Positions 1 through 64,000 of a DNA stretch of 64,000 bases are shown here, one piece after another (position 1 is the first letter of the stretch; every line of letters starts with the position of its first letter). The translations under genes and the position numbers were made by a program. The stretch comes from an uncultured Ruminiclostridium sp. (lineage in GTDB: Bacteria; Bacillota; Clostridia; Oscillospirales; Ruminococcaceae). The stretch lies in the NCBI GenBank assembly GCA_947594425.1, contig CANQED010000001.1, forward strand, positions 124,001 through 188,000. Reading direction: 5' to 3'. Below the pieces are notes generated by a model. The model was not told the origin of the DNA and made no database searches. It saw only the letters and a list, made by a program, of their open reading frames with translations.

Positions 1-641
1 TCGCGCAGCCTGTCAACATAACTGCTCCAGCCGCGGTGCATCAAAAGCAATTCCTCACCGTACAAGTCGCTTATCGTAAGCTTTTCCTTTTGAGCAAGCG
101 GGTGATAAATAGACACCGCACAGCAAAGCGGCTCTTTAGTTATTTCAAGTCCCGCGCACCCGCGCACCTCGAGCAAGGTATCGTCAAAAAGCCCCGTCAC
201 CACGTCGATATTCTGCCCGAGGTTTTTGAGAATTTCCCGCGCATTTTCGGGCGTATTCTCGAATGGCACGAGCTGAAAGCTGATATCCGAGCAGTGCTCG
301 TGAATTTTCGGCCATAAATCTGTCAGTATCTGCGCGGGAGTCATCGGCGACGTGCCGATACGGATAACAGCGCTCTTCTCAAGGCTCGCGTTTCTCGCGC
401 GGCGTACAGCCTCTTCGCTGTAGGACAGGATATATTTAGCGTCGGTGTAAAGCGACTCGCCCGCTTTGGTGAGCTTCAGTCCCCTGTGCGTCCGCTCAAA
501 GAGCTGCACGCCGACTTCGTTTTCTAAAAGATTTATCTGCTTAATAACCGCGGTGGAGGTTATGTAAAGTTCCTCCGCCGCCTTGTTAAAGCTGCCCGCC
601 TCGACTATCGCGACAAAGGTCTCGAGATGTGTGTTGTTCAT
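1..641 (-). CDS. LysR-family transcriptional regulator (3' end beyond window)
   Basis: About 213 codons are visible; the C-terminus lies outside the window. The N-terminus (residues 1-60) is a typical LysR winged helix-turn-helix: it opens MNNTHLETFVAIVEAGSFN, continues with a KAAEELYITSTAV recognition region, and ends with FERTHRGLKLTKAG. The rest looks like the start of the substrate-binding-type effector domain (IRIGTSPMTPAQIL). The start is ATG at 641, behind an AAAGGAG site 8 bases upstream. It lies 33 bases downstream of the GH30 gene on the same strand, so the two may be co-transcribed and the regulator may control carbohydrate genes. That role is inference; no effector can be read from the sequence. 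Confidence 0.9.
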   Translation of the reverse strand, partial: MNNTHLETFVAIVEAGSFNKAAEELYITSTAVIKQINLLENEVGVQLFERTHRGLKLTKAGESLYTDAKYILSYSEEAVRRARNASLEKSAVIRIGTSPMTPAQILTDLWPKIHEHCSDISFQLVPFENTPENAREILKNLGQNIDVVTGLFDDTLLEVRGCAGLEITKEPLCCAVSIYHPLAQKEKLTISDLYGEELLLMHRGWSSYVDRLR

Positions 642-674
642 TACTCCCGCTCCTTTCTTGATTAATAGTATCTT

Positions 675-2096
675 TCAACTGCTCTGTTTTAATTCCGCGA
701 TAAATGTCGTCACGGAATTTGCTTTAAGCTTAGCTGAAAAGCCCGACTTTTGCATAATACAAATATCGCCAAGCTCCGCCCAGTGCTCGCCCGTTTCAAT
801 ATCCCCCGAGGTTCTGACCGCGTGGATATTTTCCGACCCGAGCGAAAAGCCCGCTAGCTCAAAATCGCACATTATGTCCTCTGCGCGGTCGTTTACCACG
901 ACTATGCAAAGATATTTTTCGTCGTAGGCGGCGAGGGCGTTTTCGCCGATATGCACTATTGTCATTTTCGGGCGGATGTATCTGCTGAACTGCCCCATTA
1001 CATAATACTTTTGCGTAAGGAGAACGGTCTTATTATCGTGGTCTGCGACCGCAAGTCCCCAGTACCCCGAGTTAAGGTCTAAAGCGCCTCTGTCCTTGTT
1101 GCCGTTATAGCCTTCCTTGCTGATATGGCTGTCAATTATCTGCCACATTATCCATGCCGAGGGTGAGAGGGCGTTTATATCTCTGATGATTTTTTTAGCA
1201 AACCACAGCGGTGCCGCCATTTCTCCCGCGTTCTCCCCCGCCGTGCCGCCGCCGTCGGTCTCACTCATCCACAGCTCAAAGCCGACTTGCCGTGAAAGCT
1301 CGCCGAGCTTTTCCGCGCCGTTTTCGTCGTAGGAGTGGGTATTTATCCGCCCGATAACCGCTTTAGCCGTGTCAGAATACGCCATATACGCGTTGTATTG
1401 GTATTCGCAGCCCGTTTCGTCGCTTGCCGCAATAATAATGTCGGACAGCCCCGCCGCTTTAAGCGCATTAGCGGTTTCGGTTATTATCCTCGACTGAGAA
1501 TTTCCGAGGTCAAAGTGGCAGCCCTCCTGCTTCCAATTATTTGCCCACCAAAAATCGGTGCTCGGTTCATTCATAGGGGAAAGAGAGGTCACTTTTATAT
1601 TCATTTGCTCAACGATATATTTTGTAACATCCGCCAAATATTTTGCAAAATCCTCATAAGCGTCCTCGCGGAGATTGTCCTTAGCGGGGTCGGCATTTCC
1701 CGACGAGCAGCCGCTAACGGTCATATAATACGGCGGCGAATTAGAAAACACTTCTACAATAGCGTCCTCGCCCGCCGCCTTATATGCCCGAGCAAGCGCA
1801 TTTAGCTGATTTCTATCGGCGGTGACGTCATAAGCCGCACTCTCCGAGGACTTCCACCCCGGAACAGCAGAGTCGGTGCGGGTGATATGGTGATGATCCG
1901 GCGCGTCGCCGCCGCCGATATTGTACCGCATTATATTCAGCCCGAGCTTATCCTTGGAGAAAAATAAGTCCGCTATTTGCCGCGTCAGCTTATCGGAATA
2001 CCCCACGCGGTTAGCCCACCAGCAAAGGCTTGTCCCCCAGCCGTCAAATTTTCTCCCCGACAATTTAATGTCAACGGTCATCTTGATACTATCCAT
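675..2096 (-). CDS. Glycoside hydrolase family 30 (endo-beta-1,6-galactanase-like)
   Basis: A 473-residue GH30-type enzyme. It opens with a FDGWGTSLCWWANRVG segment like that of GH30 beta-1,6-galactanases. The probable acid/base is E177 in SPMNEP and the probable nucleophile is E279 in LWMSETDG. The (beta/alpha)8 barrel spans roughly residues 10-380, followed by the beta side domain usual in this family. No signal peptide or membrane segment is present, so it probably acts in the cytoplasm on imported oligosaccharides. The ATG start at 2096 follows a GAGGT site, and a plausible promoter lies at 2125-2153. The family is clear; exact substrate (galactan, xylan or glucan side chains) is inferred from the N-terminal motif only. 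Confidence 0.88.
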   Translation of the reverse strand: MDSIKMTVDIKLSGRKFDGWGTSLCWWANRVGYSDKLTRQIADLFFSKDKLGLNIMRYNIGGGDAPDHHHITRTDSAVPGWKSSESAAYDVTADRNQLNALARAYKAAGEDAIVEVFSNSPPYYMTVSGCSSGNADPAKDNLREDAYEDFAKYLADVTKYIVEQMNIKVTSLSPMNEPSTDFWWANNWKQEGCHFDLGNSQSRIITETANALKAAGLSDIIIAASDETGCEYQYNAYMAYSDTAKAVIGRINTHSYDENGAEKLGELSRQVGFELWMSETDGGGTAGENAGEMAAPLWFAKKIIRDINALSPSAWIMWQIIDSHISKEGYNGNKDRGALDLNSGYWGLAVADHDNKTVLLTQKYYVMGQFSRYIRPKMTIVHIGENALAAYDEKYLCIVVVNDRAEDIMCDFELAGFSLGSENIHAVRTSGDIETGEHWAELGDICIMQKSGFSAKLKANSVTTFIAELKQSS

Positions 2097-2124
2097 TTTT
2101 TACCTCGCAAAATATGATAGTAAC

Positions 2125-2153
2125 ATTTTACCATAGTTTTAAGCAAAATTCAA
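2125..2153 (-). promoter_or_regulatory. Promoter of the GH30 gene
   Basis: Read on the minus strand: TTGAAT (-35, 2148-2153), 17-base spacer, TAAAAT (-10, 2125-2130), about 30 bases before the GH30 start codon. Confidence 0.6.
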
Positions 2154-2228
2154 TACCGAGCCCTTATTTCTGCCCGATTTTTAAAAAAATCGCCCGACAG
2201 CGCGTGCAATTTGTCCACATATGTCGCA

Positions 2229-2257
2229 TTGACATTTGTCTATAAATGGTGTAAAAT
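2229..2257 (+). promoter_or_regulatory. Promoter of the ECF sigma operon
   Basis: TTGACA (2229-2234), 17-base spacer, TAAAAT (2252-2257). An AT-rich leader of roughly 105 bases follows before the likely TTG start. It looks like a sigma-A promoter rather than an autoregulated ECF promoter. Confidence 0.65.
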
Positions 2258-2370
2258 AATTAATAGAAAAATTTTTTAAAAAAATTTTTTTGAAGTGTAA
2301 CAAATCGCGGTTTTTTCGGATTATTATATTAGAAGGGATTTTCCGACGACCGCGCGAAGAGGGTGATAGG

Positions 2371-2892
2371 TTGGCGGTCAGCTCGGAAAATAAAGCCGAT
2401 AAGAAAAAATTCGAGCTATTATACGCGTCGCATAAGAACGCGATGTTCGCCTACTCGAATTATATACTTAAAGACCCTCAGCTTGCCGAGGACGCGGTGC
2501 AGGACGCGTTTATCGCGGTCTTAGACAATCTTGACAAGATCGACGACCCGTTTTCTAAAAAGACGCGCTGCTACCTTATCACCATTGTAAAAAATGCCGC
2601 GTACAAAATTTATAACAAGCGGAAAAAAGAAGTTGTCTGCGACGATCCCGATATCTTTTCGATAACGGACGACAGCTGTGTAGACGACGACGCTAAAGAG
2701 CTGATGTCGGCTATAAACACCCTTAACATAAACTATTCGTCGGTGCTGGTGTTAAAGTATTACATAGGCTTGACAGATAAGGAGATATCGCAGTCGCTGG
2801 ATATCAGCGAGGTAAATGTGAGAGCAAGGCTTGCACGGGCAAAGGCGGCGCTCAAAAAAATGCTTGCAAAGGAGGACGAAACAAATGGATGA
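2371..2892 (+). CDS. ECF-type RNA polymerase sigma factor
   Basis: A 173-residue sigma-70 factor of the ECF size class. Region 2 covers about residues 15-80 (AFIAVLDNLDKI, then TRCYLITIVKNAAYKI). Region 4 lies near the C-terminus (LVLKYYIGLTDKEISQSLDI, then NVRARLARAKAALKKML). The start chosen is TTG at 2371, 8 bases after GAGGG; an in-frame TTG at 2290 has no ribosome binding site. The stop overlaps the start of the next gene by 8 bases, so the pair is translationally coupled. It probably redirects RNA polymerase under control of the membrane anti-sigma partner. Targets are unknown; the large surface-protein gene downstream is convergent. Confidence 0.88.
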   Translation: MAVSSENKADKKKFELLYASHKNAMFAYSNYILKDPQLAEDAVQDAFIAVLDNLDKIDDPFSKKTRCYLITIVKNAAYKIYNKRKKEVVCDDPDIFSITDDSCVDDDAKELMSAINTLNINYSSVLVLKYYIGLTDKEISQSLDISEVNVRARLARAKAALKKMLAKEDETNG

Positions 2893-3541
2893 TAAAGATT
2901 TTGAAGAATTGCTGAATAAAACATTTAAAGACCACGCCGATAATTATTTGAATATAAACGACGAAACGCCGCATATTTTCTCGGAAAAGTTTGAACACAG
3001 CATAAATAAAGCGGTCGAAAAGAAATTCAGAAAGCCTATCCCTTTTAAAAAGATCATCAAGCCGCTGTGCGGATTTGCCGCCGCGGCGGTAGTGCTTGTG
3101 ACCGTTCCGTCCGTGCTGACCGTTTTCTATAAAGGCGAGCCGCTGTATTTTAACGACGACTTATGCCAAAGCTCCGTCACGACCGAAACCGAGGACGACG
3201 GGATGGTATTCACCTGGTCGGATTATAAGCCTATCGACGACAGCAATGCGACCGACATACCGAGTATACATTCCAGCTTCACGGTGGAGGAGGATGGCTA
3301 TTATACCGTAGAGCTGTCGACATTTAATAATGGCTACGAAAAAGGCACTATCACCTTTTATCGGCTGGTAGACGAGAAAAATTCGCTGTATGTAAAAGAT
3401 GCGACATTCTGCGTGCCGGAGCATTTTATCGGCATCCCGACGATCTATACTACGCTGCGTTTTCAGGCGGGAATTTACGCCGCGGTGACGTCCAGCGACG
3501 ACAGCAATGACCAACCGAATTACGCTTATTCCATAAGGTAA
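2885..3541 (+). CDS. Membrane-anchored putative anti-sigma factor
   Basis: A 218-residue protein with a cytoplasmic N-terminal part (about 1-60, MDDKDFEELLNKTFKDHAD), a single membrane helix near residues 62-80 (GFAAAAVVLVTVPSVLTVFY), and an extracellular domain of about 135 residues with no recognised motif. The ATG at 2885 is preceded by AAGGAGG inside the sigma gene. Topology, tight coupling to an ECF sigma gene and an acidic N-terminus fit an anti-sigma factor whose outer domain senses an envelope or substrate signal. No zinc-binding HxxxCxxC motif is visible, so it is not of the classical ZAS type. Function is inferred from context. Confidence 0.7.
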   Translation: MDDKDFEELLNKTFKDHADNYLNINDETPHIFSEKFEHSINKAVEKKFRKPIPFKKIIKPLCGFAAAAVVLVTVPSVLTVFYKGEPLYFNDDLCQSSVTTETEDDGMVFTWSDYKPIDDSNATDIPSIHSSFTVEEDGYYTVELSTFNNGYEKGTITFYRLVDEKNSLYVKDATFCVPEHFIGIPTIYTTLRFQAGIYAAVTSSDDSNDQPNYAYSIR

Positions 3542-3545
3542 AAGC

Positions 3546-3577
3546 ATCACCGCCGCTTTTATAGCGGCGGTGATTTT
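3546..3577 (+). terminator. Terminator of the sigma/anti-sigma operon
   Basis: An 11-bp perfect stem (ATCACCGCCGC with its complement, loop TTTTATA) followed by TTTT, immediately after the anti-sigma stop codon. Confidence 0.8.
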
Positions 3578-3595
3578 ACATTCATATAAAAACAC

Positions 3596-3626
3596 AAATA
3601 CCGCACGCCTAAGACGTGCGGTATTT
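3596..3626 (-). terminator. Terminator of the Asp-Thr repeat protein gene
   Basis: A 12-bp perfect stem (3596-3607 pairs with 3615-3626, 7-base loop), with a T-rich tract following on the minus strand. It sits 20 bases past the stop codon of the surface-protein gene. Confidence 0.75.
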
Positions 3627-3646
3627 TGATTATTTTGGTTTAGCGA

Positions 3647-6600
3647 TTATTTCTTTTTGCGCTTTCCGCTGACAACGCTTGCTGCCGCGAGTGCTGCCGC
3701 TGCGAGAGCTCCGAGACCTGCTGCCGCGTCAAGACCTACGCCGGTGTTCGGGTTGGTGCCCTGAGGTGTAGTCTGGTCGAACTCTACGGTAGGTATACCG
3801 CTCTGAGGCGTCGGCTGAGTGAAGCTTATCGTGTAGTCGGTGTCAGCATCGACATCATTATCGGTATCCGTATCAGTGTCGGTATCCGTATCGGTATCGG
3901 TGTCTGTGTCCGTATCGGTATCGGTGTCCGTGTCAGTATCCGTATCGGTATCAGTATCAGTATCGGTATCTGTGTCAGTGTCAGTATCAGTGTCTGTATC
4001 CGTGTCGGTGTCGGTGTCTGTATCGGTATCGGTATCCGTGTCAGTATCGGTATCCGTATCAGTATCCGTGTCTGTATCGGTGTCAGTGTCAGTGTCAGTG
4101 TCTGTGTCTGTATCGGTATCCGTGTCAGTGTCAGTATCGGTATCAGTGTCAGTATCGGTATCGGTGTCCGTATCGGTATCGGTATCCGTGTCAGTATCTG
4201 TATCGGTGTCTGTATCGGTATCGGTATCAGTGTCTGTATCGGTATCGGTGTCGGTATCAGTATCGGTATCCGTGTCTGTATCGGTATCAGTGTCCGTATC
4301 GGTGTCACCGTCATCGAAATCGGTATCGGTATCGCCGTCGCCACCGTCGGTATCTGTATCGGTATCAGTGTCAGTATCCGTGTCAGTGTCGCTGTCGGTG
4401 TCGGTGTCCGTATCAGTATCGGTATCCGTGTCTGTATCGGTGTCGGTGTCAGTGTCCGTATCGGTATCCGTGTCTGTATCGGTGTCCGTGTCCGTATCAG
4501 TGTCAGTGTCGGTATCGGTATCCGTGTCCGTATCAGTATCGGTGTCCGTATCAGTATCGGTATCGGTGTCCGTATCGGTATCGGTATCGGTATCCGTGTC
4601 AGTGTCTGTATCGGTGTCCGTGTCAGTGTCGGTGTCCGAATCAGTATCAGTATCGGTGTCAGTATCCGTATCGGTATCGGTATCAGTGTCAGTGTCGGTA
4701 TCGGTATCCGTGTCCGTATCAGTATCGGTGTCCGTATCAGTATCGGTATCGGTGTCCGTATCGGTATCGGTATCGGTATCCGTGTCAGTGTCCGTATCAG
4801 TATCCGTGTCACCGTCATCGAAATCGGTATCGGTATCGCCGTCGCCACCGTCGGTATCTGTATCAGTATCAGTATCGGTATCCGAGTCAGTGTCACTGTC
4901 GGTATCGGTATCGGTATCGGTATCCGTATCAGTGTCTGTGTCGGTGTCCGTATCGGTGTCGGTGTCTGTATCCGTATCGGTGTCGGTGTCTGTATCCGTA
5001 TCGGTGTCCGTATCTGTGTCCGTATCAGTATCAGTATCGGTATCGGTATCGGTATCCGAGTCAGTGTCGGTGTCTGTATCTGTATCGGTATCGGTGTCCG
5101 TATCTGTGTCCGTATCAGTATCAGTATCGGTATCGGTATCGGTATCCGAGTCAGTGTCGGTATCGGTATCGGTATCTGTGTCGGTATCCGTATCAGTATC
5201 GGTGTCGGTGTCCGTATCGGTGTCGGTGTCTGTATCCGTATCGGTGTCTGTATCCGTATCAGTGTCCGTATCGGTATCGGTGTCCGTATCCGTGTCGGTG
5301 TCGGTATCGGTGTCCGTATCCGTATCGGTATCGGTGTCCGTATCAGTATCCGTGTCGGTATCGGTATCAGTGTCCGTATCGGTATCGGTATCAGTGTCGG
5401 TGTCCGTGTCAGTATCCGTATCGGTATCAGTATCAGTATCGGTATCGGTATCCGTATCGGTGTCTGTATCCGTATCAGTGTCTGTATCGGTATCGGTATC
5501 TGTGTCGGTGTCCGTGTCGGTATCGGTATCAGTATCAGTATCAGTATCCGTGTCGGTATCGGTATCAGTGTCCGTATCGGTGTCTGTGTCAGTATCCGTA
5601 TCGGTGTCGGTGTCTGTATCAGTATCGGTGTCTGTATCGGTATCGGTGTCCGTATCTGTATCTGTATCGGTATCAGTGTCCGTGTCGGTATCGGTATCCG
5701 TATCTGTGTCAGTGTCCGTATCAGTATCGGTATCGAAATCGTCATCGGACATCGGGATATCGAAGGTGTTCCAGCCGAACTCCATGCCGCCCTTATAGGA
5801 CTTAGCTATCAGCTGACCCTCGAGGTGGCGCTGTTCGCCGTTTACGTGCGAATTAGCAGCGAGAAGTGATCCGGTGTAGCCGTAAAGGTCTACGGTGCCC
5901 GCGTCGGTAACGTTAATCAGGAAGTTGCGGTATCTGTGCTCGGGATCGTTGTACTGGCTTACCTGCTGGCCATTGATGGTAACGTAATTTACACGCAGAT
6001 TAAGTACGGTGTCCTCGTCGCCGCCGACAATGTTAAGCAGTATCGTCGAGCCCTCGGGTATGTTGTTGAACGAAAGGCCTACGGGCATGCCGTTGGTGCT
6101 GTTGTTGAGCTCGTCAGCTGTTATTGTAAATACGTTAACGCCCTCCGAATATCCGGTAAACTCAAATACGCCCCAGTTGTAGGAGTATACGCCGGTGGTC
6201 TCCATAGCGGCGAGCTTGCGCGAAGCGTTTCTCAGCTTATCAAAAGCGTCGCTGAAGTTGAAGTCGGTCTTTTCGTTAACGCCGCCGATAACGGTAACGC
6301 CGCTCTGCTGATTGGAGAACTTATCCGAAACCTCGTTAGCCCAAATAACGCGTCCGCTGTCGCTGACCTTAAAGTCAGCCTTGCCGCCGACGATAACATC
6401 GGCCGCGCCCTCTCCGCCGAGGTCCTCATTGTTAAATGTGAACCATCCGTCGGAAGCGGTAACGGTGAGATCTCCGCCGACAGCGGCACGTCCGCCGCAG
6501 TCGGAGCCCTCGAGCACAGCGTCCTCTTCAACGAATATGCCGAAACCTGCGGCATATCCGAGCAAGCCGTTTACGGACTCGTAGGACTTCTCTTCAACGT

Positions 6601-6892
6601 CCATTCCGAGAAGAGAATCATAATCGATATTCTCCTGATCAAACGAACCTGCGTCAGCGGTAGCAAGCACTGACGGAAGATCCGTGTGGTAAACACTGTC
6701 AGTATAGTAGGTCTGCGATGCACCCTGTCCGAACAGATCCATATCCACGGTATTTGTCGGGGCTGCGGTGGGCAGCGAGAAAAGGCGTGCAAACAACATA
6801 TTGATAGCGAATACAAACGCTACTATCTTCCTGAGTATCTTCTTTCTCGTTGAAAGTCCGTTCTCGGGAACATTCTTTACATTGTCTGTCAT
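3647..6892 (-). CDS. Giant secreted choice-of-anchor A protein with (Asp-Thr)n repeat and NPNTG C-terminus
   Basis: A 1081-residue surface protein. The signal peptide covers about residues 18-45 (KKILRKIVAFVFAINMLFA). A choice-of-anchor A-type domain follows (about 95-385), marked by DCGGRAAVGGDLTV, VIVGGKADF and EGQLIAKSYKGGMEFGW. Residues about 387-1011 are almost pure Asp-Thr dipeptide, with occasional DS and two GGDGDTDTDFDDGD spacers. The C-terminus has NPNTG (1047-1051), an Ala/Leu-rich membrane helix and a KRKKK tail, resembling a sortase sorting signal. ATG at 6892 follows AAGGAGG. The repeat would be a long, very acidic, extended stalk, probably Ca2+-binding or O-glycosylated on Thr (inference). 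Ligand unknown. Confidence 0.85.
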   Translation of the reverse strand: MTDNVKNVPENGLSTRKKILRKIVAFVFAINMLFARLFSLPTAAPTNTVDMDLFGQGASQTYYTDSVYHTDLPSVLATADAGSFDQENIDYDSLLGMDVEEKSYESVNGLLGYAAGFGIFVEEDAVLEGSDCGGRAAVGGDLTVTASDGWFTFNNEDLGGEGAADVIVGGKADFKVSDSGRVIWANEVSDKFSNQQSGVTVIGGVNEKTDFNFSDAFDKLRNASRKLAAMETTGVYSYNWGVFEFTGYSEGVNVFTITADELNNSTNGMPVGLSFNNIPEGSTILLNIVGGDEDTVLNLRVNYVTINGQQVSQYNDPEHRYRNFLINVTDAGTVDLYGYTGSLLAANSHVNGEQRHLEGQLIAKSYKGGMEFGWNTFDIPMSDDDFDTDTDTDTDTDTDTDTDTDTDTDTDTDTDTDTDTDTDTDTDTDTDTDTDTDTDTDTDTDTDTDTDTDTDTDTDTDTDTDTDTDTDTDTDTDTDTDTDTDTDTDTDTDTDTDTDTDTDTDTDTDTDTDTDTDTDTDTDTDTDTDTDTDTDTDTDTDTDTDTDTDTDTDTDTDTDTDTDTDTDTDTDTDTDTDTDTDSDTDTDTDTDTDTDTDTDTDTDTDTDTDTDSDTDTDTDTDTDTDTDTDTDTDTDTDTDTDTDTDTDTDTDTDTDTDTDTDTDTDSDTDSDTDTDTDTDTDGGDGDTDTDFDDGDTDTDTDTDTDTDTDTDTDTDTDTDTDTDTDTDTDTDTDTDTDTDTDTDTDTDTDTDSDTDTDTDTDTDTDTDTDTDTDTDTDTDTDTDTDTDTDTDTDTDTDTDTDTDTDTDTDTDTDTDTDTDTDTDTDTDTDTDTDSDTDTDTDTDTDTDTDGGDGDTDTDFDDGDTDTDTDTDTDTDTDTDTDTDTDTDTDTDTDTDTDTDTDTDTDTDTDTDTDTDTDTDTDTDTDTDTDTDTDTDTDTDTDTDTDTDTDTDTDTDTDTDTDTDTDTDTDTDTDTDTDTDTDTDTDTDTDTDTDTDTDTDTDTDTDTDTDTDNDVDADTDYTISFTQPTPQSGIPTVEFDQTTPQGTNPNTGVGLDAAAGLGALAAAALAAASVVSGKRKKK
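3860..5733 (-). repeat. Hexanucleotide coding repeat (GAY-ACN)n
   Basis: About 1.87 kb of six-base units GAY ACN on the minus strand. All four Thr third bases and both Asp codons occur, so it is not a simple homogeneous microsatellite. Two non-repeat islands near 4307-4350 and 4811-4854 encode GGDGDTDTDFDDGD. Longer exact duplications exist inside it (4501-4605 with 4687-4791; about 5002-5070 with 5092-5160). The units keep long open frames on both strands; these are by-products. Confidence 0.95.
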
Positions 6893-6991
6893 AAAATCGG
6901 CCTCCTTGCAAGGCTGTAAAACCTTGGTATTATACTTTATTCCGCAGGGTGCGGATATGTGCCGCGACCCTCGGGTTCTTTCCGTACTTTA

Positions 6992-7020
6992 ATTATAAAG
7001 CGGGCGAAAACTCGTGTCAA
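6992..7020 (-). promoter_or_regulatory. Consensus promoter of the Asp-Thr repeat protein
   Basis: On the minus strand TTGACA (7015-7020), exactly 17 bases, TATAAT (6992-6997): a perfect sigma-A consensus. The leader is about 90 bases and contains a small hairpin near 6941-6955 (TCCGCA, GGG, TGCGGA). Confidence 0.85.
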
Positions 7021-7169
7021 GTTTTTCGGCAAAAAAATTTTATTATTTTCTACGAAATTTTTCACGAATTTTTGGGGTGGATTTTGTGAAAATTGACAAT
7101 AAATTTATCGCTTTTCGAGGCTTTTAAAAAGTATTTGTCCGCATAATATGACTTAACATATGCGGCGAA

Positions 7170-7198
7170 TTGACTTTTAGGGCGAAATGTGGTATTAT
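7170..7198 (+). promoter_or_regulatory. Promoter of the carboxypeptidase/MurF-like fusion
   Basis: TTGACT (7170-7175), 17-base spacer, TATTAT (7193-7198), about 75 bases before the ATG at 7279. The 386-base gap 6893-7278 holds this promoter, the divergent one at 6992-7020 and AT-rich sequence without further visible features. Confidence 0.75.
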
Positions 7199-7278
7199 TA
7201 AATTAGGTATTGATTTTTAACCGGCGAGCGAAACTAATATGTATATCCACATACTATAATATATAGGAGGATGATGAT

Positions 7279-9483
7279 ATGTCCGAAGTAAGAGCGGTGC
7301 AAAAGACCGACATGCCCGAGATAAACGCTCAGGCGGCGATAGTTGTCACGCAGAACGAGGGCAAGATATTGCTCGAAAAGAATGCGAAAAAGAAGATGTA
7401 CCCCGCGTTTATGACCAAAATTTTAGCGTCGATAATCGCGCTTGAAAAGTGCAATCCTGCCGACAGCCTTACTATACCGAAAAGCGTCGTCGAGGAGATG
7501 AAGCGGTGGAAGGGCTCGGCGTCGCTGGGTCTTGTCGAGGGCGAGCGGGTGACGGTGCTCGACCTTATATACGCCATGATGTTGACCTCGGCAAACGACG
7601 CGATGTTTGCGCTCGGAGAGTTTATCTGCGGGGGCAAGGACAAATTTGCGCAGCTTATGCAGCAAAAGGCGCACTCGTTAGGCGCGCAGGACACCTTTTT
7701 AGCCGACAAGAACGGCAAATTTACCTCCGAGCAATACTCTAACGCATACGACCTCGCGATAATCTGCCGCTATTGTATGAATAACCGCATGTTCAGGAAG
7801 ATAGCCGCGACAGAGAGCTATACTATTCCCGCCAACGACAAAAGCCCCGAGAGGCCGTTGAGCAACTCTAACCTCTTGGTAAACAGCTCATACAAGCGCT
7901 ATCGCTATCCGACAGCGATAGGCATAAAGAGCGGGTACACCGTCCGCTCAAAGTCCTGCCTTGCCTGCTCGGCGCTTCCTCCTAAGGGGAAAAGCGGCGA
8001 GGAGATAATGGCGATAGTGCTCGGCGCGGAGCTTACTAAGCAGATGAAATATGTATTTTACGACGCGATAACCCTGCTCGACTTTACCTTTGATAACTTT
8101 GAGCAGCTCAGCGGGATAAAGACCGAGAGCGCGCAGCAGCCCGAAGAAGAGGGTATGTTCACCGTCGACGAATTGTGCTCGGCGCTGAACATCACTCAAA
8201 GAAACTGCCCCGATACGCAGATAACCTCCGTGGCTTTCGGCAAGCAAAAGATAAAAAAGGGCTGCTTATATATAGCCGAGGATGAGACTTCTGCCAAGGC
8301 CGCATACAATGCCGGCGCGTCGGTGATATTATCGCAAAAGCCGACGGCGGGTATCCCCTGCCTTGTCACCCCCGACCTTAACGCCGCTAAGGACGCGCTT
8401 GCGCGCTTTATAAAGATAAAGCTCGGGCTGTGGTCGGTGGCGGTAATGGACACCCACGACAAGCTTAACCCGATGAATATGATATGCAGTATGCTCGGCG
8501 ACAGAATGAAGACCGTGCGCTGTACCTCGCTCGAGGACAACTACAATTCTATGCTCAAGGCTATGCTGTCCGCGACAAAGGACACGGGGGCGGCAGTTAT
8601 CAGCGTTTCCACCGAAGCGGATAAAAACGCGGAGAGAATAGCGCGTGTGAGCGGCACCGATATAGCCATACTGCTCAGCGCCGCGTCGTCGGCTAATCCT
8701 CGCGGGCTGTCTAAGCAGGAGCTGCTAGACGAAAAGCTCGGCATATGCAGCGGTATGTCCGAGGCGGGCGCGGCTATCATAAATATAGATGATAAAAACT
8801 TAGCGGGCATCTTTTCCATTCAGCAGGATATAATCACGATAGGCGTGGATAATAAAATGGCGGATTATTACGCCGACAGCATAGATATCCGCGAGGATAA
8901 GATAAGCTTTGATATAGTAAACGGGGCTAATATCTATCACGCCGAGATGTACACCGACGAAAAGCACGGCATATATCAGGCTCTGTCGACCTTTGCGCTC
9001 GGAGAAATAATGGGCATTCCCGCAAAGAATATACTTTCGTCTATCGAGCATTATCGCAAGACCTCGGGGCTGAGCACCGTTAAAAACGGTCAGCGCATTA
9101 CCGTGATCTCGGACTTTGACAGTACGGGCAGCGAGAGCGTCGCGGTAGCGCTAAAGGAGCTGTGCAGCGCGTATATTCCCGCCGAGGCAAGGCGGATAGC
9201 GATATTCTCCGAGATAGCGGGCGGCGGCGAGCACGAAAAAGAATTGTTCCGCAGGGTCGGCGCGGTTATCAGCAAAAGCTCGGTGGATATAACCGTCTGC
9301 TACGGCGAGACCGCCGCAAATATAGCGCAGACCGCCGACCTTAAGTCTAAGAGTGTGATAGTGTTCAGGACCGAGCAGGCACTGCTCGAATACCTGAGCC
9401 TTAATATAAGGCCTAACGACGCGGTGCTGTTTAAGGGCTCGCACGACAGCGGCCTGCCGGATATAATGGCGGAGATAACCTGA
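7279..9483 (+). CDS. Fusion of DD-carboxypeptidase-like (S11) and MurF-like domains, both apparently inactive
   Basis: A 734-residue protein with no signal peptide. Residues about 15-275 resemble peptidase S11 (PBP5 type): the SxN motif is intact (S104-A-N106) and KSG stands for KTG (217-219). The nucleophile position of SxxK reads F44-M-T-K47, codon TTT at 7408-7410. Residues about 293-734 follow MurF from end to end (FTVDELCSALNI; IIDxx-like DFDST; RRIAIFSEIAGGGEHEKELF; VLFKGSHDSG). The P-loop expected as GxxGKTTT reads DTHDKLNP (391-398). Both halves bind or make D-Ala-D-Ala in their families, so a cytoplasmic sensor or scaffold for pentapeptide precursors is possible (inference). ATG follows GGAGG. 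Confidence 0.85.
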   Translation: MSEVRAVQKTDMPEINAQAAIVVTQNEGKILLEKNAKKKMYPAFMTKILASIIALEKCNPADSLTIPKSVVEEMKRWKGSASLGLVEGERVTVLDLIYAMMLTSANDAMFALGEFICGGKDKFAQLMQQKAHSLGAQDTFLADKNGKFTSEQYSNAYDLAIICRYCMNNRMFRKIAATESYTIPANDKSPERPLSNSNLLVNSSYKRYRYPTAIGIKSGYTVRSKSCLACSALPPKGKSGEEIMAIVLGAELTKQMKYVFYDAITLLDFTFDNFEQLSGIKTESAQQPEEEGMFTVDELCSALNITQRNCPDTQITSVAFGKQKIKKGCLYIAEDETSAKAAYNAGASVILSQKPTAGIPCLVTPDLNAAKDALARFIKIKLGLWSVAVMDTHDKLNPMNMICSMLGDRMKTVRCTSLEDNYNSMLKAMLSATKDTGAAVISVSTEADKNAERIARVSGTDIAILLSAASSANPRGLSKQELLDEKLGICSGMSEAGAAIINIDDKNLAGIFSIQQDIITIGVDNKMADYYADSIDIREDKISFDIVNGANIYHAEMYTDEKHGIYQALSTFALGEIMGIPAKNILSSIEHYRKTSGLSTVKNGQRITVISDFDSTGSESVAVALKELCSAYIPAEARRIAIFSEIAGGGEHEKELFRRVGAVISKSSVDITVCYGETAANIAQTADLKSKSVIVFRTEQALLEYLSLNIRPNDAVLFKGSHDSGLPDIMAEIT

Positions 9484-9499
9484 GTTGAGGTATATATAG

Positions 9500-9525
9500 C
9501 AGGCGGGAGATGTCCCGCCTGTTTT
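9500..9525 (+). terminator. Terminator after the fusion gene
   Basis: A 9-bp stem (CAGGCGGGA with TCCCGCCTG, loop GATG) followed by TTTT. Confidence 0.85.
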
Positions 9526-9659
9526 GTATAAAAGGGCAATCCGTCACCTCCTTACTGTCCTGTCAACAATACAACAAAAAGAGCCTTTCCGAATGGACTT
9601 TAAGTCCAAGTATTAAATGAAATTAATAAATATTAAATTAGAAGGAGATATCTGTAATT

Positions 9660-9866
9660 ATGCTTAGAGAACCGATCTGCTATAGGTGCAAGCATTTTTT
9701 CATCGAAAATGATACTTGGAAATGCGAAGCTTTTACCGAGGAAAAAATGTGGTGTAAAAACCAAGTTATCCCTACCTGTATTCCGTTTCAAATTTTATCT
9801 GGTGAATTGGATCACTCGCAACCATTTCCGGGAGATATGGGATTACGCTATGAGCCAAAAGGATAA
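9660..9866 (+). CDS. Small Cys-rich protein, possible metal-binding
   Basis: A 68-residue protein. It opens CYRCKHFF (Cys 7 and 10), has further Cys at about 19 and 29, then a C-terminal LDHSQPFPGDMGLRYEP. This pattern (CxxCKHF, then W-x-C-x-AF, then DH...PGD.G) occurs in a widespread family of short uncharacterised bacterial proteins. AGAAGGAGATAT upstream is a strong ribosome binding site. The gene is more AT-rich than its neighbours and stands alone between a terminator and the tRNA operon, so it may be an acquired cargo gene. Function unknown; zinc or iron-sulfur binding is only suggested by the cysteines. Confidence 0.7.
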   Translation: MLREPICYRCKHFFIENDTWKCEAFTEEKMWCKNQVIPTCIPFQILSGELDHSQPFPGDMGLRYEPKG

Positions 9867-9928
9867 ATGCTTAATAATAAAAACTCTTAGTATTTGTTAA
9901 TATGTAATGATTGTTTTATAATCATGTA

Positions 9929-9958
9929 TAAAAAATCCGCCCTCTTTCGAGAGCGGAT
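9929..9958 (-). terminator. Terminator of the tRNA operon
   Basis: On the minus strand a 10-bp stem (ATCCGCTCTC, GAAA loop, GAGGGCGGAT) followed by TTTTT, directly downstream of tRNA-Cys. Confidence 0.9.
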
Positions 9959-9959
9959 C

Positions 9960-10033
9960 TGGAGGCGCCACCCAGATTTGAACTGGGGATCACGGTGTTG
10001 CAGACCATTGCCTTACCACTTGGCTATAGCGCC
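9960..10033 (-). tRNA. tRNA-Cys (anticodon GCA)
   Basis: A 74-base cloverleaf including encoded CCA. The acceptor GGCGCTA pairs with TGGCGCC, discriminator U. The anticodon loop contains GCA. Last gene of a four-tRNA operon. Confidence 0.96.
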
Positions 10034-10038
10034 TAATA

Positions 10039-10114
10039 TGGAGCGGATTACGAGGCTCGAACTCGCTACCTCCACCTTGGCAAGGTGGCGCTCTACCGGA
10101 TGAGCTAAATCCGC
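10039..10114 (-). tRNA. tRNA-Gly (anticodon GCC)
   Basis: A 76-base cloverleaf with encoded CCA. The anticodon stem-loop is CCACC TTGCCAA GGTGG, giving GCC. Confidence 0.96.
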
Positions 10115-10119
10115 ATATT

Positions 10120-10195
10120 TGGTGCCTCCGGTCGGAATCGAACCAACGACACGGGGATTTTCAGTCCCCTGCTCTACCGACTGAGCTACAGAGGC
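10120..10195 (-). tRNA. tRNA-Phe (anticodon GAA)
   Basis: A 76-base cloverleaf with encoded CCA. The anticodon loop CTGAAAA gives GAA; the acceptor begins GCCTCTG. Confidence 0.96.
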
Positions 10196-10218
10196 AAGCC
10201 ACAAGCCGACAAGGCCTT

Positions 10219-10294
10219 TGGTGGAAGTTATAGGGCTCGAACCTATGACCCTCTGCTTGTAGGGCAGATGCTCTCCCAGCTGAGCTAAACTTCC
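10219..10294 (-). tRNA. tRNA-Val (anticodon TAC)
   Basis: A 76-base cloverleaf with encoded CCA. The anticodon stem-loop is TCTGC CCTACAA GCAGA, giving TAC. First gene of the operon. Confidence 0.96.
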
Positions 10295-10358
10295 GAACGG
10301 CCTTGTAAGCCTGTAGAATCACTGAACTTTAGTAAACTAAAATTCAGGCGGCTTTTAT

Positions 10359-10387
10359 ATTATACACTTTTTCGCTCGCTTTGTCAA
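10359..10387 (-). promoter_or_regulatory. Promoter of the tRNA operon
   Basis: On the minus strand TTGACA (10382-10387), 17 bases, TATAAT (10359-10364), about 65 bases before tRNA-Val. A perfect consensus, as expected for stable RNA. The stretch 10388-10498 shows nothing else. Confidence 0.85.
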
Positions 10388-10498
10388 CCGTTTTTTGAAA
10401 AATTTTTGACGATGAAATTCCTAATTTCTCCGCGCCCCGCCAAAACCCGCACCGTCAGCGGTTTTTCAGCCGATAAAGCCCGTCAAAACAAAAACGAA

Positions 10499-10519
10499 CC
10501 GACGTGCTCAACACGTCGG
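10499..10519 (-). terminator. Terminator of the CotF-like pair
   Basis: An 8-bp stem (CCGACGTG with CACGTCGG, 5-base loop), with a T-rich tract following on the minus strand. Confidence 0.7.
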
Positions 10520-10526
10520 CGTATAG

Positions 10527-10793
10527 TCAATTTTGTTTATTATCGCGAAATAGCTCGTCTTGAGCCTGCTGTACGGTCTGCTTATCCGCCTTGATAGAGG
10601 ACAGCCAGCCGCGGCTGACGGCCTCGTCGGATATCATGCCCGCGGACTGCTGGACCTCGTCGTGAGCGAAAATAAGCTTGTTTCTTATCTCGGGGGTAAC
10701 GCAGCGGCTGACGGCGTGACAATACTTTTCGCTTAGCAATTCCTCCGCTAACAGCACCTCTTTTATCATCTGCTTTTCGGCGTTGCCGTTCAT
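10527..10793 (-). CDS. Small CotF-like / ferritin-like helical protein
   Basis: An 88-residue, mostly helical protein with the pattern MIKEVLLAEELLSEKYCHAV ... CVTPEIRNKL. This matches the helical repeat of spore coat F and related ferritin-like small proteins of Clostridia (long helix, SEKYCHAV, then a TP-x-IRNKL helix start). The ATG at 10793 follows AGGGGAG. It is the second gene of a two-gene unit with the related 62-residue protein upstream (12-base gap). Spore coat or general stress roles are both possible; the family assignment is moderate. Confidence 0.7.
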   Translation of the reverse strand: MNGNAEKQMIKEVLLAEELLSEKYCHAVSRCVTPEIRNKLIFAHDEVQQSAGMISDEAVSRGWLSSIKADKQTVQQAQDELFRDNKQN

Positions 10794-10805
10794 ACTATCT
10801 CCCCT

Positions 10806-10994
10806 TTATTCGTTAAACAGCTTTTGCAGCGAGCAGCAGTGGTCGATGTGGTCGGCGGCGCACTTTTGCAGCTTTTCCTTTAGCTGCGGGTCGGTGCAGC
10901 CCTCGCTGCAATTCTTGTATTTTTCACTTAAAAAGCGTTCCGTCCTGATGATATCGGACAGGTCGATAAGCTCGGTCAAAGAGCATTGAAGCAT
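10806..10994 (-). CDS. Small CotF-like helical protein, paralogue of its neighbour
   Basis: A 62-residue protein with the same plan as its downstream neighbour: an LTELIDLSDIIRTERFLSEK helix, a SEGCTDPQLKEKLQKC turn and helix, then HIDHCCSLQKLF. The start is ATG at 10994, behind GGAAGG; an earlier in-frame ATG lacks a ribosome binding site. Shared SEKY...C.....P..(R/K)..L spacing suggests a tandem duplication. Five cysteines and two histidines in 62 residues leave metal binding open. Confidence 0.65.
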   Translation of the reverse strand: MLQCSLTELIDLSDIIRTERFLSEKYKNCSEGCTDPQLKEKLQKCAADHIDHCCSLQKLFNE

Positions 10995-11053
10995 AATATC
11001 CTTCCTTTCGCGGGCAAAAATTTTGCCGTATAAGCGGCTTGTGAAATTATTAT

Positions 11054-11082
11054 TTGATTTTTTTCTCATAATATGCTATAAT
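11054..11082 (+). promoter_or_regulatory. Promoter of the lepA operon
   Basis: TTGATT (11054-11059), 17 bases, TATAAT (11077-11082), about 70 bases before lepA. Confidence 0.7.
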
Positions 11083-11152
11083 TAAAAAAGTTTATTTACC
11101 GTGCCGCGAATTTTGGCGGCGCACAGCATTTAATACGGAAAGGAAATGTACT

Positions 11153-12967
11153 TTGTCCGATAACGAATACTTGTCTAAAATAAGAAATTTTTGTATAATA
11201 GCCCATATCGACCACGGCAAATCCACCCTTGCGGACAGGATACTCGAGCTTACCGAGACGGTCGAGAAGCGCGAGATGGAGGAGCAGCTGCTCGACGATA
11301 TGGAGCTTGAGCGCGAGCGCGGAATTACCATAAAGGCGCGCGCGGTACGGCTCAAATACCACGCCGACGACGGCGAGGACTATATCTTCAACCTCATCGA
11401 CACCCCCGGTCACGTCGACTTTAATTACGAGGTGTCCCGCTCGCTCAACGCCTGCGAGGGCGCGGTGCTCGTCGTCGACGCGTCCCAGGGCATAGAGGCG
11501 CAGACGCTCGCCAACACCTACCTCGCGATAGATCAGGATCTCGAGGTAATCCCCGTTATAAACAAGATAGACCTGCCCTCCGCCCATCCCGACGAGGTGA
11601 AAGAGGAGATAGAGAACGTAATAGGCATACCCGCCGAGGACGCTCCGCTTATCTCCGCGAAAATGGGGATAAATATCAAGGCTGTGCTCGAGGACGTAGT
11701 AAACAAGATACCCCCGCCCTCGGCAGACCCCTCCGCCCCGCTTAAGGCGCTGATATTCGACAGCTATTACGACCCATATAAGGGGGTAATAGTCCACGTA
11801 AGGATAAAAGAGGGCACGCTTAAGGTCGGCGATACCATTAAGATGATGGCTACCGGGGCGCAGTTTACGGTAACGGAGCTGGGCTATATGGGAGCTATGC
11901 AGCTGATAACGGCGGACAGGCTGCTCGCGGGAGAGGTAGGATATATCGCCGCGTCGATTAAGTCTATAGGCGATACCAAGGTAGGCGACACGGTGACGCT
12001 TGCCGACAGACCCGCAGCCGAGCCGCTCGCGGGATACCGCAGCGTTAATCCTATGGTATTCAGCGGTATCTACCCCGCCGACGGCGCAAAATACGCGGAT
12101 CTCAGAGAGGCGCTCGAAAAATTACAGCTAAACGACGCGTCGCTCTCCTTTGAGCCCGAGACCTCGATAGCGCTCGGGTTCGGCTTTAGGTGCGGATTTT
12201 TGGGGCTGCTGCATATGGAGATAATTCAAGAGCGGCTTGAAAGGGAGTACAATCTCGACTTAGTCACCACCGCTCCCTCGGTCGTGTATAAAATAACCAA
12301 GACAGACGGCACGGTCTGCTATATAGACAACCCGACAAATTATCCCGACCCCTCCGAGATAGAGGTGGCGGAAGAGCCTATGGTAAAGGCGAACATCTAC
12401 TCCCCCTCGGACTATGTCGGCAGCATAATGGAGCTTTGTCAGCAGCGACGCGGAATATTTAAGGATATGACATATCTCGACCGCACCCGTGTGGAGCTGC
12501 ATTACGATCTGCCGCTAAATGAGATAGTATACGACTTTTTCGACTCGCTGAAATCCCGCACAAAAGGGTACGCGAGCTACGACTATGAGATAAGCGGCTT
12601 TGTCCCCTCAAAGCTCGTAAAGCTCGATATATTGCTTAACGGCGAGATAGTGGACGCGTTGTCCTTTATTGTACACGCGGACAGCGCATACCCCCGCGCT
12701 CGCAAGATAGCCGAGAAGCTTAAGGACAACATCCCGCGCCAGCTGTTTGAAGTACCCGTGCAGGCTGCCGTCGGCGGCAAGATAATCGCCCGCGAAACGG
12801 TAAAGGCTATGCGCAAGGACGTGCTTGCAAAGTGCTACGGCGGCGACATCACCCGTAAGAAAAAGCTGCTCGAAAAGCAGAAAGAGGGCAAAAAGCGTAT
12901 GCGCAAGCTCGGCAGCGTCGAGGTGCCGCAGGAGGCGTTTATGGCGGTGCTTAAGCTCGATGAATAA
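11153..12967 (+). CDS. lepA: Elongation factor 4 (LepA), ribosome back-translocating GTPase
   Basis: A 604-residue translational GTPase of the usual LepA length. Motifs: G1 [10 protein letters not shown]2 RGITI, G3 DTPGH, G4 NKID. Domains II and III follow, then the LepA-specific C-terminal domain ([16 protein letters not shown] region, and [20 protein letters not shown] near the end). The start is TTG at 11153 behind AAAGGAA. The stop overlaps the next gene (hemW) by 8 bases, an arrangement common in Firmicutes. It acts on the ribosome in the cytoplasm, remobilising stalled or mistranslocated complexes. Confidence 0.97.
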
Positions 12968-14075
12968 GCTCGGGCTGTATGTGCATATCCCGTTTTGCCT
13001 GTCAAAATGCCCGTACTGCGACTTTTACTCGGTAAAATATGACGAGGATACCGCAAAAAGGTACATCAAGGCGGTGCAAGCTAACATCTTAGGCTACAGC
13101 GGCGTTAAATTCGACACGGTGTATTTCGGCGGGGGCACCCCTATCCTGCTTTGGCGGGAAATATGCGGGCTGCTCGGCAGCATAGGCGATATGATAGACC
13201 CCGACGCGGAGATATCTTTAGAGGCTAACCCCTGTGTGACAAGCGCAGAAGCCGCAGCGGCGCTTTTATCCTGCGGCGTGAACAGGATTTCGCTCGGGCT
13301 GCAAAGTATGAACGATACCGAGCTAATTGCGCTGGGCAGGCGGCATAATGCTAAGCAAGGCGCAAAAGCCGTGGAGATATGCCATAATGCGGGATTTTCC
13401 GACATATCGGCGGATATTATGATAGGTACGCCCTGTCAGACAAGAGAAAGCTTAAGGCATACGCTTAGCGCGGTGACAAAACTGCCCGCGACGCATATCT
13501 CGGCGTATATGCTGAAAATAGAGCCCGATACCCCTTTTGCAAAGAGGGAGCTATCACTTCCGAGCGAGGACGGGTACGCGGATATGTACCTCGACACGGT
13601 GGAGGAGCTTAAAGCTAATGGCTTTACACAGTACGAGATAAGCAATTTTGCCCTTAAGGGGCACGAATGTCGGCACAATCTCAAGTACTGGCAGTGCGAG
13701 GAATATATAGGCGTAGGTCCCGCCGCCCACTCGTTTTACGGGGGCAAAAGATACGCGGTAAAGCGGGATATCGGCGAATTTATGGATAATGTGCCGCAAA
13801 GGACGTACATCACCGACGACTGCCCCGCGGGCTTTGACGAAAGGGTCATGCTCGGGCTGAGATTGTCCGAGGGGATAGACCTTTACGCCCTGTGCGACAG
13901 GTTCGGTATTGAGCGCAAAATGGCGGACGAAAGGCTGAGCAAAATACCGCCCGCATTGTACAGCTTTGACGGAAACAGGCTTAGGCTTACGCCCGAGGGA
14001 TTTTTGGTATCAAATGCCGTAATAGGCATAATGACCGATATAAAAAAGGAGGACATATGGATAAGGAGCTATTAA
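12960..14075 (+). CDS. hemW: HemW-type radical SAM protein (heme chaperone family)
   Basis: A 371-residue radical SAM protein. It opens [18 protein letters not shown] with the CxxxCxYC iron-sulfur motif, followed by VYFGGGTP and the HemW-type central region ([26 protein letters not shown], then [17 protein letters not shown]). HemW binds heme and is thought to deliver it to target enzymes; the family was long annotated as oxygen-independent coproporphyrinogen oxidase. The ATG at 12960 overlaps the end of lepA. It overlaps the phosphorylase start by 19 bases. The HemZ paralogue at 51166 is the more likely true oxidase. Confidence 0.92.
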
Positions 14076-16426
14076 AAAAGGATTTTCTGTCCGCGCTGTC
14101 GGACAAATATGATACCGCGCCGCATTTAGCCGCGCCGTATCAGCTGCACGACGCAGTTTCCCGGGCAATAATGAAGCAGATAACGCCCGACTGGCAAAAG
14201 AGCAGACACGCGCATATTGCGGCTCGCAGAGCCTGCTATTTCTCGGCGGAGTTTCTTGTGGGGCGCGCGATATACAACAATATGCTGTGCCTCGAGATAG
14301 AAAACGACGTTAAGGAGCTTTTCCGCTCGGTAAACGCCGACATAAATGCTCTTGAGGAGATAGAGGACGCGGCTCTCGGAAACGGAGGGCTCGGCAGACT
14401 CGCGGCGTGCTTTCTCGACAGCGCGGCTACACTGTCACTGCCGCTCGACGGCTATGGTATAAGGTACAAGTACGGGCTGTTTAAGCAGACAATTGTTGAC
14501 GGCTTTCAAAAAGAAGAGGCGGACGACTGGACAAAATACGGCGACGCGTGGAGCAAGCGCCGCGAAGAGGACGCGGTTACGATACGCTTTGCCGACCAAG
14601 AGGTGCGCGCCGTTCCGTACGATATGCCCGTTATCGGCTTTAAGACTAAGAATATCGGCACTTTGCGCCTTTGGCAGGCAGAGCCCGTCAATAAATTCGA
14701 TTTTGTAAAATTCAATAACCAGGATTATATCAACGCAAGCATAGAGCAGATACGCGCGGAGGATATCTCGCGGGTGCTCTACCCTAACGACGATACGAGA
14801 GAGGGTAAAATACTGCGCTTTAAGCAGCAGTACTTCTTCTCCGCCGCGTCGCTTTATGATATTGTGAAAAAGCATAAGGCGGCGGGCAACGATATACGCG
14901 CCCTCGCCGACAAGGTGACTGTACAGCTAAACGACACCCACCCCGTTATCTCGATACCCGAGCTTATACGTATACTTATGGATACCGAGGGGCTTAGCTT
15001 TGCCGAGGCGTTCGATATAGCTAAGAACGTCTTTAACTACACCAACCACACCGTTATGGCGGAGGCTATGGAGAAGTGGGATGTAGGCATTGTAAAGGAA
15101 GTTCTCCCGAGGATATACGAGATAATACTTATGATAAATGAGGAGTTTATCGCGGATATGTACCGCAGGGGTCTTTCGCGCAAGACGATAGACGATATGA
15201 AGATGATATCGGGCAACGTCGTCCATATGGCGAAGATGGCGGTGTACTGCTCTAAGCACACAAACGGCGTTGCCGCGCTGCATACCGAGATACTGAAAAA
15301 CGACACGCTGAACGACTGGTACAAGCTGTACCCCGAGCGCTTTCTCAATGAGACAAACGGCATAACCCCGAGAAGATGGATAGCCCTGTGCAACAAGGAG
15401 CTCTCCTCACTTATAACCGAAAAGCTCGGCGGCGACGGCTGGATAAACGACCTTACGCAGCTCAAAAAGCTTGAGAGCCTGCGCGGTGACAACGCCGTTA
15501 TGCAGAGATTTTTGGATATAAAGCAAGGGAAAAAGCGCGAGCTTGCCGCCTATATTCTTAAAAACGAGGGCAGGCAGATAGACCCCGACAGCATTTTTGA
15601 TATACAGATAAAGCGATTGCACGAATACAAGCGTCAATTGCTGAACGCATTCTCGATACTGTATATTTATTTTGGGATAAAGGACGGCAGCATTAAGGAC
15701 TTTTACCCCACGACCTTTATATTCGGGGCAAAATCCGCCCCCGGCTATCGCCGCGCTAAGGCTATAATAAAGTTCATCAACGAAATAGGCCGCATAATAA
15801 GCGAGGACGATGAGGTAAAGGATCTGATAAAGGTCGTATTCGTGCAGAATTATAACGTTTCTTATGCCGAAAAGCTCGTCACCGCCGCCGACATCTCCGA
15901 GCAGATATCCACCGCGGGTACCGAAGCGTCGGGTACGGGAAATATGAAGCTTATGCTTAACGGCACAGTGACCCTCGGCACATACGACGGCGCTAACGTC
16001 GAGATAGTCGAGGAGGCGGGCGAGGACAACAATTACATCTTCGGCGCAAGGGTCGAGGAGCTTGAAGTGATAATGAAAGACTACGACCCGAGAAAGCTTA
16101 TCGCGTCCGACCCGAAGATCGCAAGAGTAGTAAACACGCTTATTGACGGCACAGTCAGCGACGGGGGCTCGGGCGACTTTGAGGAGCTTTATTTCGCGCT
16201 GACCGACGGGGCGAGCTGGCACGTTCCCGACCACTATTATCTGATAGGCGACCTTGACAGCTATGTAAAGGCAAAGCTGAGAGCAAACGCCGACTACAAA
16301 AACGCACGGCTGGATTTTGCAAGAAAGTGCTGGGCAAATATGTGCTTCTCGGGCAAATTCAGTTCCGATAGGACGATAAAGGACTACGCCGAGAATATCT
16401 GGCAGATAAGCAAGGTCGATATTTGA
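14057..16426 (+). CDS. glgP: Glycogen/starch phosphorylase
   Basis: A 789-residue GT35 phosphorylase of normal length. It carries EDAALGNGGLGRLAACFLDS near the N-terminus, QLNDTHPVISIPEL, and the PLP-site motif TEASGTGNMKLMLNG near residue 635, in which the Lys forms the Schiff base. It releases glucose-1-phosphate from alpha-1,4-glucans. The ATG at 14057 has an AAGGAGG site inside hemW, and the genes overlap by 19 bases, so it belongs to the lepA-hemW unit. It probably serves storage-glycogen or imported maltodextrin use. Confidence 0.96.
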   Translation: MDKELLKKDFLSALSDKYDTAPHLAAPYQLHDAVSRAIMKQITPDWQKSRHAHIAARRACYFSAEFLVGRAIYNNMLCLEIENDVKELFRSVNADINALEEIEDAALGNGGLGRLAACFLDSAATLSLPLDGYGIRYKYGLFKQTIVDGFQKEEADDWTKYGDAWSKRREEDAVTIRFADQEVRAVPYDMPVIGFKTKNIGTLRLWQAEPVNKFDFVKFNNQDYINASIEQIRAEDISRVLYPNDDTREGKILRFKQQYFFSAASLYDIVKKHKAAGNDIRALADKVTVQLNDTHPVISIPELIRILMDTEGLSFAEAFDIAKNVFNYTNHTVMAEAMEKWDVGIVKEVLPRIYEIILMINEEFIADMYRRGLSRKTIDDMKMISGNVVHMAKMAVYCSKHTNGVAALHTEILKNDTLNDWYKLYPERFLNETNGITPRRWIALCNKELSSLITEKLGGDGWINDLTQLKKLESLRGDNAVMQRFLDIKQGKKRELAAYILKNEGRQIDPDSIFDIQIKRLHEYKRQLLNAFSILYIYFGIKDGSIKDFYPTTFIFGAKSAPGYRRAKAIIKFINEIGRIISEDDEVKDLIKVVFVQNYNVSYAEKLVTAADISEQISTAGTEASGTGNMKLMLNGTVTLGTYDGANVEIVEEAGEDNNYIFGARVEELEVIMKDYDPRKLIASDPKIARVVNTLIDGTVSDGGSGDFEELYFALTDGASWHVPDHYYLIGDLDSYVKAKLRANADYKNARLDFARKCWANMCFSGKFSSDRTIKDYAENIWQISKVDI

Positions 16427-16433
16427 AAGGATA

Positions 16434-17066
16434 ATGATGAAAAGGATAATCGATATTTTTCTTAGGGCCTTGCTTACGGGCTTTGCTATAGGTATAGGCG
16501 GGGCGGTATACCTCGCCTGCGACAATAAATACATAGGCGCGTTTTTATTCGGGCTCGGGCTGTTTATGGTGCTGTTCTTCGGGTTCAATCTGTTTACGGG
16601 AAAGGTCGGCTACGCGGTAGAAAACAAGCCGTCCTACCTTGTCGACCTGTTGATAATATGGGTCGGGAACCTCGCGGGCACAGTAATAATGGGGCTGCTG
16701 CTCCTGCTTACGCGGCAAAGCGACGCTATGCGGACAAAAGCCGCCGAGATATGCGCCGCAAAGCTTAACGACTCGCTGCTAAGCATATTTATACTCGCGT
16801 TTTTCTGCGGGATACTTATGTTTGTGGCGGCGGACGGCTTTAAGCGCATAACTAACCCCGTAGGTCAGGTCGTGGTGATAATCCTGCCCGTTATGGTGTT
16901 TATCCTAAGCGGATACGAGCACTGCGTGGCGAATATGTTCTACTTTACGATAGGCGAGGTTTGGTCGCCGACAAGCCTTTTGTACCTGCTGATAATGTCG
17001 CTGGGCAACTCGGCGGGAGGTATCTTTATCCCGCTTATAAGAAAAGGGTTTGAGAATAACAAGTAA
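16434..17066 (+). CDS. Short formate/nitrite transporter (FNT) family channel
   Basis: A 210-residue membrane protein with six hydrophobic segments. The family markers are FGFNLFTGKVGYAVENK, the central-pore motif SGYEHCVANM with the conserved His, and a closing SLGNSAGGI. It is shorter than FocA (about 280), lacking the long N-terminal tail. FNT channels pass formate, nitrite, hydrosulfide or lactate across the cell membrane; formate export fits a fermenting anaerobe (inference). The ATG at 16434 lies 7 bases after glgP, so it is probably co-transcribed. Confidence 0.88.
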   Translation: MMKRIIDIFLRALLTGFAIGIGGAVYLACDNKYIGAFLFGLGLFMVLFFGFNLFTGKVGYAVENKPSYLVDLLIIWVGNLAGTVIMGLLLLLTRQSDAMRTKAAEICAAKLNDSLLSIFILAFFCGILMFVAADGFKRITNPVGQVVVIILPVMVFILSGYEHCVANMFYFTIGEVWSPTSLLYLLIMSLGNSAGGIFIPLIRKGFENNK

Positions 17067-17074
17067 ATAGCAAA

Positions 17075-17101
17075 TCGACCCGTGCGAATTGCACGGGTCG
17101 A
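17075..17101. terminator. Bidirectional terminator between the FNT gene and the secreted protein
   Basis: An 11-bp perfect stem (TCGACCCGTGC with its complement, 5-base loop). Two near copies occur at 18421-18453 and 18695-18721. Confidence 0.75.
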
Positions 17102-17141
17102 ATGCTTTATATGTATAATCCGCAGAAAGTCGGCTAAACCG

Positions 17142-18116
17142 TTACTTTCTCTTACGGATAACCGCTGCCGCCGCGAGAGCGCCTGCCGCCAAAATTGCGG
17201 GAGCGACCGCCACAGCAACGCCTGTGCCGGGGTTGTCGTCGGAGCCGTCGTCGGCGGAAGCGTTTCCGTCGCCGCTGCCGTCACCGTCACAGTCGCCGAC
17301 AGCGGGCTCGGTATTGCTGTCCTGTATATCACTGTCGGGAGCTTCGGTAGCCTCGGGAGCTTCGGTAGCCTCGGGAGCTTCTGTAGCCTCGGGAGCGTCG
17401 GTATCGTCGGTATCGGGGGCTGCGGCGTGCTTCTTTGCATAGCTGTCAGTCAAGAACATACCCGAGTACACCAAGTTGCCGACGTTTACCGAGAGCTCTA
17501 CAGCGTCGTATCCGTCAAAGGTCGGAAGATTTTTGAGCTCCTCTAGCTCTTCCTCGGTATTTTGGTCTAAGCCGCCATCGATAGCTTCGGCAAGGTTTTC
17601 TTCGTATAATTGTTTTATGAGATTGCCGCTTATTTTATTGCCAAACACACTGGTTAAGCCCGAGCCGCATACGCCATAATCTATCCCGTCAATTTTTCCC
17701 TGCGGAACGGTTACGGTTATTTCTTCGTTTACTCCTTCAAAATACCATGAATAGCAAAGACGTCCAGGGTGAGTATGTCTATCATATGAATACTTTTCTA
17801 TAAGCTTTGAGCCGTCCTCGGAAAAGTTATAAAAGGTAAATTTCGGCAGTGTGTTTTCATCAATGGGGTTTTCGCCGAAATCCACCGTGATAAAGCTGTC
17901 AGCCGCCAAAATACCTTCGATAGCGTCCTTTGCCTGCGAGGCGTCCCCGCCGTAATGACGCACTACCGCCATCGCCTCGTCGTCATAGCCGTCCGCGCTG
18001 GCGACGTTCTCATACTTAAAGTCAAGTGTTGCGTCCTGCGCATAAGCGCATACGCTTACGCTTGCCGCCGCCGTTGCCGCAGCCAAAATAGCCGCAGCCG
18101 TTCTTTTTAAAGTCAT
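17142..18116 (-). CDS. Secreted protein with NPGTG C-terminal anchor, function unknown
   Basis: A 324-residue exported protein. It has an Ala-rich signal peptide (residues 1-26, MTLKRTAAAILAAATAA then CAYA) and a globular part of about 205 residues with no recognised family. A linker repeats EAPEAT about three times; an acidic Asp/Gly-rich stretch follows. It ends NPGTG (295-299), an Ala/Val membrane helix and RKRK. This end matches that of the Asp-Thr repeat protein in plan. The ATG at 18116 follows GGAGGAATTTAC. A promoter lies at 18348-18377 and the 225-base leader is highly structured. A deleted copy lies just upstream. Surface attachment is inferred. Confidence 0.8.
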   Translation of the reverse strand: MTLKRTAAAILAAATAAASVSVCAYAQDATLDFKYENVASADGYDDEAMAVVRHYGGDASQAKDAIEGILAADSFITVDFGENPIDENTLPKFTFYNFSEDGSKLIEKYSYDRHTHPGRLCYSWYFEGVNEEITVTVPQGKIDGIDYGVCGSGLTSVFGNKISGNLIKQLYEENLAEAIDGGLDQNTEEELEELKNLPTFDGYDAVELSVNVGNLVYSGMFLTDSYAKKHAAAPDTDDTDAPEATEAPEATEAPEATEAPDSDIQDSNTEPAVGDCDGDGSGDGNASADDGSDDNPGTGVAVAVAPAILAAGALAAAAVIRKRK

Positions 18117-18155
18117 GTAAATTCCTCCGTTTTCTTTTTGCGGTTCTATTTGTCA

Positions 18156-18186
18156 GCGCACTTTTCCGCAAAATCAAAAAGTGCGC
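18156..18186 (-). other. Leader hairpin of the secreted protein gene
   Basis: A 10-bp perfect inverted repeat (GCGCACTTTT with AAAAGTGCGC, 11-base loop), 40 bases upstream of the start codon and inside the leader RNA. It may stabilise the mRNA or pause transcription. Confidence 0.5.
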
Positions 18187-18226
18187 AGCCGAAGCCGCGC
18201 ACCGAAAAATGCAAAGCTCCGATTGC

Positions 18227-18342
18227 TGCGACACAATATCGTTTTCTCCGAATAAAGATATACACGATAAGAGCATGCACTTTTACCATAATACATAATA
18301 AAAGTGTATACCTAAATCGGAGAATTATTATATTGTGTCGCA
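18227..18342 (-). other. Long imperfect dyad at the 5' end of a leader RNA
   Basis: Arms of 39 bases (18227-18265 and 18304-18342) pair over most of their length: 13 perfect at the base, TCTCCGA in the middle, TATACAC near the loop. An inner CACTTTTA / TAAAAGTG pair competes for part of the same bases. The right arm begins at the predicted transcription start of the secreted-protein gene, so the RNA would start with this structure. Confidence 0.55.
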
Positions 18343-18347
18343 CCCAT

Positions 18348-18377
18348 ATTATAGCACGACCCGCTTAGGCTTGTCAA
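18348..18377 (-). promoter_or_regulatory. Promoter of the NPGTG secreted protein
   Basis: On the minus strand TTGACA (18372-18377), 18 bases, TATAAT (18348-18353). The same layout with an 18-base spacer recurs before the deleted copy. Confidence 0.75.
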
Positions 18378-18420
18378 GATTTTTCGGATATTTTGAGCAC
18401 TTTTCACCTGCTTAAGCAAA

Positions 18421-18453
18421 AATCGACCCGCGCGAAAAATGCGCGGGTCGATT
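18421..18453 (-). terminator. Terminator of the deleted micro-gene
   Basis: A 13-bp stem (AATCGACCCGCGC with its complement, 7-base loop) followed by a T-run on the minus strand. Near identical to the terminator at 17075-17101. Confidence 0.75.
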
Positions 18454-18491
18454 ATTTTTATGTAACAAGCCGCAGAAAGTCGGCTAAACCG

Positions 18492-18557
18492 TTACTTTCT
18501 CTTACGGATAACGACCGCCGCCGCAATAACAGCCGCAGCCGTTCTTTTTAAATTCAT
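18492..18557 (-). CDS. 21-codon micro-gene: internally deleted copy of the NPGTG protein gene
   Basis: It encodes MNLKRTAAAVIAAAVVIRKRK. The first part matches the signal-peptide start of the neighbouring secreted protein (MTLKRTAAAILAAA) and the last part matches its C-terminal AAAAVIRKRK, with everything between missing and the frame kept. Upstream AATTCCTCCGTTT (complement of the ribosome binding site) and the 40 bases after the stop are also near identical to the full gene. It has its own promoter (18639-18668) and terminator (18421-18453). It may be a remnant of recombination between Ala-coding stretches, or a small membrane peptide. Expression is unknown. Confidence 0.6.
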   Translation of the reverse strand: MNLKRTAAAVIAAAVVIRKRK

Positions 18558-18638
18558 TTTAATTCCTCCGTTTCTTTTGCGGTCAACACTTTCAGCGCGC
18601 TGAAAATATTTGCTCTTACAGCGCTCTGCCGCACATAT

Positions 18639-18668
18639 ATTGTATCATAGCAGGCTTAGGTTCGTCAA
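18639..18668 (-). promoter_or_regulatory. Promoter of the micro-gene
   Basis: On the minus strand TTGACG (18663-18668), 18 bases, TACAAT (18639-18644). The flanks match the promoter at 18348-18377, supporting a duplicated transcription unit. Confidence 0.65.
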
Positions 18669-18694
18669 GATTATTTTGTCCTCTTACGCAAAAA

Positions 18695-18721
18695 TCGACC
18701 CGTGCAATTAACACGGGTCGA
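18695..18721 (-). terminator. Terminator of the ammonium transporter gene
   Basis: A 10-bp stem (TCGACCCGTG with CACGGGTCGA) with a T-rich tract following on the minus strand, 17 bases past the amt stop codon. Confidence 0.75.
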
Positions 18722-18737
18722 AATTTGTAATCCGATA

Positions 18738-20507
18738 TTATTCGTTATCCTGAAGTGCGTCATATGCCTCTTCGCCGGTGCGGATCTTTACAACATTCTC
18801 CACATCGTGTACAAAGATCTTGCCGTCGCCGATATTGCCGGTATAGAGCGCCTCTTTAGCCGCCTCTATAACTTTCTCGACGGGGACCTTGCATACCACT
18901 ATCTCGACTTTCATCTTAGGCAGCAGCCGCGCGTCTACAGGCACGCCACGGTAGAACTCGGTAGAGCCCTTTTGCATACCGCAGCCCAAAACGTGAGTTA
19001 CCGTCATACCGGTAATACCTATCTCGGAGAGCTTGTGCTTTAATGCCTCGAACTTCTCCTGATTTGCGATAATGTCGACCTTTGTTATCTTTACGTCCGA
19101 CGCGGAATATTCCGAGTCCTTAGCCTTTACGTGCTGTACAGTAACGGCCTTTTCGACGGGAGCCGCAGGAACAGCCGCAACGATAGCGTCTCCGCCCGAA
19201 TAAGTCGTGTCGCCCGCGAGTACAAAGTCCGCATATGCCGAGGGCAGACCGTGCTCGGTAGAGTCAAGACCCTTGACCTCCTCGTGGCGCGAAACTCTAA
19301 GCCCTATCGTCTTTTTGATACCGAGGAATACAAGGAACATCGTAATACCTGCCCATGCGAGGACTGTCACCATACCGAGAGCCTGAATGCCCAGCTGCTC
19401 AAAGCCGCCGCCGTAGAACAGGCCTATAACGCCGTCCTGACCCTTGCCCGTAGCGAAAAGTCCTACCGCTATAGTTCCCCACATACCGTTGAGGAAGTGA
19501 ACGGCTACCGCGCCGACGGGGTCGTCTATCTTAAGCTTGTAATCGAGGAACCATACGCCGAATACTACCAGCAGACCGGATACCGCGCCGATTATAATAG
19601 AGCCGAGCGCGTCAACGTCCGCGCAGGGTGCGGTTATCGCTACAAGTCCCGCAAGCGACGCGTTAAGGCACATCGAAACGTCGGGCTTGCCGTTTTTGAG
19701 CCAGGTAAATATCATCGTGGTAACGGTAGCTACCGCGGGAGCTATCGTAGTGGTGAGGAATATCTGACCGAGGAAGTCCTGATTAGAAGCCGCCGCGCCG
19801 TTAAATCCGTACCAACCGAACCAAAGAATGAACACGCCGAGCGCGCCGAGCGTCATAGAGTGTCCGAGGATAGCCTTAGGCTTGCCGTCCTTAGTAAACT
19901 TGCCGATACGCGGGCCTACCATAGCCGCGCCTATAAGCGCTACAAGACCGCCGACCATATGTATAGCGGTCGAACCTGCAAAGTCTACAAAACCCATCTG
20001 CTGCAGCCAACCGCCGCCCCAGATCCAGTGCGCCTCTATCGGGTAGATAACAAGACTGATAACGCCCGAGTAGATGCAGTAGGAGAGGAATTTCGTCCTT
20101 TCCGCCATAGCGCCCGAGACTATCGTAGCGGCCGTAGCACAGAATACCAGATTGAATACGAAGTTATGCCACGGGAAGTTTGCAAAGTCGGTAAATATCC
20201 CTAACGTCGGCATACCCAAAAATCCGCCGAGCGCGTCCTCGCCGCACAACAGTCCGAAACCGAGCACGGTAAATACCACCGTACCTATACAAAAGTCCAT
20301 AAGGTTTTTCATTATGATGTTGCCCGCGTTCTTTGCTCTTGTAAAGCCGGACTCCACCATAGCGAAACCGCACTGCATAAAGAACACCAGCGCGGCGCCT
20401 ATCAAAAACCACACGCCCGTCGTGCCGAACATTGTCGAATTGACGACATCCTGTACCGACGTGGGCTCGGCAGCCTCTGCCATTACGGTCAAAGCTGTCA
20501 TATCCAT
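18738..20507 (-). CDS. Ammonium transporter fused to a PII signalling domain
   Basis: A 589-residue protein. Residues about 25-420 are a full Amt channel with some 11 membrane helices (GFAMVESGFTRAKNAGNI, GAMAERTKF, DFAGSTAIHMVGG, FGWYGFNGAA). A linker of roughly 50 residues leads to a complete PII/GlnK domain (472-589: GITGMTVTHVLGCGMQKGS, TEFYRG, YTGNIGDGKIFVHDVE, IRTGEEA). The T-loop position equivalent to uridylylated Tyr51 is Val, so control by uridylylation is unlikely. In most bacteria GlnK is separate and plugs AmtB; here the regulator is tethered. ATG at 20507 follows AAAGGGG. Other Clostridia may have such fusions. Confidence 0.93.
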   Translation of the reverse strand: MDMTALTVMAEAAEPTSVQDVVNSTMFGTTGVWFLIGAALVFFMQCGFAMVESGFTRAKNAGNIIMKNLMDFCIGTVVFTVLGFGLLCGEDALGGFLGMPTLGIFTDFANFPWHNFVFNLVFCATAATIVSGAMAERTKFLSYCIYSGVISLVIYPIEAHWIWGGGWLQQMGFVDFAGSTAIHMVGGLVALIGAAMVGPRIGKFTKDGKPKAILGHSMTLGALGVFILWFGWYGFNGAAASNQDFLGQIFLTTTIAPAVATVTTMIFTWLKNGKPDVSMCLNASLAGLVAITAPCADVDALGSIIIGAVSGLLVVFGVWFLDYKLKIDDPVGAVAVHFLNGMWGTIAVGLFATGKGQDGVIGLFYGGGFEQLGIQALGMVTVLAWAGITMFLVFLGIKKTIGLRVSRHEEVKGLDSTEHGLPSAYADFVLAGDTTYSGGDAIVAAVPAAPVEKAVTVQHVKAKDSEYSASDVKITKVDIIANQEKFEALKHKLSEIGITGMTVTHVLGCGMQKGSTEFYRGVPVDARLLPKMKVEIVVCKVPVEKVIEAAKEALYTGNIGDGKIFVHDVENVVKIRTGEEAYDALQDNE

Positions 20508-20597
20508 AAAACAAGACCCCTTTCAAGGATTTTTCTGTTATGAAAACTGCAATTTATTAAGCGCAACCTTGCGGCAACTGCTTTTGCAGATTTTCAT

Positions 20598-20639
20598 AAA
20601 AAATACGGAGCTTTCCCGTAAATTAGGGATAAGCTCCGT
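20598..20639 (-). terminator. Leader terminator (attenuator) before the Amt-PII gene
   Basis: On the minus strand ACGGAGCT pairs with AGCTCCGT, with an inner TCCC/GGGA helix, then TTTTTT. It lies between the promoter and the gene, near position +10 to +45 of the leader, so most transcripts would stop here unless something prevents it. A second imperfect dyad (ATGAAAATCTGCAA with TTGCAGTTTTCAT) follows at about 20540-20597. Confidence 0.7.
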
Positions 20640-20653
20640 TGCTTACATTTATT

Positions 20654-20682
20654 ATTATAATAGCTTCGACCCGATTTGTCAA
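20654..20682 (-). promoter_or_regulatory. Promoter of the Amt-PII gene
   Basis: On the minus strand TTGACA (20677-20682), 17 bases, TATAAT (20654-20659). It gives a leader of about 140 bases. No sigma-54 type GG/GC element was seen. Confidence 0.8.
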
Positions 20683-20769
20683 TAGGTTTTTGCAAGTTTT
20701 TTAATTAAATCTTGCATTTTGTTAAAAATACATAAGCTCGGTAGGTTTTGGTAAGTTACTTTATGCATA

Positions 20770-20798
20770 TTGTCGGATAAAATTCCCTTGCATATAAT
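20770..20798 (+). promoter_or_regulatory. Putative promoter of the 57-residue peptide gene
   Basis: TTGTCG (20770-20775), 17 bases, TATAAT (20793-20798), about 50 bases before the ATG at 20851. Divergent from the Amt promoter. Confidence 0.55.
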
Positions 20799-20850
20799 CC
20801 CGAGTACGGCAAAATCTATTAACGCAACATTTTTTGAAAGGACGGATAAT

Positions 20851-21024
20851 ATGAGCAAGAATACAGGCACTAATATCAAGTGCGCGGGCTTGGCGCTTGT
20901 CGCGGGAGGGCTTACTTTTGCGGCGGCTAAGGCTATGAGCGGCACAAAGACCCGCGTTATCAAGAAAGCTACCGGCAAGGCGATAAAGGCGGTAGGCTCG
21001 GTCATAGAGTCATTGCAGATGTAA
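20851..21024 (+). CDS. Small single-helix membrane protein, unknown
   Basis: A 57-residue protein with one hydrophobic segment (GLALVAGGLTFAAAKAM, about residues 13-29) and a basic C-terminal half (TKTRVIKKATGKAIKAVG). The ATG at 20851 follows GAAAGGA, and a strong terminator follows the stop, so it looks like a complete transcription unit. It resembles nothing I can name. The Lys-rich amphipathic tail could bind membrane phospholipid or nucleic acid. Divergent from the Amt-PII gene. Confidence 0.6.
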   Translation: MSKNTGTNIKCAGLALVAGGLTFAAAKAMSGTKTRVIKKATGKAIKAVGSVIESLQM

Positions 21025-21028
21025 AAAT

Positions 21029-21058
21029 AAACGGTGCCGCGATTTTGCAGCACCGTTT
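21029..21058. terminator. Bidirectional terminator
   Basis: A 9-bp perfect stem (AAACGGTGC with GCACCGTTT, 12-base loop) between the small peptide gene and oadB, with T/A-rich flanks on both strands. Confidence 0.75.
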
Positions 21059-21077
21059 GATATTTATATCGATTTTT

Positions 21078-22295
21078 TTAGCCGAAGATGTTATTTAGTA
21101 CGCCCGCCGCGACCGCCGAGCCGATAACTCCTGCGACGTTAGGTCCCATTGCGTGCATAAGTAAGAAGTTGGAGGGGTTCTCCTTAGCGGCTACCGTCTG
21201 CGATACGCGCGCCGCCATAGGAACGGCCGAAACGCCCGCCGAGCCTATCAGGGGATTTATCTTGCCGCCCGACAGCTTATACATCAGCTTGCCGAACAGC
21301 ACGCCGCCCGCGGTCCCCATACAGAACGCCAAAAGTCCGAGGATAACTATTATTATCGTCTTTATTGTTAAGAAGTACTGCGCGGTAGCGGTAGCGCCTA
21401 CGACCACGCCGAGCATAATCGTGATTATGTTCATAAGCTCGTTTTGCGCGGTCTTTACAAGTCTGTCAACTACCCCGCTCTCTCTGAATAGGTTGCCGAG
21501 CATCAGCATGCCTACAAGCGGTGCAGCGTCGGGGATAATAAGTGCGACTACGACCGTAACGGCTATCGGGAAGATTATCTTCTCGCGCTTGGTGACAGTT
21601 CTCAGCTGTCCCATAACTACGCTGCGCTCTTTCTTGGTAGTTAGCGCGCGCATTATCGGCGGCTGGATTATCGGCACGAGCGCCATATACGAGTACGCCG
21701 CCACCGCTATCGAGCCCATCAACTGAGGCGCGAGCCGAGTAGTTAAGAATATCGCCGTAGGTCCGTCCGCGCCGCCTATGATACCTATAGAGGCAGCCTC
21801 TTTAAAGGTAAAGTCTATCACATCTATACCCGTAAGGCTGAGCAGGCACGCGCCGAGGAATGTAACAAATATACCCACCTGAGCGGCCGCGCCGAGCAGC
21901 AGGCTCCTAGGATTGGCGATAAGCGGGCCGAAGTCCGTCATACAGCCTATACCGAGGAATATCAGCGGCGGGAATATCTGCGTCTTTACGCCTATGTACA
22001 GCACATCGAGCAAGCCGCCGTGGTGGAGCACCTCGCTGTAATCGACGCCGTTAGCGACCGCCTCGGCACCCATAAACATATCGGGGTGGAAAAGGTCAGC
22101 GCCGGGGATATTCGTCAGCATCATGCCGAACGCTATCGGCAACAGCAACAGCGGCTCAAATTTTCTTACTATCGCAAGGTACATAAGCAGGAACGACAAC
22201 ACTATCATTGCCGCCTGTTCCCAGCTCATTGACAAAAAGCCCGAATCTCTGATTATAGAGCTTATCGTATTTAGAAATACATCTATAACTTCCAT
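21078..22295 (-). CDS. oadB: Na+-translocating decarboxylase beta subunit
   Basis: A 405-residue polytopic membrane protein of the oxaloacetate/methylmalonyl-CoA/glutaconyl-CoA decarboxylase beta family. Markers are GIGCMTDFGPLIANP, SIGIIGGADGPTAIF with the functional Asp of the sodium site, and a closing AMGPNVAGVIGSAVAAGVLN. It couples decarboxylation of the biotin carrier to Na+ export. The ATG at 22295 follows AAGGAGAG. The gamma subunit gene lies 43 bases upstream. No alpha (carboxyltransferase) or biotin-carrier gene is in the window, so the substrate cannot be told. Confidence 0.93.
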   Translation of the reverse strand: MEVIDVFLNTISSIIRDSGFLSMSWEQAAMIVLSFLLMYLAIVRKFEPLLLLPIAFGMMLTNIPGADLFHPDMFMGAEAVANGVDYSEVLHHGGLLDVLYIGVKTQIFPPLIFLGIGCMTDFGPLIANPRSLLLGAAAQVGIFVTFLGACLLSLTGIDVIDFTFKEAASIGIIGGADGPTAIFLTTRLAPQLMGSIAVAAYSYMALVPIIQPPIMRALTTKKERSVVMGQLRTVTKREKIIFPIAVTVVVALIIPDAAPLVGMLMLGNLFRESGVVDRLVKTAQNELMNIITIMLGVVVGATATAQYFLTIKTIIIVILGLLAFCMGTAGGVLFGKLMYKLSGGKINPLIGSAGVSAVPMAARVSQTVAAKENPSNFLLMHAMGPNVAGVIGSAVAAGVLNNIFG

Positions 22296-22338
22296 TTTAT
22301 TCTCTCCTTCTCTTTATTTCTGTGAGCTGTTCTGAGCC

Positions 22339-22776
22339 TTAAAATGGGCGTGTATTTTCACGAACGCCGACATTGCCCCAGTCAGAGCGCGTCGTCCTGT
22401 CCGTGCGCTTAATCTTCTTTATAACGTACTGCGTACCGTCGGCGGCGGCATATGCGGCTATCGCGGCGCTTATCACCGCTATCAGCTCCTCGTCGTCCTC
22501 GTCCGCCGCTGTATCCTCTACGGGTATGACCGCGGGCGCAGCCTTAGGCGCGGGGGTGAGGTCGACCGCTTTCTCGGCGTTTTTGGCATTTTTCTTTTTG
22601 GCGCTGTTGTTCATAGCCTTTCCGAACAGGCCGAGCAAATAAAGCACCCCGATAAGCAAAGCGAGTATGATAAAGACTACTACAAGTCCCGTTATCACAG
22701 TCGCCCACATACCGCTGATGTTCTCGGCGGGAAACTCTTCAGTTATGATAGCCATTGTACGCGATAAACCGTTCAT
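22339..22776 (-). CDS. oadG: Decarboxylase gamma subunit (OadG family)
   Basis: A 145-residue protein with one N-terminal membrane helix (residues about 20-45, WATVITGLVVVFIILALLIG), a charged Ala/Pro linker, and a C-terminal amphipathic region (EELIAVISAAIAAYAAADG then YVIKKIKR) typical of OadG-like subunits. The start is ATG at 22776, 5 bases after GGAGAG; an earlier in-frame ATG is not supported. A promoter at 22833-22861 precedes it and oadB follows, so the two form an operon. Confidence 0.85.
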   Translation of the reverse strand: MNGLSRTMAIITEEFPAENISGMWATVITGLVVVFIILALLIGVLYLLGLFGKAMNNSAKKKNAKNAEKAVDLTPAPKAAPAVIPVEDTAADEDDEELIAVISAAIAAYAAADGTQYVIKKIKRTDRTTRSDWGNVGVRENTRPF

Positions 22777-22832
22777 ACTATCTCTCCGTTCTTCTTGCAT
22801 TTTCGCCGCGACCGTATACGGCATATATGTTT

Positions 22833-22861
22833 ATTGTAACATATTTCCCGTGCAAATTCAA
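22833..22861 (-). promoter_or_regulatory. Promoter of oadG-oadB
   Basis: On the minus strand TTGAAT (22856-22861), 17 bases, TACAAT (22833-22838). Confidence 0.65.
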
Positions 22862-22922
22862 TCGGTCGCGCGGTAGATTTTTAAACAAAACTTTTAACAG
22901 TGTACGGTGCTTTTTCGGCGAA

Positions 22923-23780
22923 TTAACTATTGCCGCTTTGCGATACAAAGTCCTTAAGGGCTGTAAGCGCCTTTTCTCCCGCGTCTCTGCCGAGCCTGTA
23001 TACGCGTTTTAGCTCGGCGGGGTCGTGCTCTGACGAGCCTATCTCGAGCGGCTGCTCGGGTCGGATGACAAACGCCGCGCCCTCCTGCTCGCGCTGTGAG
23101 ATATATTCTATAGTGTCGTTGTATCTGTCGTGCCTGTCGGCGACCGCCGAGATAAACGCGGGGTATTTTCTCATAGTCAGCTTTAACAGCGGCAAAAACT
23201 TATTTTTCGTCTTGACATAATCCTTTGGGCGGGTGAGTATCACGACGTTTTTATCATAGCCTATGCTCTCGAAAAACTTAAGCGGTATGCTGTCCGCTAT
23301 CCCGCCGTCGAGCAATTTATGCCCGTCGAGCTCCACTATCCGCGATACCAGCGGCATAGAAGCCGAGGCGCGCATATAGTCGAGATCCTTTCCCGTCCCG
23401 TCGGTGAGCTTTTGATATACTGCCTTTCCGCTCTCTACATCGGTGCACACCGCGTAAAACTCCATCGGGTCGGCTCTGAACGCGTCTACATCAAATATAT
23501 CGAGCCGCTCGGGTATATCGTGATAGCAAAACTGCTCACCGTACAGATCGCCCGTCTTTATCAGCGAGCTTAGGCTGCAATACCGCTTGTCCTTGCAATA
23601 GGCGGTATTATAGCGTATAACGCGCCCGGGCTGGTGCGACTTATAATTACAGCCGAACACCGCTCCCGCCGACACGCCAACCATCCCGTCAAAGCGTATG
23701 TCGTTTTCCATCATTACATCGGTGACGCCCGCGGTGAACATTCCGCGCATTGCGCCGCCCTCAAGAACCAAACCGAGCAT
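22923..23780 (-). CDS. Patatin-like phospholipase
   Basis: A 285-residue YjjU-type patatin protein. The oxyanion segment is LVLEGGAMRGMFTAGV, the nucleophile Ser is in GVSAGA (about residue 38), and the partner Asp is in DGGIADSIP (about residue 160), forming the Ser-Asp dyad. It has no signal peptide, so a cytoplasmic lipid acyl hydrolase is expected. The C-terminal 100 residues are the usual DUF6363-like extension. It is the last gene of the long minus-strand cluster, 9 bases after rsfS. Confidence 0.9.
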   Translation of the reverse strand: MLGLVLEGGAMRGMFTAGVTDVMMENDIRFDGMVGVSAGAVFGCNYKSHQPGRVIRYNTAYCKDKRYCSLSSLIKTGDLYGEQFCYHDIPERLDIFDVDAFRADPMEFYAVCTDVESGKAVYQKLTDGTGKDLDYMRASASMPLVSRIVELDGHKLLDGGIADSIPLKFFESIGYDKNVVILTRPKDYVKTKNKFLPLLKLTMRKYPAFISAVADRHDRYNDTIEYISQREQEGAAFVIRPEQPLEIGSSEHDPAELKRVYRLGRDAGEKALTALKDFVSQSGNS

Positions 23781-23789
23781 AATATGTCC

Positions 23790-24143
23790 TTACTCTAAAA
23801 ACTGCTTTATGTCTACCTCTTCGCCGTCCTGCCACAGCCTCTCGAGATCGTAAAACTCCCTTGACTCGTTGTGGAAAATGTGAAATACCACGTCGAGATA
23901 ATCCAGCACTATCCAGTTTGCGCTCTGCTTTCCCTCATAGTGCTTGGGCTGTAAACCCTTTTCGCCGAGCCTGAATTCCACCTCGTCGGCGAGCGCCTTT
24001 GCCTGAGTGGTGCTCGACGCGCCCGCTATGACAAAATAGCTGCCGATTATCGTAAGGTCGCGCACCTTGATAGCCTTGATGTCAAAAGCCTTCTTGCTGT
24101 CGAGCGCCTTTATTCCCTCTTTTAATATCTCTATATCCGTCAT
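23790..24143 (-). CDS. rsfS: Ribosomal silencing factor RsfS
   Basis: A 117-residue protein with the family core YFVIAGASSTTQAKALADEV, KHYEGKQSANWIVLDYLDVV and HIFHNESREFYDLERLW. RsfS binds ribosomal protein L14 and blocks joining of the subunits when nutrients are scarce. It overlaps yqeK by 4 bases, the standard nadD-yqeK-rsfS order of Firmicutes. Confidence 0.96.
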   Translation of the reverse strand: MTDIEILKEGIKALDSKKAFDIKAIKVRDLTIIGSYFVIAGASSTTQAKALADEVEFRLGEKGLQPKHYEGKQSANWIVLDYLDVVFHIFHNESREFYDLERLWQDGEEVDIKQFLE

Positions 24144-24739
24144 TTGCTTTTCTTCCTTTCATTATGAAGTATGGTATAAAAATTATATGCTCTTAAAGTA
24201 CACGGTGCGATAACGCTGTGCTTGCCGATGGTCTCTTCTATCAAATATTTGAGCGAGTCGTACACGCACTCGTCTATGTCCTCCATACACTCTTTGCGGT
24301 ACTTGTCGACATCCTTATAGCTGCGGTCGTCGCTGGTGATGTCGCTTATGTACAGTATCTTCTCGATAGGCGACATATCGGGCTTGCACGCCGTGTGATA
24401 CCTCACCGCGCTGAGAAGTTCCTCATCGTTTATCCCGAGCTTAGTGCGGATATAATACGCGCCCGCAGGGGCGTGCCACAATGCGGGGGTGATAAGCTCC
24501 TCCTCGCTGATATCCATATCCGACAATACCGCTAAGGATTTCATAGCCTGAGGGGTCTCCTCTTTTTTGATGTCGTGCAGCAGTCCCGCAAGGTATGCCC
24601 TTTCTTCGTCGGCGTTATACCTGCGGGCAAGCCTTACGCACTGCTCGGCGACATTAAGGCTGTGGGTGTACCGCTTTTTGGACAGCATATCTTTTAACAG
24701 CTGCCTATATTCTTCATACTTTTCTTTATAGCTTTCCAT
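24140..24739 (-). CDS. yqeK: YqeK family HD-domain diadenosine tetraphosphatase
   Basis: A 199-residue HD hydrolase. The metal ligands are visible as KRYTHSLNVAE, LAGLLHDIKKEE, and the later VRYHT and ISDITSDDRSY. Characterised YqeK proteins split Ap4A symmetrically. It sits between nadD (5-base gap) and rsfS (4-base overlap), as in other Firmicutes. Confidence 0.94.
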   Translation of the reverse strand: MESYKEKYEEYRQLLKDMLSKKRYTHSLNVAEQCVRLARRYNADEERAYLAGLLHDIKKEETPQAMKSLAVLSDMDISEEELITPALWHAPAGAYYIRTKLGINDEELLSAVRYHTACKPDMSPIEKILYISDITSDDRSYKDVDKYRKECMEDIDECVYDSLKYLIEETIGKHSVIAPCTLRAYNFYTILHNERKKSK

Positions 24740-24744
24740 ATACT

Positions 24745-25347
24745 CTATTCGGCATAAAGCCGATTATCCTTGATGTATTTTTCTACCTCGGCGGGGACGA
24801 GGTCGGATATGCTCCCGCCGTCGGCGAGCAAATTTCGCACCTGCGTGGAGCTAACAGGTACGACGTTAAGATTGAGCACTTTTATGCGCCCTATCTCGGC
24901 GGCGTACTCGCACATATCGGCGTACTCGCTAACCTCGCGGGCGGCAGCGGTGACCTTGCACTCGCCGAGCAAAGCCTCATAGCGGTACCATTTTTCAAAG
25001 TAAAACAGCATATCCCCGCCTATCAAGAGGTAAAACTCCGTATCCGAGGGGTACATATGCTTAAGAGCGCGCACGGTGTTTATCGTATAGCTCGTGCCGC
25101 CCATCTTCTGCTCGATATCGCATATCTCAAAGCGCCCCGCCTTTATATCATCATTAAATGCGAGCTCGCACATCTTTGCTCTGTGCTCATATGCGATAAG
25201 CCCCGAGCTGTCCTTGTGCGGAGACCTTGCGCTCGGTATTATAAGCAGCTTTTTCAGCTTAAGCTCGTCAAAAGCCTGCCGCGCTATGCTGATATGTCCG
25301 AGGTGTATGGGGTTGAACGCCCCGCCGAATATCCCTATCTTAGTCAT
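24745..25347 (-). CDS. nadD: Nicotinate-nucleotide adenylyltransferase
   Basis: A 200-residue enzyme of NAD synthesis joining nicotinate mononucleotide to ATP. The nucleotidyltransferase motif GIFGGAFNPIHLGHI is at the start, RSPHK in the middle and VSSTQVRNLL near the C-terminus (ISSTxIR type). The start overlaps the end of yhbY by 8 bases. Confidence 0.97.
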   Translation of the reverse strand: MTKIGIFGGAFNPIHLGHISIARQAFDELKLKKLLIIPSARSPHKDSSGLIAYEHRAKMCELAFNDDIKAGRFEICDIEQKMGGTSYTINTVRALKHMYPSDTEFYLLIGGDMLFYFEKWYRYEALLGECKVTAAAREVSEYADMCEYAAEIGRIKVLNLNVVPVSSTQVRNLLADGGSISDLVPAEVEKYIKDNRLYAE

Positions 25348-25642
25348 CTAACGCTATCGTCCTTTTCTTGGGGTCTTTATTCTGCTTATACAGCACTATC
25401 TTTGAGCCTATGACCTGCACGACAATGCTATCGGTGCGCGCGGCTATGGCGTCGGCGATAGTCCTTTTGTCCTCTGGCGCGCTTTCGAGCACGTTTATCT
25501 TGATAAGCTCGCGCGCGTCTATCGCCGCCGAGAGCTGCTTTATAAGCTCGTCGCTTATGCCGTTCTTCCCTATCTGAAAAATTGCGGGTGTGTCCTGAGC
25601 TATGCCCTTAAGCCTCGCCCGCTGCTTTGATGTAAGCGTCAT
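25340..25642 (-). CDS. yhbY: YhbY-type CRM-domain RNA-binding protein
   Basis: A 100-residue single CRM domain: MTLTSKQRARLKGIAQDTPA, IFQIGKNGISDELIKQL, the LIKINVLE strand and a closing VVQVIGSKIVLYKQ. The family associates with pre-50S particles. The ATG at 25642 follows AAAGGAG. It precedes nadD, a common order in Clostridia. Confidence 0.95.
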   Translation of the reverse strand: MTLTSKQRARLKGIAQDTPAIFQIGKNGISDELIKQLSAAIDARELIKINVLESAPEDKRTIADAIAARTDSIVVQVIGSKIVLYKQNKDPKKRTIALDD

Positions 25643-25654
25643 AATTGCTCCTTT

Positions 25655-25939
25655 CTATCTCGGCCAAAAAAACCATACCGCGAATATAATTGCCGCCTGC
25701 AAAATTATTATAAGCGGTATGCCTATCATAAATCTTTTGTGTTTTGTCTTATGGTGAAATATGCGCATGGATATATACATTGCGACCGAGCCGCCGAGAA
25801 TTGACACTATAAAAAGCGTCCTCTCGCGTATCCGCCATTTATCCCTCTGCGCTCTTCTTTTATCGACTATCGGGAGTACAAAGCCCACCGCGCTGATAAT
25901 TATAAGCCATACGACCGCCGCTAATATGCCGATATTCAT
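25655..25939 (-). CDS. DUF1294 small membrane protein
   Basis: A 94-residue protein with three hydrophobic helices (about 5-25, 42-58, 72-92) and the DUF1294 core DKRRAQRDKWRIRERTL followed by HHKTKHKRF. Family function is unknown; it is often found alone or next to nucleotide-metabolism genes. It overlaps rdgB by 4 bases. Confidence 0.88.
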   Translation of the reverse strand: MNIGILAAVVWLIIISAVGFVLPIVDKRRAQRDKWRIRERTLFIVSILGGSVAMYISMRIFHHKTKHKRFMIGIPLIIILQAAIIFAVWFFWPR

Positions 25940-26514
25940 TTCAGCTTTTCCAAAAGGCTGTTCAGTGCCTTAGCGCGGTGGCTTATCTTATTCTTTTCCT
26001 CTTCGGAGAGCTGTGCCATGCTAGTAGAGTCGTCGACCATAAATATCGGGTCGTAGCCAAAGCCGTTCTCCCCGACGGGTTCTTCAGCGATAAAGCCCTC
26101 GCATTCTCCCGTGACGCATATCTCGTGCTCGTCGTCGAGTATGCAGTACAATGCGCAGACGAATTTAGCGCCTCTGAGCGGCTTGTCCACGCCGTGCATC
26201 TCGTCGAGCACCTTTGCTATGCGCTCGTCGTTGGTGGCGTTTTCTCCCGCATAGCGCGCGGAATATACCCCCGGCGCTCCCCCTAAAAACTCTATGCACA
26301 GTCCGCTGTCGTCGGCTATTACGGGCGTACCCGTGCGGGAATAAATAGCCTCCGCCTTGATGTGCGCGTTCTCGCTGAACGTCTCGCCGTCCTCGACGAT
26401 ATCGATATCTATCCCCGCCTCTTTCATCGATACGGGCTCGTATCCTAGCGGCGAGAGCAGAGCCTTAAACTCTCTTATCTTTCCTTGATTATTTGACGCG
26501 ATTATTATTTTCAT
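25936..26514 (-). CDS. rdgB: XTP/dITP diphosphatase (RdgB/HAM1)
   Basis: A 192-residue house-cleaning nucleotide pyrophosphatase that removes dITP/XTP. Motifs: ASNNQGKIREFKALL, VIADDSGLCIEFLGGAPGVYS, RYAGENATNDERI, and GFGYDPIF then ISHRAKAL at the C-terminus. Complete and of normal length. Confidence 0.97.
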   Translation of the reverse strand: MKIIIASNNQGKIREFKALLSPLGYEPVSMKEAGIDIDIVEDGETFSENAHIKAEAIYSRTGTPVIADDSGLCIEFLGGAPGVYSARYAGENATNDERIAKVLDEMHGVDKPLRGAKFVCALYCILDDEHEICVTGECEGFIAEEPVGENGFGYDPIFMVDDSTSMAQLSEEEKNKISHRAKALNSLLEKLK

Positions 26515-26560
26515 AGCTTAATAGCCCCTCCTTTGGGGTTTATCCGAGCAATGTCTCCGT

Positions 26561-27466
26561 TTATCCGAGCAGTGCCTCGGCGTAATCCTGCGGGACGAAT
26601 TCCTGCAGATCGTCTATCTTCTCCCCGACGCCCACGAGCTTGACGGGTATGCCGAGCTCCTGCTTTATCGGGATTATTATACCGCCCTTTGCCGTGCCGT
26701 CTAGCTTAGTCAGCACTATGCCGGTTATCTCGGCGGTCTCGCTGAACAGCCGCGCTTGATTAACGGCGTTTTGTCCCGTGGTAGCGTCAAGCACGAGCAG
26801 TGTCTCGAGCGAGCAGTCGGGCAAATTTGTATATATTATGCGCGCTATCTTTTTAAGCTCATCCATAAGGTTTTTCTTATTATGCAGTCTGCCCGCAGTG
26901 TCGCAGATTATCACGTCCGCCCCGCGCGCCTGTCCCGCCTTTACCGCGTCGAATACCACGGCGGCGGGGTCAGCACCCTCGGCGTGCTTTACTATATCGA
27001 CCCCCGCGCGGTCTGTCCATACGTTAAGCTGCTCTATAGCTGCCGCGCGGAATGTATCCGCCGCCGCTACAAGCACGCGCTTGCCCTCGCTTTTAAGGTT
27101 ATAGGCGAGCTTTCCTATGGTGGTGGTCTTACCCGCGCCGTTTACGCCTATGACTAGCACCACGGACGGCTTTGTCTCCAGCCGTAGGGTATTGTCGCCC
27201 GCTACTATGTCGGCGATTATGCCCTTAAGCATATTTTTTATCTCGGCGGGGTCTGTCACGCCCTTGCGCTTTACCTCGCCGCGCAGCCTCTCGCATATCT
27301 CGGCGGAGGTCGCCGCGCCTATATCGGAGATTATCAGCGTTTCTTCGAGCTCCTCGAAAAAGTCCTCGTCTATTTTGGTAAACGAATTTATCACGCTCTC
27401 AAGCTTCCCGCTGAGTGCGTCCTTGGTATTTTTAAGCCCGTTTTTAAGCTTTTCAAAAAGTCCCAT
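26561..27466 (-). CDS. ftsY: Signal recognition particle receptor FtsY
   Basis: A 301-residue SRP GTPase. It lacks the long acidic A domain and starts almost directly with the N domain, as in many Firmicutes. GTPase motifs are GVNGAGKTTTIGKLA, ADTFRAAAIEQL, DTAGRLHNKKNLMDEL and TKLDGTAKGG, ending with the GVGEKIDDLQEF signature. It docks ribosome-SRP complexes at the membrane. ATG at 27466 follows GGAGG, 21 bases after smc. Confidence 0.97.
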   Translation of the reverse strand: MGLFEKLKNGLKNTKDALSGKLESVINSFTKIDEDFFEELEETLIISDIGAATSAEICERLRGEVKRKGVTDPAEIKNMLKGIIADIVAGDNTLRLETKPSVVLVIGVNGAGKTTTIGKLAYNLKSEGKRVLVAAADTFRAAAIEQLNVWTDRAGVDIVKHAEGADPAAVVFDAVKAGQARGADVIICDTAGRLHNKKNLMDELKKIARIIYTNLPDCSLETLLVLDATTGQNAVNQARLFSETAEITGIVLTKLDGTAKGGIIIPIKQELGIPVKLVGVGEKIDDLQEFVPQDYAEALLG

Positions 27467-27487
27467 AATTCCTCCGTATTATCTTTA

Positions 27488-30400
27488 TTAGGCGGTCTCG
27501 TCCGCAATGTCGATATCGTCGGACAGCTCCTGCTTTAGCAGTCCCGACACGCCCTTTTCCTGCATAAATACGCCGTACAGAACGTCGCATAATTCTATCG
27601 TGCCGCGCCTGTGGGTAATGACCATAAGCTGCGTGTTTTTAGAAAAGCGCTTTAGATACGTCGCGTACTTCTGCACGTTTATCTCGTCTAGCGCCGCGTC
27701 CACCTCGTCGAGCATACAAAACGGCGTGGGGCGGTGCAGCAGTATCGCAAGGTAGATAGTCAGCGCGACCATAGCCTTTTCTCCGCCCGATAACGAGGTC
27801 AGGGTCTTTATCACCTTTCCCGGCGGGGCGGCGAATATCTCTATATCCGAGTTTAAGACATCATTCGGGTCCGAGAGCTTGAGCCTTGCCTCGCCTCCCG
27901 CGAAAATCTCAGAGAAAAGCCTGCCGAAATGCTCATTTATCGCGTTAAAGCTGTCGGTAAATCGGGTCTTGATATCCTCGGTGAGATTTTCTATCAGGTG
28001 CTCGAGCTCCCGCTTTGAGCTCTCTACGTCGCTTAGCTGCTTTGACAGCACGCCGTACCTCTCGCGCACCTCGTCGAGCTCCTCTATCGAGCTGTAGTTT
28101 ACGCTGCCTAGCGCGGCGATATCCCTTCGCACCGCGGCAAGGTCTACGCGCACAGCGCTGACGTCCTCGGCTGGCGGGTAATTTTGCTCCGCCTCGCTGC
28201 GGGTCATCTCGTATTTGTCCCACAGCGCGCTTACTATCTTCTCGGTCTGCTCATCCGCTAAGCGGCGGCGCTCCTCCTGCCGCGCAAGCTCGCTGCCGAA
28301 CTTCTCCTTAGCGGCGGTAAGCTCGCGTATATCGGCGTTTATCTCGGCTATTCTCGCCTCGGCGGCGTTAGACTTAGCAAGGCTCTGCGATATGTCGCGC
28401 TCGCTTTGCTCTACCGCGCCGCTAAGCTGCTTTGCGTCGTCGGTGCGCTTAAGTATAAGTCCGCGTATGCGCTCGATATCGCGGTTTAGCTCGTCTATGC
28501 GGCCGAGCTGTTCGCTTCCGCCCTCGTCGATAGACTTTATAGACGCGTCCACCGCGTCGGTCTTTATCCTTACCGCCTCGATATCTTTATTGACGTTGAC
28601 CGCCTCGATATTGAGCTCGGATATCTTATCCGCGAGAGCCTTGCGCTCGTTTTCCCTGTCGGATAGGTCGCTCTGCTTTAGCGATAACTCGCCCGCGTTC
28701 TTCTCTATTGCCTTTTTCAGCTCGTCAAGCTCCACTGTCAGCTTATCGAGCTCTTTTTGCCTGTCCTTGTCGGAAATATCCAGCCTATCGCGCATATCGG
28801 CGTTAGCGTCGAGCCGAGCGTTAAGCTCTTTTATCAGCATTTGCTCGCCGTCTGCCCGGGCTGACAGCCGTGCTATCTCGGGCTCGCACGCCGCGAGTAT
28901 CTCGGCATAGCCCTCAAGCTCTATTTTCATCTTCGCGACCTCGGCCTTTATCGGCTTTATCGCGTCGTTTTCCTTTTCTATGCGCTCGCTTAGCTTAGCG
29001 GTGTCCTTTTCGATAGCGGATAGCTCCTGCTTGCGGGCGATTATGCCCGCGTCGCTCTTTACACTTCCGCCCGTAAACGAGCCTCCTGCGTTTACTACCT
29101 GCCCGTCGAGCGTCACTATCTTAAAGCGATAGCCGTACTTTTTGGCAATGACCGATGCGCTGTCTATGTCGGATGCTATCGCCGTCCTGCCGAGAATATT
29201 CCCGACGATGCCGACATACTTTTGGTCATAAGCTACAAGCTCGCTCGCCATTCCCTCAAAGCCCTCTTCGGTCGACAGCCCGTCAACGTCGAGCGTTTTC
29301 CCTTTTACCGACGTCAGCGGCAAGAATGTCGCGCGCCCGAGGTTGTTATCCTTTAAGAACCTTATGCACCGCTTTGCGGATTCTTCATTGTTGACTATGA
29401 CGTTTTGCAGTACCCCGCCGAGCGCGGTTTCTATGGCGACGGTGTACTTTTTATCCATAGACAAAACGTCCGCGACGGTGCCGCACACCCCGCCTATCTG
29501 TCCGCGCTGAGAGGCGGCTATCACCGATTTTACGCTTGCGGCAAAGCCCGCCATACTCTTATCTATGCCGTACAATACGTCATAGCGCTGGCGCTTTTGG
29601 TCGTATTCTTTTTGCAGCTTATCGAGTGTCTCGGACGCGGCGGACAGCTTTTGCGAGCGCGACTCGAACAGCTTGCGATAGCCGACGAGCTTATTCTCGG
29701 TCTCCTGCTTTTTCTCCCGCGCGTTATCAAGAGCGGTGTTTATGTCTTTCAGCGTGCTTTTGTGCTCGTCTATCGAGGACTTTATCTCTTTATCTGAGCT
29801 GTCGAGCTCCGCCCTGCGCTTCTCCGCATCGTCGGCGCTGTCGGACAGCTGCTCGGATTTAAGCTCGAGCTGTGTGCGCTTAAAATATAATTGCCCCTGC
29901 TCGCTGTCGAGTTTGCGATACTGCTCGTCTAGCTCGCTGCTGCGCTTATTTAGCCCTGTCAGCTTTAGCGAGAGCTCCTCGGCGTTTTTTAACAGCGCCG
30001 CGTACTGCTCTTGCTTTTGCTTTTCTTCGTCGAGCAGCGCCTGCCTATCCGAGAGCAGCTTTTCTTTGCCGCGCTTTTGCTCCTCTATGCTTTGCTTTAG
30101 CTGCTCTATCTGCTCGTTAGCGTGGCGGATGTCGTTTTCCATGACGGCGGTCTCGCTCTTTATGTCCGCCATCTCTTCCTTAGCCTTATCTCCCTTATTG
30201 CGCAGCTCGTCGAGCTTAGCCTGCAAAGAGAGCTTAAGCTCGGTCTGCTCTTCCTGCTCTGCCTCAAGCTTAGCTATATCGCGGTCGAGGTTCTCGCACT
30301 CGGCGCGGTTTAAAAGTATCTTGTCGTCGGTCTCGCTTATCGACTTTTCTGCGGCGGATAGCTCGTATAAGCTCAGCGAGATGTCGAGCTGTTTTTCGCG

Positions 30401-31060
30401 GTCGGTAAGCTGCCGCGCCTTTTTCGCCTTTTCGGCCTGCTTTTCGAGGACGGGCAGCCTGCTCTCAAGCTCGGTCGCTATGTCGCGCAGGCGGAGTAGG
30501 TTATCCTCCGCACGCTTAAGGTCGTTCTCCGCCTCTTTTTTGCGGGCGAGAAATTTTGACACCCCCGCGGCCTCTTCAAACACCTCGCGGCGCTTTGTCC
30601 CCGAGGACTCGACTATCTCGGACACCTTGCCCTGACCTATTACCGAGTACCCGTCGCGGCCGAGCCCCGTACCCATAAACAAGTCGTTTATGTCCTTAAG
30701 CCTCGTCTTGCCGCCGTTTATCAGGTATTCGCTCTCACCGCTGCGGTACAGCTTGCGGCATATGGTCACCTCGTCGCTGTCTATATTAAGCGCGCGGTCG
30801 GAATTGTCTATAGTCAGCGCGACCTTTGCAAAGCCCATAGGCTTCCTGCTCTTAGTGCCGTGAAAGATAACGTCCTCCATTTTGTCCCCGCGCAGACTTT
30901 TTGCGCCCTGCTCTCCCATTACCCAGCGCAAGGCGTCGCTTATATTGCTCTTGCCGTTGCCGTTAGAGCCGACTACGGCGGTCATTTTCCTGTCAAAGTT
31001 GAGTACGGTCTTATCCGCAAAGGATTTAAAGCCGTGTATCTCCATTGATTTAAAATACAT
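27488..31060 (-). CDS. smc: Chromosome segregation protein SMC
   Basis: A 1190-residue SMC ATPase: Walker A GSNGNGKSN at about 32-40, two long coiled coils either side of a hinge (about 500-680, including GGSFTGGSV), and the C-terminal signature LSGGEKAM with Walker B FCMLDEVDAALDEIN. It loads and compacts the chromosome with ScpA/ScpB. The start codon directly follows the stop of the radical SAM gene. The rnc-smc-ftsY order is typical of Firmicutes, with a radical SAM gene inserted here. Confidence 0.97.
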   Translation of the reverse strand: MYFKSMEIHGFKSFADKTVLNFDRKMTAVVGSNGNGKSNISDALRWVMGEQGAKSLRGDKMEDVIFHGTKSRKPMGFAKVALTIDNSDRALNIDSDEVTICRKLYRSGESEYLINGGKTRLKDINDLFMGTGLGRDGYSVIGQGKVSEIVESSGTKRREVFEEAAGVSKFLARKKEAENDLKRAEDNLLRLRDIATELESRLPVLEKQAEKAKKARQLTDREKQLDISLSLYELSAAEKSISETDDKILLNRAECENLDRDIAKLEAEQEEQTELKLSLQAKLDELRNKGDKAKEEMADIKSETAVMENDIRHANEQIEQLKQSIEEQKRGKEKLLSDRQALLDEEKQKQEQYAALLKNAEELSLKLTGLNKRSSELDEQYRKLDSEQGQLYFKRTQLELKSEQLSDSADDAEKRRAELDSSDKEIKSSIDEHKSTLKDINTALDNAREKKQETENKLVGYRKLFESRSQKLSAASETLDKLQKEYDQKRQRYDVLYGIDKSMAGFAASVKSVIAASQRGQIGGVCGTVADVLSMDKKYTVAIETALGGVLQNVIVNNEESAKRCIRFLKDNNLGRATFLPLTSVKGKTLDVDGLSTEEGFEGMASELVAYDQKYVGIVGNILGRTAIASDIDSASVIAKKYGYRFKIVTLDGQVVNAGGSFTGGSVKSDAGIIARKQELSAIEKDTAKLSERIEKENDAIKPIKAEVAKMKIELEGYAEILAACEPEIARLSARADGEQMLIKELNARLDANADMRDRLDISDKDRQKELDKLTVELDELKKAIEKNAGELSLKQSDLSDRENERKALADKISELNIEAVNVNKDIEAVRIKTDAVDASIKSIDEGGSEQLGRIDELNRDIERIRGLILKRTDDAKQLSGAVEQSERDISQSLAKSNAAEARIAEINADIRELTAAKEKFGSELARQEERRRLADEQTEKIVSALWDKYEMTRSEAEQNYPPAEDVSAVRVDLAAVRRDIAALGSVNYSSIEELDEVRERYGVLSKQLSDVESSKRELEHLIENLTEDIKTRFTDSFNAINEHFGRLFSEIFAGGEARLKLSDPNDVLNSDIEIFAAPPGKVIKTLTSLSGGEKAMVALTIYLAILLHRPTPFCMLDEVDAALDEINVQKYATYLKRFSKNTQLMVITHRRGTIELCDVLYGVFMQEKGVSGLLKQELSDDIDIADETA

Positions 31061-32050
31061 CTATATCCTCTTTACACGAAGACGCGTCCCCGCCTCTTCT
31101 TTTATATCAAAGGTTATCCCCCGCTCTTTCAGTGCGGTCTTATTAGCCTTGCCGTGTCCTGTCACTTTGCTGATATTGCTTTTGTCGGTGTATACGATAT
31201 ACTTTCCCGCCGTCGGCATATTTTCGATAAGCTCGGACAAAAACATCCTGCTCTCGCATATCTCTCTTAATGCGGGGTGAAATACCCCGCCCGTCATATT
31301 CTCCTTAACGCTCTTTTCGGCGTGCAGTCCGAGCCGTATCACGGGTATCCCCGCCCTGTCGAACATTTTGAGCAGCTCAGCGCATAAGTCTATCGTGGTT
31401 TCAAAGTCAAAGCTCCGGTATTCTCCCGCCTGCTGCAATCTATAAAGCCCCGTGCCCTTAAGTATCACGGTCGGGTATATCCGTACCGTGTCGCAGCCGA
31501 GCGCGATAAATTCCTCGGCGGTGCTTATGCAGTACTCGGGCTTGTCCTTATAAAGTCCCGTCATCATTTGCAGTCCGAGCTCGAAGCCCTCCGCTTTTAT
31601 CAAGCGCGCGGCTTTTCTTACATCCTCGGCGGTATGCCCGCGATTATTTGCCGCTAACACCTCATCGTTCATGCTCTGCGCGCCGAGCTCTATCGAGCGC
31701 ATGCCGTATGACCTCAGCACGCTCAGCACTTCTTTATCGATACAGTCGGGTCGGGTAGAACACCTAAGCGACGTGTACTGCTCGGGATATTTTTGCAAAA
31801 ATTCTTTAGCGACTTCAAGCAGGCTTATCATATATCCCCTGTCTATCGCGGTAAAGCTCCCGCCGAAAAACGCTATCTGCGCCGAGGTGTTATTTTTCTG
31901 CAAGACGGGCTGCTGAGCCGTCAGCAGCTGCCTTAATTCGTCGGGGGTTATCGGCGAGATATGGCTGCTTATCGTCCTTTGGTCGCAAAAGCTGCATATA
32001 TGCGGGCAGCCGCTGTGCGGGACGAATACCGAGAGGTTAGTCTGTCTCAT
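31061..32050 (-). CDS. Radical SAM protein, Elp3-like (between rnc and smc)
   Basis: A 329-residue radical SAM enzyme with VFVPHSGCPHICSFCDQR (CxxxCxxC cluster), AFFGGSFTAIDRG, CSTRPDCID, and the ELGAQSMNDEVLAANNRGHT segment of Elp3-type proteins. The acetyltransferase domain of Elp3 is absent. It starts inside the end of rnc (14-base overlap) and its stop abuts the smc start. Clostridia often have such a gene here. Substrate unknown; RNA modification is possible from the family resemblance. Confidence 0.85.
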   Translation of the reverse strand: MRQTNLSVFVPHSGCPHICSFCDQRTISSHISPITPDELRQLLTAQQPVLQKNNTSAQIAFFGGSFTAIDRGYMISLLEVAKEFLQKYPEQYTSLRCSTRPDCIDKEVLSVLRSYGMRSIELGAQSMNDEVLAANNRGHTAEDVRKAARLIKAEGFELGLQMMTGLYKDKPEYCISTAEEFIALGCDTVRIYPTVILKGTGLYRLQQAGEYRSFDFETTIDLCAELLKMFDRAGIPVIRLGLHAEKSVKENMTGGVFHPALREICESRMFLSELIENMPTAGKYIVYTDKSNISKVTGHGKANKTALKERGITFDIKEEAGTRLRVKRI

Positions 32051-32717
32051 ATCCCATAAGGCTTACCGCCTCTTTAGCGGCGTGCTGCTCCGCCTCTTTC
32101 TTGCTCTTGCCCTTTCCTACCCCGATAGGCTGGCCGTTTAATAATACCTCGGCGGTAAACACCTTGTCGTGCGCCTGCCCTATCTCGTCGGTTATCTTGT
32201 ATATTATCCGCTCCTCGGGATTTTGCTGTATTATCTCTTGGAGGAGGGTCTTATAATCCCCCGGCATATACGACCCGCCCGACAGCTTTTGTACGGGAGG
32301 GATAAACGACAGTATAAACGGCTTAGCGTGTTCCATACCGCCGTCAAGGTAAATTGCCGCTATCAGCGCCTCAAAGGCGTCCGCGAGTATAGAGCGCCTT
32401 TCTCTGCCGCCCGTGCTCTCCTCGCCCTTTCCGAGGTATATGTATTTGCCGAGGTCTATCTTTTTGGCGTACTCGTACAATGCGTTCTCGCATACGACCC
32501 CCGCGCGTATCTTGGTAAGTCTGCCCTCGGGCAGGTCGGTAAGGTTTTGAAACAGATACTCCGCCGCCACTATCCCCAAAACACTGTCGCCGAGAAATTC
32601 GAGTCTCTCGTTGCTCGGTATCCCTTTGCCGTTGGTGTAGGACGAATGGGTCAGCGCCTGATCTAATATCGCGGGGTCTTTAAACTCATACCCTATCTTT
32701 TCTTCAAGCTCAGTCAT
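32037..32717 (-). CDS. rnc: Ribonuclease III
   Basis: A 226-residue enzyme. The catalytic signature NERLEFLGDSVLGIVAAEYL spans about residues 37-56, and DAFEALIAAIYLDGG carries the second metal-binding acids. A double-stranded RNA-binding domain forms the last 70 residues (DYKTLLQEIIQQNP ... GKGKSKKEAEQHAAKEA). It processes rRNA precursors and structured RNA. It overlaps plsX by 8 bases. Confidence 0.97.
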   Translation of the reverse strand: MTELEEKIGYEFKDPAILDQALTHSSYTNGKGIPSNERLEFLGDSVLGIVAAEYLFQNLTDLPEGRLTKIRAGVVCENALYEYAKKIDLGKYIYLGKGEESTGGRERRSILADAFEALIAAIYLDGGMEHAKPFILSFIPPVQKLSGGSYMPGDYKTLLQEIIQQNPEERIIYKITDEIGQAHDKVFTAEVLLNGQPIGVGKGKSKKEAEQHAAKEAVSLMGYETD

Positions 32718-33708
32718 TTTCGTTTACGTTAAGCGTCCTCTCTATCTCGTTGATAACGTCCTTTTCCACAAACTCTTTCGCCTGACGAATAGCGTTTTTA
32801 AACGCGAGAGCGTCGGAGCTTCCGTGAGCTTTTATCACGGGCTTTGCCGTGCCGAGCAGGGGCGAGCCGCCCGTTTCGCGGTAGTCCATCTGCTTAGTAA
32901 GGCTGTTTATCCCGCCCTTAACGAGCAGGGCGGATATTTTGGTGCCGAGGTTTTTAAAGAACAGACGCTTTAACGCCTTTTTCATAAAGCTGCCCATGCC
33001 CTCTACTGTCTTAAGGTATATATTTCCCGTAAAGCCGTCGGTGACCACCACGTCCGCGCCGCCGAGCGCCGCGTCGCGAGCCTCGATATTGCCGATAAAG
33101 TTAAGCCCGCTCTCGCCCAAAAGCTTGTACGAGCCCTGCTCGAGCTCTCTGCCCTTTTCCTCCTCCGCGCCGACGTTTAACAGTCCGACACGCGGGCGGC
33201 TGACGTTCATAATTCTCTCCATATAGATACTGCCCATTACCGCAAACTGCTTTATCATCTCGGGGCGGCAGTCAAGATTTGCTCCCCCGTCGAGCAGTAT
33301 GTACATATTGTCGGTACCGGGGAGTATCGGCGCCATAGCGGGTCGCTTTACGCCCTTTATGCGCTTTACAGTAAGGGTGCCGCCCATGACCAGCGCCGCG
33401 GTGCTGCCCGCGCTTACCATAGCGTCGGCCTCTCCCGACGCGGCGAGCGCCAATGCCCTGCCCATAGAGCAGTCCTTTTTCTCCTTAAGTATCTGCTTTG
33501 GGTCGTCCTCTATCTCGATGACCCCGTCCGCGCCGACAAGCTCAATGCCGTCCTTAGGCAGCCCGAGCCGCTTAAAGCAGTCCTCAAGCTTGTATACGTC
33601 TCCGGTCAATGCGATATTTACCCCAAGCTCTTTTACGGCCTGTACCGCGCCCTTTACCACCTCGTCGGGGGCGTTGTCCCCGCCGAATGCGTCTACAGCT
33701 ATCTTCAC
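32710..33708 (-). CDS. plsX: Phosphate acyltransferase PlsX
   Basis: A 332-residue enzyme making acyl-phosphate from acyl-ACP for phospholipid synthesis. Motifs: KIAVDAFGGDNAP at the start, MVSAGSTAALVMGG, DGGANLDCRPEM, VVTDGFTGNIYLK and ETGGSPLLG. The start is GTG at 33708, overlapping the TGA stop of trmFO. Usually followed by fabD or acpP; here rnc follows directly. Confidence 0.96.
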   Translation of the reverse strand: MKIAVDAFGGDNAPDEVVKGAVQAVKELGVNIALTGDVYKLEDCFKRLGLPKDGIELVGADGVIEIEDDPKQILKEKKDCSMGRALALAASGEADAMVSAGSTAALVMGGTLTVKRIKGVKRPAMAPILPGTDNMYILLDGGANLDCRPEMIKQFAVMGSIYMERIMNVSRPRVGLLNVGAEEEKGRELEQGSYKLLGESGLNFIGNIEARDAALGGADVVVTDGFTGNIYLKTVEGMGSFMKKALKRLFFKNLGTKISALLVKGGINSLTKQMDYRETGGSPLLGTAKPVIKAHGSSDALAFKNAIRQAKEFVEKDVINEIERTLNVNEND

Positions 33709-35048
33709 ACTTCTCCATCCTTTCTTAAAGCGGGCAGCTTAGCCTCGCTTATCGCCGCTCTCAGCCGCTCAAGGCTATGCTCGGCAAGAGCGGTATAGCG
33801 CTGCCGCTTATCCTTTATTTTTAACTCCGACTTAGGGAGCAAGCCCATGCTCGCCCCCATCGGCTGAAAATTCTTGTTCTCGCTGCTGACGTGCTTTGAC
33901 AGCGCGTACAGCATTGTCCCCTCGGGCGGGATAAATTCTTTTTCACCCAATAGCCTGCTTGCAAGATTAATCCCCGCGATAATGCCCGACGCGGCGCTCT
34001 CGACATAGCCCTCTACGCCCGTTATCTGCCCCGCGAAATATATATTATCGCTGTCCTTTAGTCTGTATGTCATATCGAGCAGCAGCGGCGAATTTAAAAA
34101 GGTATTTCTGTGCATAACGCCGTACCGCACGAACTCGGCGTTCTCGAGCCCGGGTATCATAGAGAATACCCGCTTTTGCTCCGCAAACTTGAGATTAGTC
34201 TGAAAGCCGACGAGGTTATACATCGTGCCCTCGTTGTTCTCTTTTCTCAGCTGCACGGCGGCATACGGCCTTTTGCCCGTCCTCGGGTCGACAAGTCCGA
34301 CCGGCTTCATACAGCCGTATCTGAGGCTGTCGCGCCCGCGCTTTGCTAGTACCTCTACGGGCATACAGCCCTCGTATACCTTTAGTCCCGCGCTTTCTTC
34401 GGGGCGGTCAAATTCGTGTAAGGGCGCGCTCTCGGCGTTTATGAGCGCGGTGTAAAAGCTCTCGTACTCGTCAAAGTTCATCGGGCAGTTGATATAATCC
34501 GCGCCGCCCTTGTCGTACCTCGCGGCAAAAAACGCCTTATCCATATCCACGCTGTCAAAGGTCACTATCGGCGCCGCCGCGTCATAAAAACTCAGCGTAT
34601 CGCCGCACCTAAGGCGTATCGCCTCGGCAAATGTGTCCGAGGTCAGCGGTCCTGTCGCTATTATCGTATTTTCAGCGGGGAAAGCGGTGACCTCGCCGCT
34701 TTCTGCCTTAATAAGCGGGTGCGCTTTTATCAGCCTTGTCACCTCGTCGGAGAACAGTTTTCTGTCCACCGCGAGCGCTCCGCCCGCGTCTACCCTTGTC
34801 CTCTCTGCGGCTGCCATAGTCACCGAGTTAAGATAACGCATCTCTTCTTTAAGCAAGCCGCACGCGCTGCTTATATCGGCGGCCTTTAGCGAATTAGAGC
34901 AGACAAGCTCGGCGTAACCCTCATACTTATGCGCGGGAGAAAACTTAACGGGTTTCATCTCCTTAAGCGTCACCTCTACGCCCGCATTGGCGAGCTGCCA
35001 CGCAGCCTCGACGCCCGCAAGCCCCGCGCCTATCACATCAGCCGTCAA
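33705..35048 (-). CDS. trmFO: tRNA uracil-54 methyltransferase (FAD/folate dependent), TrmFO
   Basis: A 447-residue flavoprotein that makes m5U54 in tRNA using methylenetetrahydrofolate. Rossmann motif: VIGAGLAGVEAAWQLA. Further family motifs: YAELVCSNSLKA, LLKEEMRYLNS, FFAARYDKGGADYINCPM and AGQITGVEGYVESAASG. The start chosen is TTG at 35048: it has GGAGG 7 bases upstream and gives the usual N-terminus, whereas an upstream in-frame start at 35072 adds eight unrelated residues. It overlaps topA by 11 bases, the standard topA-trmFO pairing. Confidence 0.95.
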   Translation of the reverse strand: MTADVIGAGLAGVEAAWQLANAGVEVTLKEMKPVKFSPAHKYEGYAELVCSNSLKAADISSACGLLKEEMRYLNSVTMAAAERTRVDAGGALAVDRKLFSDEVTRLIKAHPLIKAESGEVTAFPAENTIIATGPLTSDTFAEAIRLRCGDTLSFYDAAAPIVTFDSVDMDKAFFAARYDKGGADYINCPMNFDEYESFYTALINAESAPLHEFDRPEESAGLKVYEGCMPVEVLAKRGRDSLRYGCMKPVGLVDPRTGKRPYAAVQLRKENNEGTMYNLVGFQTNLKFAEQKRVFSMIPGLENAEFVRYGVMHRNTFLNSPLLLDMTYRLKDSDNIYFAGQITGVEGYVESAASGIIAGINLASRLLGEKEFIPPEGTMLYALSKHVSSENKNFQPMGASMGLLPKSELKIKDKRQRYTALAEHSLERLRAAISEAKLPALRKDGEV

Positions 35049-37131
35049 CCTTATCCTCCGCGTCGCGGACATATCCGCAGCCCTCCTTGGCGCAGTAGAC
35101 CTGCCCGCTCTTGCCCGACTTTTTGAAAAGCGTCGCGCCGCACTTAGGACAAACGTCCGACAGCGGGGTGTCCCACGTCATATAGTTGCAGTCCTTATAA
35201 TTTTCACAGCCGTAAAAAGGCTTTCCTTTTTTAGAGCGCTTTGCGAGCATTTTGCCCCCGCATTTAGGACAGGTGCCGCCCGACTCGTTTACTATGCGCT
35301 TTGTATTCTTGCACTCGGGAAAGCCCGAGCAGCCGAGAAACTTGCCGTACGGTCCTATCTTAATTACCATGGGCTTGCCGCATTTTTCGCATACGATATC
35401 GGTAGGCTCGTCGGGGATCTTTACGCGCTTGCCCTCCATATCCTTTTCCGCCTTATCGAGCGTCTTTTCAAAGCCTGTGTAAAAGCTGCGCAGAACTTCC
35501 ACCCACTCGGCCTTTCCCGCCTCTATCTTATCAAGGTCGGTCTCCATCTGCGCGGTAAAATGCGCGTCTACTATCCTGTCAAAGTGCTCTTTCATAAGCT
35601 CTGTGGTGACGAGCCCGAGCGATGTGGGCTTTAGCTGCTTGCCCTCGCGCTCGACATAATGGCGGTCAAGAATGGTCGCTATCGTCGGCGCGTAGGTAGA
35701 CGGTCTGCCTATGCCGTTCTCTTCGAGGGTCTTGATAAGGCTCGCCTCGGTAAAGCGGGGCGGCGGCTGAGTAAAATGCTGATTGCCCGAAAGCTCCTTT
35801 ACCGTAAGCTTTTCTCCCACAGTAAGCGGCGGCAATGCGCCGCCCTCCTGCTCCTCGGTGTCTAAGCTCTCCTCATACAGCACCGTAAACCCGTCGAATT
35901 TTACCGTGTATCCGCTCGCCTTAAATAAGCAGCCCGCGCAGTCTATATCGACCGACTTAGTGTCGAGCAAAGCGTTTTCCATCTGGCTTGCCATAAAGCG
36001 CTCCCATATCAGCTTATACAGCTTATACTGGTCGCTTGTAAGCGAGCCCTTTACCTTATCGGGGGTAAGGGTAATAATAGACGGTCTTATCGCCTCGTGT
36101 GCGTCTTGGGCGTTGCTGCGCGAACGGTACGTCCTCGGCTTTGCGGGGAGGTACTGCTTGCCGTAGGTCTGCTCGATAAGCTGCGCGGCGGCGGTCTTAG
36201 CCTCGTCGGATATGCGCAGGCTGTCCGTTCTCATATAGGTTATCAGTCCGACCGCGCCCATTTCGGGCACCTCTACGCCCTCGTACAGCTCCTGCGCCGC
36301 GCGCATTGTTCTGCGGGCGTTAAAGGACAGCTTTCTTGACGCCTCCTGCTGTAATGTCGATGTGGTAAAGGGCGGCGCGGGGGATTTTTTCCTTGTAGAG
36401 CGCTTAATCGAGGATATGACAAATTCCCCGTCCTGCAGGCGCTCTAACACCTTATCGGTCGCCTCTTTATTGTCACTTTTAAATTTTTCGCCGTCGACGG
36501 AGGCGAGCTTAGCGGGAAAGGCGCGGCGGCTCTTCGACGAGAGCAGCTTAGCGTCTATGCTCCAGTATTCCTGCGGCTTAAACTCTTCTATCTCCTTTTC
36601 GCGGTCGACTATCAGCCGTACGGTCACCGACTGCACGCGTCCCGCAGATAATCCCCTGCGTACCTTTTTCCATAAAAACGGGCTCAGCTTATACCCGACT
36701 ATGCGGTCTAATATCCTGCGCGCCTGCTGGGCGTTTATCAGATCCATATCGAGCACTCTCGGGTGGCTCATGCCCTCGGTCACCCCGCTGCGGGTTATCT
36801 CGCTGAACGTGACGCGCACGGGATCGTTTTCGCTTATGCCGAGGATATGCGCAAGATGCCACGATATAGCCTCTCCCTCCCTATCCGGGTCGGTCGCGAG
36901 GTATACCGTGTCCGCCTTTTTCGCGGCGGCTTTAAGCTCGCGTATAAGCGCGGATTTTTCCTTTTTATTCTCGTACAGCGGCGCAAAATCGTGCTCTACG
37001 TCCACTCCGAGCTTGGATTTGGGCAGGTCTCTTATATGACCCACCGACGCGAGCACCGAATAATTCTTGCCGAGATATTTGCCTATCGTTTTCGCCTTTG
37101 CGGGCGACTCGACTATTACAAGATCAGACAT
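35038..37131 (-). CDS. topA: DNA topoisomerase I
   Basis: A 697-residue type IA topoisomerase. It has a Toprim domain (LVIVESPAKAKTIGKYLG; TDPDREGEAISWHL), the active-site Tyr at about residue 299 (VGLITYMRTDS), and Cys4 zinc ribbons at the C-terminus (CEKCGKPM...CSGFPEC; CPKCGGKM...CENYKDC; CPKCGATL...CAKEGC). It relaxes negative supercoils. The start is ATG at 37131; a TTG one codon upstream is also possible. AAAGGG is the ribosome binding site. Confidence 0.97.
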   Translation of the reverse strand: MSDLVIVESPAKAKTIGKYLGKNYSVLASVGHIRDLPKSKLGVDVEHDFAPLYENKKEKSALIRELKAAAKKADTVYLATDPDREGEAISWHLAHILGISENDPVRVTFSEITRSGVTEGMSHPRVLDMDLINAQQARRILDRIVGYKLSPFLWKKVRRGLSAGRVQSVTVRLIVDREKEIEEFKPQEYWSIDAKLLSSKSRRAFPAKLASVDGEKFKSDNKEATDKVLERLQDGEFVISSIKRSTRKKSPAPPFTTSTLQQEASRKLSFNARRTMRAAQELYEGVEVPEMGAVGLITYMRTDSLRISDEAKTAAAQLIEQTYGKQYLPAKPRTYRSRSNAQDAHEAIRPSIITLTPDKVKGSLTSDQYKLYKLIWERFMASQMENALLDTKSVDIDCAGCLFKASGYTVKFDGFTVLYEESLDTEEQEGGALPPLTVGEKLTVKELSGNQHFTQPPPRFTEASLIKTLEENGIGRPSTYAPTIATILDRHYVEREGKQLKPTSLGLVTTELMKEHFDRIVDAHFTAQMETDLDKIEAGKAEWVEVLRSFYTGFEKTLDKAEKDMEGKRVKIPDEPTDIVCEKCGKPMVIKIGPYGKFLGCSGFPECKNTKRIVNESGGTCPKCGGKMLAKRSKKGKPFYGCENYKDCNYMTWDTPLSDVCPKCGATLFKKSGKSGQVYCAKEGCGYVRDAEDKVDG

Positions 37132-37156
37132 CAAATTTCCCTTTCTTTTATCTATA

Positions 37157-37939
37157 TTATCTATTTTTATTCATTTCCCACGATATTATCGCCGCGGCTA
37201 CCGACGCGTTAAGGCTCTCCGCCGAGCGCATAGGTATATATATCTTTTCGCCGCACATATTGACGGTGTCTTTAGATAAGCCGTTGCCCTCGTTTCCGAT
37301 AAATACCGCCGACTTTTCGGCAAATTGCGCATTGCCGAGCGGTCTTGCCGTACTGTCGAGCACCGCCGCATAGAGCGTAAAGCCCGCCTCGGCGAGTACC
37401 TTAGCGGCGTTCTCGGGGGTATCGACAAACACCGGCACTCTGAAAAGCGAGCCCATTGTCGAGCGCACGGTCTTAGGCGCGTATATATCCGCGCAGTCGG
37501 GCGACATTATCACCCCGTCTATGCCGAGCGCGTCGCAGGTGCGTATCACCGTACCGATGTTTCCGCTGTCCTGCAAATGCTCGAGGTAGAGTAAACGGCT
37601 CATATTATATATTGTACTTAAATTTAAGATTTTGTCAAGATACCTAACGGTAATAAAAATTCCCTGAGGGGTCTTTGTGTCGGAAATATATTCGGCTATA
37701 TCCTCGGATATGACCGCCGCATTAAATTTTTCTTTCAAAAGCGCGACGGTGTCAGGGTATTTTTGCATCGCCCTCACGGTATAAAACGCAAGGTCGCCCG
37801 CGTCGGCGCAGCTCAGCGCCTCTCTTGTAAGGCGCTCTCCCTCGGCAACGAACATTTTCGCCTCGCGCCGAGCCTTTTTATCCTGAGATAACAGCCGATA
37901 GCGCTTTATCAGGGGATTGCTCCTTGAAGTTATTTCCAT
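37157..37939 (-). CDS. TrmH/SpoU-family RNA 2'-O-methyltransferase
   Basis: A 260-residue SPOUT methyltransferase. Its N-terminal substrate-binding domain is marked ITSRSNPLIKRYRLLSQDKK. The knotted catalytic domain has HLQDSGNIGTVIRTCDALGI (motif 1), FIGNEGNGLSKD (motif 2) and IPMRSAESLNASVAAAI (motif 3). The target nucleotide in rRNA or tRNA cannot be told. ATG at 37939 is preceded by AAAGGCGGTG, the same ribosome binding site form as infC. It appears to head the minus-strand cluster down to 22923. Confidence 0.93.
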   Translation of the reverse strand: MEITSRSNPLIKRYRLLSQDKKARREAKMFVAEGERLTREALSCADAGDLAFYTVRAMQKYPDTVALLKEKFNAAVISEDIAEYISDTKTPQGIFITVRYLDKILNLSTIYNMSRLLYLEHLQDSGNIGTVIRTCDALGIDGVIMSPDCADIYAPKTVRSTMGSLFRVPVFVDTPENAAKVLAEAGFTLYAAVLDSTARPLGNAQFAEKSAVFIGNEGNGLSKDTVNMCGEKIYIPMRSAESLNASVAAAIISWEMNKNR

Positions 37940-37966
37940 ATTATCACCGCCTTTATTTTTGCGTGC

Positions 37967-37995
37967 TTGACATCGGCACGTTTATATGATAAAAT
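37967..37995 (+). promoter_or_regulatory. Promoter of the unknown membrane protein gene
   Basis: TTGACA (37967-37972), 17 bases, TAAAAT (37990-37995). It overlaps the upstream region of the divergent TrmH gene, whose own promoter is probably near 37982-38010 (TTGTCC, 16 bases, TATAAA on the minus strand). Confidence 0.7.
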
Positions 37996-38028
37996 TGCCA
38001 TAGGACAAAAATATGAAAGGATACCGAT

Positions 38029-38937
38029 ATGGCATTTTCTGAGCTTTCTTTTATTGAAAACGAAACGGGGCTTACCTTTAACGAGGAGTTCAATATTCTC
38101 GGAGGAGAAATGAACGGCGTGCCCGTCGCTGTTTTTGATAATTACACCCGCCATCGCTTTGATATAGTTTTCGGCGCGGAGGTCGGGGACAAGGTACTGC
38201 CCGATATAATGTCGCTCACCTCGCCTTTTCCGAAAAAGACCGTACTCGGAATAGAAAAAGAGGACGGCTGCGTCAGGGTGTTCTGCAAGGACTATCAGCT
38301 GTCGCAGGAACGTCTGCCGCTGCTGATAACCTTTTTAAAGCGCGCCACCGAGCTTATCGCCAAGAAAAAGCCGAGGCTTAAAGATCTCGATTATGACAAA
38401 ATACACGCGCTGTCGGTGTATATGGTGCTCACCCGCCGCGACAACAGCATAAAGACCTCTAAAAAGAAAAAGGGCAAAAAAGTTACAAAGGAAAGCGCGC
38501 TTATTCTTATAAAGGGCATACTCGGCGGTCTGCTCGGGCTTATCATAGGGTGCAGCATATTCACCGTGTTTATTATGCTGAATAATATAGTCGGCTGGTT
38601 CGGCGGACTTATTATGTCTGCGGCGGTCATTTCGCTGTATACGGTGTTCTCGCGGCGACTCAAGACCCCCGACGTTATCATCTGCGGGATAATGTGCATA
38701 ATCGGCTGGCTTTTCTCAAACACATTCGCCTATCTGTTCAAGATATTCTTATCCGAGCAGGAAAACGGGCTCAATATCTTCGGGATAATCAACAATTTCG
38801 GATATTACGCCTCTAAGTATTCCGAGCTTACGCTCGGATATTCAAACCTGCTGACCGTGACCTTTATATTCGTGTTCGCGGGTACGGTAGGCAGCTGTAT
38901 ATTCTACTTTAGATATCACAAGAGCGATATGTATTAA
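38029..38937 (+). CDS. Polytopic membrane protein, unknown
   Basis: A 302-residue protein. The first 115 residues form a soluble domain (LTFNEEFNILGGEMNGVPVA; RHRFDIVFGAEVGD) that recalls small galactose-binding-like or DUF domains but is not recognised. A Lys-rich linker (KTSKKKKGKKVTKES) precedes five or six membrane helices from about residue 155 on. ATG at 38029 follows AAAGGA and a bidirectional terminator follows the stop. It is a single-gene unit on the opposite strand from its neighbours. Function unknown. Confidence 0.75.
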   Translation: MAFSELSFIENETGLTFNEEFNILGGEMNGVPVAVFDNYTRHRFDIVFGAEVGDKVLPDIMSLTSPFPKKTVLGIEKEDGCVRVFCKDYQLSQERLPLLITFLKRATELIAKKKPRLKDLDYDKIHALSVYMVLTRRDNSIKTSKKKKGKKVTKESALILIKGILGGLLGLIIGCSIFTVFIMLNNIVGWFGGLIMSAAVISLYTVFSRRLKTPDVIICGIMCIIGWLFSNTFAYLFKIFLSEQENGLNIFGIINNFGYYASKYSELTLGYSNLLTVTFIFVFAGTVGSCIFYFRYHKSDMY

Positions 38938-38955
38938 ACCCTTTTACAAAATTTC

Positions 38956-38983
38956 ACTCCCGCACGCGTATGCGTGCGGGAGT
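38956..38983. terminator. Bidirectional terminator between the membrane protein and rplT
   Basis: A 12-bp perfect stem (ACTCCCGCACGC with its complement, loop GTAT), with ATTTT on the plus side and a T-containing tract on the minus side. Confidence 0.85.
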
Positions 38984-38993
38984 ATTTTAATTC

Positions 38994-39347
38994 TTAAAGC
39001 GCTGCCTTTGCCTTTTCGGTAAGGGCGGTGAAGGCCGCGGGGTCGCTTATAGCGATCTCGGACAGCATTTTTCTGTTAAGACCGATACCTGCCTTTTTGA
39101 GCCCGTTGATAAAGGTGGAATAGTTCATTCCGTTGAGCTTGCAGGCGGCGGATATTCTCGTTATCCAAAGACGTCTGAAATCTCTTTTCTTAAGTCTTCT
39201 GCTTATATAAGCGTACTGACCCGACTTCATTACGGCGTTCTTCGCCGATTTGAACAGCTTGCTCTTGCTGCCCCAATAGCCCTTAGCTAACTTTAATGTT
39301 TTATTTCTTCTCTTGCGTGTCGCAAGTGCGCCTTTAATTCTCGCCAT
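38994..39347 (-). CDS. rplT: 50S ribosomal protein L20
   Basis: A 117-residue L20 of normal length: [38 protein letters not shown] and [20 protein letters not shown]. Besides its role in 50S assembly, L20 represses the infC operon in Firmicutes by binding its leader RNA; the leader upstream of infC here fits that. Last gene of infC-rpmI-rplT. Confidence 0.98.
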
Positions 39348-39396
39348 CTTTGTGTCCTCCTTAAAATATTGCGTCTGTCAAACAGCCGCTTTGGTC

Positions 39397-39600
39397 TTAT
39401 TTATACGGTATGAGTGCCTTAACCTCTGCAACATTCGTCTTGTCGCAATATCCTGCTACGCGGTTGATGCGTTTCCTCTTAGTCGCCTTTTGCGTAAGTC
39501 TGTGGCGGCGGTTGGTCTTTTGATACTTGACCTTGCCGTTCTTGGAGATGTTAAAACGCTTTTTTGCGCCGCTGTGGGTCTTGATCTTGTATTGTGCCAT
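39397..39600 (-). CDS. rpmI: 50S ribosomal protein L35
   Basis: A 67-residue L35: [20 protein letters not shown] and a closing NKTNV-like [16 protein letters not shown]. It starts 3 bases after the infC stop, with AAGGAGG inside infC, and lies 49 bases before rplT. Confidence 0.97.
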
Positions 39601-39603
39601 TTT

Positions 39604-40185
39604 TTAGTCCTCCTTATTTTGCTTTTCCGAAGTAGTTTCGGAAGCTTTCTTTGCCTTCTTGCCGGCAGGCGCCGCCTTTGGCGATACGACCGTCATATAA
39701 TTCTTGCCCTCGAGCTTTGCGGGTTTGTCGGCAGAGCCGTACTCAGCGACCGCGTCAAGAAATCTTCTCATCAGATCCTCGCATAAGTTCATATGCGACA
39801 GCTCGCGCGCGCGTCTAAAGCGTATCTTTATGCGCACCTTGTCGCCGTTGTTAAGGAATTTGACAGCGTGGTTGAGCTTGGTATTGAAATCGTTGGTGTC
39901 GATATTCAGCGACATCTGGATCTCTTTTATCTCCGCCTGCTTTTGATTTTTTCTCGCCTCTTTGTCGCGCTTTGACTGCTCAAAGCGATACTTGCCGTAG
40001 TCCATAATGCGGCACACAGGCGGCTTTGCCTGCGGGGCGATAAGTACCAAGTCAAGATCCTCTTTCTCGGCTATCTCGAGCGCCTCGGCAGATGACATAA
40101 TACCCAACTGCTCGTTGTCCCTGCCTATCACGCGGACCTCTTTTTCGTTAATTTCTTCGTTGATGAGCTGTTCCTTTGTGCTGAT
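39604..40185 (-). CDS. infC: Translation initiation factor IF-3 (AUC start)
   Basis: A 193-residue IF-3: LINEEINEKEVRVIGRDNEQ, APQAKPPVCRIMDYGKYRFE in the N domain, and VKFLNNGDKVRIKIRFRGRE-type sequence (here RIKIRFRRARELSHMN) in the C domain. The C-terminal tail is Lys-rich. No ATG fits. The start proposed is ATC at 40185, six bases after AAAGGCGGTG, which matches the anti-Shine-Dalgarno at nine of ten bases. The GTG at 40194 lies inside that site and is too close. IF-3 genes classically use AUU/AUC for autoregulation. First gene of the operon. Confidence 0.94.
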   Translation of the reverse strand: MSTKEQLINEEINEKEVRVIGRDNEQLGIMSSAEALEIAEKEDLDLVLIAPQAKPPVCRIMDYGKYRFEQSKRDKEARKNQKQAEIKEIQMSLNIDTNDFNTKLNHAVKFLNNGDKVRIKIRFRRARELSHMNLCEDLMRRFLDAVAEYGSADKPAKLEGKNYMTVVSPKAAPAGKKAKKASETTSEKQNKED

Positions 40186-40194
40186 CGTAAGCAC

Positions 40195-40424
40195 CGCCTT
40201 TCTGAAAACAAAAAGCTTATGCAAAACAAAAGCGCGAAAGCATAAAACTCCCACGCATAAAGTCCTCGGCAATATGCCGAAAAAATATACCGTACCTCAC
40301 TTGCTGCCCTTAAGGCGCGACTTGCCGCCACTTATGTGCGACCTGCTGCTGATATGAACGACTTGCTGCCGCTTAAGGCGCGTGTGGGTGAGAGTTCTTC
40401 TCTGCTTTTGTTATGCAACTGTAC
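40195..40424 (-). ncRNA. infC operon leader (L20-type autoregulatory RNA, candidate)
   Basis: About 230 bases of leader RNA. The 5' part carries ACTCTCACCCACACGC, which can pair with GCGTGGGAGT (about 40247-40256), followed by TTTT. This long-range terminator-like pairing is the hallmark of L20-responsive infC leaders in Firmicutes. Between the arms lie four tandem repeats of about 21 bases (40297-40380). The assignment rests on position and pairing, not a covariance search. Confidence 0.65.
40297..40380 (-). repeat. Four tandem ~21-base repeats in the infC leader
   Basis: Units at 40297-40317, 40318-40338, 40339-40358 and 40359-40380. On the RNA strand each ends with GCRGCARGUCG or a close variant; three of the four carry a short CGC/GCG or CAC/GUG hairpin before it. 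Confidence 0.75.
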
Positions 40425-40430
40425 CGTATT

Positions 40431-40459
40431 ATTGTAACACGGACTTAATAAAATGTCAA
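40431..40459 (-). promoter_or_regulatory. Promoter of infC-rpmI-rplT
   Basis: On the minus strand TTGACA (40454-40459), 17 bases, TACAAT (40431-40436). Confidence 0.85.
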
Positions 40460-40478
40460 TAGGTTTTTGAAAAAATTT

Positions 40479-41600
40479 TTACAGCTTATCCCCTTTAGCC
40501 TCCTCGGCGGTTATTTCCACCGGGGTCTCTTCGTCCGGGTCGTCGGGGCTGGCTATCTTTATCACCTTGCCTAAAAAGAGCGACAGCACAAGTCCCGTGA
40601 TTATCGGCAGATAAAAGGTCAGCAGCCTCCATATAAACGTCGACGTCCCCGCGAGCGGGTCTCTGCCCGGAACATTGAATATCCCGCCGAAAAACGCCGT
40701 ATAGCTTCCCTCCGCCGCTCCGAGCGCGCCGGGGAGCGGCACAAATCCCGATATCATAAGCACGAATGCCTGACATGATATTATCGTTATGTAGTCAGTG
40801 CCGCTTAGCCCAAAGCCGAGATATATCACATATGATATCGAAAAATACACGGTCAGCTGTATTATAGTGTATATTATCATACGTATGATGAGCCACGGCT
40901 TTTTCTTGATAAAATTAAAATTTTCGTGAAACTCGTCTATAGTCGCGTTTACTTTTTCGATAGAATTATCCACGTCGGCGGCGGTCTTAAGTATACGCAG
41001 CTTTCCGCCAAGCTTAATTACGCCCTTTGCCATTATTTTCAGCGGGCGGGTGAAAAATGCCGCCATTATCAGCACGACGATAACTCCCGTATTTATCAAA
41101 AAGCCCACCAGCACCAGCGCCATAAGCGGCGCGAAACGCTCGGCAAAGGAGGAAAACCTTACCACAAGAACAAACAGCGAGTACACCGTCAATACGAACT
41201 GATACACGATAAAGCGGCTGAGCAGGGCGGTCAGCGCGTTAGACACGGGTACGCCGAATTTTTTAAAATAATACGCCTGCATAGGCTGTCCGCCGGTAGA
41301 CGACGGGGTTATGCAGTTAAAATACTGCCCGAGTATCGCCACGATAAACGACTTATAAAACTTCTGCCCCGGCGAGAGCGTCTGCAGCACGGCGTGCAGC
41401 TGTAAAGCCTCCATTGTCCAGTACACCACCATACACAATACCGCCACCAGCAAAAAGCCGACGTTTATCTTGCTGATATTGCTTATGATATTGTCAAAGC
41501 CGTCGACAAAGCACACGTAAAATATCATCAGCACAAACGCTATCGCGCAGATGATAAGGCTTATTTTATTTGAATTTTTCTTTTTCTTCTTTGTACTCAT
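40479..41600 (-). CDS. Flippase-like (LPG synthase TM / YbhN) membrane protein
   Basis: A 373-residue protein with about eight membrane helices of the lysylphosphatidylglycerol-synthase-TM (UPF0104/AglD) family. Markers: TPSSTGGQPMQAYYF, SRFIVYQFVLTVYSLF, and SGFVPLPGALGAAEGSYTAF. No catalytic LPG domain is present. It overlaps the upstream glycosyltransferase by 4 bases, so the pair probably builds and moves a membrane glycolipid or undecaprenyl-linked sugar (inference). Confidence 0.85.
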   Translation of the reverse strand: MSTKKKKKNSNKISLIICAIAFVLMIFYVCFVDGFDNIISNISKINVGFLLVAVLCMVVYWTMEALQLHAVLQTLSPGQKFYKSFIVAILGQYFNCITPSSTGGQPMQAYYFKKFGVPVSNALTALLSRFIVYQFVLTVYSLFVLVVRFSSFAERFAPLMALVLVGFLINTGVIVVLIMAAFFTRPLKIMAKGVIKLGGKLRILKTAADVDNSIEKVNATIDEFHENFNFIKKKPWLIIRMIIYTIIQLTVYFSISYVIYLGFGLSGTDYITIISCQAFVLMISGFVPLPGALGAAEGSYTAFFGGIFNVPGRDPLAGTSTFIWRLLTFYLPIITGLVLSLFLGKVIKIASPDDPDEETPVEITAEEAKGDKL

Positions 41601-42640
41601 TTCTTCTCGTCTTGCAAAGCATTATACAGCCCCGTATAATACTCGTCCCACATTTTCATAATATTTTCCTTTGAGTAAAACTCGTTGCCGCGCTTTGACA
41701 TAGCGCACGCGGCGTCATAGTATCCTTTATCGCTCATAAGCCGCCTTATTACCGAGATAAAGCCGTCGACGCTGCTTTCTTTTAAATAAAAGTCAAACAG
41801 TATCCCCTCATATATTGGCAGGTCGCGCAGCAGCACGGGCATATTTACGCACATTGCCTCTAAGATAGTCATCGGGAAAAGCTCCTCAAACGACGCGAGG
41901 AACATAACGTCGGCGAGATTGAACACCTCGTTCATGTACTCCCTGTCGACTATGCCCAAAAATTTGACGTTAGCGGGGGGCGCGTCGAGCACCTTTTGTA
42001 TCTCCTTATAGCCGTCGGTTATCGCGCCGAAAGAAAATCCGCCCGCCCATACAAAGGTCACGTCGGGCATTTTTTCTGCTATCTTAAGAAAATCAAATAT
42101 CCCCTTACGCACCTGAAGCTGTCCCGCGGACATAACTACAAACGCGTCCTCGGGTATACCGTACTTTTTGCGGTATTCCTGCTTTTGCTGCGCGCTCACG
42201 GGGTGAAACGCGTCGCTCGATACATAATTGGGGATATAAGTTATCTTTTCTCTCGGCACGCCGTACTTTTCGCTCAAAACGTCCACAAAGTATGAATTTA
42301 CCGTGACAAGGTGATCCATACTCTTGTAGAACTTTATCATATACCAGTAAAATATCTTGCGAAAAGGCCCGGGGAGATTTAGGCTGCTGTCCACCGTCTC
42401 GGGGACCATATGCACATAGCACACCGATGTGCCCTTAGAGGTGAGTGAACGCTTCATAATGGCAAATTTAGGGTCTATCGTGTGATAATGCACGATAGGC
42501 GTCTTTATATGCTTATTCTCGTATACGGTAAACTTGTCGGACATCTCCTTTATCAGTCCGACCTGCTCGATATACGCCGAGCCTACTCCCTGCCCCTTTA
42601 CCTTAGTGGCGCTTGACTGCATATTTATCTCTATCGGCAT
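41597..42640 (-). CDS. Glycosyltransferase family 4, glycolipid type
   Basis: A 347-residue GT4 enzyme. The N-terminus INMQSSATKVKGQGVGSAYI and VHYHTIDPKFAIMKRSL are typical of Firmicutes diacylglycerol glucosyltransferase relatives. The donor-binding region shows VVMSAGQLQVRKGIFDFLK and the EX7E-type FEELFPMTILEAM (acidic residues near 275 and 283). The start is ATG at 42640, five bases after AGGGGGTG; an in-frame ATG at 42709 lies upstream, within the promoter region. It acts at the inner membrane face; acceptor unknown. Confidence 0.87.
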   Translation of the reverse strand: MPIEINMQSSATKVKGQGVGSAYIEQVGLIKEMSDKFTVYENKHIKTPIVHYHTIDPKFAIMKRSLTSKGTSVCYVHMVPETVDSSLNLPGPFRKIFYWYMIKFYKSMDHLVTVNSYFVDVLSEKYGVPREKITYIPNYVSSDAFHPVSAQQKQEYRKKYGIPEDAFVVMSAGQLQVRKGIFDFLKIAEKMPDVTFVWAGGFSFGAITDGYKEIQKVLDAPPANVKFLGIVDREYMNEVFNLADVMFLASFEELFPMTILEAMCVNMPVLLRDLPIYEGILFDFYLKESSVDGFISVIRRLMSDKGYYDAACAMSKRGNEFYSKENIMKMWDEYYTGLYNALQDEKK

Positions 42641-42697
42641 AAGTACACCCCCTCGGCGGTCATACAAAATTATCCTCTTTTTAAGAATACGTATATT

Positions 42698-42726
42698 ATT
42701 ATACCGCATTACCTCCGATTTGTCAA
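42698..42726 (-). promoter_or_regulatory. Promoter of the glycosyltransferase/flippase pair
   Basis: On the minus strand TTGACA (42721-42726), 17 bases, TATAAT (42698-42703). It is back to back with the ABC importer promoter. Confidence 0.8.
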
Positions 42727-42766
42727 CGGGAAAAATCGCGGCATACGGCAGTCCGAAATTTTTTAT

Positions 42767-42795
42767 TTGACAAAGTGCGCATTATATGTTATAAT
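42767..42795 (+). promoter_or_regulatory. Promoter of the amino-acid ABC importer
   Basis: TTGACA (42767-42772), 17 bases, TATAAT (42790-42795). A leader of about 100 bases follows; no T-box or riboswitch was recognised in it. Confidence 0.85.
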
Positions 42796-42903
42796 ACGAT
42801 AATGTAATAGCGTGCTAAAGCAAAAACGCGCGCAAGGTCAAATTTTGCCGCAAGTGGTTAAAATTTCCACCCAAAGCGGCGGAACAATAAAAAGGAGGAC
42901 ATA

Positions 42904-43692
42904 ATGAAGAAGTTAGCAATTATTTTAGCGGCGCTCACCGCGGCGCTAAGCCTTACCGCCTGCTCGGGCGAGTCGGGCTCGGACGTGGACTATGTAAAGA
43001 ACAAGGGCACACTTATCGTCGGCATAACCGATTTTGCACCGATGGATTACAGAAATGAGAGCGGCGACGACTGGATAGGCTTTGACGCGGATATGGCTAA
43101 GGCATTCGCGGCGGACCTCGGCGTAGAGGCTCAGTTTATCGAGATAACTAACTGGGACAACAAGTCTATCGAGCTTGACACTAAGTCCGTGGACGTTGTA
43201 TGGAACGGTATGACCCTTACCGACGACGTTAAGGAGCTTATGGCGACAAGCGAGCCCTATTGCAAGAACGCTCAGGTGGTAGTCACCAAGACCGAAAAGG
43301 CCGAGGGCTTAAAGAGCGTCGACGATATCAAGTCACTGAGCTTTGCGGTAGAGAACGGCTCGGCGGGTGCTGAGGCTCTCGACGCTGTGGGTATCGAATA
43401 TACTAAAGTCGACAACCAAGCTAAGGCTCTTATGGAGGTATCCTCCGGCAGCGTTGACGCGTGCGTTATCGACCTGCTTATGGCGGGCGCTATGATAGGC
43501 GAGGGTACGAGCTATGACACCCTTGCCATGACCGACGTTAACCTTTCGGACGAAGAATACGGCGTGGGCTTCCGCAAGGACAGCGACCTTGTTGACGCGT
43601 TCAATACATTCTGGAAGAAAGCGTACGACGACGGCACTGTTATGAAGACCGCAGAGACCTACGGCATAGCGCAGAACATAATCGCTAAGTAA
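42904..43692 (+). CDS. Amino-acid ABC transporter substrate-binding lipoprotein
   Basis: A 262-residue family 3 binding protein. It has a signal peptide with lipobox LTAC (Cys20), then GTLIVGITDFAPMDYRNESG, GFDADMAKAFAADLGVEAQF, and VWNGMTLTDDVKELMATSEP. Ligand contacts fit polar or acidic amino acids, or cystine; exact ligand unknown. The ATG follows AAGGAGG. A hairpin follows the stop, then the permease and ATPase genes. Confidence 0.93.
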   Translation: MKKLAIILAALTAALSLTACSGESGSDVDYVKNKGTLIVGITDFAPMDYRNESGDDWIGFDADMAKAFAADLGVEAQFIEITNWDNKSIELDTKSVDVVWNGMTLTDDVKELMATSEPYCKNAQVVVTKTEKAEGLKSVDDIKSLSFAVENGSAGAEALDAVGIEYTKVDNQAKALMEVSSGSVDACVIDLLMAGAMIGEGTSYDTLAMTDVNLSDEEYGVGFRKDSDLVDAFNTFWKKAYDDGTVMKTAETYGIAQNIIAK

Positions 43693-43704
43693 AATAATAT
43701 AATT

Positions 43705-43728
43705 CAAGGCAGGGGTTACTCTGCCTTG
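43705..43728 (+). other. Intercistronic hairpin after the binding-protein gene
   Basis: An 8-bp perfect stem (CAAGGCAG with CTGCCTTG, 8-base loop) with no T-run. It probably slows 3' decay of the binding-protein message, so that this subunit is made in excess. Confidence 0.6.
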
Positions 43729-43763
43729 TGCTGTATATTAATACATACGAAACGGAGAAAGTT

Positions 43764-44405
43764 ATGTCATTCTGGGACGTCAATCTTACTATACTGCAAG
43801 GTCTGGTAACGACCGCCGAGCTGTTTTTCCTCACCCTGCTGTTTGCGATACCGTTGGGGCTGATCATCTGCATGGGCTCTATGTCAAAGATATCGCCTAT
43901 CCGCTGGGTGGTAAAGACTATCGTATGGATAGTGCGCGGCTCGCCGCTAATGTTACAGATACTTATCGTATTCTACGGTCCGGGGCTGCTGTTCGGGCTG
44001 CCGCTGTTGCCGAGATTTACTGCGGCGCTTATCACGTTTGTGATAAATTATGCCTGCTACTTTTCGGAGATATTCCGCGGCGGCATACAGTCTATCCCGA
44101 ACGGGCAGTACGAGGCGGGGCAGATGCTCGGTATGACGCGCTCGCAGGTGTTTTTCAAGGTGATACTGTTACAGCTTGTAAAGAGGGTCGTGCCGCCTAT
44201 GGGCAACGAGCTTATCACGCTGGTAAAGGACACCGCGCTAGTGCGCGTTATAGCGGTATACGAGGTCATATGGATGGGCGAATCGTTTATCAAAAAAGGC
44301 ATGATATGGCCGCTGTTCTATACGGCTGTATTCTACCTTGCGTTTAACGGCATACTTACTTTACTGCTCGGCAAGATAGAGAAAAAGCTGAGCTACTTTG
44401 ACTGA
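43764..44405 (+). CDS. Amino-acid ABC transporter permease
   Basis: A 213-residue His/Glu/Gln-type permease with five membrane helices. The N-terminus is [20 protein letters not shown]. The ATPase-contact loop is [20 protein letters not shown] (EAA motif). The ATG at 43764 follows GGAGAAAG; in-frame upstream starts lack this. It forms the channel as a homodimer. Confidence 0.94.
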
Positions 44406-44419
44406 CGGGAGGGAGAAAT

Positions 44420-45202
44420 ATGTCATTGTTAGAGGTACACGACCTGCATAAGAGCTTTGGCAAGACGGAGGTGCTCAAAGGCATAGATTTTTCTCTCGAT
44501 GAGGGAAAGGTGCTCAGCGTTATCGGCTCGTCTGGCAGCGGTAAGACTACCCTGCTGCGCTGTATAACTCAGCTCGAGAGCGCCGAGCGCGGTCATATAA
44601 CGGTAGACGGCGAGACCGTCTTTGACGCCGACGAAACGGCAAAGCTTACTAAGGAAGAAAAACGCCGCAGGCAGCTAAACTTCGGGCTTGTGTTCCAGTC
44701 CTTTAATCTTTTCCCGCAGTACAACGTACTGCAAAACGTCACCCTCGCTATGGAACTTCAGGCAAAGGAGCGCCCCGATTTTAAAGAGAAAAAGACCGAG
44801 CTGCTAAAGGCGATAAATGACGAGGCGCTGCGCCTAATTGACAGCGTGGGATTATCCGAAAAGCTGTCCAATTATCCCTGCGAGCTGTCGGGCGGACAGC
44901 AGCAGAGAGTGGCTATCGCACGGGCGCTTGCTATGAAGCCGAGGATACTCTGCTTTGACGAGCCGACCTCGGCGCTCGACCCCGAGCTTACTAACGAGGT
45001 TCTCGCGGTAATAAAGAGCCTGACTAAGCTTAATATCACGATGATAATCGTCACGCACGAGATGCGTTTTGCCAAAGAGGTATCGGACAGGGTGATATTT
45101 ATGGACGGCGGCGTGATATGCGCGCAGGGCTCGCCCGACGAGATATTCGGCGGGTCGGACAACGCGCGGCTGAATGAGTTTCTCGGCAGCTTTCAAAAAT
45201 GA
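44420..45202 (+). CDS. Amino-acid ABC transporter ATPase
   Basis: A 260-residue ATPase of the polar amino-acid import class. Walker A is [12 protein letters not shown]-loop [15 protein letters not shown], signature [15 protein letters not shown], Walker [16 protein letters not shown]-loop [11 protein letters not shown] charged insert ([15 protein letters not shown]) before the Q-loop is common in this group. The ATG follows GGGAGGGAG. Confidence 0.96.
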
Positions 45203-45206
45203 GCTA

Positions 45207-45235
45207 TTGACAAATTAAAATTTTTGTGGTAAAAT
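45207..45235 (+). promoter_or_regulatory. Promoter of queT
   Basis: TTGACA (45207-45212), 17 bases, TAAAAT (45230-45235), starting 4 bases after the ABC ATPase stop. Transcription would begin near 45241, right at the candidate riboswitch. Confidence 0.75.
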
Positions 45236-45239
45236 TACC

Positions 45240-45310
45240 CCCGTGAGTTCGCAAAATCCTCACATTCTCGATAAGTAAAATTATCGGGATAAATCAAAAC
45301 TACGGAGGAA
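45240..45310 (+). promoter_or_regulatory. Candidate preQ1-type riboswitch upstream of queT
   Basis: The leader begins with a 5-bp hairpin (GTGAG, loop TTCGCAAAATC, CTCAC). A second hairpin follows (CTCGATAA, GTAAAA, TTATCGGG), then an A-rich AAAACTA leading into the ribosome binding site GGAGG (45304-45308). Loop bases TTCG and ATCC can pair with CGGA/GGAG and hide that site. The plan of first hairpin, inserted hairpin, then pseudoknot strand fits H-type preQ1 riboswitches with an inserted helix. Identification is by layout and gene context only. Confidence 0.5.
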
Positions 45311-45319
45311 TTTAATACC

Positions 45320-45823
45320 ATGAGGAACAAGAAGGTTCTGTTCATCACCCAAGGAGCCGTCATTGCGGCGGCGTATGTCGCCCTGACGTGGCTTACAAGC
45401 CTTATGGGGCTTGCGAGCGGAGTAGTGCAGGTGAGGCTGAGCGAGGCGCTCGTCGTGCTGCCCGCGTTTACCCCCGCAGCTATACCGGGTCTGTTCGTCG
45501 GTTGCGTTATCGCTAACACGATAACCGGCGGGATAGTGTGGGACATTGTTTTCGGCAGCCTTGCGACGCTGATAGGCGCGATATTCACCTATATGCTGCG
45601 CGACAAGAACAAGTGGCTCGCACCCCTGCCGCCGATTATCTCAAACACGGTGATAATACCGCTCGTGCTGACTTTTGCCTATAATGTGCCCGACGCGCTG
45701 TGGTTTACGACCCTTACCGTATGCGCCGGAGAAATAATTTCCTGCGGGGTGGTCGGTATGTGCCTTTATCAGGGCATAGACAACAAGACCTGCCGAAAGC
45801 TTTTCGCCGGTGAGAACAGCTGA
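45320..45823 (+). CDS. queT: QueT family queuosine-precursor transporter
   Basis: A 167-residue membrane protein with five or six helices. The QueT signature is seen in VVQVRLSEALVVLPAFTPAA, IPGLFVGCVIANTI and GGIVWDIVFGSLATLIGA. QueT is the substrate-specific component of an ECF-type importer for preQ1 or queuine. No ECF ATPase genes are nearby; group II systems share these elsewhere. The ATG follows GGAGG at 11 bases. Confidence 0.92.
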   Translation: MRNKKVLFITQGAVIAAAYVALTWLTSLMGLASGVVQVRLSEALVVLPAFTPAAIPGLFVGCVIANTITGGIVWDIVFGSLATLIGAIFTYMLRDKNKWLAPLPPIISNTVIIPLVLTFAYNVPDALWFTTLTVCAGEIISCGVVGMCLYQGIDNKTCRKLFAGENS

Positions 45824-45838
45824 TTTTGCAATACAACA

Positions 45839-45876
45839 ACTGCCCTTGCGCAATTACTCGCAAGGGCAGTATTTTT
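45839..45876 (+). terminator. Terminator of queT
   Basis: A 12-bp perfect stem (ACTGCCCTTGCG with its complement, 8-base loop), followed by ATTTTTAT. Confidence 0.9.
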
Positions 45877-45903
45877 ATACCTGTATTAGCTTTTTGTGAG
45901 AGC

Positions 45904-47514
45904 TTATCCCTGTACTTCTCCCCTAAACCAGTGTCTTATCCAGTTGCCTGCCTCGGAGAGGTCGTCCTCTCCCCAGTTGCCGTCCGCCGAGCCCGAAGGT
46001 CGTACCACGCAGCACGCCTCGTCCTTGTTGGCGAGAGCCCAGTTCATATAGCTTACGCCCATGCTGTCGAGCAATGACAGCCACTGGGTCGCCTGATTAA
46101 AGTCGTTAGCGCCGTTGCCCGACGCGTCGCAGCAGCCGAACTCGGATACGAATATCGGCAGTCCCGCGCTGACGCACTGCTTTGCGCGGTCGCGCAGCCA
46201 GTCGGTATGCGTCGCCGCATAAAAGTGCAGGGTGTACATAACGTTGTCAAAATCGAGCGGGTCGGCTAGCGCCTTATCTATATCTTGGCTCCATGTCGGA
46301 CTTCCGACAAGTATTACAGAGTCGGGGTCGTTTGCGCGGATAACGGGTATCACCTCTTCGGCGTAAGGCTTTACGTCGCCCTCCCAAGTGGCGTAGCCGT
46401 TGGGCTCGTTGCATATCTCGTAGAGCACGTTCGGATAATCGCCGTACTGCTTTGATATCTCGTCAAAGAAGCGCAAAGCGTCGTCCTTTCTTACCTGCGG
46501 GGACTGGTCTTGAAGCAGGTGCCAGTCTACAATTACGTACATATCAAGCTTTATCGCTATCTCGATGCCCTTGCGCATAAGCGCCTCGTATTGCGCTATG
46601 CCGTCGCCGGTATAGCCCTCGCCCGCGCCCGAATACATTGCCATTCTGACAGCGTTGGTGTTCCAGTCGTCGCGCAGGGTGCGGAATGCCTGCTCGTTGA
46701 CAAAATCCGGAAACCAGCCTATGCCGTGGGTGCTCATACCCTTAAGCTGATAGCCGTCGCCGTTCTTATCGACAAGCTGTGTGCCCTTTACCGAGAGCTG
46801 ACCGTGAGTAGCTACCGGAGTAGCGCCGTCGGGATCCTCAGGAGCGGGCGGCACGGTCTCGACAGGCTTAAGCGTGGTCTGCTCGGGGGTAGAATTATTA
46901 GAGCCCCCTTGAGTAGAAGCGGTAGATGACGCCTTAGTGCCGTTTACCGTAACGGCGTCTGGGGTAAATTCTTCGGGAGATGAATAATTAAAGCCGAAAC
47001 TGATATTTTTCCCCTTTTCGAGAGCGCCGTTATATTCTTCGTTGGTGACCGTGACCTTAGTGCCGTTTACCTCGAATATGCCGTTCCACTGCGAAACGAG
47101 CTCAAATCCGTTCGGTACGTCAAATTCCGCTTTCCAGCTTTCTAAAGAAGTATCGGTGTTGTTGGTGACAACTACGTCATATCCACCGCAGTATTTATCC
47201 CCGTCCATCCATGTACTCGAGAGTTTCCACTGTACGTCAAAGCCGCTTGTCTCCTCGGGTGCGGAGCTTTCCTCAGACTGAGTATCGGCGGAGGTATCTG
47301 CGGCGCTCGTCTGCTCGGAAGAGCTGTCGGGGGCGCTTGTCTGCACTTCCGAGCTTTCTGCGGCGCTTGTCTGCTCTGCGGCGCTGGTGCTGTCGGAGGA
47401 TGTGACAGAAGATGTGCTGTCGACATTTGACGAGGTATTAGCCTCGGTACAGCCCGACAGCAGCATAGCCGCCGACAGGATAAGAGCCGCAGCTCTTATT
47501 ATGTATTTTTTCAT
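45904..47514 (-). CDS. GH5 endoglucanase lipoprotein with CBM2
   Basis: A 536-residue surface cellulase. The signal peptide ends in a lipobox LLSGC (Cys22). A Ser/Thr/Glu-rich linker follows to about residue 90. A CBM2-type cellulose-binding domain spans about 92-192 (WKAEFDVPNGFELVSQWNG). A second linker is followed by a GH5 barrel from about 235. The acid/base is E370 in YEICNEPNG, the nucleophile E458 in FVSEFG; RMAMY and VIVDWH are also typical. It is complete and fits lipid-anchored hydrolysis of cellulose. The promoter's -35 overlaps the FkbM stop codon. Confidence 0.95.
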   Translation of the reverse strand: MKKYIIRAAALILSAAMLLSGCTEANTSSNVDSTSSVTSSDSTSAAEQTSAAESSEVQTSAPDSSSEQTSAADTSADTQSEESSAPEETSGFDVQWKLSSTWMDGDKYCGGYDVVVTNNTDTSLESWKAEFDVPNGFELVSQWNGIFEVNGTKVTVTNEEYNGALEKGKNISFGFNYSSPEEFTPDAVTVNGTKASSTASTQGGSNNSTPEQTTLKPVETVPPAPEDPDGATPVATHGQLSVKGTQLVDKNGDGYQLKGMSTHGIGWFPDFVNEQAFRTLRDDWNTNAVRMAMYSGAGEGYTGDGIAQYEALMRKGIEIAIKLDMYVIVDWHLLQDQSPQVRKDDALRFFDEISKQYGDYPNVLYEICNEPNGYATWEGDVKPYAEEVIPVIRANDPDSVILVGSPTWSQDIDKALADPLDFDNVMYTLHFYAATHTDWLRDRAKQCVSAGLPIFVSEFGCCDASGNGANDFNQATQWLSLLDSMGVSYMNWALANKDEACCVVRPSGSADGNWGEDDLSEAGNWIRHWFRGEVQG

Positions 47515-47555
47515 AGAATTTTTCCTTTCTTTTATTGCCGTATTCGACTTATTTC

Positions 47556-47584
47556 ATAATATACTATTTTGATACAAATGTCAA
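47556..47584 (-). promoter_or_regulatory. Promoter of the GH5 cellulase
   Basis: On the minus strand TTGACA (47579-47584), 17 bases, TATTAT (47556-47561). The -35 element contains the TGA stop of the FkbM gene. Confidence 0.8.
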
Positions 47585-48672
47585 GTACATTCGCAATAAA
47601 GCTCCATATCCCACGCGGGGATATAGGGCGGCTCGCGCAGGTACATTTTGTACTCAGGGCAAAGCGCCTTTATCTTAAGCGGCAGCATAAACATATCCTC
47701 CACGCGGTGATACAGCGACACGATAAGCCTCGGCCTGTCCCGCAGGATATGCCGCCCGCACCCGTCTAACGCCCTATCCTCACAGCCCTCGGTATCAAGC
47801 TTTATGACCGTGACCTTTTCTTCTCCGAGGACGCTGTCGAGCGAGCGCATATCGGTGAGCTTGATATCCGACGCTTTTGGCGGGAGGCCTCCCGTATAGG
47901 GCAAAAAGCCCGAATTTCTTCCGCCCTTAGCGATAAACGGCAATTGCTCGTCCTTATCCCACGCCCCCGCGTTAACGGCGATAAGCTTATCGCCGAGCGC
48001 CGAGTGGCGTGAGACAAGCCGCTTTAGGCTCTTTTCGTCGGGCTCGAAAGCGTAAACGCGCTCTGCCTTATTATTAGCTTTGGCTAAAAATTTTGCGACG
48101 GTATCTCCGTTAAACGCCCCGAGGTCGGCGAATACCTCGCTTTCCCCAACACTTAGCAGAGAATAAACGCCGTCGTCCTGTAATGGCAAGAGCCCGCTTA
48201 TATCCCCCGTTATCCGATAATTCAGCCACGAGGAGTATATCTGTCTTGACTGCTCGTCCGCGAGCATATCATACACCGCCGACAGCTCGGCATAATGCTC
48301 ACGCGCGTACTCTTTATCAAACAGTCCCCCGCCTATCACGGGGACGTCCGGCACGTATAATTCCTGCTCGGCGGCTATTTTAAGGATATTGTCCATTACC
48401 TCCCGCCGCGACGTGCCGAAGCAGACGAGGATAATGACCTCGCCGTATTCTTCTTTTATCTCGGAGTATTTTTTTACCCTAAAGCCATGAAAGCTGTGTC
48501 CGCGCACAAAGTCGTCGCTCGCCATAACGCCCGACGGGGCTATCCCCTTATCGCTCATAACGTCGAGCACCTTTTGCGCGCCGTCACCCATGCCGTAGAG
48601 TATTATCGGCTTTTCTGCACATTTCAGCCGCTCCCATAAGCACGGGAGCGGCTCGATATCTATAAGACCCAT
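47581..48672 (-). CDS. FkbM-family methyltransferase with N-terminal nucleotide-binding-like domain
   Basis: A 363-residue protein. Residues 1-150 form a Rossmann-like domain (KPIILYGMGDGAQKVLDVMS) seen in glycan-modifying proteins. The C-terminal part is an FkbM methyltransferase: VFADLGAFNGDTVAKF (SAM loop), VYAFEPDEKSLKRL, and VTVIKLDTEGCEDRAL. It lies 4 bases after glmS. Such two-domain proteins often act on surface sugars or nucleotide sugars; the substrate is unknown. Confidence 0.85.
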   Translation of the reverse strand: MGLIDIEPLPCLWERLKCAEKPIILYGMGDGAQKVLDVMSDKGIAPSGVMASDDFVRGHSFHGFRVKKYSEIKEEYGEVIILVCFGTSRREVMDNILKIAAEQELYVPDVPVIGGGLFDKEYAREHYAELSAVYDMLADEQSRQIYSSWLNYRITGDISGLLPLQDDGVYSLLSVGESEVFADLGAFNGDTVAKFLAKANNKAERVYAFEPDEKSLKRLVSRHSALGDKLIAVNAGAWDKDEQLPFIAKGGRNSGFLPYTGGLPPKASDIKLTDMRSLDSVLGEEKVTVIKLDTEGCEDRALDGCGRHILRDRPRLIVSLYHRVEDMFMLPLKIKALCPEYKMYLREPPYIPAWDMELYCECT

Positions 48673-48676
48673 AGCT

Positions 48677-50500
48677 TTATTCTACCGTGACCGATTTAGC
48701 GAGGTTTCTCGGGCGGTCTACGTCGCAGTTTCTGAGCACCGCAGTATAATACGCGATAAGCTGTAACGGCACTACCGCCACGAGCGGCATAAGTATATCC
48801 CGCGCCGCGGGCAATAACACCTCGTAGTCCACGTCGCCGCCGAGCGAGGGCATATTTTCGGTACAGATAAATATCACCGTCGCGCCGCGCGACTTTACCT
48901 CTTTAACATTGCTTGCGGTCTTTGCAAAAAGCTCCTGCTGGGTCGCTACCGCTATTACCGGCACGCCCTCTTCTATAAGTGAAATAGTGCCGTGCTTTAG
49001 CTCGCCCGCCGCATAGCTCTCCGAGTGGATATAGGATATCTCCTTAAGCTTAAGGCTGCCCTCCATACTCAGCGCATAGTCCAGCCCCCTGCCGATATAA
49101 AGCAGGCTGTCCGCGCTCATCAGCCGCGACGCGACCTTTTGATACTGCTCCTGCTTATCTATACATATCTGTACCTTATCGGGTATCTCCATAAGCTCTT
49201 TAGTAAGCTGCTTTACCTCTTCTTCGCTGATAGTGCCGCGCGCGTACGCGACCTTAAACGCCAATAGGTACATAAACGCCGTCTGCACCGTGTACGCCTT
49301 AGTCGAGCATACGGATATCTCGGGACCCGCGAGGGTGTACATGACCATCTTAGCCTCGCGCGCTATCGACGAGCCGACGACGTTTACTATGGCGAGGGTG
49401 TCCGCGCCGACCTTGTTGGCAAGGTTAAGTGCCTCTTTGGTGTCAGCGGTTTCGCCCGACTGTGAAATAATTACCACAAGGTCGTCCTTTGTTAAGAGCG
49501 GATTGCGATACTTAAACTCCGACGCCATATCCACGATGACGGGGGTGCGCGCAAGCCCCTCTATGATGTACTTGCCCACTATCCCCGCGTGCATTGCCGA
49601 GCCGCAGCCGATAATATAGATATGGTGATAATTTTTAAGCATCTCGTCCGTCAGCCCGCACTCGGAAAAATCGGGCATACCGTCCTTAATTCGCGGAGCG
49701 AGCGTCTTTTTAAGCGCACTGGGCTGCTCGGTTATCTCTTTTAGCATAAAATGCGGAAAGCCGCATATCTCCGCCGCCGACGCGTCCCAGTCCGCCTGCT
49801 GCAATTCCTTTTGGATAACATTGCGGTGGACGTCGTAAAAGGTCACCCCGTCCTTGGTGATATCCGCTATCTCGCCTTGCTCTAACAGATAATAATTCTT
49901 AGTGTGCTCTATTATAGCGGTGACGTCCGAGCCGATAAACATCTCGCCGTCGCCCTGTCCTACTATCAAGGGGCTCGCCTTTCGCACCGCGAAAATGCGG
50001 TTTTTGTGCTCGCGGAAAATTATGCCCAGCGCGTACGCGCCCTCGAGCTCCGCGACGGTCTTAATTATCGCGTCTAGCGGGTCGCCGTTGTAATTATAGT
50101 CGAGCAGCTTTGCCACCGCCTCGGTGTCGGTCTCGCTCTCAAAGCCGTAGCCGTGCTCGGTAAGAAATTCTTTTATCCTGCGGTAATTTTCTATTATCCC
50201 GTTATGGACGATAGATACCCGCCCGTTCCCTATAGGGTGAGAATTGATATCGCTCGGCTCGCCGTGGGTCGCCCAGCGCGTATGACCTATCCCCGCCGTC
50301 GCGGTAAAACGAGGCAGTGCAGCGAGCCTCGGCTCGAGCCCCTCGGATATCTTGCCCTTAGCCTTGACTGTACTCAGCCTGTCGCCGTCAAATACCGCTA
50401 TCCCCGCAGAATCGTACCCTCTGTATTCAAGCTTTTTGAGCGCGTTTACGAGTATCCCTGCACACTCGCGCTCTCCCGTATATCCTACTATACCGCACAT
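48677..50500 (-). CDS. glmS: Glutamine-fructose-6-phosphate aminotransferase
   Basis: A 607-residue enzyme that makes glucosamine-6-phosphate for cell-wall synthesis. The glutaminase Cys2 is in MCGIVGYTG, with GIGHTRWATHGEPSDINSHP following. Two SIS domains cover the second half (IIGCGSAMHAG; SQSGETADTKEAL; YIGRGLDYALSMEGSLKLKE), ending with RPRNLAKSVTVE. The leader is only about 70 bases and has no glmS ribozyme. Confidence 0.98.
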   Translation of the reverse strand: MCGIVGYTGERECAGILVNALKKLEYRGYDSAGIAVFDGDRLSTVKAKGKISEGLEPRLAALPRFTATAGIGHTRWATHGEPSDINSHPIGNGRVSIVHNGIIENYRRIKEFLTEHGYGFESETDTEAVAKLLDYNYNGDPLDAIIKTVAELEGAYALGIIFREHKNRIFAVRKASPLIVGQGDGEMFIGSDVTAIIEHTKNYYLLEQGEIADITKDGVTFYDVHRNVIQKELQQADWDASAAEICGFPHFMLKEITEQPSALKKTLAPRIKDGMPDFSECGLTDEMLKNYHHIYIIGCGSAMHAGIVGKYIIEGLARTPVIVDMASEFKYRNPLLTKDDLVVIISQSGETADTKEALNLANKVGADTLAIVNVVGSSIAREAKMVMYTLAGPEISVCSTKAYTVQTAFMYLLAFKVAYARGTISEEEVKQLTKELMEIPDKVQICIDKQEQYQKVASRLMSADSLLYIGRGLDYALSMEGSLKLKEISYIHSESYAAGELKHGTISLIEEGVPVIAVATQQELFAKTASNVKEVKSRGATVIFICTENMPSLGGDVDYEVLLPAARDILMPLVAVVPLQLIAYYTAVLRNCDVDRPRNLAKSVTVE

Positions 50501-50575
50501 AATGCTGCTCCTTTTTATCTTTTTTTAATATTTATTAAGCGGCGCAAAAAATATGCCGAAATTTAACATACATTG

Positions 50576-50604
50576 AGTATATCACTTTTTTATCGCCGTG
50601 TCAA
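50576..50604 (-). promoter_or_regulatory. Promoter of glmS
   Basis: On the minus strand TTGACA (50599-50604), 17 bases, TATACT (50576-50581). Confidence 0.8.
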
Positions 50605-50643
50605 CCGCAAAGCCCGCGCTCTAATTGCCCAAAACAGCAAAAA

Positions 50644-50664
50644 TTCCCCGCTGGGTGCGGGGAA
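50644..50664 (-). terminator. Terminator of the zinc-ribbon gene
   Basis: An 8-bp stem (TTCCCCGC with GCGGGGAA, 5-base loop) followed by TTTTT on the minus strand. Confidence 0.8.
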
Positions 50665-50671
50665 AGCGTGT

Positions 50672-51106
50672 TTATTCAACGTCGTCCGCGTCGTACCCGT
50701 ACTCGTCGGGAGCGACGTCGGTCACTACGAGCCTGTGGGTGCACTCGCTGCAATACTCGCTGTCGTACTTATTCTTTGTGCCGCATACGGGACAGGTGAC
50801 TATGCGCTTTACGTCCTCTATCTTTCTGCGGGTGCGCGCGAGCTTTTTATAAAGGGTCTCTATCTCGGTCACCGCGCCCGCGATGATATCGCTGTCGGCG
50901 GTGTCGTTTTTGACCATCTTGTATACGCTCCTGCCAAGCTCGGTGTACTTTTGCTTTATCTCGTTGTCGAGCTTTATGCAGCTCAATTTAAGTCGGGAGA
51001 TCTTTATCATCTCGTCGGTCTTTTTTATTCCGCTGTCGGTAAGGGTCTTTGCCTTTTCGAGCACCGCTCCCGCCTCTTCTTTAAAATTGATGTCCTTGAT
51101 GTTCAT
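50672..51106 (-). CDS. Coiled-coil protein with C-terminal zinc ribbon
   Basis: A 144-residue cytoplasmic protein. Residues about 10-98 are helical and likely coiled coil (LKLSCIKLDNEIKQKYTELG). Residues about 104-124 form a zinc ribbon (CPVCGTKN ... YCSECTHR), and the tail is acidic. A clear promoter at 51134-51162 and terminator mark a single-gene unit. The architecture is widespread in Clostridia but uncharacterised. Confidence 0.8.
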   Translation of the reverse strand: MNIKDINFKEEAGAVLEKAKTLTDSGIKKTDEMIKISRLKLSCIKLDNEIKQKYTELGRSVYKMVKNDTADSDIIAGAVTEIETLYKKLARTRRKIEDVKRIVTCPVCGTKNKYDSEYCSECTHRLVVTDVAPDEYGYDADDVE

Positions 51107-51133
51107 AAATGTCCTCCTGACTTATTTTTCTTT

Positions 51134-51162
51134 ATTTTACCACATAGAGTGATAGTTGTCAA
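51134..51162 (-). promoter_or_regulatory. Promoter of the zinc-ribbon gene
   Basis: On the minus strand TTGACA (51157-51162), 17 bases, TAAAAT (51134-51139). Confidence 0.8.
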
Positions 51163-51165
51163 ATA

Positions 51166-52584
51166 TTATTTAAAAAACTCCGCCGCCTGCCGCTTTCTTT
51201 TTATGACCTCGTCAAAGCGCGAGATGTACTCATAAGGGTACTTAAAATTTACCGACCGTTTTATCCCGTCTTTACCGACAAATTTAGACGACCCCGCGCA
51301 CCCTGCGGCGATTATGCTCTGCGCGTCCTCCATCATAAAGATATTGTACAGGCATTCCTTGCCGCTAAGGCAGTACCCCGCGTTTTCGAGGTTGTCGGCG
51401 ATATTCTTTTGGCGATAAAGATAATACGGGCGATAGCCGTTATCCCAAAGCGCGCTTTGCGCCGCCGCGACCATCTTCCCCGCACCGCGATAAGATAAAT
51501 CGGACTTGTCCGCTTTGAGCGCGGACGAGCGCTTTATCGACAGGGTGTGCAAAGTAATATTCTCAGGTCTTAGCTTAATGAGCCTGTCCACCGTATCGGC
51601 AAAGCCCTCCTCGGCGTCTTTCGGCAGCCCCGCGATAATGTCGGTGTTTATGTTGTCAAAGCCCACCTTACGCGCAAGGTAAAACGCCTCAAAAAACTGT
51701 TCTACGCTGTGCGACCTGCCTATAGCGCGCAAAACCTCGTCGCTTAAGGTCTGGGGATTTATCGATATCCTGCTGACCCCGCCGTGCTTTAGCGCAAGAA
51801 GCTTCTCCTTTGTCACGGTGTCGGGTCTGCCCGCCTCGGCGGTAAATTCTTTCAGGTGCGACAGCGGAAAATCCCCGAGCTTGTCCGTAAGGCGCTTTAG
51901 CTGCTCGGCGCTCAGCGTTGTGGGAGTTCCTCCCCCGATATATATTGTCAATATATCGAGCCCCGCGTTTTGTGTCAGCGCGCGGCACTCGTCGAGCTCT
52001 TTAAGCAGCAGCTCAAAATACTCGTCCTTTAGCTTTAGCGCCCCGCCCGACGAGGATATAAACGAGCAATAGCTGCACCTTGTCGGGCAAAACGGTATCG
52101 ATACATAAAGGCTGACGCTTTTTTCGGTCAGCATATCGAGTATAGGGTCTTGCACCGAAATAATGCTTTTGGCGATATCAAGCTTTTCTTTTGATACCCT
52201 TAGCAGGTCGGAGATATAGCTCTTAGCGTCGGGTCGGGTATAAAGCGCCGAGCGTATCACCTTAATAGGGCGCACCCCCGTAAGAATTCCCCACGGCAGT
52301 GTTATCTCCGTGTGCTCGCTGATAAGATCGTACATAAGTCCGCAGAGCAAAAGTTCGTCAAGGGTATCGTCGCCCGACGACGCTGCCGACTTCTCGCGCC
52401 TCTCGCCGTCATATAATACGGCTCTGAGCTGCCCGCCGTCCGAGTACAAAGACACATAGCCGTCGGCGCTGTCGGGCTCTTCATCAAAGCATAAGCGCAC
52501 CGACGGATAAAACGCGGTCATCAACCGCTCGCACTCATATTTATATTTTCCCGCCCCGCCAAAAAAATACAATGTATCTATCAT
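51166..52584 (-). CDS. hemZ: Coproporphyrinogen III dehydrogenase HemZ
   Basis: A 472-residue radical SAM enzyme with the HemZ N-terminal extension of about 155 residues (LPWGILTGVRPIKVI) before SIPFCPTRCSYCSFIS. Later motifs are IYIGGGTPTTL, RISINPQTLSDEVLRAIGR and DIIAGLPKDAEEGF. The family is linked to anaerobic heme synthesis. No other heme synthesis genes are in the window. It overlaps the MBL hydrolase by 4 bases and is last in the yerC-to-hemZ operon. Confidence 0.93.
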   Translation of the reverse strand: MIDTLYFFGGAGKYKYECERLMTAFYPSVRLCFDEEPDSADGYVSLYSDGGQLRAVLYDGERREKSAASSGDDTLDELLLCGLMYDLISEHTEITLPWGILTGVRPIKVIRSALYTRPDAKSYISDLLRVSKEKLDIAKSIISVQDPILDMLTEKSVSLYVSIPFCPTRCSYCSFISSSGGALKLKDEYFELLLKELDECRALTQNAGLDILTIYIGGGTPTTLSAEQLKRLTDKLGDFPLSHLKEFTAEAGRPDTVTKEKLLALKHGGVSRISINPQTLSDEVLRAIGRSHSVEQFFEAFYLARKVGFDNINTDIIAGLPKDAEEGFADTVDRLIKLRPENITLHTLSIKRSSALKADKSDLSYRGAGKMVAAAQSALWDNGYRPYYLYRQKNIADNLENAGYCLSGKECLYNIFMMEDAQSIIAAGCAGSSKFVGKDGIKRSVNFKYPYEYISRFDEVIKRKRQAAEFFK

Positions 52585-53213
52585 TGCTCTTTAAGATAAA
52601 GCAAATAGGGGTTATATCTCTTTTCCTCCGACAACGTGGTCGGATCGCCGTGTCCGGGGTATATCTCATACTCGCCGCTAAGCGAAAGTATACGCCTTAG
52701 CGACTGCTTTTGCTTTTCTACGCTGCCGGAATAAAAATCCGTTCTCCCCACCGAGCCGCTAAACAGCGTATCTCCCGAGAATATGACGTTATCGCCGACA
52801 AACATCACGCTGCCGTCGGTGTGCCCCGGCGTGTGCATTACCGTAAATATGATCTCGTCGAGAGGTATCTTGTCCCCCTCGTCTATCAGCACGTCGGGCT
52901 TATACGGCTGTAAAACGTACCCAGGCAGCAGATACGACACGTTCTTTACCCTGTCCTCGCTCATATCCGCGTCGGCGGGGTGGATGTATATTTTCGCACC
53001 CGTGGCAGCCTTAAGCTCCGCTGCCGCTCCCGTATGGTCAAAATGCCCATGCGTAAGCAGTATCAGCTTTAGCGTAAGGTCGTTTTCTTTAAGCGTCCGC
53101 AGTATATGCTCCGCGTTGTCGGCGGGGTCGATAACCGCCGCATTGCCGCTGTCCGACGCGGCGATATAGCAGGAGGTGTCGAGCTCGCCGAGGTGCATGG
53201 TTATTATCTTCAT
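52581..53213 (-). CDS. Metallo-beta-lactamase fold hydrolase (glyoxalase II-like)
   Basis: A 210-residue MBL-fold protein: LTHGHFDHTGAAAEL gives the HxHxDH metal ligands, TPGHTDGSVMF and LFSGSVGRTDF follow, and the end has IYPGHGDPTTL. It is a short YcbL-type hydroxyacylglutathione hydrolase relative. It lies between relA/spoT and hemZ with 4-base overlaps on both sides, an order seen in other Clostridia. The thioester substrate is unknown. Confidence 0.92.
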   Translation of the reverse strand: MKIITMHLGELDTSCYIAASDSGNAAVIDPADNAEHILRTLKENDLTLKLILLTHGHFDHTGAAAELKAATGAKIYIHPADADMSEDRVKNVSYLLPGYVLQPYKPDVLIDEGDKIPLDEIIFTVMHTPGHTDGSVMFVGDNVIFSGDTLFSGSVGRTDFYSGSVEKQKQSLRRILSLSGEYEIYPGHGDPTTLSEEKRYNPYLLYLKEQ

Positions 53214-55375
53214 TGCTTGCCCGTCCTTTCGGCGGAAATAACTCCCGGCACCTTTTGCAGGCGCAGAATGATATTTTTAAGCTGCTCTATCCCGCTTACT
53301 TCAATGGTGACTATGATGTTGGCGTTCCCGTTCTTGAGATAGTGTGCGTTTATCTCATGTATCGGCAGGCGGTTAGTGGCTATCGTGGTGGTGATATCCG
53401 CTATAAGCGCCGTCCTGTCCTCGGCGATTATATCCACCGTCGCCCTAAACGCGGTGCTCTCGTTTACCGCCCACTGCGCCTTGCGCCAGCGCTCTTTATT
53501 CTCGCTTTTGAGCCCCGCTATAACGTTCTTGCAGTCGGCTTTATGGACGGACACCCCGTAGCCGCGCGTGATAAAGCCCATTATTTCATCGCCCGGCAGC
53601 GGGTTGCAGCACTGCGCGTACTTTATCGGATAATTGTCTATGCCGTCTATGATAACGCCGTTTTTGCGCTCGCGGTCGTTGTTTTGCTGGACTATTTTTT
53701 CTACGTCGGGAATAATTGCGTTATTAAGCTTGTTCTGGCGTATCTGCTCTTCTCTCAGACGGGTGACGACCTTTGAGAGTTGTACGCCGCCGTATCCTAT
53801 CGCGGCATACAGATCGTCCACCGTGCCGAACCTGTGGCGCTCGGCGGCGGTCTTTAGCATCTCGTCGTCTACAACTATATTGTTGCGGCGCAGTTCTCTT
53901 TCGAGCTGAGACCTGCCGCTCTCGATATTCTCCTCGCGGCACTCGCGCTTAAACCACGAGCGTATCTTAGCCTTAGCCTCGTTGGTGCGGGCGGTCTCCA
54001 GCCAGCTGCGGTTGGGCGCGGCGTTGCTGCCCGTCATGACCTCCACTATCTCTCCCGTGCTGAGAACATGGTCAAAGGTCACCATCTTGCCGCCGACCTT
54101 AGCCCCTGTCATTTTATTGCCGACCTCGGTATGGATAGCGTATGCAAAGTCTATCACGTTAGAGCCTACAGGCAGGGTGATAACGTCCCCCTTAGGCGTA
54201 AACACATATACGTCGTCGGGCGCAAGGTCGACCTTTATCGCCTCGGATATCTGCTCGACGTCGTCCGCCTCCTGCTGCTGCTCGAGGATATGCCGTATCC
54301 AGTCAAAGCGCTTTTCTCCCGCGACGGTGCCTGTTATGCCCGCCTTATACTTCCAATGCGCCGCTACGCCGTACTGAGCGGTGTTGTGCATTTCCTGCGT
54401 GCGTATCTGCACCTCAAACGGCACGCCCTCTCTGCCTATTACCGTGGTGTGCAATGATTGATAGCGGTTAGGCTTAGGCATGGCGATATAGTCCTTAAAG
54501 CGGTAGGGTATCGGGCGAAACATATCGTGTATTATACCGAGCACGTTATAACACTCGACCACCGTCTGCAATATTATCCTTACCGCGTATATGTCGTATA
54601 TCTCGCTGAAATCCTTGCCCTTGATATAGACCTTCTTATATATGCTGTAGGTGCTCTTTACTCTGCCCTCTATTATCGGGGTGGGCTCTATATCCGAGAT
54701 ACGCTCGGCTATGCGCTGCTTTATCGACTCGATAAAGTCCTCCCTGTCCGCTTTTTTAAGGCTCAGCTGGCGCTGTATATCCTGAAAGCCGTACGGGTCG
54801 AGGTATCTTAGGGCAATATCCTCCATTTCCTCTTTTACGTCGCTGATACCGAGCCTATGCGCGATAGGCGCGTAAAAGTTCATCGTTTCGAGCGAGGTCT
54901 TGCGCTGCTTTTCGGGGGTGCGCGCGTCGAGGGTGCGCATATTGTGCAGCCTGTCCGCAAGCTTAATGATAATTACCCTTATATCCTTAGACATTGCGAT
55001 AAGTATCTTGCGGATATTCTCCGCCTGCTGCTCCTCGCGGGTATTAAGGGGGACAAGTCCTATCTTAGTCACCCCGTCCACAAGCCGCGCCACGTCCTCG
55101 CCAAAGCGCTTTTGTATGGTGTCGAGCCCTATCTCGGTATCCTCCACAACGTCGTGCAGCAGCGCGGCGCATATCGTGTCGGTGTCCATCCAGAATTTTT
55201 CGAGCAGGATATAAGCTACCGCGACGGGATGTGAGATATACGGGTCGCCCGACGAGCGGAATACTCCCTCGTGCGCTTTCTCGGCAAGCTGATACGCCTG
55301 TAATATCTTGTCCGTATCATAAGTTTTCTCACTGCTTTTTATCTTATCGAGCAGCATATCTATCGTATACAGCAT
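53210..55375 (-). CDS. relA: Bifunctional (p)ppGpp synthetase/hydrolase
   Basis: A 721-residue Rel protein. The hydrolase HD domain (SHPVAVAYILLE; ALLHDVVEDTE) keeps its metal ligands. The synthetase domain has EIYDIYAVRIIL and PKPNRYQSLHTTV, with an RxKD-type IKGKDF loop as in bifunctional enzymes. TGS (VFTPKGDVITLPVGSNVIDF) and C-terminal ACT domains follow. It controls the stringent response. ATG at 55375 follows AAAGGAG. Confidence 0.97.
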   Translation of the reverse strand: MLYTIDMLLDKIKSSEKTYDTDKILQAYQLAEKAHEGVFRSSGDPYISHPVAVAYILLEKFWMDTDTICAALLHDVVEDTEIGLDTIQKRFGEDVARLVDGVTKIGLVPLNTREEQQAENIRKILIAMSKDIRVIIIKLADRLHNMRTLDARTPEKQRKTSLETMNFYAPIAHRLGISDVKEEMEDIALRYLDPYGFQDIQRQLSLKKADREDFIESIKQRIAERISDIEPTPIIEGRVKSTYSIYKKVYIKGKDFSEIYDIYAVRIILQTVVECYNVLGIIHDMFRPIPYRFKDYIAMPKPNRYQSLHTTVIGREGVPFEVQIRTQEMHNTAQYGVAAHWKYKAGITGTVAGEKRFDWIRHILEQQQEADDVEQISEAIKVDLAPDDVYVFTPKGDVITLPVGSNVIDFAYAIHTEVGNKMTGAKVGGKMVTFDHVLSTGEIVEVMTGSNAAPNRSWLETARTNEAKAKIRSWFKRECREENIESGRSQLERELRRNNIVVDDEMLKTAAERHRFGTVDDLYAAIGYGGVQLSKVVTRLREEQIRQNKLNNAIIPDVEKIVQQNNDRERKNGVIIDGIDNYPIKYAQCCNPLPGDEIMGFITRGYGVSVHKADCKNVIAGLKSENKERWRKAQWAVNESTAFRATVDIIAEDRTALIADITTTIATNRLPIHEINAHYLKNGNANIIVTIEVSGIEQLKNIILRLQKVPGVISAERTGKQ

Positions 55376-55387
55376 ACCGTTCTCCTT

Positions 55388-57421
55388 TCAGTCCTCACTA
55401 CCTGCCCCGCAGGCTCTTTTTATTCTCTTTACCACCGCCGAGCCGTCAAGCGAGATACGCCTGCCGCCCTTAATAAATTCCATTGTACCGTTTACTCTGT
55501 CGAGCTTTAGATGTCCAAATTCAGCAAAAATATGCAGGCACATCATAAACTTGCAATAATTCATTCCGCGCAAGACGGCATACTGAGCCGCCTTATCTAT
55601 AGAGGTCATCCGACGCGACAGGTCAAACGGCATTTTCATATCCTCGACAGTGGGCATTATCCTGCTTATCAGGCGAGGGTCTATCCTCTCGCCGCCGATT
55701 ATCTTTTCATAAGCGTCACACGCGGCGAAATATCTGTCCTGATCTATCCCGCCGGCCCTAAGATCCTTTACTCTGACGCTGACGCTTTTATTTCCATTAT
55801 ATTCGTTTACCTCGAGATTGGCGATAACGTCGACCTTATCCCCGGGTCTGTAGCAAAAATCCGCGTAGCTGATGCTAAAGCATAAAAACTTTAACCGTCT
55901 GCCCATATACTCGGCCTCAAAGCTCGTATACTTGCCATCCTTGAGCTTTCTTACCGAGAGTACCGCGCAGTTTCTCATTAAGAAAAGCGGCGCGGGGTTG
56001 CCCTCTCCGAACGGCTGCATATACCTTAGCAGCTCGACGGCGGATACGTCGGTATCCGCGGCCTCGGGCTCTATGTCCGCCTCGACTACCGCCTGCGGCA
56101 TAACGGGATATTCGCCTTTAGCGTATTCCTGCACCGCGCGGCGAAACTCGTCTATCCTGTCCTTATCTATCGAAAAGCCGCCCGCGCGCTCGTGCCCGCC
56201 GAACTTAGTCAATAATTCCGCACAGCTCGTCAACATCGACGCCACCGAAAAGCCCTCTATGCTGCGCACGCTTCCGCGAGCGTCGCCGTTTTCTATGCCG
56301 ATAACTATCGACGGCTTGCCAAAGCGCTCAGTAAGCCTTGCGCTGACAAGTCCTATTATACCGTGCCTCCAGCCCTCGCCGCTTACTATGATAACGCGGC
56401 CGTTAAGGCGCTCGGGCTCGGCATTTAGCTGTGCAAGCGCCTCGGACAGCATATCGTTTTCAAGCTGCTTTCTGCTGTCGTTTAATCTGCACAACTCCTC
56501 CGCGCCCGCCTCGGCGAGAGCGCGCCGCTCCTGAGTAAACAGCCGCGCGGCTTTCATAGCGTCGCCGTATCTCCCCGCCGCGTTTATCCTCGGGCAGATA
56601 CCGAAAGCGACCTGTCCCGCGGTGATACCCTCCGCGGACAGTCCCGCCGCCGAGATAAGCGCGTTCAGCCCCTCGTTCTCGCTGTACTGCATTATATCGA
56701 GCCCGCGCTTTACTATCTCCCTGTTCTCACCGATAAGCGGCACGATATCCCCTACAGTGCCTATACAGGCGAGATCCGCGTACTGCTCTAGCACGCTGTC
56801 GGTGTCCCGCTCGAGCGCCGTTATCAATTTTAGCGCGACCCCGCAGCCCGCTATGTACTTGCAGGGCGAATTGTCGTCGGGGCGGTGCGGGTCCACTATC
56901 GCCTCTGCCCTCGGCATAACCTCGGGCACCGCGTGGTGATCGGTTATGACAAGCTTCATACCCAGCTCGTATATCTTCTCCGCCTCGTTTACGGCGGATA
57001 TGCCGTTGTCTACCGTGATGATAAGCTTTGTGCCGTTTTGTGCGATATCCTCTACCGCCTTGATATTCAGCCCATAGCCGTCCTCGCGCTGAGGGATATA
57101 CAGCTCGACCTCGCCGCCTAGCGCGGTGAGGTGATTTGTCAGCATAACCGCCGCGGTTATCCCGTCGCAGTCATAATCCCCGTACACGGTCATTTTGTCG
57201 CCGCTCTCGAGCGCATTTTCTACAGCGCTTATAGCCTTGTCCATATCCTTTATAAGAAAAGGGTCGGAAAACGGCACGCCGTTAAAGTATTCGTTCACCG
57301 CGTCGGGGTCGGTCATATTGCGCGCCGAGAGCAGCCTGCATATTAGGTCGGGCAGTCCCGTGCGGCGCTTTAATTCGTCCGCCGACGCTTTATCATATCC
57401 TCCGCACAGCCAGCGCCTCAT
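55388..57421 (-). CDS. recJ: Single-stranded-DNA exonuclease RecJ
   Basis: A 677-residue DHH phosphoesterase. Motifs: MTVYGDYDCDGITAAVML, ITVDNGISAVNEA, VITDHHAVPEVMPRA, and in the DHHA1 part GHERAGGFSID. An OB-fold and a C-terminal extension of about 100 residues follow. The ATG at 57421 overlaps the stop of hslO by 4 bases, with GGGAGG as its ribosome binding site. Confidence 0.96.
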   Translation of the reverse strand: MRRWLCGGYDKASADELKRRTGLPDLICRLLSARNMTDPDAVNEYFNGVPFSDPFLIKDMDKAISAVENALESGDKMTVYGDYDCDGITAAVMLTNHLTALGGEVELYIPQREDGYGLNIKAVEDIAQNGTKLIITVDNGISAVNEAEKIYELGMKLVITDHHAVPEVMPRAEAIVDPHRPDDNSPCKYIAGCGVALKLITALERDTDSVLEQYADLACIGTVGDIVPLIGENREIVKRGLDIMQYSENEGLNALISAAGLSAEGITAGQVAFGICPRINAAGRYGDAMKAARLFTQERRALAEAGAEELCRLNDSRKQLENDMLSEALAQLNAEPERLNGRVIIVSGEGWRHGIIGLVSARLTERFGKPSIVIGIENGDARGSVRSIEGFSVASMLTSCAELLTKFGGHERAGGFSIDKDRIDEFRRAVQEYAKGEYPVMPQAVVEADIEPEAADTDVSAVELLRYMQPFGEGNPAPLFLMRNCAVLSVRKLKDGKYTSFEAEYMGRRLKFLCFSISYADFCYRPGDKVDVIANLEVNEYNGNKSVSVRVKDLRAGGIDQDRYFAACDAYEKIIGGERIDPRLISRIMPTVEDMKMPFDLSRRMTSIDKAAQYAVLRGMNYCKFMMCLHIFAEFGHLKLDRVNGTMEFIKGGRRISLDGSAVVKRIKRACGAGSED

Positions 57422-58308
57422 TGTGCGCCTCCCGTGCAGTTGCTTGCTATCTGTATAAGCTCCTCGGAAGTAAAGCGGTACTTTTTATCGCAAAAGTGGC
57501 AGGTCAGCTCTGTCTCGGGCTGCTCCTCGGCGAGCTTAAGAAGTTCCTTTTTGCCCAGCGCCGCAAGCACGCGCTCGGTGCGCTCGCGCGAGCAGCCGCA
57601 GTAATAACCTGCCTCCCACTCGTCGAGTATCTGCCCGTCGAGCCCTTTTAGTCCCATAAGCGCAATGTCCGACGGGCTAAGCCCCTTTTCGAGCATCTCG
57701 GTCACCGACTGCATATCCTTGATATTTTCTTCTATATAGTCTATCGCGCTCTCGTTTATCGGCGGGACAAGCTGTATGATATACCCGCCCGCGCATTTAA
57801 TGCTCAAATCCTTATCCACAAGCACGCCAAGCGCGCACACAGTAGGTATCTGCTCGCTGACGGCGTAATACTGCGTTATATCCATAGCTATCTCGCCGCT
57901 TATTATCGGTATCTGCCCCGAATACGGCTCTTTAAGCCCCATATCGCGTATCACCGCGAGATAGCCGTCCGTGCCGACTATGCCCGCTACGTCGAGCTTG
58001 CCTTTATCATTGGGCGGCAGGTCGGCGTGAGGATTGTCTATGCTGCACTTTACATTTCCCATATCGTCCGATACGGCGGTTATCGTGCCGACCGCGCCGC
58101 CGCCGTTTATCCTTACGGTTAGGCGGTCGGTGGCATTTTTCATCATAGCGCCCATAAGGCTCGCCGCCGTTATAAGCCGCCCCGCAGCCGCCGACGCGGT
58201 AGCCGACGTATCGTGTATCTGCCGTATCCGCGACACTATGTCGGTAGAATTAATAGCGGAGCAAAGCACGCTGCCGTCCGCCGATAACGCTCTAACTATC
58301 TTTCCCAA
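57418..58308 (-). CDS. hslO: Redox-regulated chaperone Hsp33
   Basis: A 296-residue Hsp33. The C-terminal redox zinc site is visible as CGC (YYCGCSRERTERVL) and CHFC (ELTCHFCDKKY). The N-terminal core has TAAAGRLITAASLMGAMMK-type sequence. The start is TTG at 58308 behind AAAGG. It protects proteins under oxidative stress, useful to an anaerobe meeting oxygen. Confidence 0.95.
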   Translation of the reverse strand: MGKIVRALSADGSVLCSAINSTDIVSRIRQIHDTSATASAAAGRLITAASLMGAMMKNATDRLTVRINGGGAVGTITAVSDDMGNVKCSIDNPHADLPPNDKGKLDVAGIVGTDGYLAVIRDMGLKEPYSGQIPIISGEIAMDITQYYAVSEQIPTVCALGVLVDKDLSIKCAGGYIIQLVPPINESAIDYIEENIKDMQSVTEMLEKGLSPSDIALMGLKGLDGQILDEWEAGYYCGCSRERTERVLAALGKKELLKLAEEQPETELTCHFCDKKYRFTSEELIQIASNCTGGAQ

Positions 58309-58326
58309 AGTCTGTTGACCTTTCTT

Positions 58327-59070
58327 TTATCTGTGTTTTCTTACGGCGGAGAAGAGCACCTTTTCACAGTCCTCGCCGCCCTTATTTTCAGTCAAAAAAT
58401 CGTATATCCTTATATCGGTAAAATCCGCGCTTATGAGCAAGTCCTTTATCCTGCTTAGCGGCAGAGCCGTCTCGGTGATATTCTCGCCGCTCCTTGCATA
58501 GCTTCCGTCCTCTTCCTCGGTGAAAATGTCAAGCGCCATATCCACCCGTCCGTCCTCGTAAAAGTTCTGCCACACAAGATACACCCCGTCGGTGTCGTAT
58601 ACAAAGGTATTATCGCCCAAGACCTCGCGGTGCTTTTTTAAGGTATTTACGTCAAATAAAAACACCCCGCCGTCCTCTAAAAACAGCGACGCCGACTTAA
58701 AACAGCTCAGCATATCCTCCTCGCCGTCAAGGTGATTTATCCCGTCGAGGGTGCATATCGCCGCGTCCACCGTCCCGTACATATCCAGCGCGCGCATATC
58801 CTGACAGAGATACTGTACGCCGTCGTGCGGCTTAGCTAAAGCGACGCTCAGCATTTCGCCGCTTATATCGGTCGCTATCACGTCATAGCCGAGAGACTGC
58901 ATACGCACGCTGACATTTCCCGTGCCGCAGCCGAGCTCGAGCAGTATCCCGCGCTTTTGCCTAACAGAAAAAATATGTCGGTCGTAGTATGCGCTTATCG
59001 CGTCATAGTCTATATTAGAAGTAAGCTTATCGTATACCTCGGCAAAGCACCCATAGCCGCCCGCGCTCAT
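58327..59070 (-). CDS. Class I SAM-dependent methyltransferase
   Basis: A 247-residue methyltransferase: YGCFAEVYDKLTSNIDYDAI at the start, LLELGCGTGNVSVRM (SAM loop), VIATDISGEMLSVA, and ICTLDGINHL. The YDxLtxdvdY opening matches a common Firmicutes family next to yerC or hslO with unknown substrate. It overlaps yerC by 4 bases. Confidence 0.9.
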   Translation of the reverse strand: MSAGGYGCFAEVYDKLTSNIDYDAISAYYDRHIFSVRQKRGILLELGCGTGNVSVRMQSLGYDVIATDISGEMLSVALAKPHDGVQYLCQDMRALDMYGTVDAAICTLDGINHLDGEEDMLSCFKSASLFLEDGGVFLFDVNTLKKHREVLGDNTFVYDTDGVYLVWQNFYEDGRVDMALDIFTEEEDGSYARSGENITETALPLSRIKDLLISADFTDIRIYDFLTENKGGEDCEKVLFSAVRKHR

Positions 59071-59360
59071 TCTTTATCCTTTAAGCGTCCGAACACTACC
59101 GAATATCCGTCGTTGCCGCCCTTAAGAGTGCGGTTTACGCGGCTTATCGTGGCGGTGCTCGCCCCTGTCTGCTTTACTATATCGCTGTAGACCAGCCCGT
59201 CGGTGAGCAGCTTTGCCACGTGCAGGCGCTGCGCCATAGACTCAAGCTCTTGTATCGTGCAAAGATCGTCGAAAAAATTGTAGCACTCGTCGACGGTCTT
59301 TAGCTGCAAAACGGCGCGAAAGAGCTGATCCTTGTCCTTGCTTTTAAGTTTGTCGTTCAT
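59067..59360 (-). CDS. YerC/YecD family TrpR-like regulator
   Basis: A 97-residue TrpR-superfamily protein: YNFFDDLCTIQELESMAQRL, then the helix-turn-helix YSDIVKQTGASTATISRVNR. It lacks nothing of the small family. Effector unknown. The promoter at 59404-59432 makes it the first gene of the operon running to hemZ, so it may autoregulate. Confidence 0.9.
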   Translation of the reverse strand: MNDKLKSKDKDQLFRAVLQLKTVDECYNFFDDLCTIQELESMAQRLHVAKLLTDGLVYSDIVKQTGASTATISRVNRTLKGGNDGYSVVFGRLKDKE

Positions 59361-59403
59361 TATAACTTTCCTTCCTTTACGGAATTGCCCGTGTGCTGAA
59401 TAA

Positions 59404-59432
59404 ATTTTACCACACTAAAGCGTAAAAGTCAA
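59404..59432 (-). promoter_or_regulatory. Promoter of the yerC-hemZ operon
   Basis: On the minus strand TTGACT (59427-59432), 17 bases, TAAAAT (59404-59409). Confidence 0.75.
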
Positions 59433-59436
59433 TATC

Positions 59437-59871
59437 TCACCGAGCACACAGCTCTTTATAATCGTTGAATACGTTAAATATCCCTATGTGCTCCTTTTTG
59501 ACCCTGAGCGGGCGGAAATTATCGTCCACAAAAAAGTGCCGCGTCGTGCCCACAGCCTTAAGCACGCCGTCGTCCTTTCCGGTGACGGTATAGGTCACGG
59601 TCATTTTAAAGCCGTTAAACTCAGTCACCTTAAGGTCTATAAGTACGGTCTCGTCAAAGCGCACGGCGTTTTTATACTCGCACTCGGCGGAGAGGACGGG
59701 TATCATGACCCCCTCCTGCTCCATTTTTTGATAGGGATAGCCGCATTTTTCAAGAAAGTACACCCGCGTTTCTTCAAACCAGCGTATATAATTTGAGTGG
59801 TGCACTATCCCCATTTTATCCGTTTCGTAATAATATGCCGTACGTTCGTACGGAGGTATAAGCGTATCCAT
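59437..59871 (-). CDS. Hot-dog fold acyl-CoA thioesterase (YbgC/4HBT type)
   Basis: A 144-residue hot-dog protein: RTAYYETDKMGIVHHSNYIR holds the catalytic Asp and the HHSNY motif, then WFEETRVYFLEKCGYPYQKM. It probably hydrolyses acyl-CoA or acyl-ACP. Its start overlaps the stop of the Nudix gene by one base. Confidence 0.92.
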   Translation of the reverse strand: MDTLIPPYERTAYYYETDKMGIVHHSNYIRWFEETRVYFLEKCGYPYQKMEQEGVMIPVLSAECEYKNAVRFDETVLIDLKVTEFNGFKMTVTYTVTGKDDGVLKAVGTTRHFFVDDNFRPLRVKKEHIGIFNVFNDYKELCAR

Positions 59872-60371
59872 TATTCTCCCTCCTTAAGTATGTCCGCTAT
59901 CAGCCTATTGCCCACCGAGGTGTCTTTAAGCAGGCTCGCCGCCCGCTCTTTATCAAACCACTGAGCCGCATAGAGCTCGTCTGACAGCTTAAATTCTCCC
60001 TCGTCCACGTCAACACAGTAGCCGAGCATAAGCATCTGCTTTTTCTCATAGACATATGACGAAATAAAGCGCACCGATTTAGCTGCAAGCCCCAACTCCT
60101 CGTATACCTCGCGCCTCGCCGCGTCCTCCGCGCTCTCCGAGGTCTTGATATAGCCAGACACGCAGACATATTTATCACGCTCGCTTTGCTCGGGGGACTT
60201 TTGCTTTATCAGCGCGAATTTTTCACCTCTTCGCGCGAGCACGATAACGCAGCAGTAAAACATCTCAAACCACGGTCCGCCGCATTTATCGCACCACGGC
60301 ACATTGTGCTCGTCGCCGAGGTCGCGCGACGACAATCTTTCGCCGCAGCTCGGACAATGACAAAATCTCAT
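59871..60371 (-). CDS. Nudix hydrolase with N-terminal zinc ribbon
   Basis: A 166-residue protein. The zinc ribbon (CHCPSCGERL ... PWCDKCGGPW) at residues 4-32 and the Nudix box (GYIKTSESAEDAARREVYEE then LGL, about 91-113) resemble NADH pyrophosphatase NudC, but without the NudC N-terminal domain. A nucleotide-diphosphate substrate is expected; which one is unknown. Confidence 0.9.
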   Translation of the reverse strand: MRFCHCPSCGERLSSRDLGDEHNVPWCDKCGGPWFEMFYCCVIVLARRGEKFALIKQKSPEQSERDKYVCVSGYIKTSESAEDAARREVYEELGLAAKSVRFISSYVYEKKQMLMLGYCVDVDEGEFKLSDELYAAQWFDKERAASLLKDTSVGNRLIADILKEGE

Positions 60372-60392
60372 AAATACTCCCTTAATTTTTTT

Positions 60393-60412
60393 GCACAGCC
60401 CATAGGCTGTGC
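60393..60412 (-). terminator. Terminator of galE
   Basis: An 8-bp perfect stem (GCACAGCC, CATA loop, GGCTGTGC) flanked by T-runs on both strands. Confidence 0.8.
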
Positions 60413-60455
60413 AAAAAGGTATGCATACGCGGATAATTCCCGTATACTCTTATCA

Positions 60456-61451
60456 TCAATTGTTCTTAATAAAATTCCAGCTGTCGGCACACATCTGTTC
60501 AAGTCCGCGCTCGGCTTTCCACCCGAGCTCTTTTTTGGCAAGGGTCGGGTTAGAATAGCACTCAGCCGCGTCGCCCGGGCGCCTTGCGCCGATAACGTAG
60601 GGGACTTTGACCTTGTTCACCTTTTCAAAGGTGTTTATGATGTCGAGCACCGAGTAACCCTTGCCGGTGCCGAGGTTAAACGCGGGGCAGCCCGTGTTCT
60701 TGCGCGCATAATTTATCGCCGCAAGATGCCCCAGCGCAAGGTCTACAACGTGTATATAATCTCTTATGCAGGTGCCGTCGGGGGTGGGATAGTCGTTTCC
60801 GAACACCGTCAGCGTAGCCATTTTACCCGTAGCGGCGCGCAGTATCAGCGGCATAAGATTATTCGGTATGCCGTTGGGGTCCTCGCCTATCTTTCCGCTC
60901 TCGTGTGCGCCTATCGGATTAAAGTATCTGAGCAGCACTATGCTCCACCTGTCGTCCGAGGTATAAAGCTCGCGGCACATATTCTCTATCATCAGCTTGG
61001 TGCTGCCGTAGGGGTTTATCGAGGACAGCGGCATCTTCTCGGTGACGGGGACTTTCTTGGGTATACCGTACACCGTCGCGCTCGAGCTGAATACAAAGCG
61101 GCGGCAGCCGTATTTATTCATGGTGTCGAGCAATGCGAGGGTGGCGTTGATATTATTATTGTAGTACATCAGCGGATTAAGGCAGCTCTCGCCGACCGCC
61201 TTATACCCTGCGAAATGTATTACCTCTTCGATAAAGTTCTCGCTGAATATCCTGTCGAGCGCCTGTCTGTCGCAGCAGTCATTCTCATAAAAGGCAAAAT
61301 CTCTGCCCGTTATCTCCTTTATCATCTCTATAGCCTTGGGCTTAGAATTGTAGAAGTTGTCGATAACTACGATATCCTCGCCCGCCTTTAGCAGCTCTAT
61401 GCAGGTATGCGAGCCGATATAGCCCGCGCCTCCGGTAACAAGTACAGCCAT
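60456..61451 (-). CDS. galE: UDP-glucose 4-epimerase
   Basis: A 331-residue SDR epimerase: VTGGAGYIGSHTCIELLKAG (NAD loop), VFSSSATVYGIP, the catalytic YGSTK (Tyr/Lys pair), and GTCIRDYIHVVDLALGH. It interconverts UDP-glucose and UDP-galactose for galactose use and surface glycans. It has its own promoter and terminator. Confidence 0.97.
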   Translation of the reverse strand: MAVLVTGGAGYIGSHTCIELLKAGEDIVVIDNFYNSKPKAIEMIKEITGRDFAFYENDCCDRQALDRIFSENFIEEVIHFAGYKAVGESCLNPLMYYNNNINATLALLDTMNKYGCRRFVFSSSATVYGIPKKVPVTEKMPLSSINPYGSTKLMIENMCRELYTSDDRWSIVLLRYFNPIGAHESGKIGEDPNGIPNNLMPLILRAATGKMATLTVFGNDYPTPDGTCIRDYIHVVDLALGHLAAINYARKNTGCPAFNLGTGKGYSVLDIINTFEKVNKVKVPYVIGARRPGDAAECYSNPTLAKKELGWKAERGLEQMCADSWNFIKNN

Positions 61452-61490
61452 AATAATTCTTCCTTTCGGGTAAAATTTATCGTTGATAAT

Positions 61491-61519
61491 ATTATATCCC
61501 TATTTTGCCCGAATGTCAA
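61491..61519 (-). promoter_or_regulatory. Promoter of galE
   Basis: On the minus strand TTGACA (61514-61519), 17 bases, TATAAT (61491-61496). Confidence 0.85.
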
Positions 61520-61546
61520 GGAAAAAAACTCTCAATGCGGCAAGGA

Positions 61547-61575
61547 TTGACAAACGTAATTAAATATGATAAAAT
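61547..61575 (+). promoter_or_regulatory. Promoter of the zinc-ribbon membrane genes
   Basis: TTGACA (61547-61552), 17 bases, TAAAAT (61570-61575), divergent from galE. Confidence 0.8.
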
Positions 61576-61624
61576 AGTAAAAATAATAAAAGATTTCGCC
61601 CTGCATTTTTTCGGAGGTGTTTAT

Positions 61625-62242
61625 ATGAGTGCATTCGGCGCATTGACGGTGCTCGGGCTGAGCGTCCCGACCATCATACTGTACTGTCAGTACAAAAACT
61701 ATCCGTTAAGCTCAAAGCTTAAGACGCTAAGAGCGCTTACCGTGACGCTTACGGTATTTACGGTGCTTGACTTTGTGTGGCTGCTCGACGGCTTCGGACT
61801 GTTAAGTCCGTGGAGAGCCGAGGCGAGACTGACATACCTTAATTATTTTACCGACGATGATATGTATGTGAGATTTTCTGCCGGGGCGTCTCTTGTCCTG
61901 TCGATAGCTTTTCTTGTGTTCGGCATAGTCTGCTGTGTAAAGGGCTATACGATAACCGCAGACAAGCCGCGCGCCCGTCAGTCCTACATCAACGAGCGCA
62001 TAGAAAAGGCGTTGTCCACAAACGCAAAGATCTGCTCGCGCTGCGGTCAGCTCGTACCCTATAATAACAACGTCTGCCGCTGCGGCTCGACCGAGTTTAC
62101 CTATCCGCAGATAAATATGATAGATGAGCACATTCATCAAGCGCCCGCCGCTCCGCCGCAGTCGGTCTGCGCTAAATGCGGTACGCCGATAGCGCCGGGC
62201 GACAACTTCTGCCACGTATGCGGCACACCGAAAAATAATTAA
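61625..62242 (+). CDS. Membrane protein with two C-terminal zinc ribbons (1 of 3)
   Basis: A 205-residue protein. Three hydrophobic helices (about 4-20, 38-58, 82-105) precede two zinc-ribbon modules: CSRCGQLVP ... CRCGS and CAKCGTPIAPGDNFCHVCG. The ATG at 61625 follows GGAGG; an in-frame earlier start at 61505 lies upstream of the promoter. The next gene follows 20 bases later. The plan (membrane helices plus double-zinc ribbon) recalls zinc-ribbon domain proteins of Clostridia with unknown role. Confidence 0.8.
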   Translation: MSAFGALTVLGLSVPTIILYCQYKNYPLSSKLKTLRALTVTLTVFTVLDFVWLLDGFGLLSPWRAEARLTYLNYFTDDDMYVRFSAGASLVLSIAFLVFGIVCCVKGYTITADKPRARQSYINERIEKALSTNAKICSRCGQLVPYNNNVCRCGSTEFTYPQINMIDEHIHQAPAAPPQSVCAKCGTPIAPGDNFCHVCGTPKNN

Positions 62243-62262
62243 AATTTACGGAGGAAATTATT

Positions 62263-62883
62263 ATGATAGTGTTAGGCTTTTCCATTGCGATACTTATAAT
62301 ATGCAGTTCTTATAAGAACAGACCCACGTCGGGCAAGCGCACCGCGCTTAAGGTACTCCCGATACTCGACATCATATTCTCGGTGTTCGAGTTCTTCTCG
62401 GGAATAATTTTAGTCATGGTCGCTTTTGTTCCCAGCGCAGTCGGCGGGCTTTATGACAGTATGATCTCCGAAATGCTCGAGGAAATAAGCAGCGAATACG
62501 CCGAGGCAGGAATAGGCTTAGTAAACCTCGTATTTACGGTCATGGCGGTCATGGGCGTAATTAGCCTGCTGCTGACAGCATTCGGCATAATAGCGGGTGT
62601 ATACGGCCTTAAGACCTCGGGCAACGCTCAGCTTGCCGCTCAGATATTGCCCCCTAACACCTATAACGCTCAGGGCTATACTCAGCCCGTACAGCAGCCC
62701 GTGCCTCAGCCTATGCCTCAGCCCCAGCCAATGCAGCAACAGCCGATGCAACAACAACAGCCTATGCAGCAACAACAGGCTATGCAGCAGCCCGGCTGGT
62801 TCTGCCCAAACTGCGGAAAGCCGAATTTGGCCGAAGAATTATTCTGCCCCAACTGCGGCGCGCCTAAGACAAATCAGCAATAA
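62263..62883 (+). CDS. Membrane protein with Gln/Pro-rich linker and zinc ribbon (2 of 3)
   Basis: A 206-residue protein. Hydrophobic segments lie at about 1-15, 30-58 and 84-112. A linker of QP and PMQQQ repeats (about 140-175) leads to one zinc ribbon (WFCPNCGKPN ... FCPNCGAPK). The Gln/Met/Pro-rich stretch is low complexity and probably flexible. ATG follows GGAGG. A terminator-like hairpin lies just after the stop. Confidence 0.8.
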   Translation: MIVLGFSIAILIICSSYKNRPTSGKRTALKVLPILDIIFSVFEFFSGIILVMVAFVPSAVGGLYDSMISEMLEEISSEYAEAGIGLVNLVFTVMAVMGVISLLLTAFGIIAGVYGLKTSGNAQLAAQILPPNTYNAQGYTQPVQQPVPQPMPQPQPMQQQPMQQQQPMQQQQAMQQPGWFCPNCGKPNLAEELFCPNCGAPKTNQQ

Positions 62884-62892
62884 TAAAAACAT

Positions 62893-62924
62893 GTGCCGCA
62901 GGAATTTTTCCTTGCGGCACTTTT
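62893..62924 (+). terminator. Terminator-like hairpin inside the zinc-ribbon gene cluster
   Basis: A stem of about 12 bp (GTGCCGCAGGAA with TTCCTTGCGGCAC, one bulge) followed by TTTT. The ribosome binding site of the next gene comes immediately after, with no room for a promoter. Confidence 0.7.
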
Positions 62925-62936
62925 AGGAGGATGTAT

Positions 62937-63470
62937 ATGCTGTTTAGGATAACTACTATAGCCGCGGCGGTAATAATGCTCGCGATAACGCTTAGGTTCT
63001 TTGTATTTCCTACCCTCGGGAAAAGGCGGGCTATGTTTATATTTGCGGCGATAACGACGATATCCTGCGCGTTTATGGTGGTATATTCGTCGGAGGGCGA
63101 GGGCGACCTTATGATAAACGCGGTCATTCTTGCCGCCGCGGCTTTCTCGATCATATTTACGCTCTATCACTGCCTCTCGGCAAAATTTACCGCCATGGCC
63201 GCCAAAAACAGTTCTAACAGTCCTAATCTCCCTCAGATAAAGACCTGCAAGCATTGCGGTGCGTCGGTGCCGCCATACTCGGACAGCTGTCCTCTTTGCG
63301 GCGGGCAGGATTTTGATATAAAATACGGCAGCAGCGAGGTATACGACAATTCTATCCCCGTACATTACACCGCCGAGGAGGAAAGGCAGGGCAAGCGCTG
63401 CCCGTCCTGCGGACAGCTTAACACCGTGACCGACCGCTTTTGCTCGCGCTGCGGAAAGCCGCTGATATAA
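62937..63470 (+). CDS. Membrane protein with two zinc ribbons (3 of 3)
   Basis: A 177-residue protein. Three hydrophobic helices (about 3-24, 33-50, 60-82) precede two zinc ribbons: CKHCGASVPPYSDSCPLCGG and CPSCGQLNTVTDRFCSRCGK. The start is ATG at 62937, six bases after AGGAGG; an ATG at 62931 directly abuts that site and is too close. Expression seems to depend on read-through of the hairpin at 62893-62924. It is convergent with the sigma gene, 6 bases away. Confidence 0.78.
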   Translation: MLFRITTIAAAVIMLAITLRFFVFPTLGKRRAMFIFAAITTISCAFMVVYSSEGEGDLMINAVILAAAAFSIIFTLYHCLSAKFTAMAAKNSSNSPNLPQIKTCKHCGASVPPYSDSCPLCGGQDFDIKYGSSEVYDNSIPVHYTAEEERQGKRCPSCGQLNTVTDRFCSRCGKPLI

Positions 63471-63476
63471 TAACAG

Positions 63477-64000
63477 TCAATCGTTTCTTTCAAAGCGCGC
63501 TCGGAGCTTTTCGAGCGCCTTTTTTTCTATCCGTGACACATAGCTGCGGCTTATGCCGAGCTGCTTTGCGACCTCGCGCTGGGTCAGAATTTTATCGGTA
63601 TGAAAGCCCGAAAAATTGAGCCCGTACCGCTTGGTCAGTATTTGCTTTTCTCTCTCGTCGAGCTCCTCCGAGATATAGCGGTACAGCTTTTGCACGTTTA
63701 TATTAAGGTCCGCCTGCTGTGCTACGTCGGCGGGGTCGCGGAAAATATCCGCGAGCGTCACGGTGTTGCCGTCCTTGTCGCAGTCCATAGGGTCGTTCAT
63801 ATACACCTCGGTCTGCTGGTGCTTTATCTTGCGAAAATACATACGTATCTGATTGTTTATACACTTTCCAGCATAAGTCGAAAAGCTTACGCTGCGCTCA
63901 TAGTCAAAGGTCTGCGCCGCCTTTATCAGCCCTATCATTCCTATCGAGATAAGATCGTCCCTGTCGCGATAGTCGGGATAGTGCTTTTTTACGATAAACG
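63477..64000 (-). CDS. SigK-type RNA polymerase sigma factor (5' end beyond window)
   Basis: About 174 codons, N-terminus missing. Region 2 shows DDLISIGMIGLIKAAQTFDY, the sporulation-sigma signature, and FSTYAGKCINNQIRMYFRK. The middle has the SigK/SigE-like DPMDCDKDGNTVTLADIF. Region 4 is LDEREKQILTKRYGL then LTQREVAKQLGISRSYVSRI. It is closest to SigK of the mother-cell class. Whether the organism sporulates cannot be told from this window. It converges on the zinc-ribbon gene 62937-63470. Confidence 0.9.
   Translation of the reverse strand, partial: FIVKKHYPDYRDRDDLISIGMIGLIKAAQTFDYERSVSFSTYAGKCINNQIRMYFRKIKHQQTEVYMNDPMDCDKDGNTVTLADIFRDPADVAQQADLNINVQKLYRYISEELDEREKQILTKRYGLNFSGFHTDKILTQREVAKQLGISRSYVSRIEKKALEKLRARFERND

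Follow-up and report, generated by a model that had tools for sequence, protein, structure and literature searches.

The window (the whole 64,000-nucleotide stretch of DNA analysed here) encodes a 734-residue fusion of an S11 DD-carboxypeptidase-like half and a MurF-like half that is very probably a conserved double pseudoenzyme, with both halves lacking the residues of the known chemistry. A choice-of-anchor-A lectin is encoded head to head with this fusion, a pairing that is newly described here and had been missed by the original prediction made from the same DNA. We favor the reading, with a probability of about 0.5, that a retired fusion of two wall enzymes now acts without catalysis, apparently in the cytoplasm, as a partner of the divergently encoded lectin.

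Active-site residues are replaced in both halves of the fusion

The gene and the positions discussed in this section are as follows.

7279..9483, plus strand: putative double pseudoenzyme gene; 734 aa without a signal peptide, S11-like half first and MurF-like half second
7265..7270, plus strand: AGGAGG ribosome-binding-like site, 8 bases 5′ of the pseudoenzyme ATG
7315..8118, plus strand: S11 (DD-carboxypeptidase-like) half, residues ~13-280
7408..7410, plus strand: Phe44 codon (TTT) at the S11 nucleophile Ser position; TTT in 10/10 genomes
7588..7596, plus strand: SAN motif, residues 104-106; kept in 20/20 sequences
7927..7935, plus strand: KSG (KTG-type) motif, residues 217-219; KSG in 19/20 sequences, KNG in 1/20
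8155..9480, plus strand: MurF-like half, residues 293-734, three-domain fold
8446..8472, plus strand: former ATP P-loop, residues 390-398, now MDTHDKLNP; GKT/S in 0/19 sequences

The intact reading frame, its lack of a signal peptide and its two-part composition had all been predicted and were confirmed. The window protein was aligned with 18 full-length relatives (57-73% identical), for a total of 19 full-length sequences, and with one fragment; the losses are common to all of the relatives. The nucleophile Ser of S11 enzymes was present in none of the 20 sequences, being replaced by Phe in 19 and by Ile in one, and Lys47, the Lys of the SxxK motif, was invariant (20/20). Phe44 together with SAN and KSG, as predicted for the window protein, is found in 19/20 sequences. 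Most of the remaining positions conserved in 43 canonical S11 proteins were also kept, although percentages from that set are not independent counts because it contains many near-identical Acinetobacter sequences. The window protein has the S11 fold and matches the S11 sequence profile.

MurF adds D-Ala-D-Ala, the terminus of wall peptides to which S11 enzymes bind. Compared with S11 DD-carboxypeptidases such as 3mfd and E. coli PBP5, the pseudoenzyme differs in having Phe or Ile for Ser in 20/20 sequences, in the missing signal peptide of the window protein, and in its C-terminal Mur half, S11 enzymes often having a membrane anchor at that place. The best 19-residue hydropathy within residues 1-60 of the window protein was 1.05, versus 2.25 and 1.86 in two S11 proteins of the same genome, and the pseudoenzyme is apparently cytoplasmic. 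A hydrophobic N-terminal extension (1.84) is listed for 1/19 full-length sequences, P0010, which is also the relative with Ile44 and KNG; the extension, if real, argues against a cytoplasmic location for P0010.

Residues 292-734 show the three-domain Mur fold in a structure model that matches the MurF structures 2am1 and 4cvk, and both folds of the pseudoenzyme are kept as modeled. The score of this half against the NCBIfam murF model TIGR01143 was 103.3 bits, below the cut-off of 288.6. As predicted, the three-domain pattern is accompanied by loss of the P-loop: TGxxGKT/S was found in 0/19 sequences, whereas its G, G, K and T columns have a frequency of 1.0 in 92 canonical MurF sequences. The positions that we take to be the Mg-Glu and the C-terminal Arg (Arg598 position) of MurF were kept in 0/19 sequences each, and that of the presumed catalytic His in 1/19. 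D-S-R was replaced by GKQ, GRQ, GKN or GKF in 19/19 sequences and the D-G-H columns of canonical MurF (n=92) were replaced as well; we take these positions to form the UDP-MurNAc side of the MurF N-terminal domain. The Tyr of D-x-Y-N was lost, and the Asn after it was kept in 13/19. The likeness to MurF persists in the fold and in Lys486, presumably at the place of the carbamylated Lys, the N-x-D-D motif (NIDD) and Asp612, each kept in 19/19 sequences, as were D391 and P398 of the new loop. Because D-S-R and D-G-H are replaced in addition to the P-loop, Mg-Glu, His and Arg, the proposal that the MurF half binds UDP-MurNAc-pentapeptide is weakened.

The invariance of Lys47, SAN, Lys486, NIDD, D391 and P398 would suit a new catalytic activity that draws on retained residues of the S11 half (Lys47, Ser104, Asn106, Lys217), the Mur half (Lys486, NIDD) and the new loop (D391, P398). 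However, the nucleophile and the ATP/Mg set are gone, no alternative nucleophile is apparent, and NIDD and Lys486 may be structural; we regard such an activity as quite unlikely.

The S11 half is better conserved than the Mur half, with a mean majority identity of 0.82 versus 0.65, 0.73 and 0.74 for the three Mur domains. Together with the retained motifs, this conservation is most simply explained if the S11 groove has kept some function, probably binding, and the lower conservation and lost sites of the Mur half suggest that it is kept as a fold. Binding of a peptide or wall precursor by the S11 half in particular is a tentative proposal. D-Ala-D-Ala as the ligand, also predicted, agrees with the kept groove motifs, but Phe44 might block the pocket, since this bulky residue may fill or close the peptide groove.

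A separate MurF candidate elsewhere in the genome has intact P-loop, Glu, His, Lys and Arg columns and adjoins a ddl-like gene (named by eye). It presumably performs the MurF step, an assignment we qualify because its score, 232.7 bits, is below the murF cut-off of 288.6. Matches to the murF model with E <= 1e-45 occur in 66/71 genus genomes, and are above the cut-off in 2. A tree in which the window Mur half descends from a MurF like the one in G124 was not rejected (AU p 0.291), and such a descent may or may not apply.

The gene is rare and intact

The full-length protein was found in 10/71 genus genomes, the other nine proteins being 57-73% identical to that of the window, and the frame is open in all 10. 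In a family-wide sample, 5/396 genomes had a full-length match (E <= 1e-40), all of them in the window's own genus. Six loci lie in a named genome collection, all in metagenome-assembled genomes labeled Ruminiclostridium, Eubacterium or Ruminococcaceae; one of these genomes is named after a water-deer rectum sample, and the hosts in general are probably gut bacteria.

Median dN/dS was 0.098 for the whole gene, 0.056 for the S11 half and 0.129 for the Mur half (closest pair, 0.038); these medians are rough because only 19, 18 and 24 of 45 pairs, respectively, gave values, the others being dropped for an error or for having no positive dS, and because nearly all dS values shown exceeded 1. The low ratios indicate that the pseudoenzyme gene is under purifying selection. 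An orthologue with intact Ser or P-loop, which the original prediction named as the sign of a recent pseudogene or sequencing error, was not found among full-length proteins in two protein searches, each scoring 7997 word-sharing candidates only, or in the 396 sampled family genomes, and no additional full-length sequence came from a profile search. That one gene carries two independent losses might point to a decaying gene or an assembly error. This explanation is already contradicted, however, by the open frame in 10 genus genomes, by the same losses in 19 full-length proteins and by the low dN/dS, so that we reject it and assign it a negligible probability. The losses common to these 19 proteins make the double pseudoenzyme a conserved one, as had been proposed.

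A mobile element was also considered and rejected: 132 plasmid records match the query, none covering 80% of it, and three viral-contig loci match residues 13-274, the S11 part, only. These matches bear as well on a decoy role, in which the protein would intercept an agent directed against wall enzymes, be it a beta-lactam-like compound, a toxin or a lysis protein of a phage. In principle, a fold that resembles the target but has a dead active site could play such a role, but neither the plasmid nor the viral matches favor it, PADLOC gave no defense-system match, and a protein without the Ser is not expected to be acylated by beta-lactams. A decoy is therefore very unlikely.

The gene is paired with a choice-of-anchor-A lectin gene

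The divergent partner gene and the intergenic sites are listed below; the promoter-like sites are consensus matches only.

3647..6892, minus strand: divergent partner gene; encodes a 1081-aa choice-of-anchor A surface protein with DT repeats and, at its end, a sorting-type NPNTG
5759..6547, minus strand: choice-of-anchor A domain, residues 116-378; TIGR04215, 135.1 bits, cut-off 29
3859..5735, minus strand: hexanucleotide tandem array, ~311 copies, encoding the DT repeats
3740..3754, minus strand: NPNTG, which we take to be a sorting-type motif, read from the sequence and followed by a hydrophobic stretch and KRKKK
6992..7020, minus strand: 12/12 promoter-like site TTGACA-17-TATAAT, lectin side; a 12/12 site in 11/11 loci
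7170..7198, plus strand: sigma-70 type promoter-like site TTGACT-17-TATTAT with TG extension, pseudoenzyme side

The pseudoenzyme gene was head to head with the lectin gene in 10/10 carrier genomes, at an intergenic distance of 337-445 bp, and in an eleventh locus (L039). A strong match to the lectin N-terminus (E 1.1e-59 or better) occurred in exactly the 10 pseudoenzyme carriers, and none of the 71 genus genomes had only one of the two genes; weaker lectin matches, mostly to the choice-of-anchor-A part, were seen in 18 other genus genomes. On the pseudoenzyme side, 9/11 loci had a 10- or 11-of-12 promoter consensus match 84-221 bases upstream, and G001 and G032 had no clear match. Rfam reported four tRNAs only in the window and no RNA element in the gap between the two genes.

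Long Asp-Thr repeats were present in the lectin genes where readable, and all six complete lectin frames ended in NPNTG or NPHTG, a hydrophobic tail and a basic end. Three of the ten lectin genes run off contig ends. The lectin gene of G051 falls into two frames that overlap, of which the second encodes DT repeats and ends in NPDTG, and the pseudoenzyme gene beside it is intact; the split, if real, means that the pseudoenzyme can outlive an intact lectin. The signal-like residues 21-40 are the most conserved 20-residue block of the N-terminal 400 (0.84 versus 0.50-0.81 elsewhere), which is only a hint that a dedicated factor might recognize them. Three sortase genes lie together on contig C21 of the window's own genome.

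The flanks of the 11 loci represent nine chromosomal settings, counted from the available sequence, which is one-sided for several loci, and only the pairs G064/G036 and G065/G069 clearly share one. For this count, two weak response-regulator matches (34-35%) between G021 and G064/G036 were taken as paralogues and a strong match between G051 and the own genome was set aside. The latter involves a gene ~2-3 kb beyond the G051 lectin gene that is 82% identical to window positions 21078-22295, which lie ~12 kb past the pseudoenzyme gene; a distant relationship between these two settings is therefore possible. In a LepA tree of 30 genomes with 9/10 carriers (G054, without a LepA match, lies outside it), the carriers did not form one clade and the trait needed four changes. 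G024 and G026, near relatives of G021 that carry a fusion in reversed domain order, keep the block that flanks the G021 pseudoenzyme and are without both genes; the flanking gene was sought in six genomes and was present in these three only. The identical presence pattern, the four changes on the tree and this block without both genes indicate that gain or loss affects both genes together. The carriers are few (10/71) and related, a point against the partner reading.

The pairing points to a role tied to the surface protein, and a functional link between pseudoenzyme and lectin is probable on this genomic evidence. Adjacent genes can move and vanish together even without shared function, which also counts against the partner reading and would allow linkage through a shared promoter region only, with a pseudoenzyme role unrelated to the lectin. 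The spacing of the genes (337-445 bp) and the promoter-like sites facing both ways in most loci are compatible with this alternative. Chance linkage should break somewhere, however, whereas the pair is kept across nine settings with neither gene alone in 71 genomes, and we consider linkage without a functional tie rather unlikely.

The distribution also bears on the model of the original prediction. There, the protein acts freely in the cytoplasm and independently of its neighbor, sensing or regulating the flow of wall precursors, with UDP-MurNAc-pentapeptide or D-Ala-D-Ala as its ligand. The appeal of this model is that both halves come from enzymes that make or trim the D-Ala-D-Ala end and that the S11 groove motifs are kept. 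However, the MurF half has lost D-S-R, D-G-H and the ATP site, and a general role in precursor flow is harder to fit because the gene is confined to 10/71 genus genomes, always beside one lectin gene. The proposed non-catalytic role agrees with the conserved double loss, but the sensor of general flow is unlikely.

Fusions in the opposite domain order occur in related Clostridia

MurF-S11 fusions of the opposite order were found in 22 proteins (P0064-P0085) of related Clostridia, in 4/71 genus genomes and in a Lachnospiraceae record (P0083). They combine the same two domain families as the window protein, and in both groups the S11 Ser-Lys pair is absent (0/22 reversed rows). In contrast to the window family, the reversed Mur half is intact, with the P-loop GKT/S in 21/21 readable rows, so that these fusions apparently have a live Mur ligase half and a dead S11 half. 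The model of one reversed fusion (pLDDT 89.6, pTM 0.82) matched MurF structures; no S11 chain was among the 50 matches listed, and its S11 half is supported by Pfam (E 2.3e-22). Four loci with reversed fusions (L043-L046) were compared and have no shared lectin neighbor; in L046, the terminal part of a DT-repeat protein is encoded upstream. No genus genome had both domain orders, with carriers (10 and 4) too few for this to be telling.

The window family formed one clade in both halves (SH-aLRT 100; 11/19 window-family sequences used). A tree uniting the window and reversed families, whose common origin is thus possible, was not rejected for either half, with an AU p of 0.375 for S11, tested without five long S11 rows, and 0.473 for Mur, tested without can_own and yhe_P0176; long branches meet in the S11 trees, according to a warning of the tree tool. 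The reversed fusions, with their apparently live ligase and dead S11 half, suggest that non-cleaving S11 domains next to Mur ligases are a part that can be reused.

Discussion

These results suggest that retired wall enzymes may have been turned into a non-enzymatic helper of a surface adhesion protein. We favor the partner reading because both halves lack the residues of their known chemistry while their modeled folds are kept, the gene is under purifying selection and it stays with the lectin gene, and also because S11 and MurF enzymes act on the D-Ala-D-Ala end, the Jonah lectins of Acanthamoeba bound well to cellulose, the genome has three sortases, and a separate MurF candidate is present. 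The S11 groove would bind, without cleavage, a D-Ala-D-Ala-ended peptide (UDP-MurNAc-pentapeptide, a lipid-linked precursor or the free dipeptide) or another peptide, and the MurF fold, with its ATP and UDP-side positions lost, would be a docking surface. Together, the two halves could tie the making, export or anchoring of the lectin to the late supply of wall precursors or to where the wall is synthesized. Docking in lectin export or anchoring is, like peptide binding by the S11 half, a tentative part of the partner reading; the domain search of the pseudoenzyme found no DNA-, membrane- or sortase-binding domain. In a more far-reaching version, the two genes would form a module in which the double-dead fusion reads a D-Ala-D-Ala-ended precursor and gates lectin export or attachment, as one product of a more general tendency of Clostridia to fuse Mur ligases with S11 domains lacking the catalytic pair, in both orders. 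We consider this version improbable as a whole.

Partial parallels exist in other systems. PAP11, a MurE-like subunit of the plastid RNA polymerase, has its function listed as Unknown in PMC4080259, which describes a mutant low in PEP activity. PAP11/AtMurE resembles the present case in placing a Mur ligase fold in another complex, and PAP11 or MurE-like plastid polymerase chains were among the structure matches here; it differs in being a MurE-like protein of plant plastids, without an S11 half, in a transcription complex. In Helicobacter pylori, the Csd5 scaffold places MurF and the Csd7-Csd1-Csd2 complex holds Csd2, a catalytically inactive wall-hydrolase homologue, according to PMC9507126; the Csd complexes described there differ in consisting of separate proteins, with MurF as an essential enzyme and no lectin. 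The Jonah lectins of Acanthamoeba (choice-of-anchor A) bound well to cellulose (PMC6541295). The partner protein shares their TIGR04215 domain but is bacterial and carries DT repeats and a terminal NPxTG-type motif; the cellulose binding described there is that of the Acanthamoeba lectins.

In the open-licence PMC literature, we found nothing joining a pseudoenzyme with a Mur ligase or naming a 'MurF domain', nothing on choice-of-anchor proteins with sortase in Clostridia, and, by title, nothing on topic for pseudoenzyme, peptidoglycan and carboxypeptidase combined. Pseudoenzymes derived from peptidoglycan enzymes are known singly, as in the case of Csd2 (PMC9507126). If the partner reading is true, a two-enzyme fusion that is dead in every relative seen and tied to a lectin would link wall-precursor chemistry to surface display via dead enzymes. 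The family also calls for caution on automatic naming: the relative P0004 is filed as a D-alanyl-D-alanine carboxypeptidase, an activity that, judging from its residues, would be impossible by the known mechanism.

Reversed-order and other Mur-domain fusions

Fusions in which a Mur domain precedes an S11 domain, the opposite of the order in the window family, are carried by 4 of the 71 genus genomes. Judged by sequence, their Mur ligase retains its catalytic residues and is followed by an S11 domain that has no Ser-Lys pair. The reversed-order proteins are P0064-P0085, and the genes include the following:

L043:2947-5148, reversed-order fusion
L045:4351-6585, reversed-order fusion
L046:1340-3571, reversed-order fusion of genome G034

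About 1 kb upstream of the G034 fusion lies the C-terminal end of a DT-repeat protein (L046:1-396), which contains NPNTG (TPQG...NPNTGVG) and resembles the choice-of-anchor A lectin of the window.

Other Mur-domain fusions were located at two further loci:

L044:4635-10701 and L047:5090-8125, Mur-S11-hexapeptide-acyltransferase fusion; PGA_cap-Mur-LRR fusion and a split form of the latter

Together with their neighbouring genes, these fusions possibly constitute a peptide or capsule pathway. Nearby genes resemble, by eye, an opine-type dehydrogenase and a UDP-sugar dehydrogenase.

Active-site divergence and the other MurF candidate

Within the window family, the active site diverges most in P0010, which has Ile at residue 44, the place of the S11 nucleophile Ser, together with KNG; the predicted protein has a hydrophobic N-terminal extension. 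A strong match to the murF model was obtained in 66 of the 71 genus genomes, with the cut-off passed in only 2. The window's own genome contains another MurF candidate:

L091:5973-7568 (G000:C1, about 273972-275567), other MurF candidate

By-eye inspection in this genome only indicates that the candidate is atypical, a hydrophobic N-terminal part replacing the usual UDP-MurNAc domain. Its end is overlapped by a ddl-like gene.

The lectin and further window features

The most conserved 20-residue block in the N-terminal part of the lectin is the signal-like segment LRKIIAFxFAINML. In G051, the lectin gene (L053:10315-11966) is broken into two overlapping frames; the DT repeats lie in the second, which ends in NPDTG. 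Features on the minus strand of the window include:

about 6773-6832, minus, signal-like segment of the lectin (residues 21-40)
9960-10294, minus, tRNA genes for Cys, Gly, Phe and Val (four in total), located beyond the 3' end of the pseudoenzyme gene
17142-18116, minus, second small surface-type protein, whose C-terminus is made up of NPGTG, a hydrophobic stretch and RKRK
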